The notes under the pieces were generated by a model. It did no database searches and had not been told where the DNA came from. It worked only from the letters and a program-made list of their open reading frames with translations. Positions 1 to 64,000 of a stretch of DNA of 64,000 nucleotides are shown here, piece by piece (the stretch's first letter is position 1; each line of letters opens with the position of its first letter). The DNA comes from Pectinatus haikarae (GTDB taxonomy: Bacteria > Bacillota > Negativicutes > Selenomonadales > Selenomonadaceae). The stretch lies in contig NZ_WIQM01000008.1 of assembly GCF_015732185.1 (NCBI RefSeq), forward strand, positions 496,001 through 560,000, written 5' to 3'. The position numbers were made by a program, and so were the translations under genes.

Positions 1-705
1 TGAAGAAGACAGTTTGTACTCAATGAATTTTACACAATGTGACAACGGAACACTTAAAATAAGATAGAACAATGCCAGATAAGTGTATGCTTCGATAGTA
101 TAAAAGGTTTGCGAGGCAAAAGTCTGTGTACGCAGCAGCAGTTCATTCACGGCGACATAGGCCAGCAGCGAAGTATCCTTGATCATCATGACAAGATAAT
201 TTCCCAGTGAGGGTATTATGCTGCGCAGAGCCTGCGGCATTATTATGCGGAACAGAGCTTCATAACGTCCAAAACCCAAAACGAGAGCGGCTTCTGTCTG
301 TCCCTTGTCGATGGATACTATACCGGCACGTATAACTTCCGACATGTAGCAGCCATAATTGACAGCCAGCCCTGCTATGCCGGCAGTGAGCGGATCTATT
401 TGGACATCTGTTTTATAACCCAGCATGGCGGCAAGAAGATTGATAATAAGCGGGACTACATAATAAATATATACGAGCTGCACAAGCAAAGGGGTACCGC
501 GTATAATTTCCAGAAAAACATACAAAAAGGCTTTTACCGGCTTCCAGGCAAAAAGGCGGCCGATAGCAATGAAAATACCGACAATAGTGGCCAGTATAAA
601 ACCGAAGATCGTAGCTTCCAAAACAACACCGATACCGTGAATCAGTGATGGTACAAGATATTCTGCCGCTGCAGCAAAATGCAGCTGCGAAAGTAAGTTA
701 TTCAT
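1..705 (-). CDS. amino-acid ABC transporter permease (HisM/GlnP type), runs off the left edge
   Basis: Integral membrane subunit of a polar amino-acid importer. Reading leftwards from the ATG at 705 gives 235 open codons with no stop before base 1, so only the extreme C-terminus is missing. The N-terminus [16 protein letters not shown] is followed by hydrophobic segments, then the family signatures RGTPLLVQ and, later, [20 protein letters not shown] (the EAA loop that docks on the ATPase) and [16 protein letters not shown]. The start overlaps the stop of the upstream ATPase gene by 8 nt, with GGAGG 7 nt ahead of the ATG inside that gene, which indicates translational coupling. The substrate is not evident; no binding-protein gene lies in the window, so it may lie beyond the left edge. 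Confidence 0.9.
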
Positions 706-1441
706 AGCTTACACCTCCAAGTACTCTGTTTAAAAATTGCTGTGTACGTTCCTGCTTGGGATGGTTGAATATCTCGGCAGGAAGTCCTTCTTCAACAATA
801 TATCCCTTATCCATGAATACGACTCTGTCTGAGACATCTCTTGCAAAGCCCATTTCATGCGTTACCACGACCATAGACATACCGTCTTTTCTAAGATTTT
901 TCATTACGGTAAGCACCTCGCTGACAAGCTCCGGATCAAGGGCGGATGTAGGCTCATCGAAAAGCAGCATCTTTGGCTGCATGGCGAGCGCTCTGGCTAT
1001 GGCCACACGCTGCTGCTGCCCGCCGGAAAGCTGCGATGGATAAGAGTCTGCTTTGTCGGCAAGTCCGACTTTTTCTAAAAGATTACGTGCGATCTCTTCA
1101 GCATCTTTCCGCGCCGTATGTTTGACATGCATCGGTGCATACATAACATTCTTTAGAACGGTAAACATGGGAAACAGATTGAATTTCTGAAAAACCATGC
1201 CGACTTCTCTGCGCAGGCGTTTGCTGTCAAGCTTATTGTCAAGTATAGTTCCATTATAGTAAATCTGTCCTCCTGTGGGTTCTTCCAACAGATTCAGGCA
1301 GCGTAAAAAGGTGCTTTTGCCGGAACCGGATGGGCCGATGATGCAAATTACTTCACCGTCATCAATCCGCATTGTTATGCTTTTCAACACTTCTGTCTTG
1401 CCATAGTTCTTTTTTAGATCAAATATATTGAACATAAACAA
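698..1441 (-). CDS. amino-acid ABC transporter ATP-binding protein (GlnQ/HisP type)
   Basis: Cytoplasmic ATPase of the importer encoded with the adjoining permease. The 247-aa product has a Walker A motif (GPSGSGKST, about residues 36-44), Q-loop (VFQKFNLFP), ABC signature LSGGQQQR, Walker B MLLFDEP and the switch His in VTHEMGFA. Length and motif spacing match the polar amino-acid ATPase family. The ATG at 1441 has a good ribosome site (GAGGTGG) about 6 nt upstream; an ATG two codons later is possible. It is the first gene of the operon, transcribed from the promoter at 1573-1602 through a leader holding a terminator hairpin. Glutamine or another polar amino acid is likely, but the specificity cannot be read from the ATPase. 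Confidence 0.93.
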
Positions 1442-1500
1442 CCACCTCTTTACAATAGGAGATAGACAGAATCATATTTCGGCAGCAGCCTGAAATTTAT

Positions 1501-1542
1501 AAAAAAAGAGCACTCATCCCCTGGTACAGGGAATGAGCGCCC
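1501..1542 (-). terminator. attenuator-like terminator in the leader of the amino-acid ABC operon
   Basis: On the minus strand a GC-rich hairpin (arms about 1524-1542 and 1508-1523; core CTCATTCCC against GGGATGAG) is followed at once by seven U. It lies about 25 nt after the predicted transcription start and 60 nt before the ATPase start codon, so it would stop transcription before the genes. No T-box core (TGGNACCGCG) is present in the leader. An upstream gene whose transcript it would end is not obvious: niaR stops at 1796, some 250 nt away and before the promoter. Confidence 0.65.
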
Positions 1543-1572
1543 TTGCTCTGTATATTCTCAATTATTGGGTCT

Positions 1573-1602
1573 ATTCTATCATGTGCCGCCTAAACAAGTC
1601 AA
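1573..1602 (-). promoter_or_regulatory. predicted promoter of the amino-acid ABC operon
   Basis: Minus strand TTGACT, 18-bp spacer, TAGAAT, with start predicted near 1566. It lies in the 354-bp gap 1442-1795. Apart from this promoter and the hairpin the rest of the gap (1603-1795) is very AT-rich and shows no gene or clear structure. Confidence 0.6.
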
Positions 1603-1795
1603 TGTATATAAGCACAATTTTTGAATAAAATTTTGGTATTCTAGCACAATAAACTAATATATTTAGCTGATATGCCATTAATATATAATAAATATAATTT
1701 TTAAATGCTAAATTGTTTTTGAGGAAATACTGACAGCAGGATTTTTATATATATTTTGTAAAAATGTTTCACAGACAGAGCGGCAATGCCGATGA

Positions 1796-2323
1796 TCATA
1801 TCTGTTCATAGGGAAGTATTTCCGCCAGATATCCTTTTTTGTGCAGAGCTGATTCTATTTCTGCCAGCGCTTCCTGTGAATCTGCAGATACAGTGTGAAA
1901 GTGATATCCTGAGGTTATATTCATCAGCGGTGTGGATTTTCCCATCTTTATATCCTGCATGAAATTATTCACGTCACGCCGGCTGTGGATATTAAGCCGG
2001 GCGAGCATTTTACCGTATACTCTGTGGTTGATAATAACATCAACTACGGTTCCGCCCAGATCAACTATGGTTTTCAGCTCGTCCTCGGTCTGCTCATTGC
2101 TGTGCTGCATTTTTAGAATACGTGTGAACTTGTGTGCAGTGCTGAAGATATACCCTCTGTTTGTTGCCAGCACAGGATATTCCTGTGCTCTTAAAAGAGC
2201 AATATCCTGTACGACTACTTGTCTGCTGACACCGGTCAGCTTGCCCAGCGCACCTCCGGACAAAGGTTCATTGGAATTTTTGATAGCATCTATAATGATT
2301 TTTCTGCGTTCTTCTCCAGTCAT
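1796..2323 (-). CDS. niaR: NiaR-type transcriptional repressor of NAD synthesis
   Basis: Nicotinate-responsive repressor, 175 aa. Residues about 5-60 form an HTH_11-type winged helix (GGALGKLTGVSRQVVVQDIA). The rest is the 3H domain, named for conserved histidines, seen here in INHRVYGK, IHSRRDV and GYHFHT; in the family it binds nicotinic acid. The start at 2323 was chosen because GGAGG lies 7 nt upstream; an in-frame ATG 12 codons earlier has no such site. It is the last gene of nadA-nadB-nadC-niaR, 60 nt after nadC, which suggests it autoregulates the operon it ends. B. subtilis YrxA/NiaR is the characterised relative. Confidence 0.9.
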   Translation of the reverse strand: MTGEERRKIIIDAIKNSNEPLSGGALGKLTGVSRQVVVQDIALLRAQEYPVLATNRGYIFSTAHKFTRILKMQHSNEQTEDELKTIVDLGGTVVDVIINHRVYGKMLARLNIHSRRDVNNFMQDIKMGKSTPLMNITSGYHFHTVSADSQEALAEIESALHKKGYLAEILPYEQI

Positions 2324-2383
2324 TATTTTTCCTCCCTCTTTGATCAGTGAATTACGCAAGCATAGGCTGACGATCCGAAAGTT

Positions 2384-3235
2384 TCAAAGAATGTGCAGAT
2401 TTTTCAAGCTCAAATCTAAAATGGGGGCGGAATGCGTCAGCGCGCCGCTTGATATATAGTCTACACCAACAGACAGTATTTTTTCAATATTTTCTCTTGT
2501 TATGTTGCCCGAACATTCCGTTTCGGCCCGTCCTGCGATAAAATCTACAGCTTTTTTCATTTCCTCGGCGGGCATATTATCAAGCATTATTATGTCGGCT
2601 CCCGCCCTTACCGCTTCTTTTACCATTTCCATATTTTCCGTCTCTATTTCTATCTTACGGACAAACGGCGCGTATTTTCTTGCCGCGGCAACAGCAGCGG
2701 ATACACTGCCGGCTGCGCCTATATGGTTATCCTTGATCAGAACACCGTCCGATAAATTATAACGGTGATTGAAGCCGCCGCCCACTCTGACAGCGTATTT
2801 TTCAAAGATACGCATACACGGTGTAGTTTTTCTCGTATCCAGCAGTTTTGTCCGGCTTCCTTTAAAAAGGGCAGCCACTGAAGCCGTATATGTGGCAATG
2901 CCGCTCATTCGCTGGAGATAATTAAGGGCTGTTCTTTCACCGGAAAGGAGCACACGCGCATCACCGGTTATATCGGCGATTTTACTTCCCTTGACTGCAC
3001 GGCAGCCGTCTTCTGCATAAAAAATTATTTGTGTCAACGGATCAAGCAAATGAAAAACACGTTCAAAAACACAAAGCCCCGCGAGTATACCGTCCTCTTT
3101 GCAAATCAATTGTGCAGAAGCTTTTTTGTATACGGGCATGACTGCGTTGGTAGATACATCTTCGCTGCTTATGTCTTCTTCCAGCGCTAATTTTATATAT
3201 TTGTCGGCAACGGTACGCATTGTAATATCATTCAT
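2384..3235 (-). CDS. nadC: quinolinate (nicotinate-nucleotide) phosphoribosyltransferase
   Basis: Converts quinolinate and PRPP to nicotinate mononucleotide, CO2 and PPi, the third step of de novo NAD synthesis. The 283-aa protein shows the hallmarks LALEEDISSEDV, LNYLQRMSGIATYT, DTRKTTPCMR, VGGGFNHRYNLSDGVLIKDNH (positions about 150-170) and IMLDNM near the C-terminus. The start at 3235 overlaps the nadB stop (TAATG), with AGGGG 11 nt upstream; the ATG nine bases earlier would sit almost on that ribosome site. It lies in the nadABC-niaR operon. Confidence 0.95.
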   Translation of the reverse strand: MNDITMRTVADKYIKLALEEDISSEDVSTNAVMPVYKKASAQLICKEDGILAGLCVFERVFHLLDPLTQIIFYAEDGCRAVKGSKIADITGDARVLLSGERTALNYLQRMSGIATYTASVAALFKGSRTKLLDTRKTTPCMRIFEKYAVRVGGGFNHRYNLSDGVLIKDNHIGAAGSVSAAVAAARKYAPFVRKIEIETENMEMVKEAVRAGADIIMLDNMPAEEMKKAVDFIAGRAETECSGNITRENIEKILSVGVDYISSGALTHSAPILDLSLKNLHIL

Positions 3236-4419
3236 TATATACATTTCCCCTGGTTTATTCTATGACTGATTTCCTTAGCGGCACGTTTGGCAAAAACAAG
3301 ACTTTCAAGCAGGCTGTTGCTCGCCAGTCTGTTTTTCCCATGCACTCCGTTGCAGCTTGTTTCTCCCACTGCAAAAAGATTTGGCATAGTTGTTTCAGAG
3401 TTGCTGTCTACATGCACGCCACCCATGAAATAGTGCTGGGCGGGCACTATGGGGATAGGCTCTTTCAGGATGTTATAGCCTTCTTCCAGACATTTTTCAT
3501 AAATATGCGGAAAGTGTTCTTTGATCACTTTTTCCGGTACTTTTGCAAAGGACATCCAGACATGCTGGGAACCTTCTTTTTGCATTTCCTTGTAAATCGC
3601 TGCCGAAACCACATCACGGGGCAGAAGCTCATCTACGAAACGTTCACCGCGGCTGTTGAGCAATACAGCATTTTCCCCACGTGCCGATTCGGATATAAGA
3701 AAACTGCGTCCGTTGTTTTTACTATACAAACTGGTCGGATGTATCTGTACATAATCCATATGCTCGAGCGCAACGCCGTGCTCTTTTGCTATACGGCAGC
3801 CGTCTCCTGTCAGGTGAGGAAAATTGGTCGAATGTTCATAAAGGCCGCCTATCCCTCCTGTGGCCATGACTACATATGGAGAGGATATAATAAGTTCTTC
3901 ATCATCCTGCATGGCTTTTATGCCGGTACATATGCCCTTTTTTTCCTGAATATCGGTCATAGTAGTGTATTCAAGAATATCCACGTTGGGCAGCTCTTTT
4001 ACCTTTTCTAAAAGGACCGTAGTGATTTCTTTGCCGGTGACATCTTCATGAAAGCAAATACGCGGACGTGAATGAGCACCCTCGCGAGTATACTTGAGCG
4101 AGCCGTCATTGTTTTTTTCGAAACGCACGCCAAGTTCCAGCAGATCATTGATGATGCTTCGGCTTGAGCTGATCATAATACCGACACTTTCTTTACGGTT
4201 TTCATAATGTCCGGCCTTCATCGTATCTTCAAAATAAGCATCATAATCATTTTCGTCATGAAGAACGCATATGCCGCCCTGTGCAAGCATCGAATCACTG
4301 CTCGCAACATCACTTTTTGTTATTATAAGTATATTTTTATTGTGCGGCATGTTTAAGGCAGTATAAAGTCCGCCAACACCGCAGCCTGCTATTGCAACAT
4401 CATATGCTGTTTTTTTCAT
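3235..4419 (-). CDS. nadB: L-aspartate oxidase, short form
   Basis: FAD enzyme oxidising L-aspartate to iminoaspartate for quinolinate synthase. The N-terminal dinucleotide fold is GCGVGGLYTALNM. SDSMLAQGGICVLHDENDY, ATGGIGGLYEHSTNFPHLTGDG, HPTSLY, ARGENAVLLNSRGERFVDE and HYFMGGVHVD are typical of NadB. At 394 aa it is more than 100 residues shorter than E. coli NadB and ends just after the FAD-binding GKNRLASNSLLESLVFAKRAA segment, so the C-terminal helical domain is missing; short forms are known in other Firmicutes. There are 14 nt between the nadA stop and this ATG. Confidence 0.94.
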   Translation of the reverse strand: MKKTAYDVAIAGCGVGGLYTALNMPHNKNILIITKSDVASSDSMLAQGGICVLHDENDYDAYFEDTMKAGHYENRKESVGIMISSSRSIINDLLELGVRFEKNNDGSLKYTREGAHSRPRICFHEDVTGKEITTVLLEKVKELPNVDILEYTTMTDIQEKKGICTGIKAMQDDEELIISSPYVVMATGGIGGLYEHSTNFPHLTGDGCRIAKEHGVALEHMDYVQIHPTSLYSKNNGRSFLISESARGENAVLLNSRGERFVDELLPRDVVSAAIYKEMQKEGSQHVWMSFAKVPEKVIKEHFPHIYEKCLEEGYNILKEPIPIVPAQHYFMGGVHVDSNSETTMPNLFAVGETSCNGVHGKNRLASNSLLESLVFAKRAAKEISHRINQGKCI

Positions 4420-4433
4420 TGTTGTTTTTCTCC

Positions 4434-5336
4434 TTATGCCAATTCCAGCATTCTGACCAATGTCCTGCGTGCTGGTTCGATCAGCTCTTCAGCGACATGA
4501 ACAGAATTACTGCCGTTTTTTAACACTTTGACAACACTGTCCAAAGTATTTAGTTTCATGTTCAGGCATTTGGGAACGGTGTCGGGAAAGTAATAGTTTT
4601 TTTTCGCATTTGCCAGTTTCAGTTTATGCATTATGCCGATCTCTGTGGCTATAATAAATTCCGTGTTATGGTTCTGCGCCGCATAATTTAAAATGCCGCT
4701 TGTCGAACCTATATAATCGGCAGTGTTTATAATTTCTTCGTTGCACTCGGGATGTGCAAGCACAGCTGCATTCGGATGAGCTTTTTTCAGGGCAAGGATT
4801 TCCTGTATACGCATATGTTCATGGATCGGACAAAATCCGTCATTGAAGATAAAGTTTTTTTCTGGTACCTGCATTGCTACATGACGGCCAAGATTTTTAT
4901 CAGGAATAAATAAAATATTTTTATTTGGCAATTTTTGTACTATATTTACGGCATTGGATGAAGTGACGCATACATCAGAGCATACTTTTGTCTCTGTTGT
5001 CGAGTTGATATAGCAGACGACAGCAAGATCTTCAAATTTATTCCTGCACTCTTTTATAAATTCATTGTCAATCATATGTGCCATAAAACAGTCGGCACGA
5101 TCGTCCGGCATCAGTACGTCTTTTTGCGGATTAAGTATTTTGGCGCATTCACCCATGAATTTTACGCCGGCGAAGACTATCGTGCTGCATTTTATACCGG
5201 CGGCAATTTTGCTTAGGTAAAAGGAATCACCAACATAATCGGCCACATCCTGCACTTCGGGTGCTGCATAATAATGTGCCAGGATAACGGCGTTCCTTTG
5301 TTTTTTCAGTGCTGTTAGATCTTCATCATTAATCAT
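4434..5336 (-). CDS. nadA: quinolinate synthase
   Basis: Condenses iminoaspartate with dihydroxyacetone phosphate to quinolinate using a [4Fe-4S] cluster. The 300-aa protein has AVILAHYYAAPEVQDVADYVGDS near the start and three conserved Cys as cluster ligands in FMGECAKIL, KVCSDVCVTSSNA and AHPECNEE. The open frame continues 23 codons further upstream to an ATG at 5405, but that ATG lies at or before the transcription start expected from the promoter at 5408-5436, and it has no ribosome site. The ATG at 5336 has GGAGAG 6 nt upstream, so 5336 is preferred. First gene of the NAD operon. Confidence 0.95.
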   Translation of the reverse strand: MINDEDLTALKKQRNAVILAHYYAAPEVQDVADYVGDSFYLSKIAAGIKCSTIVFAGVKFMGECAKILNPQKDVLMPDDRADCFMAHMIDNEFIKECRNKFEDLAVVCYINSTTETKVCSDVCVTSSNAVNIVQKLPNKNILFIPDKNLGRHVAMQVPEKNFIFNDGFCPIHEHMRIQEILALKKAHPNAAVLAHPECNEEIINTADYIGSTSGILNYAAQNHNTEFIIATEIGIMHKLKLANAKKNYYFPDTVPKCLNMKLNTLDSVVKVLKNGSNSVHVAEELIEPARRTLVRMLELA

Positions 5337-5407
5337 CGGCTTCTCTCCAATTTGCCTGTCAAAAGTTTGGCAGAAATTATTTATCTGCTTTTCAGATATT
5401 AACATGC

Positions 5408-5436
5408 AGTATAACAGATAATTTTACATGTGACAA
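5408..5436 (-). promoter_or_regulatory. promoter of the nadABC-niaR operon
   Basis: Minus strand TTGTCA (5431-5436), 17-bp spacer, TATACT (5408-5413). A direct repeat ACAGATAA (plus-strand 5414-5421 and 5438-5445) flanks the -35 box and enters the spacer. It could be part of the NiaR operator; this is inference from position only. Confidence 0.65.
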
Positions 5437-5485
5437 GACAGATAAAAAGAAGAAATACCGGAGTTTCTTAAATTCATTTATTAGC

Positions 5486-5514
5486 TTGATAAGTAAATTT
5501 ATTTGCGTTATACT
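5486..5514 (+). promoter_or_regulatory. predicted promoter of the Fe-alcohol dehydrogenase gene
   Basis: TTGATA, 17-bp spacer, TATACT in the AT-rich intergenic region between divergent nadA and the dehydrogenase gene. Predicted start near 5521, leaving a leader of about 87 nt with no obvious structure. Confidence 0.6.
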
Positions 5515-5607
5515 ATCTTTAATTAAACTTTATTTATATTTTTTTATGTTGTATTAAGATTTTTAAGAAAATTGTATATTTTTTTATTTTAGAGAGGAGA
5601 ACTTGTA

Positions 5608-6759
5608 ATGATATGCAGAACAATATTAAATGAAACGTCTTATTTCGGGGAGGGTGCTATAACAAAAATAGCCGATGAAATAAAGAGCCGCGGCTTGAAA
5701 AAAATCATGCTTGTTACTGATAAGGATCTGCTGGAATTCAAAGTTGCCACTAAAGTATGCTCTGTTATGGATGATGCAGATATCGCATATGAAATATATG
5801 ATAAGATAAAGGCAAACCCGACTATCAAAAACGTTACTGAAGGTGTTGAATTTTGCAGAGACTGCAGGGCGGATGCCATTGTGGCTGTGGGCGGCGGCAG
5901 TGCAATAGATACGAGCAAAGCGGTTGCTGTTATTATAAAAAATCCTGAATTCGCCGATGTCAGAAGTCTTGAGGGAGCTTCTCCTACGAAACATAAGTGC
6001 CTGCCTATTATAGCTGTTTCCACAACTTCAGGAACAGCCGCTGAAGTAACGATAAATTATGTTATCACAGATGAGGAAAAAAATCGTAAATTTGTCTGTA
6101 CCGATCCCCATGATATTCCAGTTGTTGCCATAATAGATCCGGATATGACAGCATCCATGCCTGCAAAGCTTTGCGCTGCAACGGGCATGGATGCTCTGGT
6201 GCATGCTATCGAGGGTTATATAACAAAAGGAGCTTGGGAACTTACTGACATGATGCATTTAAAAGCCATTGAAATAATTTCCCGCTCTCTGCGCGGCTCA
6301 GTAAAAGGTGAACCAAAAGGACGGGCGGATATGGCACTTGGCCAATATATAGCAGGCATGGGTTTTTCCAATGTCGGACTCGGGATAGTGCACTCGATGG
6401 CCCACCCCCTGAGTGCTGTTTACGATACACCGCATGGTGTTGCCTGTGCGATGCTGCTCACACCTGTTCTTAAATTCAATGCTGAGGCGACCGGTGAAAA
6501 ATATCGTACAGTGGCGAAAGCTATGGGCGTGAAAAAAACGAAGGATATGAGTATAAAAGAGGCCCGCAAAGAGTGTATCGCCGCAGTGGAAAAACTCAGC
6601 GCCGATGTCGGTATCCCGCAAAAACTGAGTGAGCTGGGAATCAAGGAGAAAGACATAAAGTTCCTTGCAGAATCGGCAATGGCGGATGCCTGTACACCAG
6701 GCAATCCTCGGGACGCTTCACTTAAAGAAATAGAAAATCTATATAGATCAATATTGTAA
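5608..6759 (+). CDS. iron-containing alcohol dehydrogenase (group III)
   Basis: NAD(P)-dependent, metal-using dehydrogenase of 383 aa. The nucleotide-binding segment AIVAVGGGSAIDTSKA lies near residue 95, STTSGTAAEVT near 138, and the metal site is formed by the conserved GMDALVHAIEGY (Asp and His) and by the later HPLSAVYDTPHGVACA (two His). Length and motifs fit the FucO/butanol dehydrogenase/1,3-propanediol dehydrogenase group; the substrate (aldehyde reduction in fermentation is usual) cannot be told. GAGAGGAG lies 7 nt before the ATG. It appears monocistronic, with its own promoter and no clear terminator in 6760-6885, which is AT-rich and otherwise featureless. Confidence 0.93.
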   Translation: MICRTILNETSYFGEGAITKIADEIKSRGLKKIMLVTDKDLLEFKVATKVCSVMDDADIAYEIYDKIKANPTIKNVTEGVEFCRDCRADAIVAVGGGSAIDTSKAVAVIIKNPEFADVRSLEGASPTKHKCLPIIAVSTTSGTAAEVTINYVITDEEKNRKFVCTDPHDIPVVAIIDPDMTASMPAKLCAATGMDALVHAIEGYITKGAWELTDMMHLKAIEIISRSLRGSVKGEPKGRADMALGQYIAGMGFSNVGLGIVHSMAHPLSAVYDTPHGVACAMLLTPVLKFNAEATGEKYRTVAKAMGVKKTKDMSIKEARKECIAAVEKLSADVGIPQKLSELGIKEKDIKFLAESAMADACTPGNPRDASLKEIENLYRSIL

Positions 6760-6885
6760 TTTTCGATCATAAAACAACATTTAAAAAAAGCTTTAGAAAT
6801 AATATCATAAAAAGTTTTAAATTGTTTTTAATTTTAAGATACGCATATAAATGGATTTTTTTTGTAATTTTGTATACAAAATTAC

Positions 6886-6914
6886 TTGCCAAAGTTATTT
6901 TCATGTGCTATTGT
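6886..6914 (+). promoter_or_regulatory. predicted promoter of the leuA T-box transcript
   Basis: TTGCCA, 17-bp spacer, TATTGT, just upstream of the T-box leader. The -10 is imperfect; TATAAA a few bases further on gives a poorer spacing. Confidence 0.4.
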
Positions 6915-7215
6915 ATAAAGCATACGAAAAATGCGTTGCAAAGGAATAGTAATACCTGCAAAAACTACCAGAGAGTTGCTGTGCGGTGAAAAGCAATAGT
7001 CTGACCAGGTATGAACTCGCCTTGAAGCAGCTGGCTGAAATGATACAGAGTAGGTGCAGACGGGGATCCGGCCGTTAAAACGGAAAGATATAACATCACG
7101 TTTTTAGTGATGCGTATCTGTAAAAGTGCATACCGTTTTTTTACGGTGTGAATTTGAGTGGTACCGCGAAAGCATAGCCTTTCGTCTCTTGCAAAGAGAC
7201 GAAAGGCTTTTTTAT
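6915..7215 (+). ncRNA. T-box leader, leucine specifier, upstream of leuA
   Basis: tRNA-sensing leader. The T-box core TGGTACCGCG is at 7159-7168 and is followed by the terminator hairpin AGCCTTTCGTCTCTT / AAGAGACGAAAGGCT with U run (7176-7215). In Stem I a perfect stem ATACCTG (6952-6958) / CAGGTAT (7006-7012) stands above the specifier loop, which reads GAA-CTC-G; the CTC at 7016-7018 is a Leu codon. The stem tip contains GGTGAAAAGC, matching the usual GGTG-AAGC loop. TGGT in the bulge pairs with discriminator A, as in tRNA-Leu. Uncharged tRNA-Leu should permit leuA expression. Confidence 0.92.
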
Positions 7216-7438
7216 TTGTAAAAATTTCTTTTGCCAAAGAGTGCAGCCGAAACCTCACCATCGCTGCACAACTTTAGCCAAGCCTGTTTTGCATATGCAT
7301 ATACACCCCCGCCAGAGGTGTAGCATCCGTGTATTCAAATGCCTGTCTGCACCTGTTGATCAGAAATTTTTCGTAATAAATTCCTGCTGGAATCACAAGA
7401 CGGTGCATTTTTCAGAAATATTTTAGGAGGATCTAATC

Positions 7439-9106
7439 ATGTCGAAAATGAACGTCGAAAAGTATACAAAAAACTATTTTATGCCTCCGCAAATTGATAT
7501 GAGCTGGGCTTTTAAAGAACATCCCGGCAAGGCACCTGTCTGGTGCAGTGTTGATTTGCGCGATGGCAATCAGGCACTTGTGATTCCTATGAGTCTTGAT
7601 GAAAAGATAGAATTTTACAAAATGCTTTTAAAAATTGGATTTAAGGAAATTGAAGTAGGTTTTCCTGCGGCTTCAGAAACAGAGTATGAATTTCTTCGTA
7701 CACTTGTCGAAAAAGACCTTATCCCCGACGATGTCACAGTGCAAGTATTGACACAGGCACGCGAGCATATAATAAAGAGGACTTTTGAGGCATTGGATGG
7801 TGTGAAGAATGCCGTTGTTCATGTTTATAATTCTACCTCCGTGGCTCAGCGGGAACAAGTTTTTAAGAAATCCAGAGAAAATATAAAAAAAATAGCTGTC
7901 AATGGTGCTGTAATGCTTAAAGAACTTACTGAAGCAGCGGGACAGAGCTATCGCTTTGAATACTCTCCCGAAAGTTTCACAGGAACGGAAGTGGATTATG
8001 CCTGCGAGGTCTGCAATGCTGTTTTAGATATATGGCAGCCCACAGCTGACAAAAAATCCATCATAAATCTTCCGTCTACTGTGCAAATGTCCATGCCTCA
8101 TATTTATGCGGCTCAGATCGCTTATATGTCACAAAATCTTAAATATCGTGATAATGTAGTTTTATCTCTGCATCCGCATAATGACCGAGGCACCGGTGTG
8201 GCGGATTCGGAAATGGGACTTTTGGCGGGTGCTGACAGAATAGAAGGTACGCTTTTCGGCAATGGTGAACGCACCGGCAATGCCGATATTGTCACCATTG
8301 CGATGAATATGGCGGCGCTGGGGATAGATCCGCAGCTTGATTTCAGCAATATGCCGGAAATAATAAATCTGTATGAAAGCGTGACACGCATGCACGTATA
8401 TGACCGGCAGCCTTATTCAGGGAGTCTTGTTTTTGCCGCATTTTCCGGTTCACATCAGGATGCCATAGCCAAGGGAATGAAATGGCGGGAAAAAGAAAAA
8501 CCGGCTCATTGGACGGTTCCTTATCTGCTGATAGATCCAAAAGATATCGGCAGGGAATACGACGGAGATGTTATCCGGATCAATAGTCAGTCCGGTAAAG
8601 GCGGCGTGGCTTATATAATGGAACAGAAGTACGGTCTTGATATGCCGAAAAAGATGCGCGAGGATTTCGGTTACTGTGTTAAGGATATTTCGGATCGAAA
8701 GCATAAGGAGCTTCTGCCGGATGAAATTTATAAAATATTTCATGATTTTTACGTTAACATCGAAGCCCCGCTTTCTCTTATTGATTTTAAACTCAATAAA
8801 ACAGCGGATGGAATGCGGAACGGAACAGTACACTTATATATCAACGGCAATGAAAAATGTCTGTCTGCGCAAGGCAACGGCAGGCTTGATGCTGTCAGCA
8901 ACGCCTTACAGAAAGAGCTTAAAATCAATTACAGCAATTTGATCTACAGTGAGCATGCCATGGAGATCGGTTCAAGTTCAAGGGCAATGGCGTATATAGG
9001 CATAACTGGAGAAAACGGCAAAAATGTATGGGGTGCAGGTATGGATACTGACATAATAACAGCGTCAGTCAAAGCGCTGATAAGCGCAGTCAATAAATTG
9101 CTGTAA
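7439..9106 (+). CDS. leuA: 2-isopropylmalate synthase (long LeuA2 type)
   Basis: Condenses acetyl-CoA with 2-ketoisovalerate, the committed step of leucine synthesis. The 555-aa protein has the TIM-barrel HMGL-like catalytic start CSVDLRDGNQALVIPMS (about 35-52), the metal-binding LHPHNDRGTG (about 243-252), GNGERTGNADIVT, and a C-terminal regulatory domain (from about 430). MPPQIDMSWAF at the N-terminus marks the LeuA2 subfamily. AGGAGG lies 8 nt before the ATG. The 223 nt between the T-box terminator and this start contain no convincing gene; GTGCAGC/GCTGCAC (7231-7269) and ACACC/GGTGT (near 7302-7320) could form hairpins. Expression follows tRNA-Leu charging through the T-box. Confidence 0.96.
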   Translation: MSKMNVEKYTKNYFMPPQIDMSWAFKEHPGKAPVWCSVDLRDGNQALVIPMSLDEKIEFYKMLLKIGFKEIEVGFPAASETEYEFLRTLVEKDLIPDDVTVQVLTQAREHIIKRTFEALDGVKNAVVHVYNSTSVAQREQVFKKSRENIKKIAVNGAVMLKELTEAAGQSYRFEYSPESFTGTEVDYACEVCNAVLDIWQPTADKKSIINLPSTVQMSMPHIYAAQIAYMSQNLKYRDNVVLSLHPHNDRGTGVADSEMGLLAGADRIEGTLFGNGERTGNADIVTIAMNMAALGIDPQLDFSNMPEIINLYESVTRMHVYDRQPYSGSLVFAAFSGSHQDAIAKGMKWREKEKPAHWTVPYLLIDPKDIGREYDGDVIRINSQSGKGGVAYIMEQKYGLDMPKKMREDFGYCVKDISDRKHKELLPDEIYKIFHDFYVNIEAPLSLIDFKLNKTADGMRNGTVHLYINGNEKCLSAQGNGRLDAVSNALQKELKINYSNLIYSEHAMEIGSSSRAMAYIGITGENGKNVWGAGMDTDIITASVKALISAVNKLL

Positions 9107-9272
9107 GCGGAAAATTGTGCAGTTAAATTTTTATTCTAAGGGATATTTTTCCAAATAACATATTTTATTGGACATCATATACTGCTTGTTATTATAATTT
9201 TCGGATTACAATTTTACATGCGGTTTACTATAAAACTAAGAGCATATTCTTTTAATTATTTAAAAATGCATC

Positions 9273-9301
9273 TTGACAAATTATTTTTAAAATAATAGAA
9301 T
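9273..9301 (+). promoter_or_regulatory. promoter of the panS-like/ilvD T-box transcript
   Basis: TTGACA (9273-9278), 17-bp spacer, TAGAAT (9296-9301): a near-consensus sigma-A promoter. The preceding 9107-9272 is AT-rich with no gene seen. Confidence 0.75.
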
Positions 9302-9606
9302 GAATGATATAGCATTTTAGTGCTTATAGAACAATAAAATATATCCACAATAAATTTTATGAAGAGAAAGAGTATGTGCTCATTCGTTTCCCAGAGAGTC
9401 AGCGGCCGGTGCAAGCTGATAAACGAATTTTTACAGAAAATCATCTCTGAAAAGCAATGCTGAAAAAAGTAAGCAAAGACGTCTTTCCCACGTTACAGGG
9501 AACGCGTATGTCAGTACGTTGTGAGTGCATTTATCGTCAGTGATAAATGAATCAGGGTGGTATCGCGGAAAAATCCGTCCCTTTCTTTGGGGGACGGATT
9601 TTGTTG
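9302..9606 (+). ncRNA. T-box leader, isoleucine specifier
   Basis: T-box core AGGGTGGTATCGCGG at 9554-9568, then terminator AATCCGTCCC / GGGACGGATT (9572-9600) with a short U-rich tail. In Stem I, ATTCGTTT and AAACGAAT pair, with the family tip sequence GGCCGGTGCAAGCTG between them. The specifier loop reads GAAA-ATC-A with ATC (Ile) at 9440-9442, in the same frame as in the well-studied glyQS leader (GAAA-GGC-A). TGGT matches discriminator A of tRNA-Ile. It controls the PanS-like transporter and ilvD. Confidence 0.9.
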
Positions 9607-9690
9607 TATAGGAAAGTAAACGCAGCGGCAGTTGATATCGGTTTTTCTGTTCTTTTGGATCATCCATATAATTTTAGGGGGACTATAATA

Positions 9691-10668
9691 ATGAAGGCTT
9701 TCAGTTTGTTCAGCAATTTTATGACTAAATATATGTCAGCGCTTGTTCTGCTCATTGCCATTATAGCATTACTGCAGCCTTGGACATTTAAATGGGCTGC
9801 CCAATATGTGACATATCTTTTAGGAATCGTAATGTTCGGTATGGGGATGACACTGCGCTGGGAGGATTTTTCTTTGGTTTTTAAGCGTCCGCGGGATGTT
9901 TTTATAGGCTCGCTGGCTCATTTTACCATAATGCCGGCGCTGGCCTGGGGTCTTGCCAAAGCTTTTGGGCTTCCGCCGGAACTGGCTGTCGGTGTCATTC
10001 TGGTCGGGACCTGTCCGAGCGGCACATCTTCGAATGTAATGACTTTTCTTGCGAGGGGGGACGTTGCGCTGTCTGTGGCCATAGGTATTGCCACGACGGT
10101 CTTGGCGCCATTTATTACTCCGCTGCTTACGTGGTATCTTGTAGGTGCATGGGTATCTATTTCTCTCGGTGCTATGTTTTTGTCCATTTTTCAGGTAGTT
10201 GTCGTACCTATCGCATTGGGTATTGTAGTCAACAGGCTTTTCGGCGGATTCGTGCAGAACGCAGTGAAAGTGCTGCCGCTTATTTCTGTACTGGCTATTA
10301 TGCTGATAGTTGGCGCTGTTGTTGCTGTGAGTGCACAAAAAATCATTCAAACGGGACTGTTGATCATAGGCATTGTAATAATTCATAACTTATGCGGTTA
10401 TACACTCGGTTATTGCGCCGCCAGAATCGCCGGTTTCGATTTTGCAAAACAGAAAGCCGTTATGTTTGAAGTCGGTATGCAAAACAGCGGGTTGGCAACT
10501 TCCTTGGCTCTTATGCATTTCAGTGCAGCAGCGGCGATCCCGGGTGCCATTTTCAGTGTATGGCATAATATTTCCGGCTCACTGCTGGCAAATCGTTTGG
10601 CCTCAAAGGCGGAAGACGAAGTAAAAACGGATATTTCCAAAGCGCGAAAAAACACTATTAACGCATGA
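9691..10668 (+). CDS. BASS-family 2-keto-acid transporter (PanS-like)
   Basis: Polytopic membrane protein of 325 aa with about nine hydrophobic segments, of the bile acid:sodium symporter family. GIVMFGMGMTLRWEDF, VGTCPSGTSSNVMTFLARGD and the C-terminal FSVWHNISGSLLA are typical of the bacterial PanS/YocS branch. The frame is open further upstream, but that part covers the T-box terminator; the ATG at 9691 has AGGGGGA about 8 nt upstream. It is 56 nt before ilvD under the same Ile T-box, so movement of a branched 2-keto acid (2-ketoisovalerate or ketopantoate, as for PanS) is likely. The direction of transport is not shown by sequence. Confidence 0.88.
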   Translation: MKAFSLFSNFMTKYMSALVLLIAIIALLQPWTFKWAAQYVTYLLGIVMFGMGMTLRWEDFSLVFKRPRDVFIGSLAHFTIMPALAWGLAKAFGLPPELAVGVILVGTCPSGTSSNVMTFLARGDVALSVAIGIATTVLAPFITPLLTWYLVGAWVSISLGAMFLSIFQVVVVPIALGIVVNRLFGGFVQNAVKVLPLISVLAIMLIVGAVVAVSAQKIIQTGLLIIGIVIIHNLCGYTLGYCAARIAGFDFAKQKAVMFEVGMQNSGLATSLALMHFSAAAAIPGAIFSVWHNISGSLLANRLASKAEDEVKTDISKARKNTINA

Positions 10669-10724
10669 TCGTCATCGTCTGAATATATATATATTATTTG
10701 GAATTGTAAAGGAGAGTTAAGTTT

Positions 10725-12377
10725 ATGAGAAGTGATTTAGCAAAAAAAGGACCTGAACGTGCAGCACACAGAGCATTATTCTACGCTATGGGGTATGGTC
10801 CGGAGGATTTAAAGAAACCGATGATCGGCATCGTCAATTCATTCAATGAAATCGTTCCCGGACATATTCATTTGCGCACTATTGCCGAAGCGGCAAAGCT
10901 GGGAGTTGCGGCGGCCGGCGGCATGCCTGTGGAGTTTCCTGCAATTGCTGTTTGTGACGGTATAGCAATGGGACACCAGGGAATGAAATTTTCGCTTGCC
11001 AGCCGTGAATTGATCGCTGATTCCATCGAGGCTGTGGCATCCGGACATGCTTTCGACGGACTTGTGATGATCCCCAACTGTGATAAAGTAGTTCCGGGAA
11101 TGCTGATGGCGGCAGCCAGACTGAATATCCCCTGTGTTGTCGTAAGCGGAGGACCTATGCTCGCAGGACGCCACAATGGGCAGGACGTCAGTGTCAGTAC
11201 TACCTTTGAAGCTGCCGGTAAATTTGCCGCGGGTAAAATGGATGCTGCCGAAATGGCTTCTCTGGAGGCTGATGCCTGTCCCGGCTGCGGTTCCTGTTCC
11301 GGTCTTTTTACAGCAAATACGATGAATTGCCTGACAGAGGTTCTTGGTATGGGTCTTCCGGGAAACGGCACGGTTCCCGCCGCATATTTCGGACAGCGCC
11401 GTCTTTTGGCAAAAAGAGCGGGAGAAATCATTCTTGATTTGGTGAAAAAAGATATCAAACCGCGCGATATAATGACAAAAAAAGCTTTTGAAAATGCCAT
11501 AACCGTAGATATGGGGATAGGCGGTTCATCAAATACTGTGCTGCATATTACCGCCATCGCACATGAAGCCGGTATTACGCTGCCGGCACCGCTCTTTGAT
11601 GAAATAAGCGCACATACGCCATATATAACGAAGCTGAGCCCGGGCGGCACGCATCATATGCAGGATCTTAACGAAGCCGGCGGAATATGCGCCGTAATGA
11701 ATGAATTGGCCAAAAAGAATATTCTTCATCTCGATGCTTTGACTGTTGACGGCACTATCGGCAGCAGGATTAAAAATGCTTGCATAAAGCGGCAGGATGT
11801 CATAAAAACAGTGGATGCTCCTTATCGTAAAACGGGCGGTATTGCTATTTTAAAGGGAAATCTGGCACCGGACTATGCAGTTGTCAAGGAAAGTGCGGTT
11901 ACCGAGGATATGCTTCATTATAAAGGAACAGCAAGAGTATTCAATTCGGAAGAGGACGCCATAGCAGCTATAATCGGTAAAAAGATTAAAAACGGCGATG
12001 TTGTAGTCATCCGTTACGAAGGACCGAAAGGTGGTCCGGGAATGCGTGAAATGCTTAATCCTACAGCTGTTATCACCGGTATGGGGCTGAAGGTTGCTCT
12101 GATCACCGACGGCAGATTTTCCGGGGCTACACGTGGCGCATGTATAGGGCATGTATCACCGGAAGCCATGGCTGGAGGGCCTATAGCCATGGTCAAAGAT
12201 GGTGACACGATCAGCATTGATATCCCCGGACGTAAATTAGAGCTGCTCATTGATGATGCTGAAATGGACAAGCGCAAGGCCGCATGGACAAAACCAGAGC
12301 CAAAAGTAAAAACAGGCTATTTGTCACGCTATGCCAAACTTACGACTTCAGCAAGTACAGGTGCAGTTCTTGCCTGA
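10725..12377 (+). CDS. ilvD: dihydroxy-acid dehydratase
   Basis: Fe-S dehydratase that makes 2-ketoisovalerate and 2-keto-3-methylvalerate, shared by valine, isoleucine, leucine and pantothenate synthesis. The 550-aa length is normal. Cluster and substrate motifs are present: [53 protein letters not shown] and, near the end, [27 protein letters not shown] lies upstream of the ATG at 10725. Second gene after the PanS-like transporter, so it responds to tRNA-Ile charging. A clear terminator follows. Confidence 0.97.
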
Positions 12378-12411
12378 TATATAAATATCATTTTATCTTA
12401 TACAATGTAAT

Positions 12412-12454
12412 AAAAACCCGGGGAAAATCTCATAGTGAGTTTCCCCGGTTTTTT
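12412..12454 (+). terminator. intrinsic terminator after ilvD
   Basis: CCGGGGAAA / TTTCCCCGG stem with flanking A and T runs, which would work in both directions. It ends the PanS-like/ilvD transcript. Confidence 0.9.
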
Positions 12455-12472
12455 ATATAGCTGATTGATGAT

Positions 12473-12605
12473 ATAAATGGAGACGTAATTCAGACGGCGT
12501 TTTGACGCCGCCTGAATAGTAGTCGAAATCATCCGGGGACTTAGCCGTTCTTTACTCACCGCTTGCAGAAGCGGGAGTATCAGAGCGGGTTAGTCATCGG
12601 ATAAA
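12473..12605 (+). repeat. structured interspersed repeat, copy 1 (full length)
   Basis: A 133-bp element found again at 37415-37546 (about 80-85 percent identical by eye) and in reduced form at 19402-19476 and 47768-47833. It starts ATAAATGGAGAC and ends CATCGGATAAA. First half: hairpin CAG-A-CGGCG / CGCCG-C-CTG with loop TTTTGA. Second half: long imperfect hairpin closed by ATCCG/CGGAT and GACT/AGTC, continued by AGCC/GGTT, topped by TACTC-a-CCGCTT-gcag-AAGCGG-GAGTA. It has no open frame and no terminal repeats. It lies between the ilvD terminator and the mrp gene. Between it and mrp (12606-12788) I see only an extended -10 (TGATATAAT near 12672). Confidence 0.85.
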
Positions 12606-12788
12606 AGAGGATTATTTATTGTTTGTACTTAGACTGCAGGCATATATAAGTCCAATGCATATTGCAACATATTATGATATAATGAAGGCGATAAAAGACA
12701 ATTGATTCAATTTCCTTTTATTTAACGGTTACTATTCATTATCTCTCATATAGAAATATAATATACGCATTTGAAAGGATGAAATATC

Positions 12789-13622
12789 ATGAGTGAAGAA
12801 TGTTCACATGCATGCGGCAGCTGCTCCAGCTCGGACTGCGGTCAGCGCGCACCGCAAATTGCTATAGAAAAAGGGAACGCCAATTCTCATATAAAGAAAG
12901 TAATAGCCGTTGTCAGCGGTAAGGGCGGCGTTGGCAAAACACTCGTTACCTCTATGCTGGCAGTCATAATGAAAAGAAGGGGATTCAACGTCGGTGTGCT
13001 TGACGCTGACATAACCGGGCCTTCTATTCCAAAAACCTTTGGTATTACAGATAAGGCTGACTGCAATGCAGAAGGCAGTATTCTGCCCGTTATCACAAAA
13101 ACGGGGATAAGGCTTATGTCAGTGAATCTTCTGCTGGAAAATGACACCGACCCTGTTGTTTGGCGCGGACCTGTTATAAGCGGTGTTGTAAAACAGTTCT
13201 GGAATGAAGTGGAATGGGGCGATCTTGATTATATGTTTGTGGATATGCCTCCGGGTACAGGTGATGTGCCGTTGACAGTATTCCAATCTTTGCCTGTCAA
13301 TGGTCTTGTTGTCGTTACTTCGCCTCAGGATCTGGTGTCCATGATTGTGGAAAAAGCTGTAAAAATGGCAGCGATGATGAATAAGCCGGTATTGGGAATA
13401 GTCGAAAATATGGCTTATTTTCAGTGTCCTAGCTGCAAAGAGAAACACAGTATTTTCGGTGAAAGCAATATAGCTTCACTGGCTGGTTTTTACAATATCA
13501 GGGAAATGGCTCAGATACCGCTTGATCCAAAACTTTCCGCCGAATGCGATAAAGATGGTATAGAATCATTCAGCAATGATTATCTTAATCTTTTGGCTGC
13601 TTATATTGAGCAAAATGCCTGA
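12789..13622 (+). CDS. Mrp/NBP35-type Fe-S carrier ATPase (ApbC family)
   Basis: P-loop ATPase of 277 aa that carries or inserts Fe-S clusters in the cytoplasm. The deviant Walker A SGKGGVGKT is at residues 43-51 and is followed by LDADITGPSIP and VDMPPGTGD. The N-terminus has Cys at 5, 9, 12 and 17, an Nbp35-like cluster site, and the C-terminal CPSC pair that bridges the dimer is present (QCPSCKEKHSIFG). AAAGGAT precedes the ATG. The 3-prime end overlaps the phosphopantetheinyl transferase start by 8 nt. Confidence 0.92.
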   Translation: MSEECSHACGSCSSSDCGQRAPQIAIEKGNANSHIKKVIAVVSGKGGVGKTLVTSMLAVIMKRRGFNVGVLDADITGPSIPKTFGITDKADCNAEGSILPVITKTGIRLMSVNLLLENDTDPVVWRGPVISGVVKQFWNEVEWGDLDYMFVDMPPGTGDVPLTVFQSLPVNGLVVVTSPQDLVSMIVEKAVKMAAMMNKPVLGIVENMAYFQCPSCKEKHSIFGESNIASLAGFYNIREMAQIPLDPKLSAECDKDGIESFSNDYLNLLAAYIEQNA

Positions 13623-14283
13623 ATCGATCGATGTTTATGCGGCGGATATACGCTGCTTGGAAAATGAAAGATTGTTTGCTGCGAGCCTTCTCCGTTTGTC
13701 TGCAGAAAGAAGAAGAAAGTCTGCCGCTGCTGCCGCAGTCCAGAACCGCCGCCTGTCTGTCGGGGCAGGTCTTCTGCTGAATCATGCTTTGCAAAAGTAC
13801 GGAATCAATGGAAGAATGGTGAAATTTTGGCATAATGAATATGGCAAGCCTTTTTTGTCTGATTATAATATATATTTTAGTTTATCTCACTCCGGCCATT
13901 ATGTTTTTTGTGCAGCCGGCAGTGAAGAAGTCGGTGCCGATATTCAAAAAAATGTCCGTTATAATGCGCATATAATCAAAAGATTTTTTCATCAGGAGGA
14001 ACAGGCTTATATCTTTTCCTTACCACAGAGCCAACAATCAAGAGAATTTTTCCGCCTGTGGACATTTAAGGAAAGCTGTGTAAAAATGCTCGGCAGCAGC
14101 CTGGCAAGGGAACTTTCTTCTTTTTCTATTGATATATCAGAACAGACTGTTGCTGCCCGCGCAAACGGGAACGCTTTGCCATATACTTTTACAGAATATG
14201 ATATCAACGGTTACTTTGCAGCTGTATGCAGTAAAGCCGCTTATTCTGCGGGATCAATCCAGTGGGTCGATTTTGCCAAATAA
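13615..14283 (+). CDS. 4-prime-phosphopantetheinyl transferase (Sfp/AcpT type)
   Basis: Transfers phosphopantetheine from CoA to a carrier-protein serine. The 222-aa protein has the family order: RRLSVGAGLLLNHAL, FSLSHSGHYVFCA, VGADIQ (Mg-binding Asp109; Gln stands where Glu is common), FFHQEEQAY, and WTFKESCVKMLG. The start at 13615 (MPESIDVY) overlaps the mrp stop (ATGCCTGA), consistent with coupling; longer upstream starts would lie deep in mrp. The size suggests the Sfp-like rather than the short AcpS class, so it may serve secondary or fatty-acid carrier proteins. Confidence 0.82.
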   Translation: MPESIDVYAADIRCLENERLFAASLLRLSAERRRKSAAAAAVQNRRLSVGAGLLLNHALQKYGINGRMVKFWHNEYGKPFLSDYNIYFSLSHSGHYVFCAAGSEEVGADIQKNVRYNAHIIKRFFHQEEQAYIFSLPQSQQSREFFRLWTFKESCVKMLGSSLARELSSFSIDISEQTVAARANGNALPYTFTEYDINGYFAAVCSKAAYSAGSIQWVDFAK

Positions 14284-14301
14284 TAATACGAGGCGATATA
14301 T

Positions 14302-15021
14302 ATGAAGGATATTCTGGATATGCATATGCATACCATTGTCAGCGGTCATGCCTACAGTACTCTGTCCGAAATGATAGCAGCGGGAAAGAGCGGGAAACTT
14401 CATCTGATAGGTGTAACAGAACACGCACCTGCGTTGCCGGGTACGTGCCATGACATGTATTTTCACAATTTTAAAGTTATTGATCGTCATCCCGGGAATA
14501 TTGAATTAATGATGGGTGCCGAGGTAAATATAATGGATTATAACGGTGTCCTTGATATGCCTGAAAATACATTAAAAAAGCTTGACTATGCAATAGCAAG
14601 CCTGCATGATCAATGTATAGCACCCGGCAGTGAGCGAGAAAATACCACCGCACTTATCAAGGCGATGGAAAACCCCTATATAAAAATAATCGGCCATCCT
14701 GACAACGGCGCTTATCCTGTTGATTTTGAGGCAGTAGTAAAAGCTGCCAGACAATATAATGTTTTACTGGAACTTAATAACAGCTCCTATGCTCCTCAGA
14801 GCGGACGAATAAAATCAAGAGAAAATGCGTTGCTGATGCTGGCTTGGTGTAAAAAGTGCAGAGTGTCCGTCATACTGGACAGTGATGCTCATATCGATGC
14901 AGATGTGGGAAATCACAAGTACATATATGATATCTTGGAACAGGCCGATTTTCCTGAAGAACTGGTCGTTAATACTTCAGTCGATAAAGTGAAGCATATA
15001 TTTTCTCTGGTCCGCGGATAG
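14302..15021 (+). CDS. PHP-domain phosphoesterase (YcdX-like)
   Basis: Metal-dependent hydrolase of 239 aa. DMHMHTIVSGHAYST at the N-terminus supplies the first HxH metal ligands; GVTEHAP, GAEVNI, SLHD, IGHPDNG and a C-terminal DSDAH give the remaining conserved His, Glu and Asp of the PHP fold. The phosphatase YcdX of E. coli is the nearest functional model; the natural substrate is unknown. It is 18 nt after the phosphopantetheinyl transferase, so the three genes 12789-15021 probably form one operon ending at the terminator 15057-15100. Confidence 0.88.
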   Translation: MKDILDMHMHTIVSGHAYSTLSEMIAAGKSGKLHLIGVTEHAPALPGTCHDMYFHNFKVIDRHPGNIELMMGAEVNIMDYNGVLDMPENTLKKLDYAIASLHDQCIAPGSERENTTALIKAMENPYIKIIGHPDNGAYPVDFEAVVKAARQYNVLLELNNSSYAPQSGRIKSRENALLMLAWCKKCRVSVILDSDAHIDADVGNHKYIYDILEQADFPEELVVNTSVDKVKHIFSLVRG

Positions 15022-15056
15022 ATTGTAAACGCTTTTATGAAATGACTTTTTTTATA

Positions 15057-15100
15057 GTTCCTGTCATTGTACTGAAAATGCAATGACAGGAACATTTTTT
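15057..15100 (+). terminator. intrinsic terminator after the PHP gene
   Basis: GTTCCTGTCATTG / CAATGACAGGAAC (13 bp, 11-nt loop) followed by ATTTTTT. It separates this operon from the convergent gene at 15138. Confidence 0.92.
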
Positions 15101-15137
15101 ATTGCTTAAACTGCGGACGGTGAATTCTGCCGTATAA

Positions 15138-15680
15138 TTAATTCGCTTTTCTCATATTGGCAAGAATCACTTTTTTATTATCCATAGTTACTTTTCCGGG
15201 AAGAAGCCGGTTCAGTTCTTTGAGAAATGACGCATCGGGTTTAAAAAATATGCGGCAGTTTTCCTCCTTCCCTTTTTTATTTATTTGCACATAGGCAACG
15301 GTCCAGACATCTCTGCCGTCGAGTGCCGAATGAAATCTGCTGCTGTGTCTGAAACGCATAATTCCCACCAGCTCAGGCTGATAATGATAAACTCCCATGA
15401 TGGAAGCCAGGGGGATACTGCAACTCTTTTTTCCCAATAAACCAGTACACTGAAAAATCAACAGTTTTTCACTAAGACAGCAGGTATATTTTGCCTGTAT
15501 CCGACTAAATAGGACAACAAGAAATCCTATATCTACGGCAATACCGGTCGTACTAAATATGTGCAGCTTCCAGAATTTGATAATATCCAAAGCCAAGAGG
15601 AAAGTGAAAAAAATTATACTTGCAAACATGATCAGCATATTTTTTTTCATTACAATAGTTTCTGTGCTTATTTTTTCCAT
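15138..15680 (-). CDS. small membrane protein with YcxB/PH-like C-terminal domain
   Basis: Not a named family that I can fix with certainty. The 180-aa product has two hydrophobic segments (about 13-32 and 42-58) and a soluble C-terminal part of about 115 residues built of short strands (KLLIFQCTGLLGKKSCSIPLASIMGVYHY, then WTVAYVQI and RIFFKPDASFLKELNRLL), resembling bacterial PH or YcxB-like domains. GGAGGTG lies 8 nt before the ATG. It follows the MatC-type gene by 74 nt in the same direction and may be the last gene of that operon. Two other proteins of the same build lie at 38961-39955. Confidence 0.6.
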   Translation of the reverse strand: MEKISTETIVMKKNMLIMFASIIFFTFLLALDIIKFWKLHIFSTTGIAVDIGFLVVLFSRIQAKYTCCLSEKLLIFQCTGLLGKKSCSIPLASIMGVYHYQPELVGIMRFRHSSRFHSALDGRDVWTVAYVQINKKGKEENCRIFFKPDASFLKELNRLLPGKVTMDNKKVILANMRKAN

Positions 15681-15754
15681 AATGTTTCACCTCCGCAAAG
15701 CAAATCATTCAAAACTGAATCCTGTAGATGATGCGTTGTTTTGCCGCTGACAGT

Positions 15755-17131
15755 TCATAAACCGAGCAGCCCAAAAAATATATAGCAGAGTATCGCGCCA
15801 ACAACTGACATTGAAAATCCCCATATAAGCAAGCGGCGAAATAATTTTCCTTTGTCCTCTTTGTCATCGGCGCACGCAATACAGATAGCGCCAAACAGGG
15901 ACAGCGGCGATGTATCCACCATGTGTGAACCAACATTGATAGATGAAATCATTGATAAAGCGTTGCCGCCGCCAAGCTGATCGATCAATCCCGGCACCAA
16001 CGGTAGGAACATAGGCATGACAACACCTGATGAGCTTGAATAAGCAGAGATTACACCTGTTACCAGAGCCAATATTCCGTTGACGCTTACAGGATTTGAT
16101 ATTGAGGCAATCAATCCAACAAGGGCATTAAGCCCGCCTGCTTTGTCCATAACATCTATCAAAACGCCCATACCGCCGACCATGATGATGACAGTCCATG
16201 GTATTGACTCAACGGCTGCCTTACTGTCGCCAGCATTGGCAATAAGTAAAACACTTGATAATAAGAAGGCTATAGCTCCGACATTCGCCGTTTTTCCCGT
16301 ACCGATAAGATTCATGATTTCGTGCGGGAAAAAATCTTTCGTAATAGAAAGACTTGGCAGAATAACGAGCAGTACCAGTATGCCTATACAGGCTATTGTC
16401 AGCCATTGATTTTTATTCAGGGGTTCCGGCTTCGGCGCAATATCATCGATACTCAAAGTGGAATGACGTTGATTTTTTATCCAAGACCAGCCTCCCAGCA
16501 GTAAAAAACCGCCTATATTGCCGGCAAGCTGTGCAATTTCAGAATTCAAATGAATTCTCCAGGCTAAAATATTCAGATCCCCCACATGCTGCCCCAGAGC
16601 TTCCAACTGCGGCACCATTTTTGCTACTAAAGAATTGGCAATGATTCCCGTCGGTGAAATAGGTGAAAAGGCCGCGCCGTTTGCCGCACCGACAACAAGC
16701 AGTGTCATCAGAAAGGCGCTCATGCCTATACGGCTGGCGATAGCCATGACCACCGGTGCCATAAGTGTTACTGTAGCTATGTTACCGGGACCGATAGTGG
16801 TTATTATTGTGATCAGCATAAAAATTATAAAGGGAATTAATGCAGTGTTTCCCTTCGCCAGTCTGATAGCATTTGCCGTCAATTTTTCCATTGTTCCGTT
16901 TGTCGTCGCTATACCAAAAAGAAAAGTAACTCCTGTCAAAACCATAAACAGGTCTATCGGCCATGCCCGCATGATATCCACCGCCGATAAGTTTGCAAAT
17001 AATGCACCTACTCCGATTGCAAAGGCAATTGCTATAATGCCGACATTTATATCTTCATTGTACATGGATATTCCGACTACAACAACAACACCAACCAGCG
17101 AAGCAACAGCTGCAGCAGACATTTCAAACAT
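15755..17131 (-). CDS. MatC-type dicarboxylate carrier
   Basis: Polytopic carrier of 458 aa with a dozen hydrophobic stretches. It matches the MatC (malonate/dicarboxylate carrier) group of the ion transporter superfamily: GVGALFANLSAVDIMRAWP near the N-terminus, IGPGNIATVTLMAPVVMAIA and SPISPTGIIANSL in the first half, AYSSSSGVVMPMFLPLVPGL and INVGSHMVDTSPLSLFGAIC in the second. The ATG at 17131 has GGGAG 6 nt upstream and was chosen over one six codons earlier. It lies downstream of a Na+-pump decarboxylase cluster and a dicarboxylate-type two-component system, so it probably imports the acid that is decarboxylated. Malonate is possible but not shown. Confidence 0.85.
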   Translation of the reverse strand: MFEMSAAAVASLVGVVVVVGISMYNEDINVGIIAIAFAIGVGALFANLSAVDIMRAWPIDLFMVLTGVTFLFGIATTNGTMEKLTANAIRLAKGNTALIPFIIFMLITIITTIGPGNIATVTLMAPVVMAIASRIGMSAFLMTLLVVGAANGAAFSPISPTGIIANSLVAKMVPQLEALGQHVGDLNILAWRIHLNSEIAQLAGNIGGFLLLGGWSWIKNQRHSTLSIDDIAPKPEPLNKNQWLTIACIGILVLLVILPSLSITKDFFPHEIMNLIGTGKTANVGAIAFLLSSVLLIANAGDSKAAVESIPWTVIIMVGGMGVLIDVMDKAGGLNALVGLIASISNPVSVNGILALVTGVISAYSSSSGVVMPMFLPLVPGLIDQLGGGNALSMISSINVGSHMVDTSPLSLFGAICIACADDKEDKGKLFRRLLIWGFSMSVVGAILCYIFFGLLGL

Positions 17132-17189
17132 ATGACTCCCTCCTTGCATTATTATTTTTTAATACAGATATGATTTTTGTATTGCCAGT

Positions 17190-17324
17190 CTATTCATCCT
17201 CTTGTGAGCCGGGGAATGTTTTGTGCAGCAGTTTTGTGGCGGCTATAAAAACCGCTATGACAAAGAACATTGTCGGCAGAGCGATCAACATCATCGTGAG
17301 AGCTTTCATTACTGTTGCGTCCAT
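17190..17324 (-). CDS. tiny membrane subunit of the Na+-pump decarboxylase (N-terminal piece of a split delta/gamma subunit)
   Basis: A 44-residue peptide starting MDATVMKALTMMLIALPT with one transmembrane helix (about 8-30) and a charged tail SQEDE. GGAGG stands 6 nt before the ATG, and the gene begins 12 nt after the beta-subunit stop. Position, single helix and acidic tail fit the membrane anchor of OadG/GcdD-type small subunits, whose C-terminal domain is lacking here. That domain seems to be encoded at 18915-19172. Assignment rests on context and topology, not on a strong sequence signature. Confidence 0.65.
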   Translation of the reverse strand: MDATVMKALTMMLIALPTMFFVIAVFIAATKLLHKTFPGSQEDE

Positions 17325-17336
17325 TTTATTTCCTCC

Positions 17337-18494
17337 TTATTTGGCGAGTGCCGGAATGAGCGCCAGCACCAGGCCTCCTGCTACTACCGAAGCCACTTGG
17401 CCGGCCACATTTACACCTATAGCATGCTGAATTATAAAATTCGACGGATCTTCTTTCAGGGCCATCTTGGCTATTACTCTGCCGGACATGGGAAAAGCCG
17501 ATATGCCGCATGCACCTATCATTGGATTTATTTTTTTCTTGCTGAATAAATTCAGGATCTTGGCGAAAAGAACACCGCCTGCTGTATCAAATACAAAGGC
17601 AATGGCGCCCAAAAGCATGATCATTGCAACCTGAGATGTCAGGAAAGATTCGGCAGACATTGTGCCGCCTATTGTAATGCCAAGCAGAAGGGTCACTAAG
17701 TTTGCCAGTTCATTTTGCGCACAATTTGAAAGATTGTCCACTACGCCGCATACTCTCAATAAGTTTCCAAACATCAGACTGCCTATAAGGGCCACAGAAA
17801 TCGGTGCGACTATACCGGAAATAATGACGACCATCACAGGAAACAGAAATAACGTCGTTTTTGAAACAGGTTCTTCATTTTCATAACCCATTTTTATTCT
17901 GCGTTCGGCTTTAGTGGTGATAGCCTTGATCACCGGCGGCTGTATTACAGGTACCAGTGACATATAGGAGTAAGCCGCCACGGACAGAGGTCCAAGCAGG
18001 TCCTGGGCAAATCTGCTTGCCACATAAATTGTTGTGGGGCCGTCGGCAGCACCGATGATACCTATAGATGCTGCCTGCTCAAAAGAAAATCCCAGCATTG
18101 TCGCAAAAACAGCTGTGGCAAAAATACCGAACTGAGCTGCCGCTGCAAACAGCATGACAGAAGGGCGGCGAATAAGAGGTGTAAAATCACACATAGCGCC
18201 TATAGCAATAAAAATCAGCACGGGAAACAATTCATTGGAAATGCCCGCTTTATATAAGACCCATAAAAAACCTTCTTCTCCGACAACCTGGGAAATGGCT
18301 GAAGAATGGGGAATATTTGCTAATAATGCGCCAAACCCTATCGGCAGCAAAAGTGCAGGCTCATAGTCCTTTTTCACGGCAAGATAAATAAGGACAGCAC
18401 TTATTCCCCACATAACAATATTTTTCCAGCTCAATCCGATAAATCCCATTAAAAGTTCATCCAGCCATGGATATTGCAAGAATAAAGATTCCAT
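17337..18494 (-). CDS. Na+-translocating biotin-dependent decarboxylase, beta subunit (OadB/GcdB/MmdB)
   Basis: Integral membrane subunit (385 aa) that decarboxylates carboxybiotin and exports Na+. The conserved intramembrane segment IGIIGAADGPTTIY carries the essential Asp of the family, followed by AAYSYMSLVPVIQPPVIKA; NLVTLLLGITIGGTMSAESFL and the C-terminal IGACGISAFPMSGRV are also characteristic. GAGGAGG stands before the ATG. Gene order delta-like, biotin carrier, beta, small peptide, MatC resembles the second operon of glutaconyl-CoA decarboxylase (gcdDCB), where the alpha subunit is elsewhere. The acyl substrate (oxaloacetate, glutaconyl-CoA, methylmalonyl-CoA or malonyl) depends on the missing alpha subunit. 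Confidence 0.95.
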   Translation of the reverse strand: MESLFLQYPWLDELLMGFIGLSWKNIVMWGISAVLIYLAVKKDYEPALLLPIGFGALLANIPHSSAISQVVGEEGFLWVLYKAGISNELFPVLIFIAIGAMCDFTPLIRRPSVMLFAAAAQFGIFATAVFATMLGFSFEQAASIGIIGAADGPTTIYVASRFAQDLLGPLSVAAYSYMSLVPVIQPPVIKAITTKAERRIKMGYENEEPVSKTTLFLFPVMVVIISGIVAPISVALIGSLMFGNLLRVCGVVDNLSNCAQNELANLVTLLLGITIGGTMSAESFLTSQVAMIMLLGAIAFVFDTAGGVLFAKILNLFSKKKINPMIGACGISAFPMSGRVIAKMALKEDPSNFIIQHAIGVNVAGQVASVVAGGLVLALIPALAK

Positions 18495-18517
18495 TATTAT
18501 TCCTCCTCATATTTTCT

Positions 18518-18907
18518 CTATAAATACTCTTCCTCTTCAGTACCTATTATTGCCAATACCTGATGCCAAATTATCTTATCGCCGATACTGCCGGTGATCA
18601 TTTTTATTCGTCCGTCAACAGGAACAGCAATTTCTTTTCTCTCTTTCATAGTTTTAATTGTCAGCAGCAAATCTCCCTCTCGCACATTATCTCCTTCCCT
18701 TTTCATTATCGAGATCAATATGCCCTGGACACATGCTTTGATGATTGTGTCACTGGCTTTTACCGGTACAGGTTTTTTTTCTGAATATATAACCTCCTTT
18801 TTTGGGGGAATATCTTTTTTAACGGTATTTTTTCCATAAACCATTTCTTCGATTTTCACGGCATAGGGCAGACCGTTTACAGTGATTTTTAGATATATAT
18901 CATCCAT
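18518..18907 (-). CDS. biotin carboxyl carrier subunit of the decarboxylase (gamma)
   Basis: 129-aa carrier. The N-terminal strand-rich region (MDDIYLKITVNGLPYAVKIE) is followed by a charged and Pro-containing linker (about 27-50) and a C-terminal biotinyl domain (51-125: VQGILISIMKREGDNVREGD, then GSIGDKIIWHQVLAIIG). The usual AMKM biotinylation site reads TMKE at residues 86-89, with the acceptor Lys88 kept and the following Met replaced by Glu. The start at 18907 has AAAGGTGA upstream; an earlier ATG would overlap the previous gene. It lies between the delta-like and beta genes. Confidence 0.88.
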   Translation of the reverse strand: MDDIYLKITVNGLPYAVKIEEMVYGKNTVKKDIPPKKEVIYSEKKPVPVKASDTIIKACVQGILISIMKREGDNVREGDLLLTIKTMKERKEIAVPVDGRIKMITGSIGDKIIWHQVLAIIGTEEEEYL

Positions 18908-18914
18908 AAATAAA

Positions 18915-19172
18915 TCACCTTTTCTTTTTTGCCGATAAATCACCGGAGTTTGCAAGATTTTCCCGACCTGCTGCAGTCCATATTTTGCTGATATGTGTGA
19001 TTTTAAAATATCCGTTAGGGTTTCTTTCCCTCATCACTGTATAAATGACCGCAGTGATGGCAGCTACAACATTCGGAGATATTCTGTTCACTGGTACAGA
19101 GTCCTCTGGCTTAAAAAATTTTTCTGTTTTTTTTGGTTTTTTAAAGCCAAAAAGAAATGAAAATAATCCCAT
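18915..19172 (-). CDS. delta/gamma-like small subunit of the decarboxylase, cytosolic domain only
   Basis: 85-aa protein. Residues 31-70 (ISPNVVAAITAVIYTVMRER, then FKITHISKIWTAAGR) match the conserved C-terminal part of OadG/GcdD/MmdD subunits: a helix rich in A, V and I, then basic strands ending in W-AAGR. The N-terminal transmembrane anchor of those subunits is absent; instead there is a short basic amphipathic start MGLFSFLFGFKKPKK. The ATG at 19172 has GGGAGG 7 nt upstream. First gene of the decarboxylase operon, 7 nt before the biotin carrier gene. The missing anchor may be the 44-aa product at 17190-17324. Confidence 0.7.
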   Translation of the reverse strand: MGLFSFLFGFKKPKKTEKFFKPEDSVPVNRISPNVVAAITAVIYTVMRERNPNGYFKITHISKIWTAAGRENLANSGDLSAKKKR

Positions 19173-19225
19173 TTTCACACCTCCCTGCTGGAATAAAGAA
19201 GTACAGCTGTATAATTATTTGATTA

Positions 19226-19289
19226 ATGATATAATACGGAATAATCATGTAAATATCCAGTTTATGTAATTTTAAAAAAGGTTATGTAA
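19226..19289 (-). promoter_or_regulatory. decarboxylase operon promoter with TTATGTAA operator repeats
   Basis: Minus-strand TTTACA (19248-19253), 16-bp spacer, TATCAT (19226-19231). Upstream on the same strand stand two exact TTACATAA boxes (plus-strand TTATGTAA at 19262-19269 and 19282-19289), 20 bp apart, and a third variant TCATGTAA (19245-19252) covers the -35 region. Tandem sites on one DNA face upstream of the promoter suit activation by the CitB-type regulator encoded next door; this is inference. Confidence 0.5.
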
Positions 19290-19332
19290 CTAAAGTAATC
19301 TAAAGAATGAATCGATAAGATCGAACATAAAT

Positions 19333-19382
19333 AAGCTGTTCCCCATAAGTTAAGATAAAATCCAGCTTATGGGAAACAGCTT
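19333..19382 (-). terminator. hairpin between the response regulator gene and the decarboxylase operon
   Basis: 17-bp inverted repeat with one mismatch (AAGCTGTTCCCCATAAG / CTTATGGGAAACAGCTT) and a 16-nt loop. The following T run is weak on both strands, so it may be a poor terminator or a processing site. Confidence 0.55.
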
Positions 19383-19401
19383 TAAGAAAGCATTTTCAGA
19401 T

Positions 19402-19476
19402 ATAAATGGAGACTTAATTCAGATGGCATTTTGACGCCGCCTCAATAGTAGTAGAGCGACTAAATCATCGGATAAA
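19402..19476 (+). repeat. structured interspersed repeat, copy 2 (internal deletion)
   Basis: 75-bp copy beginning ATAAATGGAGAC and ending CATCGGATAAA like the full copies. It keeps the first hairpin (with mismatches: CAGATGGCA against CGCCGCCTC) and AATAGTAG, but lacks nearly all of the second hairpin. It lies on the plus strand although both neighbouring genes are on the minus strand. Confidence 0.8.
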
Positions 19477-19502
19477 TATGTTGGCCGCTGCCGGTCAATT
19501 AC

Positions 19503-20213
19503 CTATTGATCCAGGTATTGCCTGATGATTTTGCTTTCAGCACTATTACAGCGGTATTTGTATACGGGTCTGCCCACCGCTCCGTAGATCAATTCCAGCT
19601 TCAAGAAGTTTTTTTGTCTGAGAAATTCTAAATATTTTCTCATGGACACTCTGGAAATGCCTATGTACCCGGCCATTTCTTCTGTGGAAAAAAGTTTTTG
19701 ATCCAATGTATTTATCTGATCGCACACTTTTTTCAATGTATTCTTATCAATCCCCTTCGGCAAATGCGCTGACACAGGTTCCTTTTTGCGTAATATACAT
19801 TTGTCCAATTCAGCCTGACTGAGGTGATCCTGGCCGTCCATTAATCCTGCTAATCCTTTGTATGCTAAAAGTGCTGTATTCAATCTTTCAAATTCAAAAG
19901 GTTTTATTATATAATCCACAGCCCCGAATTGAAGAGCTTTTTTTATGTTCTGTCTGTCACATGCCGCAGAAATAATAATAACATCAGCACCTTTGCCTAT
20001 TCGTCTCAGGCGCATTAACAATTCAATGCCATTCATTCCAGGCATAAAAATATCAAGCAGAATAAGATCAAATTCATCTTTCCGCAATAAGGAAAATGCT
20101 TCATCTGAGCAATGAGCCATCGCCATCACGCTGAATCCGCCGACCATTTCCACATAACGGCGATTGATTTCCGCGACCATAGGGTCATCTTCCACTATCA
20201 TAACTTTAATCAA
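19503..20213 (-). CDS. CitB/DcuR-family response regulator
   Basis: 236-aa regulator. Receiver domain: acidic pair Asp9/Asp10, phosphorylation site Asp54 (LILLDIFMPGMNG) and Lys104 (YIIKPFEF). The C-terminal part (about 150-236) has the HTH of the CitB family (FSTEEMAGYIGISRVSMRKYLEFL, then YGAVGRPVYKYR). It overlaps the sensor kinase gene by 8 nt and is transcribed with it. Its likely target is the decarboxylase operon just downstream, where TTATGTAA repeats are found. Confidence 0.93.
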   Translation of the reverse strand: MIKVMIVEDDPMVAEINRRYVEMVGGFSVMAMAHCSDEAFSLLRKDEFDLILLDIFMPGMNGIELLMRLRRIGKGADVIIISAACDRQNIKKALQFGAVDYIIKPFEFERLNTALLAYKGLAGLMDGQDHLSQAELDKCILRKKEPVSAHLPKGIDKNTLKKVCDQINTLDQKLFSTEEMAGYIGISRVSMRKYLEFLRQKNFLKLELIYGAVGRPVYKYRCNSAESKIIRQYLDQ

Positions 20214-21816
20214 AATTTTCCTCCTTGCTCCAGTAAGGAACGATCACACGGAATAATGTACCGTTTCCTTTTTCAGAAATTACCGCTATCTGTCCGCCCA
20301 ATCGTTCCAGATTCTGTTTTACCAAAAAAAGCCCCATACCTCTTTCAAGGCCTTTTGTGGAATAACCTCGTAAAAATATGTCTGCCTGTCTTTCCTTTTC
20401 TATTCCGGGTCCTGTATCATTGACTTCTACGGTCAAAATATCATTTTCCCAAAAAATTCCCAGCTTTATTTCCTTTATGGAAGAATCCTTCAATGCTTCC
20501 AAAGCGTTATTCAATAAGTTGCCTATAATCGTGATCAATTCATGAACTGCTTCATCTTCGGCGGCCTCCGGTAAAAAGCTGTCCTGCTTGATCGTCATTG
20601 TTACTCCGGCTGCTCTTGCCATACTGAGCTTGCCAAAGATAAAGCCGGCCAATACAGGATCTCTTATTTTGCGGATAACCGCACCGACTTCAGACTGATA
20701 ATTTTTTGCTACCTCATTTATATAATGGCTCAATTGATCATAATATTTCATACATACCATTCCCTGAATGACATGCAGTTTATTCATGAATTCATGTGTT
20801 TGTGCCCGGAGTGCTTCAGCATAAATACTGACACCTATTATCTTTTCAGCCATATTTTTCATTTCTGTTTTATCGCGAAAGGTAGCGATAGCGCCGACAA
20901 TTCGATTGTTTACTATTACCGGTACACGATTGGTCAAAATGATAATGCCATTGATATCTTGTTCCTGATCCAATTCGGCATTTCCCGTATCGAGAACATT
21001 CTGCAGCCTTGTATTCGGAATATATTCATCTACCTTTAAGCCTTCTGGTTCACCGTAAATACCGGCTTGACCAAACAGTCTCAGTGCTTCATCATTTACC
21101 ATTGTTACATATGAATCTTTATCAACCGCTAAGATGCCTTCCCTCACCGAATGGAGCATTGCACTGCGTTCTTCATATAGTTTTGCGATCTCTTCAGGCT
21201 CCAACCCAAACAAAATTTTCTTGATTTTTCTGGCTAGAACCAGAGAACCAAGTATCCCGACCAACATACCGACGCCCACTCCCGCATAAATACCGGCTCT
21301 GCTGTTTGCGATCTCTTCTTGCACATGCTCGATCATTATCCCTACCATTACTGCGCCTACCTGCCGCTGATCAGCAGTAAATACAGGAACAAATACCCGT
21401 AAAGAAGTGCCCAGAGACCCCTTATTGACAGAAACAGTTTCTTTTCCTTCTAATGATGGAGCTATATCATTTTCCTCATAATAGGTATTTATCATTTCTC
21501 TGTTGGGATGTGATTTTCTGATGCGGTGCATATCGAGCACTGTGATAAAGCGTACATTGCTTACCTGCAAAATTTTTTCAATGAATGGCTGAATGTCATT
21601 TTGATCTTCGCTGCCATTTAGTGCAGCAATTATCAGTGGTGTATTGGCCACGACACGGGCTATTTCCAGAGATTCCTCTTTGGCGTCATTTTCTGCCCGC
21701 TCAGATAAATTATTACCGATCATGAGATCAGTAAACATCAGCGCGGCCGCTACTATCATGCAGGCGAAAACAGCTATTGTCATTTGCAGGCTCATGAGGC
21801 TTTTTCTCTTCCGCAT
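20206..21816 (-). CDS. CitA/DcuS-type sensor histidine kinase for di- or tricarboxylates
   Basis: 536 aa in the classic order: transmembrane helix (about 10-32), extracytoplasmic sCache/PASp ligand domain (about 40-165), second helix (174-196), cytoplasmic PAS (about 215-320), and kinase core. The ligand domain keeps RKSHPNRE and GTSLRVFVPVF, where the carboxylate-binding Arg and His of CitA/DcuS lie. The phosphoacceptor is His341 in ALRAQTHEFMNKLHVI; the ATPase has NLLNNALEAL and DTGPGI. The gene order kinase, regulator, decarboxylase, MatC suggests sensing of the acid fermented by the decarboxylase. Confidence 0.93.
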   Translation of the reverse strand: MRKRKSLMSLQMTIAVFACMIVAAALMFTDLMIGNNLSERAENDAKEESLEIARVVANTPLIIAALNGSEDQNDIQPFIEKILQVSNVRFITVLDMHRIRKSHPNREMINTYYEENDIAPSLEGKETVSVNKGSLGTSLRVFVPVFTADQRQVGAVMVGIMIEHVQEEIANSRAGIYAGVGVGMLVGILGSLVLARKIKKILFGLEPEEIAKLYEERSAMLHSVREGILAVDKDSYVTMVNDEALRLFGQAGIYGEPEGLKVDEYIPNTRLQNVLDTGNAELDQEQDINGIIILTNRVPVIVNNRIVGAIATFRDKTEMKNMAEKIIGVSIYAEALRAQTHEFMNKLHVIQGMVCMKYYDQLSHYINEVAKNYQSEVGAVIRKIRDPVLAGFIFGKLSMARAAGVTMTIKQDSFLPEAAEDEAVHELITIIGNLLNNALEALKDSSIKEIKLGIFWENDILTVEVNDTGPGIEKERQADIFLRGYSTKGLERGMGLFLVKQNLERLGGQIAVISEKGNGTLFRVIVPYWSKEENFD

Positions 21817-21937
21817 ATTATATGCTCCCTCTCATGATTTTTTATTATATTAATATTCTATATTTACAAATAATTTCCTATCAAAATAAACATATACTGT
21901 TTCTGAGTGTTTATCATTTAATATTAAATCCTTAAAT

Positions 21938-21976
21938 AAAAAAAATCCCCCTAAAAAAATCTGTAGGGGGGAATTT
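21938..21976 (-). terminator. terminator of the cobalt-transport operon
   Basis: Minus-strand hairpin ATTCCCCCCTA / TAGGGGGAT followed by eight U (21938-21945). It lies just after the 71-aa gene at 21982. Confidence 0.88.
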
Positions 21977-21981
21977 TAGAT

Positions 21982-22197
21982 TCAGCTATTTCTATTTTTA
22001 TACCAGGTTATAAATTTTTGCAGTTTTCCCGTATCAGAATAGGCCAATGCCGGTTTTGCGGGATGCAGCTCACTTGCTGTGCAGGAAAATGTCTGCATAT
22101 TAAGCAGCTCTTCAGCTCTTTGCTGAATGCGCCGAGCTTTTTCCGGAATAAACCCCGGATGCGGCTGAACCGCCGCATATTTTAAAACTCTTTCCAT
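21982..22197 (-). CDS. small protein of unknown function at the end of the cbi operon
   Basis: 71 aa, not recognised. It is soluble, fairly basic and helical in the first half (PEKARRIQQRAEELLNMQ), with no Cys motif beyond one Cys. AAGGGAA lies 9 nt before the ATG, the gene follows cbiO by 50 nt, and the operon terminator comes directly after its stop, which argues that it is a real gene. A role in metal uptake is only suggested by its place. Confidence 0.5.
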   Translation of the reverse strand: MERVLKYAAVQPHPGFIPEKARRIQQRAEELLNMQTFSCTASELHPAKPALAYSDTGKLQKFITWYKNRNS

Positions 22198-22247
22198 GCT
22201 TTCACGTTCCCTTCATATGATATATTTTTCTGTAACCTGAAAATATA

Positions 22248-22922
22248 TTATAAAACTAATTGATGATTTTCGTCAAGCTGTACTGTTCTGCGATTTTGCA
22301 TAGTGAATATTTCTTCTTCATGACTGGCTATGAGCATTGTTTTTCCGGCTGCTGAAAAATCAATTATAAAGTTCTCTACCCATTTTCTCGCTTTTTTATC
22401 AAGACCATTCAGCGGTTCATCCATCATTATGATATCTGGATTGAGAGCTAAAACAGCGGCAATGGAAACTTTTTTCTTCTCACCGCCGCTAAGATGATAA
22501 GGTACTCTGTCGCGCAAATGTTCTATATGTAAAAAACAAAGCAGTGAGTCAGTTCTTTCCCTGATCTTGTCTTCGTCAAATTGCATCTGTCTCGGACCGA
22601 AAGCTATTTCATCGTAAACAGTAGGGTTAAAAAGCTGCAAATCAGGATTTTGAAATACGTACCCTATTTGCTGATGAAATTTTTTGGCGGACAAATTATC
22701 TTTTAGTAATTTTGGGGTAATTTCCTGACCCGCAAAAAAATATTTTCCGGAAGAAGGAAAAACAAGTCCATTGAGCAGCTTAAATAACGTTGATTTGCCG
22801 CAGCCGTTGGGTCCCGTCAGCAAGATCAATTCTCCCTCTTTTATTGTGAGCGAGATATTTTCAAGTGCTATGATATTATCATATTTATAACTGACTGAAG
22901 ATAGTTCCACCAGCGTATTCAT
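22248..22922 (-). CDS. cbiO: cobalt ECF transporter ATP-binding subunit
   Basis: Energy-coupling ATPase, 224 aa. Walker A GPNGCGKST, Q-loop YVFQNPDLQLF, signature LSGGEKKKV, Walker B DIIMMDEPLNGLD and switch His in IASHEEE are present. The VFQNPDxQLF form of the Q-loop is typical of ECF ATPases. It is shorter than many CbiO proteins (about 270 aa) because the C-terminal extension is missing. The start overlaps the cbiQ stop (ATGA). Confidence 0.92.
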   Translation of the reverse strand: MNTLVELSSVSYKYDNIIALENISLTIKEGELILLTGPNGCGKSTLFKLLNGLVFPSSGKYFFAGQEITPKLLKDNLSAKKFHQQIGYVFQNPDLQLFNPTVYDEIAFGPRQMQFDEDKIRERTDSLLCFLHIEHLRDRVPYHLSGGEKKKVSIAAVLALNPDIIMMDEPLNGLDKKARKWVENFIIDFSAAGKTMLIASHEEEIFTMQNRRTVQLDENHQLVL

Positions 22923-23761
22923 AAATACTCCTCTGCATATAAAAACACAACGATCATTGTCAATATAATTGCCATATAAATAAAATACCGCGATTCCAGC
23001 CGATGCTTCTGCGATACATGATAATCACCTGTAAAGCATCTGCACAGCATAGCGTTATGCGTATCTATAGAATATTCATTGGCTTTTAAAAAGACCATTC
23101 CCATTATACTGCCCATGCTTTTATATTTTCGGTCATTTTTTCCTATTGAACGCAGTCTGAGCGCAATAAGCAGATCAGCAGCTGTATTTCCTAATAAAAT
23201 AATATATTTTAAAGTAAGATCAAGCACCATTATAAATAAGCCCGGAACATGCAACCCGCCTAATGCTTTTGTCAGTGCTGAAAAGGCCGTTCTCTGAGCT
23301 AAAAAAGCGGCGGACATAGTTGTCAGGAAAACTTTCAGCGGCAGCATGAGCGTATTTTGCTGTCCGCTGATAAATGCCGGCAATACAATGCATAATGAAA
23401 AAAACATTGCCGCTGAAACTGGTTTCAAAATTGACGAGATACGTCTGCTGTCCAGGCAGGCAAGATATGTTAAAAAGACGGCCAGGACTATAAGCGGGAA
23501 CATTAAGCGGTGTGACAGTGAAATTAACAATATCAAGACGATGGTGCAGATCAGCTTGAATGATGCGCTGAAAAAGCTGTCCGTTGCCATAGCTGGTTGA
23601 TTTTTCAGCAAAGTAAGCTTACCTGTCAATGCTAACAGCGTCTTGTCTATAAAATGGTCCCGATCCCGGCAGGGGTTATAATTATCGTTTTGCGTGAGCC
23701 ATACCGGGAGTTTGTTATTTTTTTCCGGCAGTAAAAATTTATGCTGTTTTATTTGCTCCAC
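22919..23761 (-). CDS. cbiQ: cobalt ECF transporter transmembrane subunit
   Basis: T-component of the ECF importer, 280 aa. The soluble N-terminus (about 60 residues) is followed by five hydrophobic segments. The coupling motif in the loop after the fourth segment is ALRLRSIG, equivalent to the Ala-Arg-Gly type motif that docks to CbiO. It overlaps cbiM by 23 nt and cbiO by 4 nt. The N-terminus is longer than usual, and an internal start cannot be excluded. Confidence 0.88.
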   Translation of the reverse strand: MEQIKQHKFLLPEKNNKLPVWLTQNDNYNPCRDRDHFIDKTLLALTGKLTLLKNQPAMATDSFFSASFKLICTIVLILLISLSHRLMFPLIVLAVFLTYLACLDSRRISSILKPVSAAMFFSLCIVLPAFISGQQNTLMLPLKVFLTTMSAAFLAQRTAFSALTKALGGLHVPGLFIMVLDLTLKYIILLGNTAADLLIALRLRSIGKNDRKYKSMGSIMGMVFLKANEYSIDTHNAMLCRCFTGDYHVSQKHRLESRYFIYMAIILTMIVVFLYAEEYL

Positions 23762-24734
23762 CTTTTATATTTCCCAAAAGCTTGAATATTATTATCAGTG
23801 CGGCTGATCCAATGACAGCTGACAATATATAACCGGCAAGATCCGGCATCCCGGTTACGGTATAATCAGGGAAAAATGCTTCATAATTAAAACCGTTGAT
23901 CATCTTATCCGGAATATAGCCTAATGTTGTACCAAAAGAGGTATCGGCGGCTATTTCATCGGCGCCCCATTCTCCCCATGCCGTGCCGTCTGCCAGAAGG
24001 CCAAGCGGTGAAAGTACGATAAGGGTCACTATAAGAGCAAAAACAGGGTTAAGTTTCGTTTTTTGATCACTGTAGACCATGCCCGGCGATACCTTGAGAA
24101 TAAATTCGTAAATAGCTATGGTAAAAACAGCCTCCGCTATTCCCGCGATCAGAATATGCGGGAGCACCATAGCCGGTATTGCAACTGACAGGGGGTATGG
24201 TGAATATAACGCATGGCCCATACTGTCAGCAAAAAGTAAAGGCTGCAGGCCAAATTCAATAGCAGCGATAAAGGCAGCCATATTAATGCCGGCATATGCC
24301 CCGATAAATATGGCTGCTTTTTTGCCAAGCGGTGATGGCCATATTTTCTTTATGAGCCTGAATATATAATAACCGGTGAACGGTAAGACAAATGCCATAT
24401 TAAAAGAATTTGCACCAAATGCTAAAATACCGCCGTCGCCGAAAATAACTGCTTGTATAAGCAAGGCTACACTTATGGCTATACAGGCGGTATAAGGTCC
24501 CAGCAAAACGGCTATAAGTGTTCCGCCGACAGCATGGGCAGTAGTACCTCCGGGAATAGGAAGATTAAACATCATCAGCAGAAAAGAAAAGGCTGCTCCC
24601 ACACCGATGAGCGGAATTTTGTCTTTGGGCAGATCTTCTTTTATTTTTTTTAATGAATAATACCAAATGGGAACCATTGCTGCCGCAAACACAGCGCAGG
24701 TTGACGGACTCAAATAATTATCTGGAATATGCAT
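23739..24734 (-). CDS. cbiM: cobalt ECF transporter substrate-binding subunit with CbiN-like extension
   Basis: 331-aa S-component. MHIPDNYLSPSTCAVF gives the metal-binding N-terminus with the conserved second-residue His, exposed after Met removal. NLPIPGGTTAHAVGGTL, FGDGGILAFGANSFNMA and PHILIAGIAEAVFT are family motifs. After about residue 225 the protein continues with LIVLSPLGLLADGTAWGEWG, a periplasmic loop and a last helix, a fused CbiN/PDGLE-like domain. No cobalamin riboswitch was seen in the 50 nt between the terminator at 24782-24829 and the start. Confidence 0.92.
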   Translation of the reverse strand: MHIPDNYLSPSTCAVFAAAMVPIWYYSLKKIKEDLPKDKIPLIGVGAAFSFLLMMFNLPIPGGTTAHAVGGTLIAVLLGPYTACIAISVALLIQAVIFGDGGILAFGANSFNMAFVLPFTGYYIFRLIKKIWPSPLGKKAAIFIGAYAGINMAAFIAAIEFGLQPLLFADSMGHALYSPYPLSVAIPAMVLPHILIAGIAEAVFTIAIYEFILKVSPGMVYSDQKTKLNPVFALIVTLIVLSPLGLLADGTAWGEWGADEIAADTSFGTTLGYIPDKMINGFNYEAFFPDYTVTGMPDLAGYILSAVIGSAALIIIFKLLGNIKGGANKTA

Positions 24735-24781
24735 AAAATGCCCCCCTTGTTATAATTTGTCCATTATAACATCATGCCGCG

Positions 24782-24829
24782 CAATAAAAAAGCCTGCCCC
24801 AGGGGATGCAGTGGCAGGCTTTTTTATTG
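24782..24829. terminator. bidirectional-looking terminator between gyrA and cbiM
   Basis: Perfect 17-bp inverted repeat CAATAAAAAAGCCTGCC / GGCAGGCTTTTTTATTG with a 14-nt loop and T runs on both strands. On the minus strand it ends the gyrA transcript. The 24830-24939 stretch after gyrA has only a small palindrome, CACCATATCATATGGTG. Confidence 0.93.
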
Positions 24830-24939
24830 AAAGCTTTCACCATATCATATGGTGGGGGGATAGGGGATAGAGATATATGCTAACATCAGAAAATATATTT
24901 AAAATGACCATAAATACTATGCAGTTGATTTTTGGAAAT

Positions 24940-27438
24940 TTATTCTTCGGTATCGTCGCGGTCAAAGACGGCCATAGCGGCGACAATGTCATTTATTTCC
25001 GTTTTCATAAGCTTTACACCTTGGGTGTTGCGGCTGATAATGGAAATGCCGCTGATGTCGGATCGGATTACAATACCATCAGTAGTGATAAGCATAAATT
25101 CCTGATCTTCGCTGACAACTTTTATACCGACTACTTCACCGGTTTTCGGTGTGACTTTGATATTTATTATACCCTTGCCGCCACGTGTCTGACTGCGGTA
25201 TTCGTCGACAGAAGTGCGCTTGCCAAAACCATTTTGTGTTGCGGTGAGTACAGTCAAGCCGCTGTGCAGGTTATCCATGCCGACCACAGCATCTCCGTTA
25301 CGTAGTAAAATCCCTCTGACACCTCTTGTGTTGCGGCCCATTGAGCGTACATCACTTTCCTTAAAAGAGATTGCCAGACCTTTCTTTGTGCCGATGATCA
25401 CCTGTCTGTCACCATCGGTGAGCTTTACAGCAATCAGATCATCATCGTCATCAAGTGACAGTGCGATAAGGCCTGTCTTTTTGCGTGCGGTATCGTATTC
25501 ATGCAAAGCGGTTTTTTTCACTACACCTTTTTTGGTGGTCATGAAAAGGTACTTGCTGTCGTCAAATTTGTCGATCGGGATTACGGCAGTAATTTTTTCA
25601 CCAGGTTCCACAGGCAGAAGATTAATGACGGCGGTTCCTTTTGCCGTACGGCCCGATTCGGGGATCTCGTAGCCGATCAGCTGATAGACGCGTCCGCGAT
25701 TTGTGAAGAAAAGAATTGTTTTATGGGTGGTGGTAATTATCATATTTTCCACAAAGTCTTCTTCTTTAGTACCCATTCCGGTGATACCGCGCCCGCCGCG
25801 CTTTTGACTTCTGTAAACACCGACCGGCTGGCGTTTTACATAGTTGTTGTGCGTCATTGTCACTACGATGTCTTCTTCATCGATCAGATCTGCTATATTG
25901 AGCGCAGATGTATCCTGCGTTATCTGTGTACGTCTGTCATCATTGAATTTTCTTTTTACTTCCGTAAGTTCTTCTTTTATTATTTCAAGTATCCTTTTTT
26001 CATCAGTCAGAATATCTGCCAGATCCTTGATTGTCTGTAAAACTTGTTGGTATTCACTTTCAATTTTTTCCTGTTCCAAGCCCGTTAAACGCTGCAGACG
26101 CAGATCTAAAATTGCCTGAGCCTGTTTGTCAGTCAGCCCGTAGCCTGTAGTCAAAGCCTCTTTGGCGATGTCTGCTGTGCGTGAACCTCTGATTGCGGCA
26201 ATGACTGCATCCAGATTTTCAAGAGCAATGGTGAGTCCTTCCAGAATATGTGCGCGTGCCTTGGCCTTGTCAAGGTCATATCTGGTGCGGCGTGTTACGA
26301 CATCTTCCTGATGCTTGATATAATAACTGAGCATTTGCGGCAGTGTCAGAATTCGCGGCTGCCCGTCAACTAAGGCAAGCATGATCACGCCAAAAGTGTC
26401 CTGCAGCTGAGTATGCTGGTAGAGTTGATTTAAAATAACATCAGGATTGACATCTCTGCGCAAATCTATCACGACACTCATGCCTTTGCGGTCAGATTCA
26501 TCATTCAGCCCGGTAATACCTTCAATAGTCTTGTCACGGACAAGCTGTGCTATTTTTTCCACTAAACGGGCTTTATTTACCTGATAAGGCAGTTCAGTAA
26601 CGACAATGCGCGATCTGCCGTTTGCTTTTTCTTCTACGTGTGCACAGGCTCTCATTTTCACAGCACCACGGCCGGTAGTATATGCCGAAAGAATACCTTC
26701 CCTGCCCATAATAAGCCCCCCGGTCGGGAAATCGGGTCCTTTTATGGCTGTCATTAATTCGGCTATCGTGACTTCAGGATTATCGATCATCATCAAAATG
26801 CCGTCAATAACTTCGCCCAGATTATGCGGCGGAATATTTGTTGCCATACCTACCGCTATGCCTGCAGAACCGTTGACCAGAAGATTCGGCATTTTTGCCG
26901 GCAACACAGTCGGTTCCTTTAAAGATTCATCATAGTTAGGCATAAATTCCACAGTGTCTTTATCTATGTCGGAAAGCATTATTTCCGCAATCTTGGACAT
27001 ACGCACTTCTGTATAACGCATTGCCGCGGCCGAGTCACCGTCGACAGAACCAAAATTTCCGTGACCATCGGCAAGCATATGACGGTAAGAGAAGCTTTGT
27101 GCCATACGCACTATAGTGTCATATACGGAAGTATCCCCGTGAGGATGATACTTACCTAAAACTTCCCCGACGATACGTGCTGATTTTTTATATGGCTTGT
27201 TCGATGCCATTCCTGCTTCCTGCATTGCATACAGTATACGGCGATGCACAGGTTTCAGCCCGTCGCGGACATCCGGCAGAGCTCTCATAACAATGACGCT
27301 CATTGCGTAATCAATATAAGAATTCTTCATTTCCTCTTCCAGCTTGACCGGCACGACCTTGCCTAAATTGCCAAGCTTCCACGAACCGTTCTGCCCGGAA
27401 TTTTGAGCATCGTCCTTTTTATCAAAATCGTCTGCCAC
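24940..27438 (-). CDS. gyrA: DNA gyrase subunit A
   Basis: Breakage-reunion subunit of gyrase, 832 aa. The catalytic Tyr142 is in [13 protein letters not shown]. The quinolone pocket reads [17 protein letters not shown], with Thr103 where E. coli has Ser83. The C-terminal beta-pinwheel contains the GyrA box (SQKRGGRGI), which distinguishes it from ParC. The acidic C-terminal tail ends [17 protein letters not shown] precedes the ATG. gyrB is not in the window, so the two genes may not be together or gyrB lies elsewhere. Confidence 0.98.
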
Positions 27439-27543
27439 TTTCTCACCTCAAATATATAATAAGCGGCATAAAACCGCCTGAAAGCATAGATATATAGCTA
27501 TATATTAACATTTTTCGGTTTAAAAGTCCAATTCCGTGATTTA

Positions 27544-28323
27544 TTAACTGCGCGCCTGTTGTATCATTCGCATCAGATAAGGAAAATGCAGATTAAGCCA
27601 AAATTTGAAAAACGTGTGCCGATACATTTGAAAAATAGGTACTCTGTTTAAAGTATATAAGTTGTCATTTGCGGCATCATCACCCAGATTGACTGTAAAG
27701 GCAGCACGATAGCCGTATTTTTTAACCTGCGAAATCACATGCTGATTGTAGTCTCCGCATGGATATGCAAGATATTTTATTTGGTATCCCAAATGTTCCT
27801 GCAAAGCGATTTTGGAATCCAGCAGCTGCTTTTTCAATTCATTATCGTCTTTTATCTGGCTCAGATTCGGATGGTCATATGTATGGCCCTCAAACACGAT
27901 ATCATTATCTTTCATCGTGTCAATTTCTTTCCATGTAAGATAATTCGGCCAATTGATATAATGAGAAATTAAAAAAATGGTAGCGGTGAGACCATATTGT
28001 TTTAATATGGGATATGCGTTCGTATAATTGTCCTCATAACCATCATCAAGGGTGATTACTACAGGTTTTTCAGGAAGTGGTTTCCCTTCCTGCATATAAT
28101 CAAGCAGTTGATCAAGCGTGATCGCATTGTAATTATTATCCTTGAGATATCTCATCTGGGCCTTGAATTCATAGGTGCTTAAAGCCAGTGCTGTATGCTT
28201 GTCGTCATCTATTTCATGATAATTCAATACGGGAATTTCTCTTTTATTAATTATTTTGACGGCGAAAGCTCCGCATATCAAAAGAAAAAGCAGTGCTATA
28301 TATATTTTTTTGTTTTTCAGCAT
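27544..28323 (-). CDS. polysaccharide deacetylase (NodB domain), membrane-anchored
   Basis: 259 aa: short basic start and one transmembrane helix (about 7-24), then a NodB-type domain outside the membrane. VITLDDGYEDNY supplies the catalytic and metal Asp residues, FEGHTYDHPNLSQ the HxxxH metal ligands, and YLAYPCGDYN the later motif. The family removes N-acetyl groups from peptidoglycan or other glycans. It lies upstream of gyrA on the same strand, with no clear functional link. Confidence 0.9.
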   Translation of the reverse strand: MLKNKKIYIALLFLLICGAFAVKIINKREIPVLNYHEIDDDKHTALALSTYEFKAQMRYLKDNNYNAITLDQLLDYMQEGKPLPEKPVVITLDDGYEDNYTNAYPILKQYGLTATIFLISHYINWPNYLTWKEIDTMKDNDIVFEGHTYDHPNLSQIKDDNELKKQLLDSKIALQEHLGYQIKYLAYPCGDYNQHVISQVKKYGYRAAFTVNLGDDAANDNLYTLNRVPIFQMYRHTFFKFWLNLHFPYLMRMIQQARS

Positions 28324-28488
28324 CTGATACTAAATTCTCCTCATTATAAAGTATAGTTACAGAATACATGCATAATATGAAATTTTTATGACAGATAAAA
28401 ATTTTTCGGTAAAACAGGCATACTTGAATTTTGTGTTTATTTCAGAGAATATGGACTGAGGTACTATATTGTGATGCGGGTCCGGATG

Positions 28489-28521
28489 AAAAAGACCAGA
28501 AGCTCAACTTCTGGTCTTTTT
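28489..28521 (-). terminator. terminator overlapping the end of the amino-acid permease gene
   Basis: Perfect 14-bp stem AAAAAGACCAGAAG / CTTCTGGTCTTTTT with loop CTCAA. The permease stop codon lies inside the hairpin. Confidence 0.93.
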
Positions 28522-29850
28522 CAATCTGTAGCCAGTGTAAATGATCAATATCCATATAGGACATAAATAAATGGCTGATCGATAGTCAGGCATTATTGCC
28601 ATGGTTACACCGATGGACAGAAAATAAATTATGCCGATATAGTTTAATATGGGACACCAGGGCATCTTATATGATAAATTTTTGGCGTCAGATCCTATTT
28701 TCTGCCGAAATTTTATCTGTGTATATAAAATCATTATCCAATTCATCAAAGCAGCAGTAGTTGCAATGGACATCACGTAATTAAAAACTTCCTTTGGCGC
28801 GGCATAAGTGATTATGACAACAATGCCGACAAAAAAAGAAGAGAAGAGAACAGCCGCTCGGGGAACACCGTTTTTGGAAAGCTTTCCCAGAAACGACGGT
28901 GCATTATGCTGCGAGGCAAGCCCGTGAAGCATACGTGCGTTACTGTACAGGCAGCTGTTATAGGCGGAAAATACCCCGGTCAAAACAATGATATTCAATA
29001 CAGATGCTGCAGACGGAAAGCCTATGGCCGAAAAGATTTGGACAAACGGGCTGCCATTCATGCCGACTTTGTCCCAGGGATACAAGGTGACAAGTACGAA
29101 CATTGAGCCTACGTAAAACAAAAGAATTCGCCCGATGATCAGATTTATCGCTTTAGGTATAGTTTCTTTCGGATTTTCTGCTTCACCTGCCGTTATTCCT
29201 ATAAGCTCGGTTCCGCCAAAAGAAAAAGTCACCACGACAAAGGACAACATCATTCCGATGATCCCTTTAGGGAAAAAACCGCCGTTATTAAGCAGATTAT
29301 CCAGACCCACAGGAGCAGAAGCGCCTATACCGACGAAAATCATAAGCAGTCCAAAGATTATCATAAGTAAGATAGCAGTTACTTTTATCAAAGCTCCCCA
29401 AAATTCTATTTCACCGAATGAGCGGACATCCATGAGATTTATGGCATTTACAAGAAGGAACAAGGCCAGTCCCGCAATCCAAGCCGGCAGACCAGGAAAC
29501 CAATATTGCATATAAATGCCGACAACGGATACTTCAACCATAGATACCGCCACATAATTGAACCAGTAGTTCCATCCTGACAGGAAGCCGGGAAATTCTC
29601 CCCAATAATCATAAGCATATGCACTGAATGAACCTGAAACAGGATTGTGGACTGACATTTCACCCAAGGCTCTGACAACTAAATAGATGAATACACCGCC
29701 TATCAAATATGAGAGCATGACAGCGGGACCTACCAGCTGAATTGTACTGGCAGATCCATAAAACAGACCTGTACCGATGGCACAGCCAAGCGCTATCATT
29801 TGGATATGGCGATCTTTTAGACTGCGCTGCAAATTTTTATTTTTTTCCAA
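28504..29850 (-). CDS. amino-acid permease, APC superfamily (AAT family)
   Basis: 448-aa transporter with about twelve membrane segments. The N-terminus RSLKDRHIQMIALGCAIGTGLF contains the substrate-binding GxGxG-like segment of helix 1, followed by GPAVMLSYLIGG, ALGEMSVHNPVSGSFSAYA and FSFGGTELIGITAGEAENP, all typical of the AAT group (AroP, GabP, LysP, ProY relatives). The particular amino acid cannot be assigned. It lies 24 nt after the ppx/gppA-like gene on the same strand. Confidence 0.92.
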   Translation of the reverse strand: MEKNKNLQRSLKDRHIQMIALGCAIGTGLFYGSASTIQLVGPAVMLSYLIGGVFIYLVVRALGEMSVHNPVSGSFSAYAYDYWGEFPGFLSGWNYWFNYVAVSMVEVSVVGIYMQYWFPGLPAWIAGLALFLLVNAINLMDVRSFGEIEFWGALIKVTAILLMIIFGLLMIFVGIGASAPVGLDNLLNNGGFFPKGIIGMMLSFVVVTFSFGGTELIGITAGEAENPKETIPKAINLIIGRILLFYVGSMFVLVTLYPWDKVGMNGSPFVQIFSAIGFPSAASVLNIIVLTGVFSAYNSCLYSNARMLHGLASQHNAPSFLGKLSKNGVPRAAVLFSSFFVGIVVIITYAAPKEVFNYVMSIATTAALMNWIMILYTQIKFRQKIGSDAKNLSYKMPWCPILNYIGIIYFLSIGVTMAIMPDYRSAIYLCPIWILIIYTGYRLKKTRS

Positions 29851-29874
29851 ACTGTAAAATCTCCCTCAGGTATG

Positions 29875-30792
29875 TCATAGTTTATTTTTATTGATGATTT
29901 GGTCATAAATAAACCCTTCACGCATGCCGGTATCGCTGTAAATAAAGTGATCAGCCCCAAAATGATGGCAGACAGTATTGATCAAAACTATGCCTGGGAT
30001 TATTGTCTGCAGCCGATCAGGAGCTGTCTTGAGCAAAGTGACTATATGTTCTTGCGTCATTTGCTGATCGCGCGTGTAACGATTTATAATCTCATCGAAG
30101 TTTTTTACCTCCATGCATGCGTTAGCATCGGGAAGAGTAAATATATTGTTGTATAAAAGACGCATGCTTTTTGCTGTACCGCCTATACCGCATATATCTG
30201 TTATCTTGATGCCGGTGAAATCTTTCAGCGTGAGTAAGGCCGCTATCGTTTCTTTCTGCATATCGCTTATTTCGTCACTGCTCGGAAGAAAATCTTCTAC
30301 ATATTTTGTGTGCAGCAAAAGAGCGCCCAAAGGGATACTGGTCTTTTTTTCAATGGCTGAGTTTTTATAGTAGATCACTTCCGTGCTGGCACCGCCTGCA
30401 TCAATAATGATCCCTGTTTTGGCGCTGATCTCGCGCATTACGCCGATGAAATCAAATTCCGCTTCTTCATCGCCTGTTATTATTCGTACAGGAATATGCG
30501 TACGGCTTTGCAATTCATCGATGACAGCACTGCTGTTTTTTGCATTACGAACAGCTGCGGTAGTGAAGGCTGATACATTTTCTATCCTGAAATCGTTCAG
30601 AAAGTCCCTGAATTCATTTAAAATATTGCAGAGCTTATCTATTCCGGACTGCTGCAATTTGCCATCCTTTACATATGCTGCCAAACCAAGTGTATGCTTT
30701 TTTTTCATAAGCATTTCTATTTTTCCATAGTTTATGTTATATACAGCCATTCGCACTGTACTTGAACCAATATCAATTATTGCGTAAAGCAT
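29875..30792 (-). CDS. Ppx/GppA-family phosphatase (exopolyphosphatase / pppGpp phosphohydrolase)
   Basis: Actin-like ATPase-fold phosphatase, 305 aa, the short form without the C-terminal HD-like domain. IIDIGSSTVRMAVY (phosphate 1), FTTAAVRNAKN, ITGDEEAEFDFIGV, IIDAGGASTEV (phosphate 2) and GIGGTAKSM are in the expected order. The ATG at 30792 is preferred; a GTG two codons upstream lies only 4 nt from the GGAGGG ribosome site. Polyphosphate or pppGpp hydrolysis cannot be told apart here. Confidence 0.9.
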   Translation of the reverse strand: MLYAIIDIGSSTVRMAVYNINYGKIEMLMKKKHTLGLAAYVKDGKLQQSGIDKLCNILNEFRDFLNDFRIENVSAFTTAAVRNAKNSSAVIDELQSRTHIPVRIITGDEEAEFDFIGVMREISAKTGIIIDAGGASTEVIYYKNSAIEKKTSIPLGALLLHTKYVEDFLPSSDEISDMQKETIAALLTLKDFTGIKITDICGIGGTAKSMRLLYNNIFTLPDANACMEVKNFDEIINRYTRDQQMTQEHIVTLLKTAPDRLQTIIPGIVLINTVCHHFGADHFIYSDTGMREGFIYDQIINKNKL

Positions 30793-30850
30793 ATGCACTC
30801 ATCCCTCCAATTTTCCGAACGCAGTATTTGCCACTAAATATGCTGCACGT

Positions 30851-31627
30851 TCATTTAAATAAATCCCAAACTTGCTTGCCAATGAGCAGAACTGTCATTA
30901 GAACAAAAAGCGGTTTTACATAAGCTGCGCCATGTGATAATGCCGCTTTTGTTCCACAATAGGCTCCTATCACCATGGCTAAGCCCATGGGTATAGCATA
31001 ATGAAAATAAATCTGTCCCAAATAAGCGAAGGCCACCACGGCAGAAAAGTTACTGGCAAAGTTTAAAACTCTGGCATTTGCGGCGGCACCCACGAAATCA
31101 AGTCCCATGCACAAGAAGGCAAACATCAGGAAGGATCCTGTTCCCGGTCCGAAAAATCCATCGTAAAAACCTATTATAAGTGCTACAAAAATACTGCTTA
31201 TAAGAATTTTTTTTGTCGTTCCATGATATGTGGCCGACTGACCCCAGTTTTTTCTGCATAATGTGTAAATAGTGATCAAAACCAGAAGAATGACTACGAG
31301 CGGACGCAGAAAGTCCGCCGGTATCAGACGGACAACAAGCACTCCCGCCAGAGAGCCTGCCAATGACAGGGGAAATAGATATTTTATGAGGCTGATATCA
31401 ACTTTTCCGTTCCTTATGAAAGTCACCGCACTGGTAAAGGAACCCATCACAGCAGCCATTTTATTGGTCGCTAATGCCGCCACAGGATTCATTCCGGTCA
31501 AAAGAATAACGGGCAGGGATATTATCCCTCCGCCGCCGGCTATAGAATCCACGAATCCGGATATAAAACCGCCGCAGATCAAAAAAATTATTGTAGTAAT
31601 ATCATCCAAAGAAATACAGGCCTCCAA
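30851..31627 (-). CDS. TauE/SafE-family (TSUP) anion exporter
   Basis: 258-aa membrane protein with about eight helices in two repeats. Repeat motifs are ISGFVDSIAGGGGIISLPVIL in the first half and IGFYDGFFGPGTGSFLMFAF in the second. ALATNKMAAVMGSF follows the first, as in the family. It probably moves sulfite or an organosulfur or carboxylate anion; the substrate is open. Confidence 0.9.
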   Translation of the reverse strand: MEACISLDDITTIIFLICGGFISGFVDSIAGGGGIISLPVILLTGMNPVAALATNKMAAVMGSFTSAVTFIRNGKVDISLIKYLFPLSLAGSLAGVLVVRLIPADFLRPLVVILLVLITIYTLCRKNWGQSATYHGTTKKILISSIFVALIIGFYDGFFGPGTGSFLMFAFLCMGLDFVGAAANARVLNFASNFSAVVAFAYLGQIYFHYAIPMGLAMVIGAYCGTKAALSHGAAYVKPLFVLMTVLLIGKQVWDLFK

Positions 31628-31728
31628 TATGGTTTTTCTTTATATTGTAATAAATACTTTTTGAAAATAAAAGTGTTTTAGTTAAAAAATAAATAATCGT
31701 TTATAAAAAAGTCTTTTTGTTAAAAGAT

Positions 31729-31757
31729 TTGACAAAACGTTTTATATTGTATATAAT
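31729..31757 (+). promoter_or_regulatory. consensus promoter of tRNA-Pro
   Basis: TTGACA (31729-31734), 17-bp spacer, TATAAT (31752-31757): both boxes are perfect consensus, ending 10 bp before the mature tRNA. Confidence 0.92.
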
Positions 31758-31767
31758 ATTTATCGTT

Positions 31768-31844
31768 CGGGGCATGGCTCAGCTTGGTAGAGCACCTGGC
31801 TTGGGACCAGGGGGTCGCAGGTTCGAATCCTGCTGCTCCGACCA
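31768..31844 (+). tRNA. tRNA-Pro (anticodon TGG), CCA encoded
   Basis: 77 nt. Acceptor CGGGGCA / TGCTCCG with one G-U pair, anticodon stem CCTGG / CCAGG around loop CTTGGGA, T-loop GTTCGAATC, and ACCA at 31841-31844. Confidence 0.97.
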
Positions 31845-31856
31845 ATTTATGAAAAT

Positions 31857-31884
31857 AAGCTGTCTTTATGACAGCTTTTCTTTT
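31857..31884 (+). terminator. terminator of tRNA-Pro
   Basis: AAGCTGTC / GACAGCTT with loop TTTAT, followed by TTCTTTT. Confidence 0.85.
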
Positions 31885-31918
31885 ACCCTCTTATCGTTCG
31901 CAGATAAGAGGGTTTTTT
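31885..31918. terminator. second terminator, shared with the convergent HAD gene
   Basis: ACCCTCTTATC / GATAAGAGGGT, loop GTTCGCA, then six T on the plus strand. It overlaps the stop codon of the minus-strand HAD gene. Confidence 0.8.
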
Positions 31919-32699
31919 AAATATTATCGGACAGCATCTCGGCGACGCTACTGTATACTTTGGCTGCGTGTTTTTGAATTTCTGCATCGGCAGAAACGAG
32001 GGTGAAGCCGGCAAACATGTCTATCATGGGCAGGTCATTTGCCCCGTCGCCAATGGTCAATACACCCCATTGCCTCCAACCGTTTTCCGCAAGAAGATTG
32101 TCAAGACCGACAGCCTTGTTGACAGAATTGTTTACTATATCCACTGCCTGAGCATTGCGATAGGCGTGCACACCCAGGTTCATTTTATTTATCTCATTAA
32201 CAGCAGCTGCAGCTTTTTCTTCGCTTTCATATTGTAAACTTATCTGACATATACCTTTTAGGCATTGTGCCGTGAAAAGATCAATTTGTGTAAATTCGGG
32301 AAGATCATCTATAATTTTAAACCACGAAAGCTCTGATTGCACATAAATGTATTCACCATATGCCGTAAGGCAGGCAATATGCCTGCTTTGTCCCACAACC
32401 GGCAGCGAAATGAGCTCTCTGCTGCTGACGTTATTTAATACATCCTGAAAAAGCAGGCTGCCGTCTTTATTATAAATAGTAGCTCCTGTGAGGCAGACTG
32501 CAAAATCGAGAGAAAGACTGCTGTCTTTTATACCATGCTGGAGCATTCTGTAGCTTCTGCCTGTGACAATACCAAATTGGTGTCCCGCTGCACGCCATCT
32601 GTCGATGGATTCAAGATCAGTTTCTGCGATACCGCCGCTGGTGGAATAATGTTCGGGAAAAAATAAAGTACGATCAAAGTCACTTGCTGCAATCTTCAT
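31917..32699 (-). CDS. HAD-superfamily phosphatase (Cof type)
   Basis: 260-aa cytosolic phosphatase. Motif I is FDRTLFF (IAASDFDRTL, Asp nucleophile; the usual second Asp is replaced by Arg-Thr in DxDxT, here DFDRT), motif II GIVTGRS, and motif IV TIGDGANDLPMI. The cap is inserted between motifs II and III, as in type IIB (Cof/YbiV) proteins that act on sugar phosphates or cofactors. The ATG at 32699 has AGGAG about 7 nt upstream and follows the lysA stop by 4 nt, so the two genes are co-transcribed. Substrate unknown. Confidence 0.88.
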   Translation of the reverse strand: MKIAASDFDRTLFFPEHYSTSGGIAETDLESIDRWRAAGHQFGIVTGRSYRMLQHGIKDSSLSLDFAVCLTGATIYNKDGSLLFQDVLNNVSSRELISLPVVGQSRHIACLTAYGEYIYVQSELSWFKIIDDLPEFTQIDLFTAQCLKGICQISLQYESEEKAAAAVNEINKMNLGVHAYRNAQAVDIVNNSVNKAVGLDNLLAENGWRQWGVLTIGDGANDLPMIDMFAGFTLVSADAEIQKHAAKVYSSVAEMLSDNI

Positions 32700-32703
32700 T
32701 TTC

Positions 32704-33969
32704 CTACTCCTGCATGATACTTCCCGCAAATCCGCCGAGTGTGGCAAAATAATCATCAATGGTTTCTGCCCTGCGAATGAGTTCTATTGAACCGTCTTCT
32801 TTCAGTAATAACTCGGCACTGCGTAATTTACCGTTGTAATTGAAACCCATTGAATGACCATGCGCTCCCGTGTCAAAAATAATGACTTTGTCACCGATAG
32901 CAATTTCCGGAAGTTTACGGTCAACAGCAAATTTATCGCAATTTTCGCAAAGCGAACCCGTCACATCATAAGTATTTACCGGTTGTTCATTTTCTTTGCC
33001 GGCCACAACAATATGATGATATGCGCCATACATGCCGGGACGCATCAGATTGGCCATAGACGCATCAAGACCTATATAATCCTTGTAGGTTTTCTTTTCA
33101 TGCAGCACAGTGGAAACGAGGTAGCCGTATGGACCGGTTATGGCTCTTCCGGATTCAAAGGCTATTTCTGTTTTATTCAAACCTGCCGGCAGCATGATTT
33201 TTTCATAAATTTTCTTTATGTTTTCACCCATTATTTCCAGATTCACTTCATTATCTTCGGGTTTGTAAGGAATACCGATACCACCGCCCAGATTTATAAA
33301 TTCCATTGAAATACCGAGTTTTTCTTTTAGCTCTACTGCCAGAGTAAACATCATTTCTGCGGTAGCTGAAAAAGCATTTTCGCAAAGTTCATTGGATATT
33401 ACCATGGTATGCAGTCCAAAACGTTTTATACCTTTTTCCTTCATAATAGTATAAGCTTCAAATATCTGCTCACGGGTCAAACCGTATTTTGCTTCTTCCG
33501 GTTTACCGATTATGTCATTGCCTTCAAGTACAGGTCCCGGATTATAACGAAAAGAAACTATTTCCGGCAATCCTGCATTTTTTTCCAAATATGCGATATG
33601 TGAGATATCATCCAGATTTATTATAGCGCCCAATGCTATAGCTTTTTGAAATTCATCGGCTGGAGTATCATTTGATGTGAGCATTATTTTTTCACCGATT
33701 ATTCCCGATTTCTCAGAAAGAATAAGTTCCGGCAGAGAGCTGCAGTCGGCGCCTGCTCCTTCCTCAGCTAATATTTGCAGCAGACGCGGATTAGGTGCTG
33801 CCTTAACGGCGTAGTACTCACGAAATCCCGGTGCCCATGAAAAGGCTTTAAACAATCGCCGCATATTTGCTCTGATAGCTTTTTCATCATAGATATGAAA
33901 AGGCGTAGGATATTTTTCAATGATTTTTTCAAGTTTATCGGCATTCAATGGGAAAATTTTCTTTGACAT
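32704..33969 (-). CDS. lysA: diaminopimelate decarboxylase family PLP enzyme
   Basis: 421 aa, fold type III decarboxylase. YYAVKAAPNP carries the PLP Lys near residue 53, FINLGGGIGIPYKPED the phosphate-binding Gly loop, AFESGRAITGPYGYLVS and VTGSLCENCDKFA the substrate and active-site Cys region, and DTGAHGHSMGFNYN the C-terminal Tyr/His segment. It probably makes lysine from meso-diaminopimelate. GLHTMVISNE stands where many LysA have a His-Ile-Gly-Ser loop, so a related amino-acid decarboxylase is not fully excluded. GAGGAAT lies before the ATG. Confidence 0.85.
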   Translation of the reverse strand: MSKKIFPLNADKLEKIIEKYPTPFHIYDEKAIRANMRRLFKAFSWAPGFREYYAVKAAPNPRLLQILAEEGAGADCSSLPELILSEKSGIIGEKIMLTSNDTPADEFQKAIALGAIINLDDISHIAYLEKNAGLPEIVSFRYNPGPVLEGNDIIGKPEEAKYGLTREQIFEAYTIMKEKGIKRFGLHTMVISNELCENAFSATAEMMFTLAVELKEKLGISMEFINLGGGIGIPYKPEDNEVNLEIMGENIKKIYEKIMLPAGLNKTEIAFESGRAITGPYGYLVSTVLHEKKTYKDYIGLDASMANLMRPGMYGAYHHIVVAGKENEQPVNTYDVTGSLCENCDKFAVDRKLPEIAIGDKVIIFDTGAHGHSMGFNYNGKLRSAELLLKEDGSIELIRRAETIDDYFATLGGFAGSIMQE

Positions 33970-34090
33970 TAAGTTATTCCTCCAAGTAATCTATTTCCGA
34001 TTGATAAAGCTTCTGTTCAAGAAGGAATTTATCCGCCCGGGATTAAAAACAGTCAGCCGCTTCGCAGAGAAGGATACCAACATGCTGATA

Positions 34091-34120
34091 ATTATACCAT
34101 CGTATAAAAAAATATGTCAA
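34091..34120 (-). promoter_or_regulatory. promoter of lysA and the HAD gene
   Basis: Minus-strand TTGACA (34115-34120), 18-bp spacer, TATAAT (34091-34096). The resulting leader is about 115 nt; no lysine riboswitch or T-box core was found in it. The rest of the gap 33970-34278 shows nothing else. Confidence 0.75.
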
Positions 34121-34278
34121 TTCTGAATGAATGTCATATTGTAAATCATTTTTCCATGTCCTGAATATAGCATAAATGAATCTGTATATAAAAAGATTGC
34201 ACTGAACGAGAACAGAATTTATAATATAAAATAGCGTTTATATGTTATTAATACTATATGGTTATTGGAGTCTTTACT

Positions 34279-35487
34279 ATGCATAAAAAGAAAAGAAAAT
34301 ATTTTCCCGTCATAATATTGTTGTTTGTTTTTTTGATTGCTGCCGGCTGCGGAGCCTTATTTGCCGGATTTTGGGACAGTACACCGGATAAAACCAAACA
34401 GGACAGCGGGATGCTGGTAGCGGCAGACAAAGCTACGGTTATGATAATGGGGGTCGATTCACGCCATGACGACGTTGGTAGAAGTGATACCCTGATGGTT
34501 GCGACCATCGATCCCAAAAAAAATCAGGCTGCTCTTTTATCGGTTCCGCGTGATACACGCGTAAAAATAAAAGGATATGGCTGGGATAAGATCAATGCCG
34601 CGTATGCTTACGGCGGACATGATCTGACACGTCAGACCGTAGAACAGTTTCTTGGTGTTCCCATGGATCATTATATTATAATAAACATGGAAGGTTTTCA
34701 AAAAATTATTGATGCCATAGGCGGGGTTGATATTGATGTAGAAAAGCGTATGGTTTACAGTGATCCGTGGGATGATGAGGGCGGTCTCGACATAAATCTT
34801 CATCCCGGCATGCAGCATATGGACGGTAAAACAGCTGTAACTTATGTGCGTTATCGTGATGAAGAGGGAGATATAGGGCGCATAGGCAGACAGCAGAAGT
34901 TTATGAAAGCTGTTATGGATAAAGTGTTGTCGCCGTCAATTATTCCCCGCATTCCTTCTATAATAGCGGAAGTATTTGATACAGTGAAAACTGATATGTC
35001 GATCAGGCAGCTTCTGGCCTTTTTTGGTTCATTGCAGGAAGCTCATAATAATGGGCTGAAAACAGATATGGTTCCGGGGATACCTATGTATATAGACGGA
35101 ATAAGCTATTGGATTCCAGATATTATCAAATTACGGCAGTCTATGTCTGATACTCTTGGTATTGATATGACGGCATCTATGCGTACTGCTATGGAAAGGG
35201 CTGCCGCTGAATATAAAAATGCCATTCCTTCAACAGCAAGAGAGGTTCCCGCAGATGATCCTGCGATAGGACGCATGCATATTACAACATCGAAACCGGT
35301 CTCAGATAAGGAGTCGGGCAAGGATAAAAGCATCGATAAGACAAAACCTGATGCTTCCACTGTACCTAAAAGTGAGTTGAAGGAGCCGTCTGCTGCACCG
35401 CAGGATAATTCTCAGGGTCAGGCAGCCCAGTCTGCTCCTGCAAATACCGCACCTTCGCGGGGCAATCAGGCAATAGGGAAAAATTAA
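34279..35487 (+). CDS. LytR-CpsA-Psr (LCP) family cell-wall ligase
   Basis: 402 aa. Basic start MHKKKRKYFPV, one transmembrane helix (about 9-30), then the LCP catalytic domain outside the membrane: MIMGVDSRHDDVGRSDTLMV, SVPRDTRVKI, KINAAYAYGG, GGVDIDVEKRM and AVTYVRYRDEEGDIGRIGRQQ with the conserved Asp and Arg residues. LCP proteins attach polymers to peptidoglycan or lipids. The last 75 residues are a low-complexity Pro/Ser/Ala/Lys tail. The ATG at 34279 has GGAG 8 nt upstream; an ATG seven codons earlier lacks a site. Confidence 0.9.
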   Translation: MHKKKRKYFPVIILLFVFLIAAGCGALFAGFWDSTPDKTKQDSGMLVAADKATVMIMGVDSRHDDVGRSDTLMVATIDPKKNQAALLSVPRDTRVKIKGYGWDKINAAYAYGGHDLTRQTVEQFLGVPMDHYIIINMEGFQKIIDAIGGVDIDVEKRMVYSDPWDDEGGLDINLHPGMQHMDGKTAVTYVRYRDEEGDIGRIGRQQKFMKAVMDKVLSPSIIPRIPSIIAEVFDTVKTDMSIRQLLAFFGSLQEAHNNGLKTDMVPGIPMYIDGISYWIPDIIKLRQSMSDTLGIDMTASMRTAMERAAAEYKNAIPSTAREVPADDPAIGRMHITTSKPVSDKESGKDKSIDKTKPDASTVPKSELKEPSAAPQDNSQGQAAQSAPANTAPSRGNQAIGKN

Positions 35488-35569
35488 TATTATTTCAGGA
35501 TTTTGCCGAGAGATATCAGAGATTTATTGGGAAGAAAGTATGTAGTGTTCTATAAAATTAAAAGAATGC

Positions 35570-35598
35570 TTGCATTTAATTTTAAAATATGATAGAAT
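35570..35598 (+). promoter_or_regulatory. promoter of the four-tRNA cluster
   Basis: TTGCAT, 17-bp spacer, TAGAAT, ending 42 bp before tRNA-Glu. Confidence 0.7.
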
Positions 35599-35640
35599 AT
35601 CTTTGCTCATGAATGAGAAATAAAGCATACATGTGCATGT

Positions 35641-35715
35641 GGCGCCTTCGTCAAGCGGTTAAGACACCGCCCTTTCACGGCGGGTTCATGGGTTCGAATC
35701 CCATAGGCGTCACCA
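35641..35715 (+). tRNA. tRNA-Glu (anticodon TTC), CCA encoded
   Basis: 75 nt. Acceptor GGCGCCT / AGGCGTC, anticodon stem CCGCC / GGCGG around CTTTCAC, T-arm GGGTTCGAATCCC. Confidence 0.96.
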
Positions 35716-35722
35716 ATAATAT

Positions 35723-35798
35723 GGGCGATTAGCTCAGCTGGGAGAGCGCTTGCCTTACAAGCAAGATGTCAGCAGTTCGATCCTGTTATCGCCCACCA
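35723..35798 (+). tRNA. tRNA-Val (anticodon TAC), CCA encoded
   Basis: 76 nt. Acceptor GGGCGAT / ATCGCCC, anticodon stem CTTGC / GCAAG around CTTACAA, T-loop GTTCGATCC. Confidence 0.96.
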
Positions 35799-35800
35799 AT

Positions 35801-35877
35801 GGCCCGGTAGTTTAGTTGGTTAGAATGCCGCCCTGTCACGGCGGAGGTCAGGGGTTCAAATCCCCTTCGGGTCGCCA
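35801..35877 (+). tRNA. tRNA-Asp (anticodon GTC), CCA encoded
   Basis: 77 nt. Acceptor GGCCCGG / TCGGGTC with G-U pairs, discriminator G, anticodon stem CCGCC / GGCGG around CTGTCAC. Confidence 0.95.
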
Positions 35878-35886
35878 TTTGCTTAT

Positions 35887-35915
35887 AATAACATGGGATG
35901 CCATGTTATTTTTTT
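35887..35915 (+). terminator. terminator-like hairpin between tRNA-Asp and tRNA-Phe
   Basis: AATAACATGG / CCATGTTATT, loop GATG, continued by a T run to 35915. It lies only 11 nt before tRNA-Phe, which has no promoter of its own in that gap. Confidence 0.75.
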
Positions 35916-35925
35916 ATCTGTTGAT

Positions 35926-36001
35926 GCCTCGGTAGCTCAGTCGGTAGAGCAGGGGACTGAAAATCCCCGTGTCAGTGGTTCGATTCCGCTCTGAGGCACC
36001 A
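35926..36001 (+). tRNA. tRNA-Phe (anticodon GAA), CCA encoded
   Basis: 76 nt. Acceptor GCCTCGG / CTGAGGC, anticodon stem GGGGA / TCCCC around CTGAAAA, T-loop GTTCGATTC. Confidence 0.96.
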
Positions 36002-36032
36002 TTTAATTTTAATATATGAACAGTAGTTTAAA

Positions 36033-36061
36033 TTGACATGACAGCTGGTCGATGCTATGAT
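36033..36061 (+). promoter_or_regulatory. promoter of purB, overlapping a terminator
   Basis: TTGACA (36033-36038), 17-bp spacer, TATGAT (36056-36061). The start predicted near 36068 falls inside the left arm of the hairpin at 36060-36098. Confidence 0.75.
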
Positions 36062-36098
36062 ATACGGGGGTAAAAAGTACCCCCGTATATTTTTTTTG
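36060..36098 (+). terminator. terminator of the tRNA cluster at the purB transcription start
   Basis: ATATACGGGGGTA / TACCCCCGTATAT with an AAAAAG loop and eight T. A transcript reading in from the tRNAs contains the whole hairpin; one starting at the purB promoter loses most of the left arm. Confidence 0.85.
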
Positions 36099-36117
36099 TC
36101 TAGGAGGACACAGCCAG

Positions 36118-37410
36118 ATGATTGAACGTTATACAAATCCTGAAATGGGTAATATATGGACACTCCAGCACGAATTCGAAGTTATTCTTGATGTAGAAAT
36201 AGCTGCGTGTGAAGCTATGGCCGAACTTGGTCAGATTCCGAAGGAAGCTGCCGATAACATCCGCTCCAAAGCAAAATTTGATCTGCCGCGCGTCAAAGAA
36301 ATCGAAAAAGTCACCAATCATGATATTATTGCATTCCTTACGAATGTTGCCGAATACGTCGGTGATGATTCTAAATATATACATAAAGGCCTGACCTCAA
36401 GTGATGTCAAGGATACTGCTCTCGGCATCATGATGAAAAAATCTGCTGACATAATCATTAAAGATATCAAGGGCTTGCGTGATGTTTTGCTGCGCCGGGC
36501 CGATGAGTTTCGTCATACACCGTGTATCGGTCGCACTCACGGAATACATGCCGAACCTATGACGCTGGGATTGAAGTTTGCTCTTTGGTATTCGGAGCTT
36601 GGCCGTGATTTAAAACGCATAGAAAACGCACGCGAAAATGTTGCAGTCGGCAAGCTGTCGGGAGCTGTAGGCACATATTCTAATATAGATCCTCGTATTG
36701 AAGAATTGGTCTGTAAAAAATTGGGACTCACTCCCGTACCGTTGGCTACGCAGGTAGTGCAGCGTGACCGCCATGCTGAATATATGACAATGCTTGCCAT
36801 AACAGCGAGTTCTCTGGAAAGATTTGCCACGGAAGTGCGCAACTGGCAGCGTACCGACATACGTGAAGCTGAGGAATATTTCAGCCCCGGGCAAAAAGGT
36901 TCTTCCGCTATGCCGCATAAAAGAAATCCAATAACCTGTGAACGAATATCAGGTCTTGCGCGTCTTGTCCGCGGCAATGCTTTGGCCTCACTCGAAGACA
37001 TCACGCTTTGGCATGAACGTGATATATCTCACTCTTCCGTTGAACGTGTAATCTTGCCGGACAGCACGATAACAGTTGATTATTGTCTGCGCAAGTTTAC
37101 AAATATAATTGATAAATTACTTGTCTATCCTGATGCCATGATCGAAAATATGAATAAGACGGGGGGCCTGATCTACAGCCAGCGCATTATGCTTGCTATT
37201 GTAAGCAAAGGTGTTCTGCGCGAGGATGCCTATAAATGGGTACAGCGCAATGCTATGAAACGCTGGATGGCAGGCGAAGATTTCCGTACAAATATAGAAA
37301 AAGATCCGGATATTATGCAATATCTCAGCAAGGAAGAAGTCGATAATTGCTTCGAGTATAAGTGGTTTCTGCGCAATGTCGACATGATATTGGCCCGTTT
37401 TGGCATTTGA
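36118..37410 (+). CDS. purB: adenylosuccinate lyase
   Basis: Cleaves SAICAR and adenylosuccinate in purine synthesis; 430 aa. HDIIAFLTNVAEYVG, THKGLTSSDVKDTALG (read as YIHKGLTSSDV), GRTHGIHAEPMTLGLKFALW with the catalytic His, and the signature GSSAMPHKRNPITCERISGLAR with the catalytic loop Ser are all present. AGGAGGA lies 9 nt before the ATG. purA follows 205 nt downstream, with repeat copy 3 between them; the two steps IMP to AMP are therefore adjacent. Confidence 0.97.
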   Translation: MIERYTNPEMGNIWTLQHEFEVILDVEIAACEAMAELGQIPKEAADNIRSKAKFDLPRVKEIEKVTNHDIIAFLTNVAEYVGDDSKYIHKGLTSSDVKDTALGIMMKKSADIIIKDIKGLRDVLLRRADEFRHTPCIGRTHGIHAEPMTLGLKFALWYSELGRDLKRIENARENVAVGKLSGAVGTYSNIDPRIEELVCKKLGLTPVPLATQVVQRDRHAEYMTMLAITASSLERFATEVRNWQRTDIREAEEYFSPGQKGSSAMPHKRNPITCERISGLARLVRGNALASLEDITLWHERDISHSSVERVILPDSTITVDYCLRKFTNIIDKLLVYPDAMIENMNKTGGLIYSQRIMLAIVSKGVLREDAYKWVQRNAMKRWMAGEDFRTNIEKDPDIMQYLSKEEVDNCFEYKWFLRNVDMILARFGI

Positions 37411-37414
37411 TGCG

Positions 37415-37546
37415 ATAAATGGAGACTTAATTCAGACGGCGTTTTGACACCGCCTGAATAGTAGCCAAATTTATCCAGGGTCTTAGCCGCTCTTTACTCA
37501 TCGCTTGCAGAAGCGGGAGTATTAGATGGGTTAGTCATCGGATAAA
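37415..37546 (+). repeat. structured interspersed repeat, copy 3 (full length)
   Basis: 132 bp, beginning 4 nt after the purB stop. Same two hairpins as copy 1. In the apical stem TCGCTT replaces CCGCTT opposite AAGCGG, turning a C-G into a U-G pair and so keeping the helix. In hairpin 1 one pair is lost (CGGCG opposite CACCG). It lies upstream of purA. The remaining 37547-37615 contains a small GTGACG/CGTCAC hairpin next to the purA ribosome site. Confidence 0.85.
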
Positions 37547-37615
37547 ACAGACTGGGGTCTGACATCTAAATGTAATTTACCGTGACGATTTTCGTCACAG
37601 AAAGAGGGATACTAT

Positions 37616-38902
37616 ATGTCGACAGTTGTTGTTACAGGAACGCAGTGGGGCGATGAAGGAAAAGGAAAAATCGTTGATTATCTTGCTGAACAGGCTGATA
37701 TTGTTGTCCGCTATCAGGGCGGCAGCAACGCCGGACATACTGTAAGTGTTGAAGGCAAAGAATTTAAACTGCGTCTGATGCCATCCGGTATTTTATATAA
37801 AGGAAAAAGATGTGTCGTAGGTGACGGTGTCGTTTTTGATCCGGAAGTGCTTTTGAATGAAGTTGCCGGATTGAAAAAAGAGGGCGTGGAAATTGCCGAT
37901 TATCTTATCTCTAATCGTGCGCAGGTCGTTATGCCTTATCATCGTCTCATGGACGGACTTGAAGAAGATTGCCGCGGGCAGCTGAAAATCGGGACAACAA
38001 AAAGAGGTATCGGTCCGTGCTACATGGATCGTGACAGACGCATAGGCATTCGTATGTGCGATCTTATTGATGATGAAACTTTTGCTGAAAAGCTGAAAAT
38101 TATACTGGAGATAAAAAACAGAGAACTTGAAGTGCTGTATAATCATCCGCCGCTTGATTATGAAAAAATTCTTGCGGAATATCGCGGTTATGCGGATCAA
38201 CTCCGCCCGTTTGTACTTGACACACCTTCTTATTTGAACAATGCGGTGAAGAACGGCGAGAAAATACTGTTTGAAGGTGCGCAGGCGACTATGCTGGACA
38301 TCGATTACGGTACGTATCCTTACGTTACTGCTTCACACCCTATTTCCGGCGGTGTTTGCGTCGGCGCCGGCATTGGCCCAAAGAAGATTGATATGGCAGT
38401 GGGTGTGGTTAAAGCTTACTGTACTCGTGTGGGCGAAGGACCGTTTCCTACAGAACAGCTGAATGAAACCGGCAATCAGATCCGTAATGTCGGGCATGAG
38501 TTTGGCACAGTTACCGGCAGACCCCGGCGTACCGGCTGGCTTGACGGTTGCGTGGTCAAATATGCCGGGTATATAGGCAGCTTGGATTATCTTGCCATTA
38601 CCCGTCTTGATATTTTAGATCATTTTGATGAAATAAAAATGTGTGTTGCCTATAAATACAATGGTAAAATAATTGATGAAATGCCGGCTAATCTTCGTAT
38701 TTTCGGTAAAGTCGAACCGGTATATGAAACGTTCAAGGGTTGGAACACAGATACATCTTCTATCAAAAAATACGATGACCTGCCTGAGCAGGCAAAAGTT
38801 TATCTGAAACGTATTTCAGAGGTAGCAGATGTCAAAATCGGTTTTGTTTCTGTCGGTCCCAATCGCAATCAGACTATCGTTTGTGCCCAAAATATATTTT
38901 AA
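37616..38902 (+). CDS. purA: adenylosuccinate synthase
   Basis: GTP-dependent joining of IMP and aspartate; 428 aa, normal length. The N-terminal GTQWGDEGKGKIVDYLAEQAD is the P-loop-like glycine segment, followed by RYQGGSNAGHTV, GTTKRGIGPCYMDR (IMP binding), TRVGEGPFPTEQ and TGRPRRTGWLDGC. AGAGGGA lies before the ATG. A terminator follows the stop by 4 nt. Confidence 0.98.
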   Translation: MSTVVVTGTQWGDEGKGKIVDYLAEQADIVVRYQGGSNAGHTVSVEGKEFKLRLMPSGILYKGKRCVVGDGVVFDPEVLLNEVAGLKKEGVEIADYLISNRAQVVMPYHRLMDGLEEDCRGQLKIGTTKRGIGPCYMDRDRRIGIRMCDLIDDETFAEKLKIILEIKNRELEVLYNHPPLDYEKILAEYRGYADQLRPFVLDTPSYLNNAVKNGEKILFEGAQATMLDIDYGTYPYVTASHPISGGVCVGAGIGPKKIDMAVGVVKAYCTRVGEGPFPTEQLNETGNQIRNVGHEFGTVTGRPRRTGWLDGCVVKYAGYIGSLDYLAITRLDILDHFDEIKMCVAYKYNGKIIDEMPANLRIFGKVEPVYETFKGWNTDTSSIKKYDDLPEQAKVYLKRISEVADVKIGFVSVGPNRNQTIVCAQNIF

Positions 38903-38906
38903 GGAT

Positions 38907-38945
38907 AAAAACGGCAGTGCTGCTTTTTGGCATATGCCGTTTTTT
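38907..38945 (+). terminator. terminator after purA
   Basis: AAAACGGCA / TGCCGTTTTT with an 18-nt loop. Confidence 0.8.
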
Positions 38946-38960
38946 ACAAGGTTTCTCAAC

Positions 38961-39455
38961 ATGAAAACCAAAATCATTATTGAATCTACTTTGACTAGAG
39001 AACTCTGCATGGCCGCGGCAAAGCATATGGTATGGCATAATGCTGTTTTTATATTTTTTTTATGTATAGGAATACTTCTGACACTGACAGTGCCGATATT
39101 TATTGCTGCGGGGTATTCTGCCGGCGGCGCATTTACTGCCAATGCTGGGTTTCTTCCCGGGTTGGCACTTACTGCCGTTATTTTATGCGCACCGTGGTAT
39201 ATAGGTAAGAATATGTACCAAAAAGACGGCGGACAGCGTATAAAAATGACTTTTGATGATATGCAGGTCGGTATTGAAGCCGGTGAAAAACGAATACAGC
39301 TGCCTTACGGTGAGATAAAGAAATACGCTCACAACGAGAAATATCTGTTTGTTTTTACAAAAGGGCCTGATGCAGTGATGTATGTTTTGCCGAAAGCTAA
39401 TTTTACAGATGTAAGTTTCCCCGATTTTTTATCTTTTTTAAATGAGAAAATTTAA
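38961..39455 (+). CDS. YcxB-like membrane protein, first of a tandem pair
   Basis: 164 aa. The start MKTKIIIESTLTRELCMAAAK is followed by two hydrophobic helices (about 29-52 and 61-80) and a C-terminal strand-rich domain (MTFDDMQVGIEAGEKRIQLPYGEIKKYAHNEKYLFVFTKG... ) that matches the YcxB-like pattern, including a final FPDFLSFLNEKI helix. Function unknown. The ATG at 38961 has AAGG 9 nt upstream; longer forms would cover the purA terminator. The next gene has the same architecture. Confidence 0.7.
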   Translation: MKTKIIIESTLTRELCMAAAKHMVWHNAVFIFFLCIGILLTLTVPIFIAAGYSAGGAFTANAGFLPGLALTAVILCAPWYIGKNMYQKDGGQRIKMTFDDMQVGIEAGEKRIQLPYGEIKKYAHNEKYLFVFTKGPDAVMYVLPKANFTDVSFPDFLSFLNEKI

Positions 39456-39481
39456 AAATTTAGCGGATAGGATTTAGACAT

Positions 39482-39955
39482 ATGAATGAAAAATTTATAA
39501 CCCAAACTAATTTTAATAGATCACTCTGCCGTGATTTTGTCAATTATATAAACCTGCACAGACAGCTTTGGCTGTATATTGCAGTGCTTATTCTTATCAG
39601 TGTTCTGGAATATGCCAATAATCGTTCGGTAGAGCGCGTAGGCATGTTTATTATCGTAATGGTAACAATGTATTTCATATCGGGCTATATCAGTGCTTTT
39701 GTCCTGGCGAAAAGAAACGGTAAATTTTTGAAAATCCGTTTTTATGAACATCATATGTTTGTCGAAACGGAAAATAAACGTGAGAAAGTTACCTATGACA
39801 CACTTAATAAAATTGTGGAGCGCGATAAGTATTTTTATTTATTTTTCACCAGAAACAGAGGTGCGTTTATCATTGAAAAAGCCGGCTTTGCAAAAGGATC
39901 AATGGATGAATTCAATGAATTCATCAAGACGCGGCTGTCAGTGAAAAGCAAATAG
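39482..39955 (+). CDS. YcxB-like membrane protein, second of a tandem pair
   Basis: 157 aa with the same plan as its neighbour: amphipathic start, two helices (about 30-46 and 53-75), then IRFYEHHMFVETENKREKVTYDTLNKIVERDKYFYLFFTRN with a KGSMDEFNEFIKTRL end. Sequence identity between the pair is low, so the duplication is old. It is 26 nt after the first gene and 12 nt before the carbonic anhydrase gene, so probably one operon. Function unknown. Confidence 0.7.
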   Translation: MNEKFITQTNFNRSLCRDFVNYINLHRQLWLYIAVLILISVLEYANNRSVERVGMFIIVMVTMYFISGYISAFVLAKRNGKFLKIRFYEHHMFVETENKREKVTYDTLNKIVERDKYFYLFFTRNRGAFIIEKAGFAKGSMDEFNEFIKTRLSVKSK

Positions 39956-39967
39956 GGAGGTTATCTT

Positions 39968-40513
39968 ATGAATATTGTTGACGAAATCATTCGGGCCAAT
40001 GTAAGCTTTCTGCAGAAAAATCATCCTGTAAAGTTGGATAAAATTCCCAGATGGAAAACAGCAATAGTTACCTGCATGGATACACGTCTTGTTAATTTAC
40101 TGGAGTCGGCTGCGGGCATTGAGCGCGGCGATGTGAAAATGATAAAAATAGCGGGCAATGTCGTCGGCAGGGGATTAAATGACGTAATAAAAAGTTTGAT
40201 GGTGTGTGTTTATGAACTGCAGGTGCGGGAAATAATTGTCATTGGTCACTATGAATGCGGCATGGAAAAAACTTCTTCTGAAAGTATGGCAGAACATATG
40301 CGTGAGCGGGGCATAAACGAAGATATCATCGCAGATATAAAACCGACACTTAAAAATTGGGCAGATTTGTTCTGCCGTCCTGAGCAGAATGTGATAGATT
40401 CCGTAAATAATATAAGGAACTGCAAATATTTGCCTGCTGATATACCGGTGCATGGTTTTATAATACATCCGGCGACTGGTAAGTTGGATCTCATCGCAGG
40501 CGGGAGCGAATAG
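39968..40513 (+). CDS. beta-class carbonic anhydrase
   Basis: Zn enzyme interconverting CO2 and bicarbonate, 181 aa. VTCMDTR supplies the first Cys ligand and the Asp-Arg dyad; VIGHYECGM supplies the His and second Cys. GNVVGRG and HGFIIHPATGKLDLI are also typical of the short beta type. GGGAGG lies before the ATG. In an organism with biotin carboxylation and decarboxylation it would balance bicarbonate; that link is inference. Confidence 0.93.
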   Translation: MNIVDEIIRANVSFLQKNHPVKLDKIPRWKTAIVTCMDTRLVNLLESAAGIERGDVKMIKIAGNVVGRGLNDVIKSLMVCVYELQVREIIVIGHYECGMEKTSSESMAEHMRERGINEDIIADIKPTLKNWADLFCRPEQNVIDSVNNIRNCKYLPADIPVHGFIIHPATGKLDLIAGGSE

Positions 40514-40594
40514 ATAAATATATTTTTGTGCCGAAATACCACCCATGAGTCGGGTTCAAAAACTGACTCATGGGTGGCATTTTTATAATACTTT

Positions 40595-41995
40595 TTACTG
40601 ACAAACCTTGCAGGGATTCAAAATATTGAGCGGATCAAAAGCTTTTTTGATCCCTTTCATGATCTGTATGGCTTCTTCCGGCATGGATTTTTTCAGGTAT
40701 TCTTTTTTTGCGTAGCCTATGCCGTGTTCTCCTGAAACGCTTCCTTTAAGGCTGTGGGCTTTCTGGTACATTTTTCCCATTGTCATTTCCAGGGTTTTTT
40801 CCCATTGTTCTTCTGTCATATCATCTTTGAGGATGTAGGCGTGCAGGTTGCCATCTCCTGCGTGCCCGAAGCATTTTATTCTTGTGCCTGTTTGTTTTTG
40901 CAGCTGGTGGATGTATTCGACGAGGTCGTTGACGCTGCTGCGCGGTACTACTACGTCTACTTCGTCCATGGCCGTGGTGGAGCTTTTTATTGCTTCAAGG
41001 AATGCTCCTCTTGCTTTCCAGATGGCTTCGGCTCTTTCGTCGGTGTCGGCTATGAGCAGGTCGGTCGCTCCCTGTTCAAGGCAGATGTGTGCCACAGAGT
41101 CATAGTAGGAGGCTATTTCTTCCATCGTGCCTCCGTCGAATTTGAGCAGCAGGTAGGCGTCCGCCTGGTTGTCCGGGAATTTTCTGCCGAGGTATTCTTC
41201 GGCGTCTTTTATTACTTCTTTTTCCATGAATTCTATTGCGGTGGGGATGGCTTTGGATTTTATGATGGGGGGGACGGCGCTTATTGCTTGTTCAAGTGTA
41301 GGGAAGGGGACGAGCAGGCTGACGTTTTTTTGGGGCAGGGGCAAAAGCCGCAGGATCGCTTTGGTGATGATCGCCAGTGTTCCTTCCGAGCCTACTATAA
41401 GGTCTTTTAAGGCATAGCCGGAGCTGTTTTTTACTGTTTTGCCGCCCAGTGTCATTATTGTTCCGTCGGCAAGGACTATTTCAAGGCCGCGGATATAGTC
41501 GCGGGTGACGCCGAATTTGACGGCTCGCATTCCTCCGGCATTGGTGCTGATGTTGCCGCCTATAGTTGCTGATTTTTCTCCCGGGTCCGGCGGGTAGAAA
41601 TAGCCTCTTTTTTCTACGTATTCGGCAAGTTCCATGAGCAGTACTCCCGGTTCTACGGTGAGGGTGAGGTTTTGCTCATCAAGTTCTATGAAGTGGTTCA
41701 TGAGGGTGGTGTCGAGCAGGATACCCTGCTCGACAGCCACCGCGGCGCCTACAAGTCCTGTGCCGGCACCTCTCGGGGTCACGGGGATGTTGTTTTTATT
41801 TGCGTAGGCGAGGATCTTGGATATTTCTTCCGCAGCCGCGGCTTTTATGACCAGTTCCGGATAATGGCGTCCCGCACTCAGTTCGTCATGGCTGTATTCT
41901 TCATTGATTTCTTTTTGCCAGAGGATTCTTTCTCTGCCCGTTATTTCGCTCAGGTTCCGGAGGTCTTCTTCGGTTATTTGTTTATAAGGTGTCAT
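40595..41995 (-). CDS. lctD: FAD-linked lactate dehydrogenase of the Etf-dependent complex (LctD/GlcD type)
   Basis: 466 aa. FAD-binding type 4 domain: VTPRGAGTGLVGAAV, PPDPGEKSATIGGNISTNAGGMRAVKFGVTRDY split over about 135-165, and KNSSGYALKDLIVGSEGTLAII; C-terminal FAD oxidase domain with FGHAGDGNLHAYIL and SGEHGIGYAKKEYL (His ligands of the family). It overlaps the EtfA gene by 4 nt. With the two Etf subunits it matches LctBCD of Acetobacterium, which oxidises lactate with NAD+ at the cost of reduced ferredoxin. The gene is more GC-rich than its surroundings. Confidence 0.9.
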   Translation of the reverse strand: MTPYKQITEEDLRNLSEITGRERILWQKEINEEYSHDELSAGRHYPELVIKAAAAEEISKILAYANKNNIPVTPRGAGTGLVGAAVAVEQGILLDTTLMNHFIELDEQNLTLTVEPGVLLMELAEYVEKRGYFYPPDPGEKSATIGGNISTNAGGMRAVKFGVTRDYIRGLEIVLADGTIMTLGGKTVKNSSGYALKDLIVGSEGTLAIITKAILRLLPLPQKNVSLLVPFPTLEQAISAVPPIIKSKAIPTAIEFMEKEVIKDAEEYLGRKFPDNQADAYLLLKFDGGTMEEIASYYDSVAHICLEQGATDLLIADTDERAEAIWKARGAFLEAIKSSTTAMDEVDVVVPRSSVNDLVEYIHQLQKQTGTRIKCFGHAGDGNLHAYILKDDMTEEQWEKTLEMTMGKMYQKAHSLKGSVSGEHGIGYAKKEYLKKSMPEEAIQIMKGIKKAFDPLNILNPCKVCQ

Positions 41996-43188
41996 AGTGC
42001 TTTTCCCCCTGTCTTTATTTTTTGGATCAGCTCGGGGATCACGTCGTAAATATCTGCTTTTACCGCATAGTTTGCCGTCTTGAAGATGGCAGCTTTAGGG
42101 TCATTGTTTATGGCAAAGATGGTGTCGGCATGGTTCATGCCCGCCACAAACTGGACTGAACCGGATACTCCGCAGGTAATGATAAGTTTTGGTCTTACTG
42201 TGCGTCCGCTGAGTCCTATTTGCTTTTTGGGGTCCATCCAGCCCGCCTCTACCAGCGGTCTTGTGGAGGCTGTCTGTCCTCCCAGCAGGTCGGCCAGTTC
42301 TTCGAGCATTTTCAGGTCGTCCTTTTTTTTGATGCCGCGTCCGGCAACGACAATGACATCTGCTCCGTCTATTGTTTTTTCTTTTGGTTTTTTGGTGACG
42401 CCGAGCACCTGAATGCGGCTTTTCAGTTTTTCGTCGCTTATGGCAAGCTCATGTACCGTTCCCGTTGCCGTGTCGCTCCATTTGGGAGCGTCCATTATCT
42501 TATAGCGCACGGTAGCCATCTGCGGTCTTGTGTTCGGGGTGAGTATCTCGGCCATAATATTGCCGCCGAAGGCCGGACGTATCTGAACAAGATCGGTGTT
42601 TTCTTTTATGTCAAGGATGGTGCAGTCCGCCGTAAGACCTGTGCCGAAACGTGCCGCTACGCGCGGAGCCAGCTGTCTTCCCACCGGTGTGGCACCCACG
42701 AGAATGGCTGCGGGTTTTATTTTGGTGATGAATTCTTCAAAGACACTGGTATATGCTTCGATTTTAAAGTATTCCAGCTGTGATTTATCACAGATATATA
42801 CTTTATCCGCTCCGTAGTGCAGAAGCTCTTCGGCCTTATGCTTTATACCGCTTCCTATGAAAAGCGCGTAAACAGGCTGTTTTATTTTTCCTGCCAGTTC
42901 TTTTGCTTTTCCCAGCAATTCATATGTTACGGGATGGATCGATCCGTCCACATGGTCCACGTAGACGGCTATGCCCCGCCATTTTGTTTTATCGATCTGC
43001 GGTGCCTTTTTATCTTCTACATATTCTATTGCCCCTTTGGGGCCCTTCTTTTCACACAGCCTGCACATGCGGCAGCCTGCATTTATGCTCAGCCGGCCGT
43101 CTTTTTCCTGCATAGCGCCGAACGGACAGATCATTGCCAGTGCTTTGGCATCCGTTATCTTTTCCTGATGAATCAATAGTTTTGCCAT
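41992..43188 (-). CDS. lctC: electron transfer flavoprotein alpha subunit with N-terminal ferredoxin domain (LctC type)
   Basis: 398 aa. The N-terminal 60 residues carry Cys clusters (MICPFGAM and AGCRMCRLCEKKGP) for a [4Fe-4S] centre, then an EtfA N-domain (GIAVYVDHVDGSIHPVTYEL) and the FAD-binding C-domain (VVAGRGIKKK, GLSGRTVRPKLIITCGVSGS, AINNDPKAAIF). This extended form is typical of bifurcating Etf with lactate dehydrogenase. GAGGGAAA precedes the ATG. Middle gene of etfB-etfA-lctD. Confidence 0.93.
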   Translation of the reverse strand: MAKLLIHQEKITDAKALAMICPFGAMQEKDGRLSINAGCRMCRLCEKKGPKGAIEYVEDKKAPQIDKTKWRGIAVYVDHVDGSIHPVTYELLGKAKELAGKIKQPVYALFIGSGIKHKAEELLHYGADKVYICDKSQLEYFKIEAYTSVFEEFITKIKPAAILVGATPVGRQLAPRVAARFGTGLTADCTILDIKENTDLVQIRPAFGGNIMAEILTPNTRPQMATVRYKIMDAPKWSDTATGTVHELAISDEKLKSRIQVLGVTKKPKEKTIDGADVIVVAGRGIKKKDDLKMLEELADLLGGQTASTRPLVEAGWMDPKKQIGLSGRTVRPKLIITCGVSGSVQFVAGMNHADTIFAINNDPKAAIFKTANYAVKADIYDVIPELIQKIKTGGKAL

Positions 43189-43199
43189 GGTTTTTCCCT

Positions 43200-43994
43200 C
43201 TATCCCGCTATGAATTTTTTCTGCTTTAAGGTGGTGTATATCTTCTGCGCCAGTTCCCTGCTCGTTCCCTCCAAATGCTCCTGCACCTTATCGCTTATCG
43301 GAGGAAAGATCCGCTGCACACTCGTCGGCGAACCCGTCAGACCGTACTTTTCTTCATCCTTATCTTCCATATCACTGAAAGTATATATATCTATATCCTT
43401 TTTCATTGTCTGCTGCTTGCGAAGATAAGAAGGAAGCCGCGGCTGGCAGATATCCTTGTTTACTGTCAGCAGACAGGGAAAAGCTGCCTTTATCGTTTCT
43501 ATATCATGCGGCATATCCATATCCACTATGATACTGCCTTGTTCGGCCTTTTCGATCCTCTGGACATTGCAGACACTCGGTATATCCAGCAGCTCTGCCA
43601 CTTCCGGTCCTACCTGTGCCGTATCTCCGTCTGTCGTCTGCAGCCCGCACAAAATAACATCAAAACTGCCGAACCTCCTTATACCCTGGGACAGCGTCCG
43701 GCTCGTTGCCAGCACATCCGCTCCGCCAAACTTCCTGTCCGTTATGAGCGCCCCGTTATCCGCACCCATCGCAAAAGCCTCGTACAAAACAGCCTTTGCC
43801 TGCGGCGGACCCATTGTGATAACGCTTACTGTACCGCCGTACTTCTCCTTGAGTCTCAGCCCCGTCTCCAGCGCGTACAGATCATACGGATTCATCTTGC
43901 TGTCCGTCCCGTTCCTTTTCAGCACTCCTGTCTTTTCATCCACTTCCACCTTGTTCGTTCCCGGTACTTGCTTTATGCATACTAGTATTTTCAT
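43200..43994 (-). CDS. lctB: electron transfer flavoprotein beta subunit (LctB type)
   Basis: 264 aa. MKILVCIKQVPGTNKVEVD, MNPYDLYALETGLRLKEKYGG, VITMGPPQAKAVLYEAFAMGAD and LCGLQTTDGDTAQVGPEVAELL are textbook EtfB; the TDGDTAQVGP loop binds the bifurcating FAD in NAD-linked Etf. The start at 43994 has GGAGAG about 8 nt upstream. First gene of the lactate dehydrogenase operon. GC is visibly higher than in the flanking genes (about 55 percent in lines sampled), with many C-ending codons. Confidence 0.94.
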   Translation of the reverse strand: MKILVCIKQVPGTNKVEVDEKTGVLKRNGTDSKMNPYDLYALETGLRLKEKYGGTVSVITMGPPQAKAVLYEAFAMGADNGALITDRKFGGADVLATSRTLSQGIRRFGSFDVILCGLQTTDGDTAQVGPEVAELLDIPSVCNVQRIEKAEQGSIIVDMDMPHDIETIKAAFPCLLTVNKDICQPRLPSYLRKQQTMKKDIDIYTFSDMEDKDEEKYGLTGSPTSVQRIFPPISDKVQEHLEGTSRELAQKIYTTLKQKKFIAG

Positions 43995-44054
43995 TTTTCT
44001 TCTCTCCATAAATGAATTTTACCTTACTGTAATGCTATTTCTTTATCTATCGCA

Positions 44055-44083
44055 ATTGTAACAAGTTCATAAAAAATTGTAAA
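44055..44083 (-). promoter_or_regulatory. promoter of the lctBCD-like operon
   Basis: Minus-strand TTTACA (44078-44083), 17-bp spacer, TACAAT (44055-44060), giving a leader of about 55 nt. Confidence 0.65.
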
Positions 44084-44171
44084 TAAAGTGAAAAACATAA
44101 CTAGTGAAGCTTTTTATTATGGATAGAAAGTGTTAATTTTGTAGATATGAAATCTTAAAAATTATATTATT

Positions 44172-44200
44172 TTGCATAAGTTTAAAAAGTATATTATAAT
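44172..44200 (+). promoter_or_regulatory. promoter of the yybS-gdpP-rplI operon
   Basis: TTGCAT (44172-44177), 17-bp spacer, TATAAT (44195-44200). The leader to yybS is about 135 nt with no clear structure. The 348-bp gap 43995-44342 otherwise holds only this promoter and the divergent lct promoter. Confidence 0.7.
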
Positions 44201-44342
44201 AAATATTTGAATATGAATGCTTATCTTTGCGATTTTTATTTGTAAACTGGTTGCTTGCATTTTCAGGTGATTCTGCCTTGTTATAAAAAGTACAGCTGCT
44301 GACAACTCCAGATCGAAAATTTTCATCCGAAAGGCTCAGATA

Positions 44343-45299
44343 ATGGCAAATTACACGACTCGTCCGCTTATTGAAGGTGCGATGCTTACAGCTGTTACCG
44401 TTATTATGGCAATAATGGGAACAGCTCTGCCTATGTTTTTCTTTCTCGTTTATATTTTACCTGTTCCCATAGCGATAAATATTTTCAGACATGGTCTGCG
44501 TTGGGGAGTTATTTCTATTGTTGCTTCCAGCTTGATAGCAGGCATGGTTTTTGGTATTTATTCTTTTTTGTCTGTGCTGACCGTGACGCTGTTTGTCAGT
44601 CCCGCTCTGGGGATGGGTTTCAACCGTTTTTCACCTACGAAGAATCTTATTTTTGCGATGATTGCATCTGTGCTTTCTGTGCTGATAGCGCTTGGGGCTG
44701 CGTTTTTTTTGATGAAAGTGGATTTTTTTCAGGATATGCAGACGATACTTAATTCTGCAACAGAGTCATCGATTGAAATGTACAAGTCGATGGGGCTGGC
44801 TGATGCCGATATTCAGTCCCGTACCGAACAGATTAGAGCAGTGATGAAGCTTATAGCACTGTCATTGCCTGCCGGAATAGCACTTTCAGCTGTTGGCAGT
44901 GCTTTAATAAATTTTCTTTTGACACATCGGCTTTTAAAGCGGCTTGGTGAAAAAAATCTTGAGGGACTGCCGCCGTTTGCAAACTGGCGGATGCCGATAG
45001 TGTTCTTATTTTTGTTTGGTTTTTCCCTGATTGGCATGTATTGGGGTAATACTCGCGGCGTTGAAATGCTGTACAATGTGTCCTTTAATATCAACTATTT
45101 TGCATCCATGTTCTGCCGTCTGCAGGGACTTTCGCTTTTATATTGCGGCTTGCAGCATTTTAAGCTGCCTGCGCTCCCCAAGATTTTGATAATGGTTTTT
45201 GTTGTTTTTACTCCCTTTATGGAAATTCTTATGTATGCAGGGCTGTTCGATATGATTTTTGATTATAGGGCCCGCCTTTCCAAAAGAGGCAGTAATTAG
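44343..45299 (+). CDS. yybS: DUF2232 membrane protein (YybS family)
   Basis: 318-aa membrane protein with about eight hydrophobic segments (GAMLTAVTVIMAIMGTALP at the start; FGFSLIGMYWGN, FASMFCRLQGLSLLYCGLQHF and ILIMVFVVFTPFMEILMYAG near the end), typical of DUF2232. Function unknown, though it is nearly always beside gdpP and rplI in Firmicutes, as here: gdpP follows by about 15 nt. AAAGG lies 8 nt before the ATG. Confidence 0.88.
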   Translation: MANYTTRPLIEGAMLTAVTVIMAIMGTALPMFFFLVYILPVPIAINIFRHGLRWGVISIVASSLIAGMVFGIYSFLSVLTVTLFVSPALGMGFNRFSPTKNLIFAMIASVLSVLIALGAAFFLMKVDFFQDMQTILNSATESSIEMYKSMGLADADIQSRTEQIRAVMKLIALSLPAGIALSAVGSALINFLLTHRLLKRLGEKNLEGLPPFANWRMPIVFLFLFGFSLIGMYWGNTRGVEMLYNVSFNINYFASMFCRLQGLSLLYCGLQHFKLPALPKILIMVFVVFTPFMEILMYAGLFDMIFDYRARLSKRGSN

Positions 45300-45314
45300 T
45301 TAAGGAGTATGAAT

Positions 45315-47348
45315 ATGCCGCGCAGATTATCATCATGGATTGACATTTGCATTACACTTGTCATTATTGCCGGACTTCTTTTAACGCTTTTGTGCTACAA
45401 TATATACTTGGCAGTGGCCGGGCTTTTATTGTTGATATGTCTTTTACTGTTTTTGCGGGAACGTAATCATGACCGGCAAAATGCATTGGCCGATTATTAT
45501 CATAATGTGATAAAAAATGTGAATGAGTTATCTAATCTGGCGCTTGATCAGCTGCCTCAGGTTATTCTCATTGTGGATCGCGACAGTCGTCTTGAATGGC
45601 ACAATGATGAGCTGATAAGATGGCTGGGCAGGGAACCTGAGCTGGGAATTGTCATTCATAAATTCTGGCCCAGTCTTAATCTTGATCCTTTTTGGGGGCA
45701 GACCGGGGAAACTATATTCAGCAATAATAATAAATTCTACCTGCTGAAGTATAGACCTGTATCCACTAATACTGATCTTAACGGTCTTATGGCACTTTAT
45801 ATTTCTGATGTGACAAAAGTAGAAGAGTTTAAACGTAATACGGCGGCTCATGCTATACTTTTCGGGTATATTCAGATAGATAATTATGACGATGCTATGC
45901 AGGGTCTCAGTGAAGCACAGCGTACATCTATTTTGTTTGAGGCAAACAGCATACTCGATAAATGGGCTCATTCACTTAGGGCACTATTGCGTCGTCTTGA
46001 TGATGATCTTTATATAGTAATTCTTGAGCATCAGTCTCTTGATCTGGCTATAGCGGATAAATTTGATGTGCTTGATCGTATCCGAGCCATGCGCGGTCCT
46101 AATAAATTCCCTATAACATTGAGTATCAGCCTAGTACAGACTCGCGAAGGGATGTCGATGGAGGAACTGGGAGCACTTGCACAATCAAATCTTGATTTGG
46201 TTCTTGGTCGCGGCGGTGACCAGGTAGCTATAAATATTGACAGTAAGGTCAAATTTTTTGGTGGCAAGACCAAGGCTGTGGAAAAGCATACTCGTGTGAA
46301 ATCACGTGTTGTTGCCCATGCCATAGGGGAAATAATCGAAAAGGCCGACATCGTTTTTGTTATGGGGCACCACAATGAAGATTTTGACAGTTTGGGTGCT
46401 GCCATCGGTGTAGCTGCTATGGCAAAATTCATGGAAAAAGAAGTCCATATTATTCTGAGTGATATGAATGAGGGCATTGATAAATTTGCCGAACTCATCA
46501 AGGACAGCCCTGATTATGCAGGTATGTTTATCACCGAAGAGGAAGCCCTTAATTTGACAGCGATAAATCCGGCCCTTTTTGTTGTCGACACACATATTCC
46601 TCATCTTGTAGCCGGACAATCATTGCTGCAAAATACCAAGGATGTAGTTGTTATTGATCATCATCGCCGTTCTGAGAATGTAATTCAGAATTCTCTTTTG
46701 ATCTATATAGAACCTTCGTCATCATCTACAAGTGAGCTTGTTACAGAGCTGCTTATGTATTTCAGCGAAGATCCCTTGATCTCACGTATCGATGCAACGG
46801 CATTATATGCTGGAATTATTGTTGACACGAAAAATTTTCAGGTTCAGACAGGTGTGCGTACTTTTGATGCAGTCGCTTATTTGCGGCGTAATGGCGCTGA
46901 TCCTCAACTTGTCAGCCAGTTATTCCGTACGGATTATGCGACAAATCTCGTCAGAGCCAAGGCTATATCAAATTCCAAATTTTTTGAAGGCGGATTGGTT
47001 GTTTCGATTTGCCCTGATGATGCTCCAAATATTCAGATAGTCTCGGCACAAATAGCCGATTTTCTGCTCAGTATTGATCAAGCACGGATGAGCCTGGTAT
47101 TTTTTCATTTGCTGCCAAACTCGATAGGCATATGCGCTCGTTCACTCGGTGAACTTAATGTTCAGATCCTTATGGAAGCTTTCGGCGGTGGCGGACATCT
47201 TAATGTTGCAGGTGCTCAGGTAAAAAATGGCAATCTGCAGGAAATAGAAGACAGGGCCGTTGAGTTAGCAAAAAAAATTATAAAAGAGGTTGATAATAAT
47301 GAAAGTAATCCTCGTACAGGATCAGAAAAAGGTAGGGAAAAAAGGTGA
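45315..47348 (+). CDS. gdpP: cyclic-di-AMP phosphodiesterase, DHH/DHHA1 type
   Basis: 677 aa: two transmembrane helices (about 9-50), a PAS-like domain (about 75-170), a degenerate GGDEF domain, then DHH and DHHA1 domains. VMGHHNEDFDSLGAAIGVA and VVVIDHHRRSEN give the metal-binding DHH residues, and AFGGGGHLNVAGAQV the DHHA1 loop. It hydrolyses c-di-AMP to pApA at the membrane. The ATG at 45315 is 7 nt after AAGGAG; the ATG two codons earlier is only 1 nt from it. The gene overlaps rplI by 50 nt. Confidence 0.96.
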   Translation: MPRRLSSWIDICITLVIIAGLLLTLLCYNIYLAVAGLLLLICLLLFLRERNHDRQNALADYYHNVIKNVNELSNLALDQLPQVILIVDRDSRLEWHNDELIRWLGREPELGIVIHKFWPSLNLDPFWGQTGETIFSNNNKFYLLKYRPVSTNTDLNGLMALYISDVTKVEEFKRNTAAHAILFGYIQIDNYDDAMQGLSEAQRTSILFEANSILDKWAHSLRALLRRLDDDLYIVILEHQSLDLAIADKFDVLDRIRAMRGPNKFPITLSISLVQTREGMSMEELGALAQSNLDLVLGRGGDQVAINIDSKVKFFGGKTKAVEKHTRVKSRVVAHAIGEIIEKADIVFVMGHHNEDFDSLGAAIGVAAMAKFMEKEVHIILSDMNEGIDKFAELIKDSPDYAGMFITEEEALNLTAINPALFVVDTHIPHLVAGQSLLQNTKDVVVIDHHRRSENVIQNSLLIYIEPSSSSTSELVTELLMYFSEDPLISRIDATALYAGIIVDTKNFQVQTGVRTFDAVAYLRRNGADPQLVSQLFRTDYATNLVRAKAISNSKFFEGGLVVSICPDDAPNIQIVSAQIADFLLSIDQARMSLVFFHLLPNSIGICARSLGELNVQILMEAFGGGGHLNVAGAQVKNGNLQEIEDRAVELAKKIIKEVDNNESNPRTGSEKGREKR

Positions 47349-47745
47349 TATTATTGAAGTATCAGAAGGATATGCGAGAAATTTCCTTTTCCCTAAAAAT
47401 ATAGCTATTGAAGCAACGAGCAATAATATAAACGTAGCTAAAGCAAAAAAGGGCTCTGCTGAAAGAAAACAGCAGCAGGCTACTGATGAAGCACGGCTGA
47501 TGGCTGCACAGCTTGAAAAAGTAGAAGTCAGTATTTTGGTTCGCATCGGTGACGGCGGTAAATTATTCGGTTCGGTGACAGGCAAGGATGTTGCAGATGC
47601 GCTGAAAAAAGATTTTAATATCGATATAGATAAGAGAAAGATCGATATAAGAGGCGAAGTAAAAGGTATTGGTGATTATGATGCCGTGATAAAGGTTCAC
47701 CCTGCTATAACGGCAAAGATAAGGGTTCACATTCTCAGCGAATAA
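47299..47745 (+). CDS. rplI: 50S ribosomal protein bL9
   Basis: 148 aa, normal length. MKVILVQDQKKVGKKGDIIEV and GYARNFLFPKNIAIEAT are the N-domain; the long helix and GGKLFGSVTGKDVADAL start the C-domain. AGAGGTTG precedes the ATG at 47299. The start lies inside gdpP, in another frame. It follows the conserved order yybS-gdpP-rplI. Confidence 0.97.
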   Translation: MKVILVQDQKKVGKKGDIIEVSEGYARNFLFPKNIAIEATSNNINVAKAKKGSAERKQQQATDEARLMAAQLEKVEVSILVRIGDGGKLFGSVTGKDVADALKKDFNIDIDKRKIDIRGEVKGIGDYDAVIKVHPAITAKIRVHILSE

Positions 47746-47767
47746 TTCTGGCATATTTTCTGACATA

Positions 47768-47833
47768 ATGACCCGCTCTGGAGCCCGCGCTTGTAAAAGC
47801 ACTAAGTTCCGAGCGGGTTACTCATCATATAAA
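47768..47833 (+). repeat. diverged half-copy of the structured repeat (copy 4)
   Basis: Aligns with the second half of copies 1 and 3, ending GAGCGGGTTACTCATCATATAAA (split: GAGCGGGTTA and CTCATCATATAAA) against GAGCGGGTTA and GTCATCGGATAAA. It forms a stem ACCCGCTC / GAGCGGGT with inner GGA / TCC and an apical GCTT-GTAA-AAGC, the same plan as the full copies although many bases differ. It lies between rplI and lonC; no T run follows, so it is not a normal terminator. Confidence 0.6.
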
Positions 47834-47898
47834 TTCTCAATCGATGAGAATAAATCGTGCACATTTTTCTGCAACTATACTTTTGTAAAGGAACTATT

Positions 47899-49863
47899 AT
47901 GTCATTCAAAAACTTTCTGCAAAAATATTTGCCCAAAAAAAATAATATACAGGCATCTCATGAAAATAAGCTGCCTTTGCCGCTAAATCATACAGATTCA
48001 CAAAACCCTATCGCTAAGGATGTGGATGCGGTTTACAATATTCTGGTCGATGTTATCGGTTCGGAAAAACTGGTTTTAAAAGCGGGAAAGCTCGATGCTA
48101 TTAATCTGCTCCGTTCGGCTGAATATCCGGAAAGAGTTCTTGCTCTTCAAAAAATAATCTATGAAGATCCTACTATTGATGAAATGCCTGCCGATAAGGA
48201 TATTCCGGCTGTTTTGGCTGCAATGACTGAGAAAATTGCCGACATAGTGGCCAGACGCAATATGGAAGAAAAAATTGAAAAACGCATAGCAGAGAAGATG
48301 GAAGAAAATCATCAGGATTATGTTGAAGATATTCGCATGCAGGTATTGCGGGATGAACAGCCTGAAGAAGATTCACCGCAGGCAAAATCAAAGCTGCAAG
48401 AGCTGGAAGATTTGGAAAAAATAAATCTTACGCAGTCTGTTATGGAACTTTTGCGACCGCAGACGCTTGAAGAAATAGTTGGGCAGGAACGGGCTGTTCA
48501 TGCTTTAAAAGCTAAACTCACGTCTCCATATCCGCAGCATCTTATTTTATACGGACCGCCCGGTGTTGGCAAAACCACAGCTGCCAGGCTTGTCCTTGAT
48601 GCTGCCTGCAGGGAAAAGTATACTCCGTTTGGCGAAAATGCACCTTTTGTTGAAACAGACGGAACAACGCTGCGCTGGGATCCGCGTGATATGACGAATC
48701 CGCTCCTCGGTTCTGTCCATGATCCCATTTATCAGGGGGCGCGTAAAGATCTTGCTGATGGCGGTATTCCTGAACCGAAGCCGGGACTGGTTACGGATGC
48801 ACACGGAGGGATTTTGTTCATAGATGAAATCGGCGAGATGGATGAAATGCTGCAAAATAAATTATTAAAGGTTTTGGAAGATAAAAGAGCTTATTTTGAG
48901 TCGGCCTATTATGATCCCAGTGATCCTGCTGTGCCAAAATATGTACGCCGTCTTTTTGAAAAGGGAGCTCCTGCTGATTTCGTTTTGATCGGAGCTACAA
49001 CACGCGATGCTGCTTATATTAATCCGGCTCTTCGTTCGCGCTGTGCCGAAATATATTTTGAACCGCTTACGCCCAGGCATATAGAAAAAATCGTGCAGAA
49101 TGCAGCTGATAAGCTCAAAGTAAGCCTTGCTGACGGTGTGGCGAAAACTATCAGCGAATATACTATTGAAGGACGCAAGGCGATCAATATACTTGCTGAT
49201 GCATATAGTCTTTCTCTGCAAAATAAAGATTCTTCGATAGAAAATGCTGCTATTACTTTGCAGGATATTTATCATGTCGCGCAGGTAAGCCGCTTGTCTC
49301 CGTTTATAACAAAAAAAGCATCCGATGTTCCTCAGACAGGAAGGATTTTTGGGCTTGGAGTAGCAGGCTTTATCGGTTCGGTAATCGAAATCGAAGCAGT
49401 CGCTTTTCCGACCACCCGCAAAGGCCGTGGGACGGTGAGGTTCAACGATACGGCTGGCAGTATGGCTAAGGATTCTGTTTTTAATGCAGCGGCCGTCGTA
49501 CGTAAATTAACGGGGAAGGATATTCATGATTATGATATCCATATAAATATCATCGGTGGCGGTAATATAGACGGTCCGTCTGCCGGTGCGGCAATTTTAA
49601 CGGTGCTGCTTTCTGTGATTGATCAACGAAAGATCAGGCAGGATACTGCCATTACAGGTGAAATATCAATTCAAGGAAAAGTGAGACCTGTCGGCGGCGT
49701 TTTTGAAAAAGCTTATGGTGCACGGCAGGCCGGAATAACAAGACTTGTTATCCCAAAAGAAAATGAAAAAGATATCCCGCCTGATTTACTGGGATTAAAA
49801 ATTTTTACAGTAGAAGACGCTCAGGAGGCATTGGAGCTCCTTTTTACGAATGATTCTGTATAA
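47899..49863 (+). CDS. lonC: Lon-family ATP-dependent protease, LonC type
   Basis: 654 aa. The N-terminal region has a charged coiled-coil (about 115-175), then an AAA+ domain with Walker A YGPPGVGKTT (219-226) and Walker B GILFIDEIGEM, sensor GATTRDAAYINPALRSR, and a C-terminal Lon protease domain: GGNIDGPSAGAAILTVLLS with the catalytic Ser and GKVRPVGGVFEKAYGARQ with the catalytic Lys. It matches the Lon-like protein of spore-formers and Negativicutes often called LonC. The ATG at 47899 has AAAGGAA 5 nt upstream. It stands between rplI and dnaB. Confidence 0.92.
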   Translation: MSFKNFLQKYLPKKNNIQASHENKLPLPLNHTDSQNPIAKDVDAVYNILVDVIGSEKLVLKAGKLDAINLLRSAEYPERVLALQKIIYEDPTIDEMPADKDIPAVLAAMTEKIADIVARRNMEEKIEKRIAEKMEENHQDYVEDIRMQVLRDEQPEEDSPQAKSKLQELEDLEKINLTQSVMELLRPQTLEEIVGQERAVHALKAKLTSPYPQHLILYGPPGVGKTTAARLVLDAACREKYTPFGENAPFVETDGTTLRWDPRDMTNPLLGSVHDPIYQGARKDLADGGIPEPKPGLVTDAHGGILFIDEIGEMDEMLQNKLLKVLEDKRAYFESAYYDPSDPAVPKYVRRLFEKGAPADFVLIGATTRDAAYINPALRSRCAEIYFEPLTPRHIEKIVQNAADKLKVSLADGVAKTISEYTIEGRKAINILADAYSLSLQNKDSSIENAAITLQDIYHVAQVSRLSPFITKKASDVPQTGRIFGLGVAGFIGSVIEIEAVAFPTTRKGRGTVRFNDTAGSMAKDSVFNAAAVVRKLTGKDIHDYDIHINIIGGGNIDGPSAGAAILTVLLSVIDQRKIRQDTAITGEISIQGKVRPVGGVFEKAYGARQAGITRLVIPKENEKDIPPDLLGLKIFTVEDAQEALELLFTNDSV

Positions 49864-49960
49864 AATTATTTTTATTATAAATAATGTAATATCAGTCTGC
49901 CTATTTCATCTATTGCGTGCGCACAGCATGTAATTATTTTTTAGAGAGGAGCTGCAAACT

Positions 49961-51304
49961 TTGATTGACAGAGTTCCCCCGCAGAATATTGAAGCAGAAC
50001 AGTCGGTACTCGGTGCAATGATAATATCCCGCGATGCAATTGCCGAAGCTGAACAAATTCTTATTGCTGCGGATTTTTACAGGGAGGCGCACCGCATCAC
50101 CTTTGCTGTAATGACAGATATTTTTAACCGTAATGATCCTGTCGATCTTATAACAGTAACGGAGCAGCTTCGAAAAACAAACCAGCTGGAAAAGGTTGGC
50201 GGCATTACTTTTTTAACGGCATTGGCCAATAGTATGCCCACTGCTGCCAATATAATCTATCATGCCAAAATAGTAAAGGAAAAAGCACAACTGCGCTCTC
50301 TTATAAATACAGCTACAACTATAGCGGCTATGGGGTATGAGGACAATGAAGATGTTGATGCCGTATTGGATAAATCAGAAAAACTGATTCTGGATGTTGC
50401 TGCCAATCGAACTGTCGGTGATTTTATGCCGATAAAAACTATTCTTTTGGATACCTTCAGTAAAATTGAACAAATGCATGAAGCAAAGGGAGGTATAACC
50501 GGTCTTTCTACGGGGTTTAAGGATCTTGATAAACTGACATCAGGTTTTCAACCTTCTGATTTGATTTTGATTGCTGCCAGACCAAGTATGGGGAAAACAG
50601 CGTTTACGCTTAATATTGCCACACATGCTGCTGTGAGGAAAAAGGAAGCTGTTGCTTTTTTTTCTCTGGAAATGTCAAAAGAACAACTGGTACAGCGTAT
50701 GCTGTGCTCTGAAGGAGCTATTGATTCACAGCGTATGCGCACAGGCGGTCTTGTTGATGATGACTGGCAGCGTCTTATCAGTGCAGCTGACAGGCTTTCC
50801 TCATCTCCCATCTTTATTGACGATACACCAGGCATAACTATAATGGAACTGCGTTCAAAAGCCCGCCGCTTAAAACTTGAGAAGGGGCTTTCTCTTATAA
50901 TTATCGATTATCTTCAGTTAATGCAGGGCAGAATTGGCGGCAAAGGGGATAATCGCCAGCAGGAAATTTCGGAAATATCACGCTCTCTAAAAGCTTTGGC
51001 ACGTGAGCTTAATGTTCCTGTAGTGGCATTGTCGCAGCTTAGCCGCAGTGTTGAAGCCCGTCAAATAAAAAAACCTATGCTCAGTGATTTACGTGAATCA
51101 GGTTCTCTTGAGCAGGATGCCGATATAGTAATGTTTATATATCGCGAAGATTACTATGATCCCGACACAGAGAATAAAAATATAACAGATATTATTATTG
51201 CAAAACATCGTAATGGACCTGTTGATACTGTACAGCTTTACTTCCAAAAAGAATTTACCCGTTTTGGCAATCTGTCGCGTGAACAACTGTCGCCGCCGCA
51301 ATAA
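49961..51304 (+). CDS. dnaB: replicative DNA helicase DnaB (TTG start)
   Basis: 447-aa hexameric helicase (DnaC in Bacillus naming). N-domain starts VPPQNIEAEQSVLGAMI; RecA-like domain has Walker A ARPSMGKTAF, FFSLEMSKEQLVQRML, Walker B LIIIDYLQLMQG and VVALSQLSRSVEAR, LRESGSLEQDADIV. No ATG fits; the TTG at 49961 lies 9 nt after GAGAGGAG and gives the normal N-terminus. Gene order gdpP-rplI-lonC-dnaB follows the common Firmicutes pattern. Confidence 0.97.
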   Translation: MIDRVPPQNIEAEQSVLGAMIISRDAIAEAEQILIAADFYREAHRITFAVMTDIFNRNDPVDLITVTEQLRKTNQLEKVGGITFLTALANSMPTAANIIYHAKIVKEKAQLRSLINTATTIAAMGYEDNEDVDAVLDKSEKLILDVAANRTVGDFMPIKTILLDTFSKIEQMHEAKGGITGLSTGFKDLDKLTSGFQPSDLILIAARPSMGKTAFTLNIATHAAVRKKEAVAFFSLEMSKEQLVQRMLCSEGAIDSQRMRTGGLVDDDWQRLISAADRLSSSPIFIDDTPGITIMELRSKARRLKLEKGLSLIIIDYLQLMQGRIGGKGDNRQQEISEISRSLKALARELNVPVVALSQLSRSVEARQIKKPMLSDLRESGSLEQDADIVMFIYREDYYDPDTENKNITDIIIAKHRNGPVDTVQLYFQKEFTRFGNLSREQLSPPQ

Positions 51305-51484
51305 AATACGGCGGATAACCCTTTTCATTGAACTTTCACTGAAAAAATTGGGTTTTATCCGCCGCCATAATAATTATATATATCACATAAAAAATTTTCA
51401 TCTGAAATAAAAACTATATTTGTTGACAAAGTAGCCTTATGTATTTAGAATAGATACTTGCAAGAACTTATTATCTTACTTATC

Positions 51485-51515
51485 CCCTTAGCTTTTATGG
51501 CTAAGGGTTTTTTTA
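51485..51515. terminator. terminator between dnaB and the DeoR-type gene
   Basis: CCCTTAGC / GCTAAGGG, 7-nt loop, eight T on the plus strand. Just after dnaB (51309-51365) a longer GCGGATAA-CCC / GGG-TTTTATCCGC inverted repeat exists but lacks a T run. Confidence 0.88.
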
Positions 51516-51520
51516 TTTCG

Positions 51521-52267
51521 TCAGGCTATTGTGACATCAATGTGATTTTTTTCCAACAATTTTTTTATATCATCACTGGTCTTATTGTCAGTTATAATTT
51601 TACTTATTTCAGAAAATCTGAATTGCAAAACCACGCCCTGTTTTTGGAATTTACTGGAATCCGTCAGAATTATAACATGCCGTGCTGATTCAGACATATT
51701 GTGTACAGCTTCCATACGCATCATTTCCCCGCTGGTAAAACCAACCTTGGGGATAAAACCATCTATACCGATAAAAAGCTTATCCACAAAAAATTCACTG
51801 GCAAATTTTTTCAGCAAAGGACCGACCATCGCCTGTGTCTCTTTTTGATATTCGCCGCCGAGCAATATGATCCGCACATTTCCTTTATCTTTTATATAAG
51901 ATGCTATAAATGCAGAATTTGTTATAATAGTGACGTCTTTTTTTGTTTTTGCTACTTGTTCTGCTAAAAGCGTACAGCTTGATCCCGACTCAACCATTAT
52001 TGTTTCGCCATCTGCAACCATTTCGGCAGCAGCAATAGCTATCTTCATCTTACTTTCATACCGTACGGCCAATTTATTGTTGACATCATCAACATTGCGG
52101 CATAAAGCGTAACCGTGTTCTCTGGCTAAAAGACCTCTTTCTGCCAGAATATCCAAGTCCTTGCGAATAGTGACCTGGGATACATCAAGCATTTCTGCCA
52201 GGCGGTTAACTTCAATTTTTTTATATTCATTTACGACATCAAGAATTTGAGCGTGTCTATCATTCAT
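51521..52267 (-). CDS. DeoR/GlpR-family transcriptional regulator
   Basis: 248 aa. N-terminal DeoR HTH (RHAQILDVVNEYKKIEVNRL, then LDVSQVTIRKDLDILAERGLL) and C-terminal sugar-phosphate sensor domain (MVADGETIMVESGSSCTLLAEQV, VTIITNSAFIASYI, LFIGIDGFIPKVGFTS). The family represses sugar-use genes and responds to phosphorylated sugars. GGGGGT lies before the ATG at 52267. The nearest candidate partner is the EIIB-like gene upstream on the same strand; no sugar pathway genes are close, so its effector is unknown. Confidence 0.92.
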   Translation of the reverse strand: MNDRHAQILDVVNEYKKIEVNRLAEMLDVSQVTIRKDLDILAERGLLAREHGYALCRNVDDVNNKLAVRYESKMKIAIAAAEMVADGETIMVESGSSCTLLAEQVAKTKKDVTIITNSAFIASYIKDKGNVRIILLGGEYQKETQAMVGPLLKKFASEFFVDKLFIGIDGFIPKVGFTSGEMMRMEAVHNMSESARHVIILTDSSKFQKQGVVLQFRFSEISKIITDNKTSDDIKKLLEKNHIDVTIA

Positions 52268-52376
52268 ATAACTACCCCCTTTTACAAGTATAACACACGC
52301 TGCTTTCGTATGCAAAAACATTATTTGTATATAAGTTTAAATTTACTATTCAAAGTCTTTATTATTCATATGAAAT

Positions 52377-52409
52377 AAAAAGCCCGCTTATTTAAAAGCG
52401 AGCTTTTTA
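52377..52409. terminator. terminator between the EIIB-like gene and the DeoR-type gene
   Basis: AAAAAGC-C-CGCTT / AAGCG-A-GCTTTTT with one mismatch and a short loop; A and T runs on both sides. Confidence 0.7.
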
Positions 52410-52477
52410 CTTTGGGGGGATAATATATATTTATATTAGAAAAAAGAGTGGGCAAATAAAAGGGAAAGTAAAAAATA

Positions 52478-52816
52478 TTAAAATACTGCAGTCGGTTCGG
52501 CATATAAAGAAGCTTTTTCCATAGCAGCAGCAATCACTGAGTGGGGATCAGATGCTATGGCAGTGGTGAGTGTTCGGAAAACAGGGATATCCGCAAAACG
52601 TTCGGCATCGGCTATAGGCATATCTCCGGTCAGGATTGCTACTGTACTGGCCGATACATCTTCCTTCGAAAGACGGCCGTATGTCAGCGGATATTCCTGT
52701 ATTTCCACTTTTATCTCGATGTTTTTTGTTTCAGCAGCCTTTTCCAGAGAATTAACGGCTCTATACAGCTCCAGTTCGTTTTGAGAATTTGCCATAACTG
52801 CAACAATGCTATACAT
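52478..52816 (-). CDS. orphan PTS fructose-type EIIB-like protein without the phosphorylatable Cys
   Basis: 112 aa. The fold pattern MYSIVAVMANSQNELELYRA, IEIKVEIQEYP, VAILTGDMPIADAERFADIP and VFRTLTTAIASDP follows EIIB of the fructose family (strand, P-loop, helix, second strand, ILAxD-like strand, ERF). The loop that should read CPTGIAH is ANSQNE, with no Cys at all in the protein, so it cannot take phosphate in the usual way. GAGGAGG precedes the ATG. There are no EIIA or EIIC genes nearby. The family assignment is moderate; a regulatory or scaffold role is a guess. Confidence 0.55.
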   Translation of the reverse strand: MYSIVAVMANSQNELELYRAVNSLEKAAETKNIEIKVEIQEYPLTYGRLSKEDVSASTVAILTGDMPIADAERFADIPVFRTLTTAIASDPHSVIAAAMEKASLYAEPTAVF

Positions 52817-52879
52817 TATCGAATACCTCCTCGTTACTTTCATACGTAATAATTCATATCTTCAGTTGATTACAATACA

Positions 52880-52908
52880 AATATATAATAAAACATTATA
52901 TTTGTCAA
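52880..52908 (-). promoter_or_regulatory. promoter of the EIIB-like gene
   Basis: Minus-strand TTGACA (52903-52908), 17-bp spacer, TATATT (52880-52885). The rest of the gap up to 53157 is AT-rich with no gene seen. Confidence 0.65.
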
Positions 52909-53157
52909 TAAGAATTTAAATTTTTACATTGAAAAATATTATATCTAAATATCTTTTACTAAATGTCTTTCTAAGTTGATATGAAGAGATAAGGCTGATT
53001 CTTATCAATATGGAGTTTAAAAAATACAGTTTTTATCTTAGTTTAAAATATTTCACAGTATATTTTTTCCAATGAGAATAAATATGGTACAATTAACAAA
53101 GGAAAAAGCTGTTATATAAAGTGCTGAAATGCAAAAAAATCTTGGGGGGCAATAATT

Positions 53158-53877
53158 ATTCTTACTGGAACAATAGTAAACACAGCCGCGATAATCGGCG
53201 GCGGTCTTATAGGACTGACTATAAGGAAAGGGCTTACTGGGAACATGCAGGAAACCTTGATGAAGGCACTTGGCATAGCCACTTTGTTTATTGGCCTCAG
53301 CGGAGCCATGTGCAAGTTATTGATCATTGATGACGGCCGGCTCCAAACTGCAGGACTCATGCTTTTGGTTTTTTCTCTTATAATCGGGACTATTGGCGGT
53401 GAATTGATAAATATTGAGCATGCTTTGGTATCTGCCGGCGAAAAAGTAAGAGTGCTTTTGAATGTGAAGCAAAGTAAAAATTTTACGGAAACCTTTGTAA
53501 CTGTTACAATTGTCGTGTGTGTTGGTGCGATGGCGATAATAGGTTCATTTGAAGACGGGATACATAATGATTCGACGATTCTTTTTACCAAGTCTATTTT
53601 GGATGGTGTGATAGTCATGATTTTTGCTTCGACAATGGGGATCGGTGCCATATTTTCCGCTGCACCGCTCTTTATTTATCAGGCGGGACTTTCTCTTGCT
53701 GCGGCAGCAATAGCACCTTATTTGGATGACAACATGGTGGATGGATTATCAGCTGTCGGCTCGGTACTTATATTTGTTGTGGGAATTAATCTTATATTTG
53801 GTAAAAATATGCATATACGTGTGGGCAATATGCTTCCGGCAGTTGTGGTACCGATAATTTATTATGCGCTGTTTTGA
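53158..53877 (+). CDS. DUF554 membrane protein, apparently with an ATT start
   Basis: About 239 aa. The conserved N-terminus of the family (GTIVNTAAIIGGGLIGL) is encoded in frame from 53161, upstream of the first ATG at 53245, so a start at that ATG would cut off the first helix. The frame is open back to a TGA at 53125 but holds no ATG, GTG or TTG. GGGGGG at 53144-53149 is placed right for ATT at 53158 (or ATT 53155, ATA 53152). Six or seven hydrophobic segments follow, with STMGIGAIFSAAPLFIYQAG and VVGINLIFGKNMHIRVGNMLPA typical of DUF554 (YdfK/YqgA). Function unknown. Confidence 0.8.
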   Translation: MLTGTIVNTAAIIGGGLIGLTIRKGLTGNMQETLMKALGIATLFIGLSGAMCKLLIIDDGRLQTAGLMLLVFSLIIGTIGGELINIEHALVSAGEKVRVLLNVKQSKNFTETFVTVTIVVCVGAMAIIGSFEDGIHNDSTILFTKSILDGVIVMIFASTMGIGAIFSAAPLFIYQAGLSLAAAAIAPYLDDNMVDGLSAVGSVLIFVVGINLIFGKNMHIRVGNMLPAVVVPIIYYALF

Positions 53878-53947
53878 TTGTTTTGTTATGATGCGGCGCT
53901 GTTAATGCACATCTTTCCCGGAATTTATATAGTATAGAGGAGAAAAA

Positions 53948-54364
53948 ATGAACAGACAAGAAAAAGCAGCCAGTCTTCATCATAAAGGCTATAATTGTGC
54001 TCAGGCCGTTGCCTGCAGTTTTTGTGATAGGATACAGATAGATGAAAAAACCATGTTTATGCTCATGGAAGGTTATGGATTTGGTATGGGTGATACATAT
54101 GGTACCTGTGGGGCCATTTCCGGGGCAGTGGCGGTATTCAGCCTTTTGAGCAGTAAGGGAAATTTGGACGGGCCATATTCCAAAGCAGATACCTACAAGG
54201 CTGTAAAGGCACTGACAGCAGATTTTCGCGTTAAAAATGGAGCAACTATCTGTCGCGATTTAAAAGGTATGGATACAAAAATTATGCTGCGGTCATGTGA
54301 TGGCTGTATAGAAGATACCGTGACAATTCTGGAAAAAATGTTAGATAATAAGTCTGTTGGATGA
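53948..54364 (+). CDS. C_GCAxxG_C_C family redox-type protein
   Basis: 138-aa cytosolic protein of the family named for its Cys-GCAxxG-Cys-Cys pattern. Here GYNCAQAVACSFC, then YGTCGAISGAVAVFSLL (the GCAxxG motif, with Gly-Ala kept) and the later ICRDL and RSCDGCIEDTV Cys residues. Such proteins are thought to be redox or metal linked, but their role is not established. GAGGAG precedes the ATG. It stands alone between the DUF554 gene and the long terminator. Confidence 0.9.
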   Translation: MNRQEKAASLHHKGYNCAQAVACSFCDRIQIDEKTMFMLMEGYGFGMGDTYGTCGAISGAVAVFSLLSSKGNLDGPYSKADTYKAVKALTADFRVKNGATICRDLKGMDTKIMLRSCDGCIEDTVTILEKMLDNKSVG

Positions 54365-54432
54365 TACTTATTTTTGTTGATATTGTTTTTTGAAAAAATC
54401 GCGGACCACTATTGCTGAAATATCAATGTTTT

Positions 54433-54490
54433 ATATAAATCAAAAAGAGTGCAGCTGCTTTTTCGCAGCTGCACTCTTTTTGATTTATAT
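54433..54490. terminator. 26-bp perfect inverted repeat, bidirectional terminator
   Basis: Arms 54433-54458 and 54465-54490 are exact reverse complements (core AAAAAGAGTGCAGCTGC) around loop TTTTTC. It lies between convergent genes and overlaps the first base of the purL stop codon. Confidence 0.95.
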
Positions 54491-57400
54491 TATTTATAAT
54501 ATGCGACGCCTGATTCAAATATAAGCTGATTTTTTTCTCCGGGTACGTTTATAGCCAAGTCATCCGTGGTTCTTTCAGAATGCCCCATTTTCCCCAAAAT
54601 GCGGCCGTCAGGACTGGTAATACCTTCAACGGCATCAATAGATCCATTGGGGTTATACACTATTTCTGTCGATGTGTTTCCTTCATAATCTATATATTGG
54701 GTAGCTATCTGGCCTTTTTTGCGAAGTTGTCCTATCACCTGCTTAGAGGCGAAAAATTTGCCTTCGCCATGAGAAACCGCCATTGTATGTATAGCACCCA
54801 AGGTTGTTTTAACGAACCATGGAGATAAATCGGAAACGACTTTTGTCTGTACCATTCTGGATACATGGCGGCCTATCTGGTTATAGGTAAGTGTTGGTGT
54901 ATCAATATCAAGTTCGCGGATTTCCCCGTATGGCAGAAGGCCAAGCTTTATAAGTGCCTGAAAACCGTTGCAGATGCCGAGCATCAGCCCGTCCCTCTGA
55001 TAAAGCAATTTGTTTATCGCGTCGGCAATGCGCGGATTTCTAAATGCGGCAGCTATAAATTTGCCGCTGCCGTCAGGTTCGTCTCCACCGGAAAAGCCAC
55101 CGGGCAGAAATACTATCTGCGATGTTTGTATAGCTTTTTCTATTGCCAAAACTGATTCTTCAACAGCCGAGGGAGTCAGGTTGCGAACTACAAAAGTCTG
55201 AACCTCAGCACCAGCACGCCTAAATGCTGCCTCCGATTCATATTCACAGTTGGTCCCCGGAAAAACAGGGATAAAAACTTTTGGTCTGGCAACAGGTACA
55301 GAACGGTGTATTATATTTTTTGCCTTATAGATAAGGCTGACTGTTTTGGAGAAATTCCGATTGCTGGATAAGGAGACATTGGCACTTGTGCTGGCAAATA
55401 TTTTTTCTGCTTCAAAACCGATTGATGTATCAAATTTTGCAAGCTTACTTTCATCACGTTTCAGGAGAGTTTTTATTTGTGTAGGGAAGATGCTTTCCAA
55501 TGGCGCATCATAAGACTTAGCTATATTGTCAAGTGAAATAACTACATCGCCATATATTATACGCGGCATGCTGTTGGTTTCTCCCAACAGACAGAAATTA
55601 GCGCCGCGAAGATCGGAAAGATCGATATTCTGAGATACTTCAATGATCAAAGAACCATAAGAGCTGCCAAATATTTTAGGAACATCATAAGCTATATCAC
55701 TGCTGAATTTGAAACCAATATTTTCACCCAGGCACATTTTGCTGACGGTTGCGGCTATACCGCCTTTTCCGACACTCATAGCTGAAAATATCTTACGTTT
55801 TTCCGATAGAGAGCGGACCACTGCAAAATTCTTTTTCAAACCTTCAAACATGGGAAGATCATTTTTATCTCGTTCTGCTGAGAGCATATATACTTTATTG
55901 CCGGCTAATTTAAATTCAGATGATACTATGTTTTTAGTGAGTACAGGGCTAACCGCAAAAGCAATCAATGACGGAGGTACAGTCAGATCCATGAATGTGC
56001 CGGACATAGAATCCTTACCGCCTATTGCCGCAGTACCGAATTCATGCTGTGCCCGCAATGCTCCTAAAAGTGCGGCAAATGGTTTGCCCCATTTGACAGG
56101 ATCTTTGCCAAGGCTTTCAAAATACTCCTGTAACGTAAGCCGGGCACGTGTATAATCGCCGCCCATAGCTGTGATTTTTGCCAACGCGGCTACTACAGCA
56201 TAAATAGCTCCGTGGTAAGGACTCCATTCCATTAAATGCGGATCAAAACCAAAGGCCATCAATGTACCGGTATCTGTATTTCCTCCTATTACGGGCAACT
56301 TGGCTGCCATCCCCTCAGCAGGAGTTCTTTGTGTGTATCCACCGTAAGGCATCAGAATACTGCCGGAACCTACAGTAGAATCAAATTGTTCTACAAGGCC
56401 TCTTTGATTGCAGACATTGAGATCCTGCAGATTGTCCAGCCATAATTTTTCAACAGCGTCTTTGCCGCAATTAAGTTTTGGCAGCCGTGAAAAGTATGTG
56501 TTATTTTTGTCCGGAGCAGCTACTTTTACCGTCACATGCTGCTGAATACCGTTTGTCTGCAGAAAAGCGCGGCTTATGTCGACGATAGTTTTGTCTTTCC
56601 AGATCATACGCAGTCTGTTGTCATCGGTCACTACAGCAACAATAGCAGCTTCAAGATTTTCTTCATCAGCATAATGAATAAATTTTTGAGCGTCATTTTC
56701 ATCAACCACTACAGCCATTCTTTCTTGAGATTCGGAAATGGCCAATTCTGTTCCGTCAAGCCCCGCATATTTTTTCTTTACCTTGTCCAGATCAATGTAC
56801 AGTCCGTCTGCCAGTTCACCTATGGCTACTGCCACTCCACCGGCGCCAAAATCATTACAGCGTTTTATCAGGCGTGTGACCTCTTCCTTGCGAAATAACC
56901 TTTGCAGCTTGCGCTCAGTCGGAGCATTGCCTTTTTGTACTTCTGCGCCGCAGGTTTCGAGCGACTCTACGGTATGCTCCTTGGAAGATCCTGTGGCGCC
57001 GCCGATGCCGTCACGTCCGGTGCGTCCGCCAACTAAAATTATCAGATTCCCCGTCTGCGGCTGTTGTCTTACCACATTTTTCTGCGGTGCTGCTCCTATA
57101 ACAGCACCAACTTCCAGACGTTTTGCCATGAATCCTTCATGGTATATTTCACGCACCTGTCCGGTGGCAAGTCCAATCTGATTGCCATATGAGCTGTATC
57201 CGGATGCTGCGTCACGTGTGATTTTTCGCTGGGGCAGCTTGCCTTTTATTGTATTTTCAAGATTGCGGCGGGGATCAGCTGCACCGGTGACACGCATAGC
57301 CTGATAAACGTAAGATCTCCCTGAAAGAGGATCTCTTATTGCGCCGCCAAGACAGGTCGCAGCCCCGCCAAACGGTTCTATCTCCGTGGGATGATTATGT

Positions 57401-58374
57401 GTTTCATTCTTGAACATAACAAGCCAGTTTTCTTTTTTTCCGTTGATCATGGCAGGTACAACGATGCTGCAGGCATTTATTTCTTCCGATATATCCAAAT
57501 CATCCAATTTGCCGAGTTTTTTCAGCTTCTTCATACCGATGACGGCAAGGTCCATCAGCGTCATTGACCGTTCCTTTGTATAAATATCAGCTCTGTCATT
57601 TTTATATAGGGCGTAAGATGTCTTTATATCAGCCGTATAGCTGCTGTTTTCTATTTCTACACTGTCTATGGCAGTGGTGAATGTGGTGTGTCTGCAATGG
57701 TCAGACCAATATGTGTCAATTACGCGTATTTCAGTTATGGTAGGATTGCGTCTTTCCTTTTCGCGGAAATAATTGCGGCAAAATAAAAAATCCTCATAAC
57801 TCATAGCCAATCCTAATTTGTCATGAAGTGTATTTATTTCACTGTCTGCCATTGTAAGGAATTCTTCAATGACTGCGACATCAGCAGGCTCCTGCATCTG
57901 CAATGCAAGTGTCAGTGGTTTTTCCATAGAAGCTTCACGGCATTCTACTTCATTTATGCAATAATTTTTTATTTCAGCAAGAGACTCATCATCAATGTCG
58001 CCGATGAGCACTATTATTTTTGCAGTCCGTACAAGCGGGCGTTCTTTTTGGGTTATGAGCTGGACACATTGTGCTGCTGAATCGGCTGTTTGATCAAACT
58101 GTCCGGGCAGAAATTCCACCGCAAAAATACGGGCTTTTTTCATCTGAGGCAATTCTTCATCAAAAATGACATCCACAGGCGCTTCCGCGAAAACCACGTT
58201 CTTCGCCCGGGCAAATTCGTCATCGGTTATATTTTCTATATCATAGCGACGAAAAATACGGACAACTCTTAAATCCGGCACGGTGAACATGCTTCTTAGA
58301 TCGGCACAAAGCTTTTGTGCCGGAGTATCAAAAAATCCAGGACGTTTTTCCACATAAATTCTCTTAACTGACAT
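54490..58374 (-). CDS. purL: phosphoribosylformylglycinamidine synthase, single-chain form
   Basis: 1294 aa; makes FGAM from FGAR, glutamine and ATP. Synthase domains: DTYWSDHCRHTTF (catalytic His region), FKNETHNHPTEIEPFGGAATCLGGAIRDPLSGR (read in two parts), and a second half with FDSTVGSGSILMPYGG and AAIGGKDSMSGTF. The C-terminal glutaminase (from about 1030) has FPGTNCEYE, LPGGFSGGDEPDGSG, GICNGFQ with the nucleophilic Cys, and SHGEGKF. The fused form with this end arrangement is the clostridial type. The start at 58374 has GGAGG 7 nt upstream; an ATG ten codons earlier has none. Confidence 0.97.
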   Translation of the reverse strand: MSVKRIYVEKRPGFFDTPAQKLCADLRSMFTVPDLRVVRIFRRYDIENITDDEFARAKNVVFAEAPVDVIFDEELPQMKKARIFAVEFLPGQFDQTADSAAQCVQLITQKERPLVRTAKIIVLIGDIDDESLAEIKNYCINEVECREASMEKPLTLALQMQEPADVAVIEEFLTMADSEINTLHDKLGLAMSYEDFLFCRNYFREKERRNPTITEIRVIDTYWSDHCRHTTFTTAIDSVEIENSSYTADIKTSYALYKNDRADIYTKERSMTLMDLAVIGMKKLKKLGKLDDLDISEEINACSIVVPAMINGKKENWLVMFKNETHNHPTEIEPFGGAATCLGGAIRDPLSGRSYVYQAMRVTGAADPRRNLENTIKGKLPQRKITRDAASGYSSYGNQIGLATGQVREIYHEGFMAKRLEVGAVIGAAPQKNVVRQQPQTGNLIILVGGRTGRDGIGGATGSSKEHTVESLETCGAEVQKGNAPTERKLQRLFRKEEVTRLIKRCNDFGAGGVAVAIGELADGLYIDLDKVKKKYAGLDGTELAISESQERMAVVVDENDAQKFIHYADEENLEAAIVAVVTDDNRLRMIWKDKTIVDISRAFLQTNGIQQHVTVKVAAPDKNNTYFSRLPKLNCGKDAVEKLWLDNLQDLNVCNQRGLVEQFDSTVGSGSILMPYGGYTQRTPAEGMAAKLPVIGGNTDTGTLMAFGFDPHLMEWSPYHGAIYAVVAALAKITAMGGDYTRARLTLQEYFESLGKDPVKWGKPFAALLGALRAQHEFGTAAIGGKDSMSGTFMDLTVPPSLIAFAVSPVLTKNIVSSEFKLAGNKVYMLSAERDKNDLPMFEGLKKNFAVVRSLSEKRKIFSAMSVGKGGIAATVSKMCLGENIGFKFSSDIAYDVPKIFGSSYGSLIIEVSQNIDLSDLRGANFCLLGETNSMPRIIYGDVVISLDNIAKSYDAPLESIFPTQIKTLLKRDESKLAKFDTSIGFEAEKIFASTSANVSLSSNRNFSKTVSLIYKAKNIIHRSVPVARPKVFIPVFPGTNCEYESEAAFRRAGAEVQTFVVRNLTPSAVEESVLAIEKAIQTSQIVFLPGGFSGGDEPDGSGKFIAAAFRNPRIADAINKLLYQRDGLMLGICNGFQALIKLGLLPYGEIRELDIDTPTLTYNQIGRHVSRMVQTKVVSDLSPWFVKTTLGAIHTMAVSHGEGKFFASKQVIGQLRKKGQIATQYIDYEGNTSTEIVYNPNGSIDAVEGITSPDGRILGKMGHSERTTDDLAINVPGEKNQLIFESGVAYYK

Positions 58375-58529
58375 TATCCAGCCTCCATAATGAAATAAAT
58401 ACATACGGGAAATGCATGTATAATCTTACATATTAACATTTTACATTAGAAATATGGTGTTGTCTATTGCCTGATATAATATTTAGCTGCAATGAAAAAT
58501 GTTCATTTCGGCAGTAATATAAATTTTCC

Positions 58530-58559
58530 TTGCAAAAATATATTTGTATGTGTTATTAT
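58530..58559 (+). promoter_or_regulatory. predicted promoter of the alaR-alaT T-box transcript
   Basis: TTGCAA, 18-bp spacer, TATTAT, directly before the T-box Stem I. Upstream to purL (58375-58529) nothing else was seen. Confidence 0.55.
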
Positions 58560-58788
58560 AAAGTTCAAATAGAAGCTGAGCAATGAACAAGACAGTATGT
58601 TGTGTTGCTTTTTCAGAGAAACGGCGGGTGGTGTGAGCCGCAAAAGCAATTCAGCAGAAAGCTACTTGTGAGCTGTCAATGAAAATTGACCGTTTTGTCT
58701 GCGATATCGGACATGAAGTGAGCATATGCTAACTAAGGTGGTACCACGGGAACAATGTCCTCGTCCTTTTCGGACGGGGCTTTTTTTT
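58560..58788 (+). ncRNA. T-box leader, alanine specifier, upstream of alaR-alaT
   Basis: Core AAGGTGGTACCACGG at 58735-58749, then terminator GTCCTCGTCC / GGACGGGGC with eight T. Stem I: base AGCT-CAAG / CTTG-AGCT, upper stem TTGCTTTT / AAAAGCAA extended by TGTTG / CAGCA, and a tip with GGTGGTGTGAGC. The specifier loop reads GAAA-GCT-A, GCT (Ala) at 58661-58663. TGGT fits discriminator A of tRNA-Ala. It predicts expression of the two genes on alanine shortage. Confidence 0.9.
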
Positions 58789-58825
58789 ATCTATTTTTAA
58801 GAAGTAAGATTAAAGGAGAATTTTT

Positions 58826-59305
58826 ATGAGAGAATTACTTGAGCTTTTGGAGCATGATGCCCGCCGTCCTGTTAAAGAACTGGCAGCAATGCTTAATAAA
58901 TCTGAATTTGAAATTGAAGATGCACTGAAAAAGCTTGAAGCCAATAAAGTGATCATGAGTTACAATACACTTATCGATTGGGAAAGATTCGGCGATCATA
59001 ATGTTACCTCTGTTATAGAAGTCAATGTCGCACCACAAAGAGAAGTAGGGTTTGATGCCATTGCTGAACGTATTTATAGATTTGATGAGGTAAAATCGGT
59101 CTATCTGATGTCGGGCAGCTTTGATCTCCTAGTTATTATCGAAGGACAATCGCTCAATAAAGTAGCGGATTTTGTTGCGCGCAGACTTTCTACCATTGAG
59201 GGAGTCACCTCTACACGCAGTCATTTTATGCTGAAGGCATATAAGAAGGACGGGACTATAATGGATGATAAAGAAAACGACCGCAGGCTGGTGATGACTC
59301 CGTGA
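58826..59305 (+). CDS. alaR: Lrp/AsnC-family regulator (AlaR type)
   Basis: 159 aa. N-terminal winged helix (RPVKELAAMLNKSEFEIEDALKKLEANKVI) and C-terminal RAM domain (FDEVKSVYLMSGSFDLLVII, then SFxx-type IEGVTSTRSHFMLKAYKKDG). It overlaps the aminotransferase gene by 4 nt; B. subtilis has the same pair as alaR-alaT (yugG-yugH). The Ala specifier of the preceding T-box supports this name. GGAGAA lies 7 nt before the ATG. Confidence 0.88.
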   Translation: MRELLELLEHDARRPVKELAAMLNKSEFEIEDALKKLEANKVIMSYNTLIDWERFGDHNVTSVIEVNVAPQREVGFDAIAERIYRFDEVKSVYLMSGSFDLLVIIEGQSLNKVADFVARRLSTIEGVTSTRSHFMLKAYKKDGTIMDDKENDRRLVMTP

Positions 59306-60471
59306 ATAAGTGGGAAGAAAATTTATCGGCTGCCGTCAAGCAGGTCCCTCCTTCCGGCATCAGAAAATTTTTTGATGTGGCAGCAAAAATGGACGATGTT
59401 ATAACACTCGGTATTGGTGAGCCTGATTTTGTAACGCCGTGGCATATCCGTGAAAGTTGTGTCTATGGTCTTGAAAAAGGGTACACATCCTATTCCACAA
59501 ACAAAGGGATGCCCCTTCTGCGTAAAGAAATTGCTGCTCTTTATAAAAGAAGCCATGCTCTTGAATATGATCCTGAGGAAGAAATCATTGTCACAGTGGG
59601 GGTAAGTGAGGCTGTGGATCTGGCTTTGCGTGCTGTTCTTGATCAAGGTGATGAAGTGCTGATCCCTGAACCCTGTTATGTTTCTTATAAAGCGTGTGTC
59701 ATATTGGCCGGCGGCATACCTGTTCCTGTTGCGACCGGCATTGAAAACGAATTTCGTGTTACAGCGGATGCACTGGAAAAATATGTTACACCAAAGACGA
59801 AAGTTCTTTTGATAGGGTATCCGAATAACCCGACAGGAACGGTTCTGACTGCTGAAGAATTAAAAGGCATCGCTGCATTTGCCCAGAAGCACGATCTTAT
59901 CGTTCTTTCTGATGAAATATATGGAGATCTTACCTACGGCGGACTTGAGCATATATGTTTTTCCTCTCTGCCGGGGATGAAGGACAGAACGATCTTGTTT
60001 AACGGTTTTTCCAAAGCTTACGCGATGACAGGCTGGAGGCTGGGATATGCACTTGCCAATCCTGTGTTTATTGAAGCTATGAATAAAATCCATCAGTACA
60101 CAATGCTTTGCGCTCCTGTAACAGCTCAGGTCGCAGGGATAGAAGCATTGCAGAACGGTGATGCCAACATGCATAAAATGATTCATGAATATGACCGGCG
60201 CCGTCATCTGATTTATGAAGGATTTTGTCGTATGGGGTTGAAGACCTTTGAACCTAAAGGTGCCTTTTATATATTCCCGAATATCGAAAGTACCGGCATG
60301 ACTTCGGAAGAGTTTGTAGAAAATCTTCTTGAGCGTGAACATGTGGCTGTTATTCCGGGGAATGCTTTTGGTGAATGCGGTGAGGGGTTTATCCGCTGCT
60401 CTTATGCTACGTCTATAGACAAAATATCCGGTGCGTTGAATCGCATCGAAAATTTCTTAAAAAATATTTGA
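59302..60471 (+). CDS. alaT: class I aminotransferase, probably alanine transaminase (GTG start)
   Basis: 389-aa PLP enzyme of fold type I. DDVITLGIGEPDFVTPWHIRE, YTSYSTNKGMPLLRKEI, GYPNNPTGTVL (Asn of the PLP pocket), LSDEIYGDLTY (Asp and Tyr), NGFSKAYAMTGWRLGY with the PLP Lys, and FIRCSYA with the substrate Arg are in order. The GTG at 59302 overlaps the alaR stop (GTGA). Its best-known relatives are AlaT and PatA; the Ala T-box and alaR neighbour favour synthesis of alanine from pyruvate. Confidence 0.9.
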   Translation: MNKWEENLSAAVKQVPPSGIRKFFDVAAKMDDVITLGIGEPDFVTPWHIRESCVYGLEKGYTSYSTNKGMPLLRKEIAALYKRSHALEYDPEEEIIVTVGVSEAVDLALRAVLDQGDEVLIPEPCYVSYKACVILAGGIPVPVATGIENEFRVTADALEKYVTPKTKVLLIGYPNNPTGTVLTAEELKGIAAFAQKHDLIVLSDEIYGDLTYGGLEHICFSSLPGMKDRTILFNGFSKAYAMTGWRLGYALANPVFIEAMNKIHQYTMLCAPVTAQVAGIEALQNGDANMHKMIHEYDRRRHLIYEGFCRMGLKTFEPKGAFYIFPNIESTGMTSEEFVENLLEREHVAVIPGNAFGECGEGFIRCSYATSIDKISGALNRIENFLKNI

Positions 60472-60519
60472 AAATGAGATGGTTTGAGCAGAAGATTAAT
60501 ATTTTAATTAATAAATGAC

Positions 60520-60565
60520 AAACGGGACAGCAGCACATAGGTTTATGTGAAAAGCTGTCCCGTTT
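60520..60565 (+). terminator. terminator after alaT
   Basis: AAACGGGACAGC / GCTGTCCCGTTT (12 bp) with an inner CACATA / TATGTG pairing. The convergent panS-like gene ends at 60617. Confidence 0.88.
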
Positions 60566-60616
60566 GTTCTGCTGAGGTTTTTTGAAAAATATATCAGCTG
60601 CAGGCTTTGATATTCT

Positions 60617-61549
60617 TTATCGGAGCTGCTGTTTTTTTCGGTTTTTAATGTATGCCGCCAGCAGAGAACCGGAAACGTTATGCCAAACGCTGAATATAGC
60701 AGCGGGGATCCCCGCTGCCGCTGTAAAATGCATTATCGCGAGTGAAGCGGCAAGCCCTGAATTTTTCATGCCCGTACTTATTGCTAAAGTCCGCACAGAG
60801 GCTTCTTCAACAATAAAAAATCGGGCAGAAAAATATCCTGCTGCCAAACCGCAGGTGTTATAAAGTACGACTGCAGCTAATATTTTTAATCCCATGTCAG
60901 CTAAAGTACCGGCACTGAGCGACACTACAGTGCCGACTAATATAATAACTGTCATAGCTGATACAACAGGCATAATATATCTGACTTTCTCAGCAGCCGC
61001 ACCGCAAAAACGGTTAAATAAGATACCGGCGGCCACGGGTAAAAATACCATTTCCATAATACTCAGCAAAACGGCAAAAAAATCAATACTGATCCATTTT
61101 CCGGCAAAAAACAGAAGAAGCAGTGGTGTCAGGATCGGAGCCAAAAATGTCGACAGCATAGTCAAAGAAACAGACAATGCTATATCTCCTTTTGCCATGT
61201 ATGTGATTACGGTCGAAGCGGTGGCACCTGGACATGCTCCCAGCAGGATCATGCCTGCTGCCGCATCCGGTGCAAGATTAAAAACAAAAGCAATAAAATA
61301 TGCTGCGGCCGGCATAAATATGAATTGAAGCAATATTCCTGTCAGAATGCTGCGGTGTTTTTCTATGACCGTTTTGAAATCGTCTGCAGACAGATTCATT
61401 CCCATTCCGAGCATTACCACGCCGAGAAAATAAGCAATTTTGTCAGTAAACCAGATAAATAATGACGGCTGCATAATACCAATTATACCGGCAATTATAA
61501 CACCAAACGGCATACCTCCGGCAAGCAGGCGGTTCATTTGTCTGATCAT
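60617..61549 (-). CDS. panS: PanS-like BASS transporter in the pantothenate operon
   Basis: 310-aa membrane protein of the bile acid:sodium symporter family, with [36 protein letters not shown] and the C-terminal [16 protein letters not shown]. It is a paralogue of the protein at 9691-10668. Its ATG overlaps the panD stop by 4 nt, and it ends the panC-panD operon; Salmonella PanS, which transports ketopantoate or 2-ketoisovalerate, is the functional model. The name is inferred from family and context. Confidence 0.82.
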
Positions 61550-61944
61550 TTTGTTTGAGCCTCGAATGTTTGAAATGGTTTTTCTCTGCCGATTGTCTGC
61601 AGAAGATGATTTTTTTCATCGACTGTAACTATTTTGGGCATAAAGGTCTGAGCCTCTTTTTTGTCCATCAGCGCATAACCGATAATGATGACAGTATCTC
61701 CTACGACGGCTTTTCTTGCAGCCGCACCGTTCAAACATATGACCCCGCTGTTTTTTTTCCCGGCTATTACATATGTTTCAAGTCGGCTGCCATTGTTATT
61801 ATTTACGACCTGCACCCGTTCGCCGGGAAGAATTCCGGCTGCTTCCAAAAGGGCAGTATCAATAGTGATGCTCCCCATATATGATAAATTGGCTTCGGTT
61901 ACAACGGCGCGGTGAATCTTTCCATGAAATATATTGTACAGCAT
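61546..61944 (-). CDS. panD: aspartate 1-decarboxylase proenzyme
   Basis: Makes beta-alanine for pantothenate; 132 aa. The self-cleavage site that gives the pyruvoyl group is Gly-Ser in [13 protein letters not shown] (about residues 24-25). [31 protein letters not shown] and [19 protein letters not shown] are family motifs. It starts 2 nt after the panC stop. The maturation factor PanZ is an enterobacterial trait and is not expected. Confidence 0.96.
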
Positions 61945-61946
61945 AT

Positions 61947-62798
61947 TTATTCCCCCAAAATCACATTATCTATCAGGCGCGTAGTTCCGAATCTCACCGC
62001 CACAGCAACTAATGCTCTGCCATTAAATTCTTCATTTGCCGGAATCAGCCCCGGCAGTAAATATGATTCTACATATTCGATACTGCCCAAGGGTTCTGCC
62101 GCGATCATGTCATGCACTGCGCTGCATATTGTTTGCAGATTTTTTTCACCTTGCAGGAACAAAGACTGGGCACATTTTAAACTTTTATAAAGAACCAATG
62201 CTGACTGTCGTTCCTCTTTATTCAGATAAATATTGCGGGAACTTTTTGCCAAACCGTCTTGTTCTCGTACTATCGGCATAATGTGCAGCTCTACATCAAA
62301 AAATAGATCATTGACCATTTTTCTTATAACTTCCACCTGCTGGGCATCTTTTTGACCAAAATATGCTTTGTCCGGCATGGTTATGTTGAATAGTTTTGCA
62401 ATAATTGTTGTAACACCACGAAAATGTATGGGACGTGTGCGCCCGCATAATACTTTTACAATGTCACCTGTTGTCTCAACCCAGGTCATATCCTTGCCGG
62501 GATATAGCGAGCCGGCATCAGGTGCAAATATAATATCTGCACCGGCAGCTTCGGCTTTCTGGCAGTCTCCTGATAAATCACGCGGATACTGGCCGAAATC
62601 TTCATTGGGGCCAAATTGGACAGGATTGACAAATATACTCACAATTGTCAGGTCATTTTCCCTGCTGCACGCAGTGATCAATGAAATGTGTCCTTCATGC
62701 AGCGCACCCATTGTTGGAACAAGTCCGATCGTTTTTCCCTTTTTGCCGGTGTCTTTCACAAGTTTGCGTAAGCCCTTAACATCAGTACATAAAATCAT
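61947..62798 (-). CDS. panC: pantothenate synthetase
   Basis: Joins pantoate and beta-alanine with ATP; 283 aa. Motifs: [15 protein letters not shown] (HIGH-like), [35 protein letters not shown]-type [22 protein letters not shown] and [11 protein letters not shown] (KMSKS-like). The frame is open 49 codons further upstream, but that part crosses the leader hairpin at 62855-62883; the ATG at 62798 has GAGGAG 8 nt upstream. First gene of panC-panD-panS; panB is absent from the window. Confidence 0.96.
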
Positions 62799-62854
62799 TT
62801 TAAAACTCTCCTCATTTTTTTTGCAACAAACAAAAAAAGAAAAGGGATTGCAAT

Positions 62855-62905
62855 AAAAAAGCGCACTCCGACAAGGAATGCGCATAGAAAGCCTATTGCC
62901 CCCGT
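62855..62905 (-). promoter_or_regulatory. attenuator-like leader of panC, possibly a pan-type RNA
   Basis: On the minus strand a terminator GCGCATTCC / GGAGTGCGC, loop TTGTC, six U (62855-62860), stands 56 nt before the panC ATG. Directly upstream GCA-A-TAG / CTATGC can pair with a bulged A, and would compete with the terminator because CTATGC overlaps its first bases; CCGA further upstream could pair with TCGG in its loop. No promoter is clear. The bulged A recalls the pan RNA motif found before panB, panC and panD genes, but I cannot confirm the match. Confidence 0.5.
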
Positions 62906-63105
62906 CTCGGTCATAGTGATCCAAGCGATATAAATAATATAACAAAACAGCTTATATCGTGATACAGTTCAATATGATACTGTTCATTCAAATGTTTGTT
63001 ACGGATTTATAATAGCATAGATAAGCAGACAGCACAATAAAATTACTATATAGATACACTGGACGCATAAAATTTAATATTTTTTATAAATAGAAGTAAG
63101 TAATG

Positions 63106-63134
63106 TTGAAACTATGCAAAAATTATACTATAAT
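63106..63134 (+). promoter_or_regulatory. promoter of the DASS transporter gene
   Basis: TTGAAA (63106-63111), 17-bp spacer, TATAAT (63129-63134). Predicted start near 63141. The gap from panC (62906-63105) is AT-rich and shows no gene. Confidence 0.75.
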
Positions 63135-63155
63135 TAAATGAAATTGAGAGCAGTG

Positions 63156-63187
63156 AAGCTTCAAAACATAATGTTTTGAAGCTTTTT
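63156..63187 (+). terminator. attenuator-like hairpin in the leader of the DASS transporter
   Basis: AAGCTTCAAAACAT / ATGTTTTGAAGCTT, almost without a spacer (single A), followed by a short T run (63183-63187). It is about 15 nt after the predicted transcription start and 100 nt before the start codon. Confidence 0.6.
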
Positions 63188-63288
63188 ATGTTCCAATAGA
63201 CAATTTTGCACGGTTGTCACTGCAAGATTATGTATTTTTTATATTTATCCATTTATATGTTCTAATAATTGTTTAGGGAGGGATTCAT

Positions 63289-64000
63289 ATGGGAAAAAAA
63301 TATGGTCTTATTTTGAGCATTCTCGTCCTGCTGATTATAATCATGCTGCCGACGCCGGAGGGCCTTTCCGTATCCGGACAGCGTATGCTGGGCATCCTTG
63401 TGTTTTCTGTAATAATATGGATGACAGAAGCTGTGGCGTATTCGGTGAGTTCTGTGTTGATCGTATCGCTTATGGCACTTTTACTGGGGCTTGCCCCTGA
63501 TCCGGTGCATCCTGAAAAATTGCTTGGTACAGCCGAAGCTTTAAAGTATGCGCTTTCTGGTTTCAGTACAAGTGCGCTGGCCTTGGTAGGAGGGGCCATG
63601 TTTATTGCGGTAGCCATGGTTAAAACAAAGCTTGATGCTCGTATTGCTCTCATGATCTTATCCAAGATAGGCACAAAAACAAATCGTGTACTGATCGGTG
63701 TTATAGCAGTCGGTTTTATTCTCAGTTTTTTTGTTCCGAGTACGACAGCAAGAGTTTCCTGCATGGTGCCGATAATATTAGGTATTATTAATTCTTTTGG
63801 TGTTTCAATGAAAAGCAGATTCGCAGCAGTAATGATGATCGCTGTCGCGCAAGCTGACAGCATATGGAATGTGGGCATAAAAACAGCGGCAGCTCAGAAT
63901 ATGATCGCGCTTACTTTCATCGAAAAACAACTTGGCTACTATATAAGCTGGGGAGAATGGTTCATTGCAGCCGCTCCGTTTGCGGCGATTATGTCAGTGG
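63289..64000 (+). CDS. DASS-family (SLC13/CitT-like) anion transporter, runs off the right edge
   Basis: 237 codons from the ATG at 63289, with GGGAGGG 7 nt upstream, remain open to the end of the window. MGKKYGLILSILVLLIIIMLPTPEGLSVSGQR, then VIIWMTEAVAYSVSSVLIVSLMALLLGL and VPSTTARVSCMVPIILGI are typical of divalent anion:Na+ symporters; the SxTA-like segment (STTAR) lies where the Na+/substrate site is. Likely substrates are dicarboxylates or citrate, or exchange of these. The C-terminal half is missing. Confidence 0.88.
   Translation, partial: MGKKYGLILSILVLLIIIMLPTPEGLSVSGQRMLGILVFSVIIWMTEAVAYSVSSVLIVSLMALLLGLAPDPVHPEKLLGTAEALKYALSGFSTSALALVGGAMFIAVAMVKTKLDARIALMILSKIGTKTNRVLIGVIAVGFILSFFVPSTTARVSCMVPIILGIINSFGVSMKSRFAAVMMIAVAQADSIWNVGIKTAAAQNMIALTFIEKQLGYYISWGEWFIAAAPFAAIMSV

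Follow-up and report, generated by a model that had tools for sequence, protein, structure and literature searches.

The window analysed here, a stretch of 64,000 nucleotides of the Pectinatus haikarae genome, contains three copies of a repeat. Two full copies had been described in a sequence-only reading of the window, and both were present at 12473-12605 and 37415-37546 with the ends given for them. They are 133 bp and 132 bp long, respectively, and 90% identical from end to end (E = 1.1e-45). The genome search proposed in that reading revealed a third, shortened copy at 19402-19476. It lies near a response-regulator gene and was detected by covariance model R1 with 33.5 bits (E 1.6e-5). The following features were assigned:

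12473..12605, plus strand: full copy 1, between ilvD and the gene of an Mrp/NBP35-type P-loop NTPase; 129.7 bits with model R1
12473..12477, plus strand: left ATAAA of copy 1, the target-derived copy in the proposed model
12482..12524, plus strand: hairpin H1 of copy 1, with foot GAC...GTC and loop TTTT
12528..12532, plus strand: central motif of copy 1, ATCAT, decayed from the consensus TTTAT
12531..12602, plus strand: hairpin H2 of copy 1 with its inner variable hairpin and the family-conserved T.T and G.G mismatches
12601..12605, plus strand: right terminal ATAAA of copy 1
37415..37546, plus strand: full copy 2, between purB (end 37410) and purA (start 37616); 116.0 bits with model R1
37470..37474, plus strand: central TTTAT of copy 2
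37542..37546, plus strand: right terminal ATAAA of copy 2
19402..19476, plus strand: shortened copy 3, which retains H1 and both ATAAA ends and has lost most of H2
47770..47833, plus strand: possible decayed relic of H2 (GACCCGCTC...GAGCGGGTTACTCATCATATAAA), a weak match (E 0.12)

An Rfam scan, also proposed beforehand, assigned the element to no family and gave only scores at chance level. Elsewhere in the window Rfam models matched a pan motif (62898-62986, minus strand) and three T-box leaders (6927-7192, 9350-9585 and 58574-58771, plus strand). The earlier statement that the element has neither an open frame nor a T run holds, and a terminator was rejected for want of the T run.

The element follows the plan ATAAA, hairpin H1, TTTAT, hairpin H2, ATCGGATAAA. 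H1 has the foot GACT...AGTC and a TTTT loop. H2 has the foot GACTTA...TTAGTC, an inner hairpin of variable sequence and two conserved mismatch positions, T.T and G.G. A terminal inverted repeat had been denied before. This is correct for a classical one, but ATAAA stands in direct orientation at both ends, and the hairpins share the foot GACTTA...TTAGTC, which lies a few bases inside the element ends. In some copies (L099, L335) H1 extends to a perfect palindrome in which the left ATAAA pairs with the central TTTAT. Thus, the central motif can pair with either end. Another small palindrome (GCCTGTGCCCTTTGGGTATA) is nested in H2 of five copies from Sporomusa and a Negativicutes metagenome-assembled genome (L045, L070, L099, L104, L118).

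As RNA, copies 1 and 2 were predicted to fold with -62 and -46.8 kcal/mol (z = -8.0 and -5.4, respectively), and none of 200 dinucleotide shuffles was as low as the real copies. The exchange of a C-G for a U-G pair noted between the two copies (CACCGCTT to CATCGCTT opposite AAGCGG) was found as quoted. The suggested covariation test was performed on 73 copies from different genomes, chosen by model score or DNA similarity and not by exact end. Paired cells amounted to 91.5%, and compensatory changes on both sides were observed in 33 of the 45 pairs. The covariation score was 0.275; shuffles gave 0.105 and slid partners about 0.06 or less. The alignment used is fitted to the model and therefore biased towards it. 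A MAFFT alignment of 35 copies agreed more weakly (0.180 versus 0.110). The repeat thus represents a genuine family whose fold is conserved. In well-paired columns G-U combinations outnumbered A-C combinations by 60 to 38. This modest excess would fit some selection at the RNA level and does not settle the choice between RNA and DNA; for a DNA hairpin that is read by a recombinase one would expect conserved folding just as much.

The home assembly (3.1 Mb, 17 contigs) carries about 26 copies. About 15 of them are full copies with 87-100% identity to the query, and about 11 are shortened. The shortened copies have common breakpoints at short internal direct repeats (GACTTA; GGGAGT; TAGTC), and nearly all of them keep ATAAA at both ends. 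Internal deletions thus preserve the ends, and from their breakpoints the shortened copies look like products of slippage or recombination between hairpin feet. Relative to co-directional neighbouring genes the home copies favour the sense strand by 12 to 2 (p = 0.013). In four other genomes of the genus no DNA match was obtained at E ≤ 0.001, and the covariance model gave one weak match in one of the four. At the orthologous purB-purA site of the congener G001 (L176, around position 2010) a different single-hairpin sequence, TTTATCCAATGACTTAGC...GCTAAGTCCTCTGGATAA, was observed, which is apparently distantly related, with one hairpin and in reverse orientation.

A search with the exact 19-base right end retrieved 98 stretches from various Bacillota, among them Sporomusa, Desulfosporosinus, Pelosinus, Massilibacillus, Clostridium ragsdalei and Syntrophomonadaceae. 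A covariance model built from 35 copies, with matches counted at E ≤ 1e-4, gave 43 positive genomes among 398 from the phylum and 56 among 300 from the class. The occurrence is patchy among close species, and no fixed gene context was apparent. Copy numbers reached at least 137 in Sporomusa malonica and at least 148 in Desulfosporosinus sp. PR, in each case out of 150 candidates scored. Several genomes had about 130 or more positives among the 150 candidates scored, so these numbers are lower bounds which the true ones may exceed. Plasmid and phage collections yielded no meaningful relatives; one viral contig matched. Four of the copies read, all from Clostridium ragsdalei (L046, L047, L078, L092), contain just the right module inside a larger repeat of about 280 bp, the ends of which are inverted and lie near AAGGCATTTNAAAGAA. 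They were left out as simple members.

Nearly all copies are bounded by ATAAA on both sides, and for five insertions an orthologous site lacking the element was identified. The purB-purA site is empty in G002 and G004, and so are the orthologues in G004 of two further sites (L003 and L023); a fourth empty site was found by comparison of L070 with L129. In the fifth case (L117) the element interrupts a terminator-like hairpin, which is intact at the orthologous site L315. When the flanks of L117 were rejoined with one ATAAA, a 12-bp stem (AACAGAGATAAA/TTTATCTCTGTT) was restored with -19.8 kcal/mol, compared with -10.9 kcal/mol without ATAAA. The rejoined stem fits exactly one ATAAA, and thus the target most likely held one. 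Most of these comparisons involve species of about 80% identity, and the one resolved to the base, L117, was deduced from the palindrome. Tandem copies have one ATAAA in common. The base before the left ATAAA and the bases after the right one are not conserved. Outside the home genome the TAA of the left ATAAA often serves as the stop codon of the upstream gene, and opposing genes enter the right end for 12-16 bases before reaching new stop codons. The element inserts at ATAAA; the word on both sides of the copies and the single one in the rebuilt L117 site fit a duplication and an element-borne ATAAA alike.

The closed genome G584 contains about 20 simple copies and about 20 near-identical composites (contig C1, L337-L344). 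In the composites the inner hairpin loop of H2 is occupied by a second repeat (about 100 nt; ATAAGTGAGCC...GTTAACGAG), and in a few cases the insert is about twice that length. H2 thus tolerates cargo. Of 19 composite copies, 16 lie on the same strand. Since about 20 near-identical composites are present, element and cargo were multiplied together, and this joint multiplication is consistent with the ends, rather than the inner loop, being recognised. From copy positions and skew, 14 of 22 simple copies were co-oriented with replication, which is not significant. The region around the replication terminus (C1, 1.49-2.85 Mb; 1.35 Mb) contains none of 41 copies, for which the chance is about 3e-6 under a uniform distribution.

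No copy bearing a gene was detected among 223 distinct left-hairpin matches or 40 scored places in G584, and the largest span between ends was about 330 nt. Of the 223 matches, 95 had no nearby right end; most of these represent the palindrome read on its reverse strand or carry a variant right end. At the loci read, neither the interval between the ends nor the sequence beside them contained a dedicated transposase gene. In 46 genomes searched for Y1 genes, element ends were not found around the fetched Y1 loci. Moreover, the element-rich genomes G536, G466, G300 and G323 had no Y1 match, and element-free genomes often possess Y1 genes. A Y1 transposase was rejected as partner, given that no fetched locus was flanked by the element and the two did not co-occur. 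The home genome itself contains three IS200-type Y1 transposase genes (157 aa, equal scores) on contigs C1 and C3 (L139-L141). Y1 genes the size of RAYTs (250-300 aa) are numerous in Sporomusa genomes (L145-L168), and several are flanked by short inverted repeats of their own (GGGGTCAGGCTTGAGTT, GGGACAGG, GGGGACGGTTCT) that are unrelated to the element. The foot GTTAGTC had suggested an integron attC site. The attC consensus is GTTRRRY; the foot does not match it, and this candidate was dropped.

The sequence-only reading had favoured an RNA family over a transposon, and while its observation of the repeat was confirmed, its interpretation is only partly supported. If selection on the RNA fold maintained the repeat as a dispersed small RNA or mRNA processing element, this would agree with the strong covariation, the very stable predicted fold, the modest G-U excess and the sense bias in the home genome. 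In contrast, outside the home genome no orientation preference was observed (26 to 23). Genomes carry from tens to more than 140 copies, congeners hold no clear copy, and orthologous sites lack the element. The absence of a sense bias elsewhere, the patchiness among close species without fixed gene context, the insertion junctions at ATAAA and the multiplied cargo in H2 together make a conserved regulatory RNA very unlikely. Transcripts that run through the element would nevertheless contain strong hairpins, which could lead to their processing or stabilisation. We consider it highly probable that the family is a non-autonomous mobile palindromic DNA element of the MITE/REP type, which inserts at ATAAA and is moved by a putative enzyme acting in trans. 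Against this mobile element speak the lack of an autonomous copy or a dedicated transposase gene among the loci read, the sense lean in the home genome, the modest G-U excess and the resolution to the base of just one empty site.

The nature of the mobilising enzyme was considered separately. Movement of an IS200/IS605 derivative or a REP/BIME on single-stranded DNA by a Y1 HUH transposase (TnpA or RAYT) in trans would account for subterminal hairpins with a common foot at both ends, for the missing terminal inverted repeat and for insertion beside a fixed AT-rich word that is also the end of the element. The central TTTAT could pair with either end in a guide-like manner, and Y1 genes are common in Sporomusa. 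Such a route is rather doubtful, because none of the inspected Y1 loci was flanked by the element, some element-rich genomes had no Y1 match while element-free genomes often have Y1 genes, the replication bias in G584 was not significant and the hairpin foot lacks a GTAG/GTGG tag. Descent from a DDE insertion sequence as a classical MITE, with a 5-bp target duplication of ATAAA and short imperfect terminal inverted repeats (nGGAGACTTA / CCGATGACTAA), appears unlikely. The direct ATAAA at both ends and the imperfect inverted GACTTA motifs 9-10 bases from either end point to it, but these repeats are imperfect and short, the near invariance of the duplicated word is unusual for a DDE target, and among the fetched loci no parent insertion sequence with such ends was seen. 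Tentatively, a phylum-wide superfamily of gene-less paired-hairpin elements inserting at ATAAA/TTTAT is also conceivable. It would include bcr1, and its mover would be neither a Y1 nor an IS-encoded DDE transposase but perhaps a host chromosomal recombinase.

In the preferred model of a mobile DNA element, insertion would take place at a pre-existing ATAAA and leave ATAAA on either side. The hairpins would form in DNA and serve as the recognition structure for the enzyme supplied in trans, and the central TTTAT, which can pair with either end, may align the ends with the target. Compatible routes would be single-strand transposition, site-specific recombination through a circular intermediate, and a DDE enzyme that duplicates 5 bp. 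Effects on neighbouring transcripts, such as new stop codons, RNase III sites or altered mRNA stability, would be side effects.

The closest of the known systems is bcr1 of the Bacillus cereus group (with bcr2 and bcr3; group A repeats), an intergenic, mostly chromosomal repeat of about 147-167 bp. It occurs in 11 to 130 copies, has a stem-loop structure and is MITE-like, and its mobility is tied to repeated TTTAT motifs (PMC6542083, PMC2267715, PMC3446304). Descriptions of the bcr elements confine them to the B. cereus group. The present element resembles bcr1 in size, intergenic location, copy number and stem-loops, in the ATAAA/TTTAT words, here at both ends and in the middle, and in insertion polymorphism at conserved intergenic sites. 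It differs in that the family spans Negativicutes and Clostridia-type Bacillota. Compared by description, the element may be called bcr1-like in how it works, which is not a claim of membership. With REP/BIME sequences and their RAYT (TnpA-REP) enzymes it shares high-copy intergenic palindromes, a two-hairpin unit and a patchy distribution (PMC6006769). In contrast to these, it is about 130 bp long with defined ATAAA junctions, no RAYT gene flanked by the element was present among the fetched loci, and the bases 5' of the hairpin feet vary (TGGA, GTAA, GAA, CAGG) instead of forming the tetranucleotide GT[AG]G. Hairpins near both ends, the absence of terminal inverted repeats and insertion beside a fixed short word are reminiscent of IS200/IS605. 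However, the element has no link to tnpA and no significant replication-strand bias in the closed genome G584, and an IS200/IS605 parent with tnpA and the ends of the element was not seen among the sampled genomes. Like the MITEs ERIC, NEMIS, RUP and EFAR (PMC3733652), it is non-coding, falls within 70-300 bp, folds stably as a transcript and is located beside genes. Unlike them it has a nearly invariant target word and no clear terminal inverted repeats; instead of repeats of 15-30 bp there are just imperfect GACTTA motifs near the ends.

If this interpretation is true, what has been described as a private repeat of the B. cereus group would become part of a class of mobile hairpins that share a defined target word and possibly extend across the Bacillota. 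It poses the direct question of which enzyme moves such hairpins. Furthermore, strong covariation is no proof of RNA function, because the DNA hairpins of mobile elements covary too.
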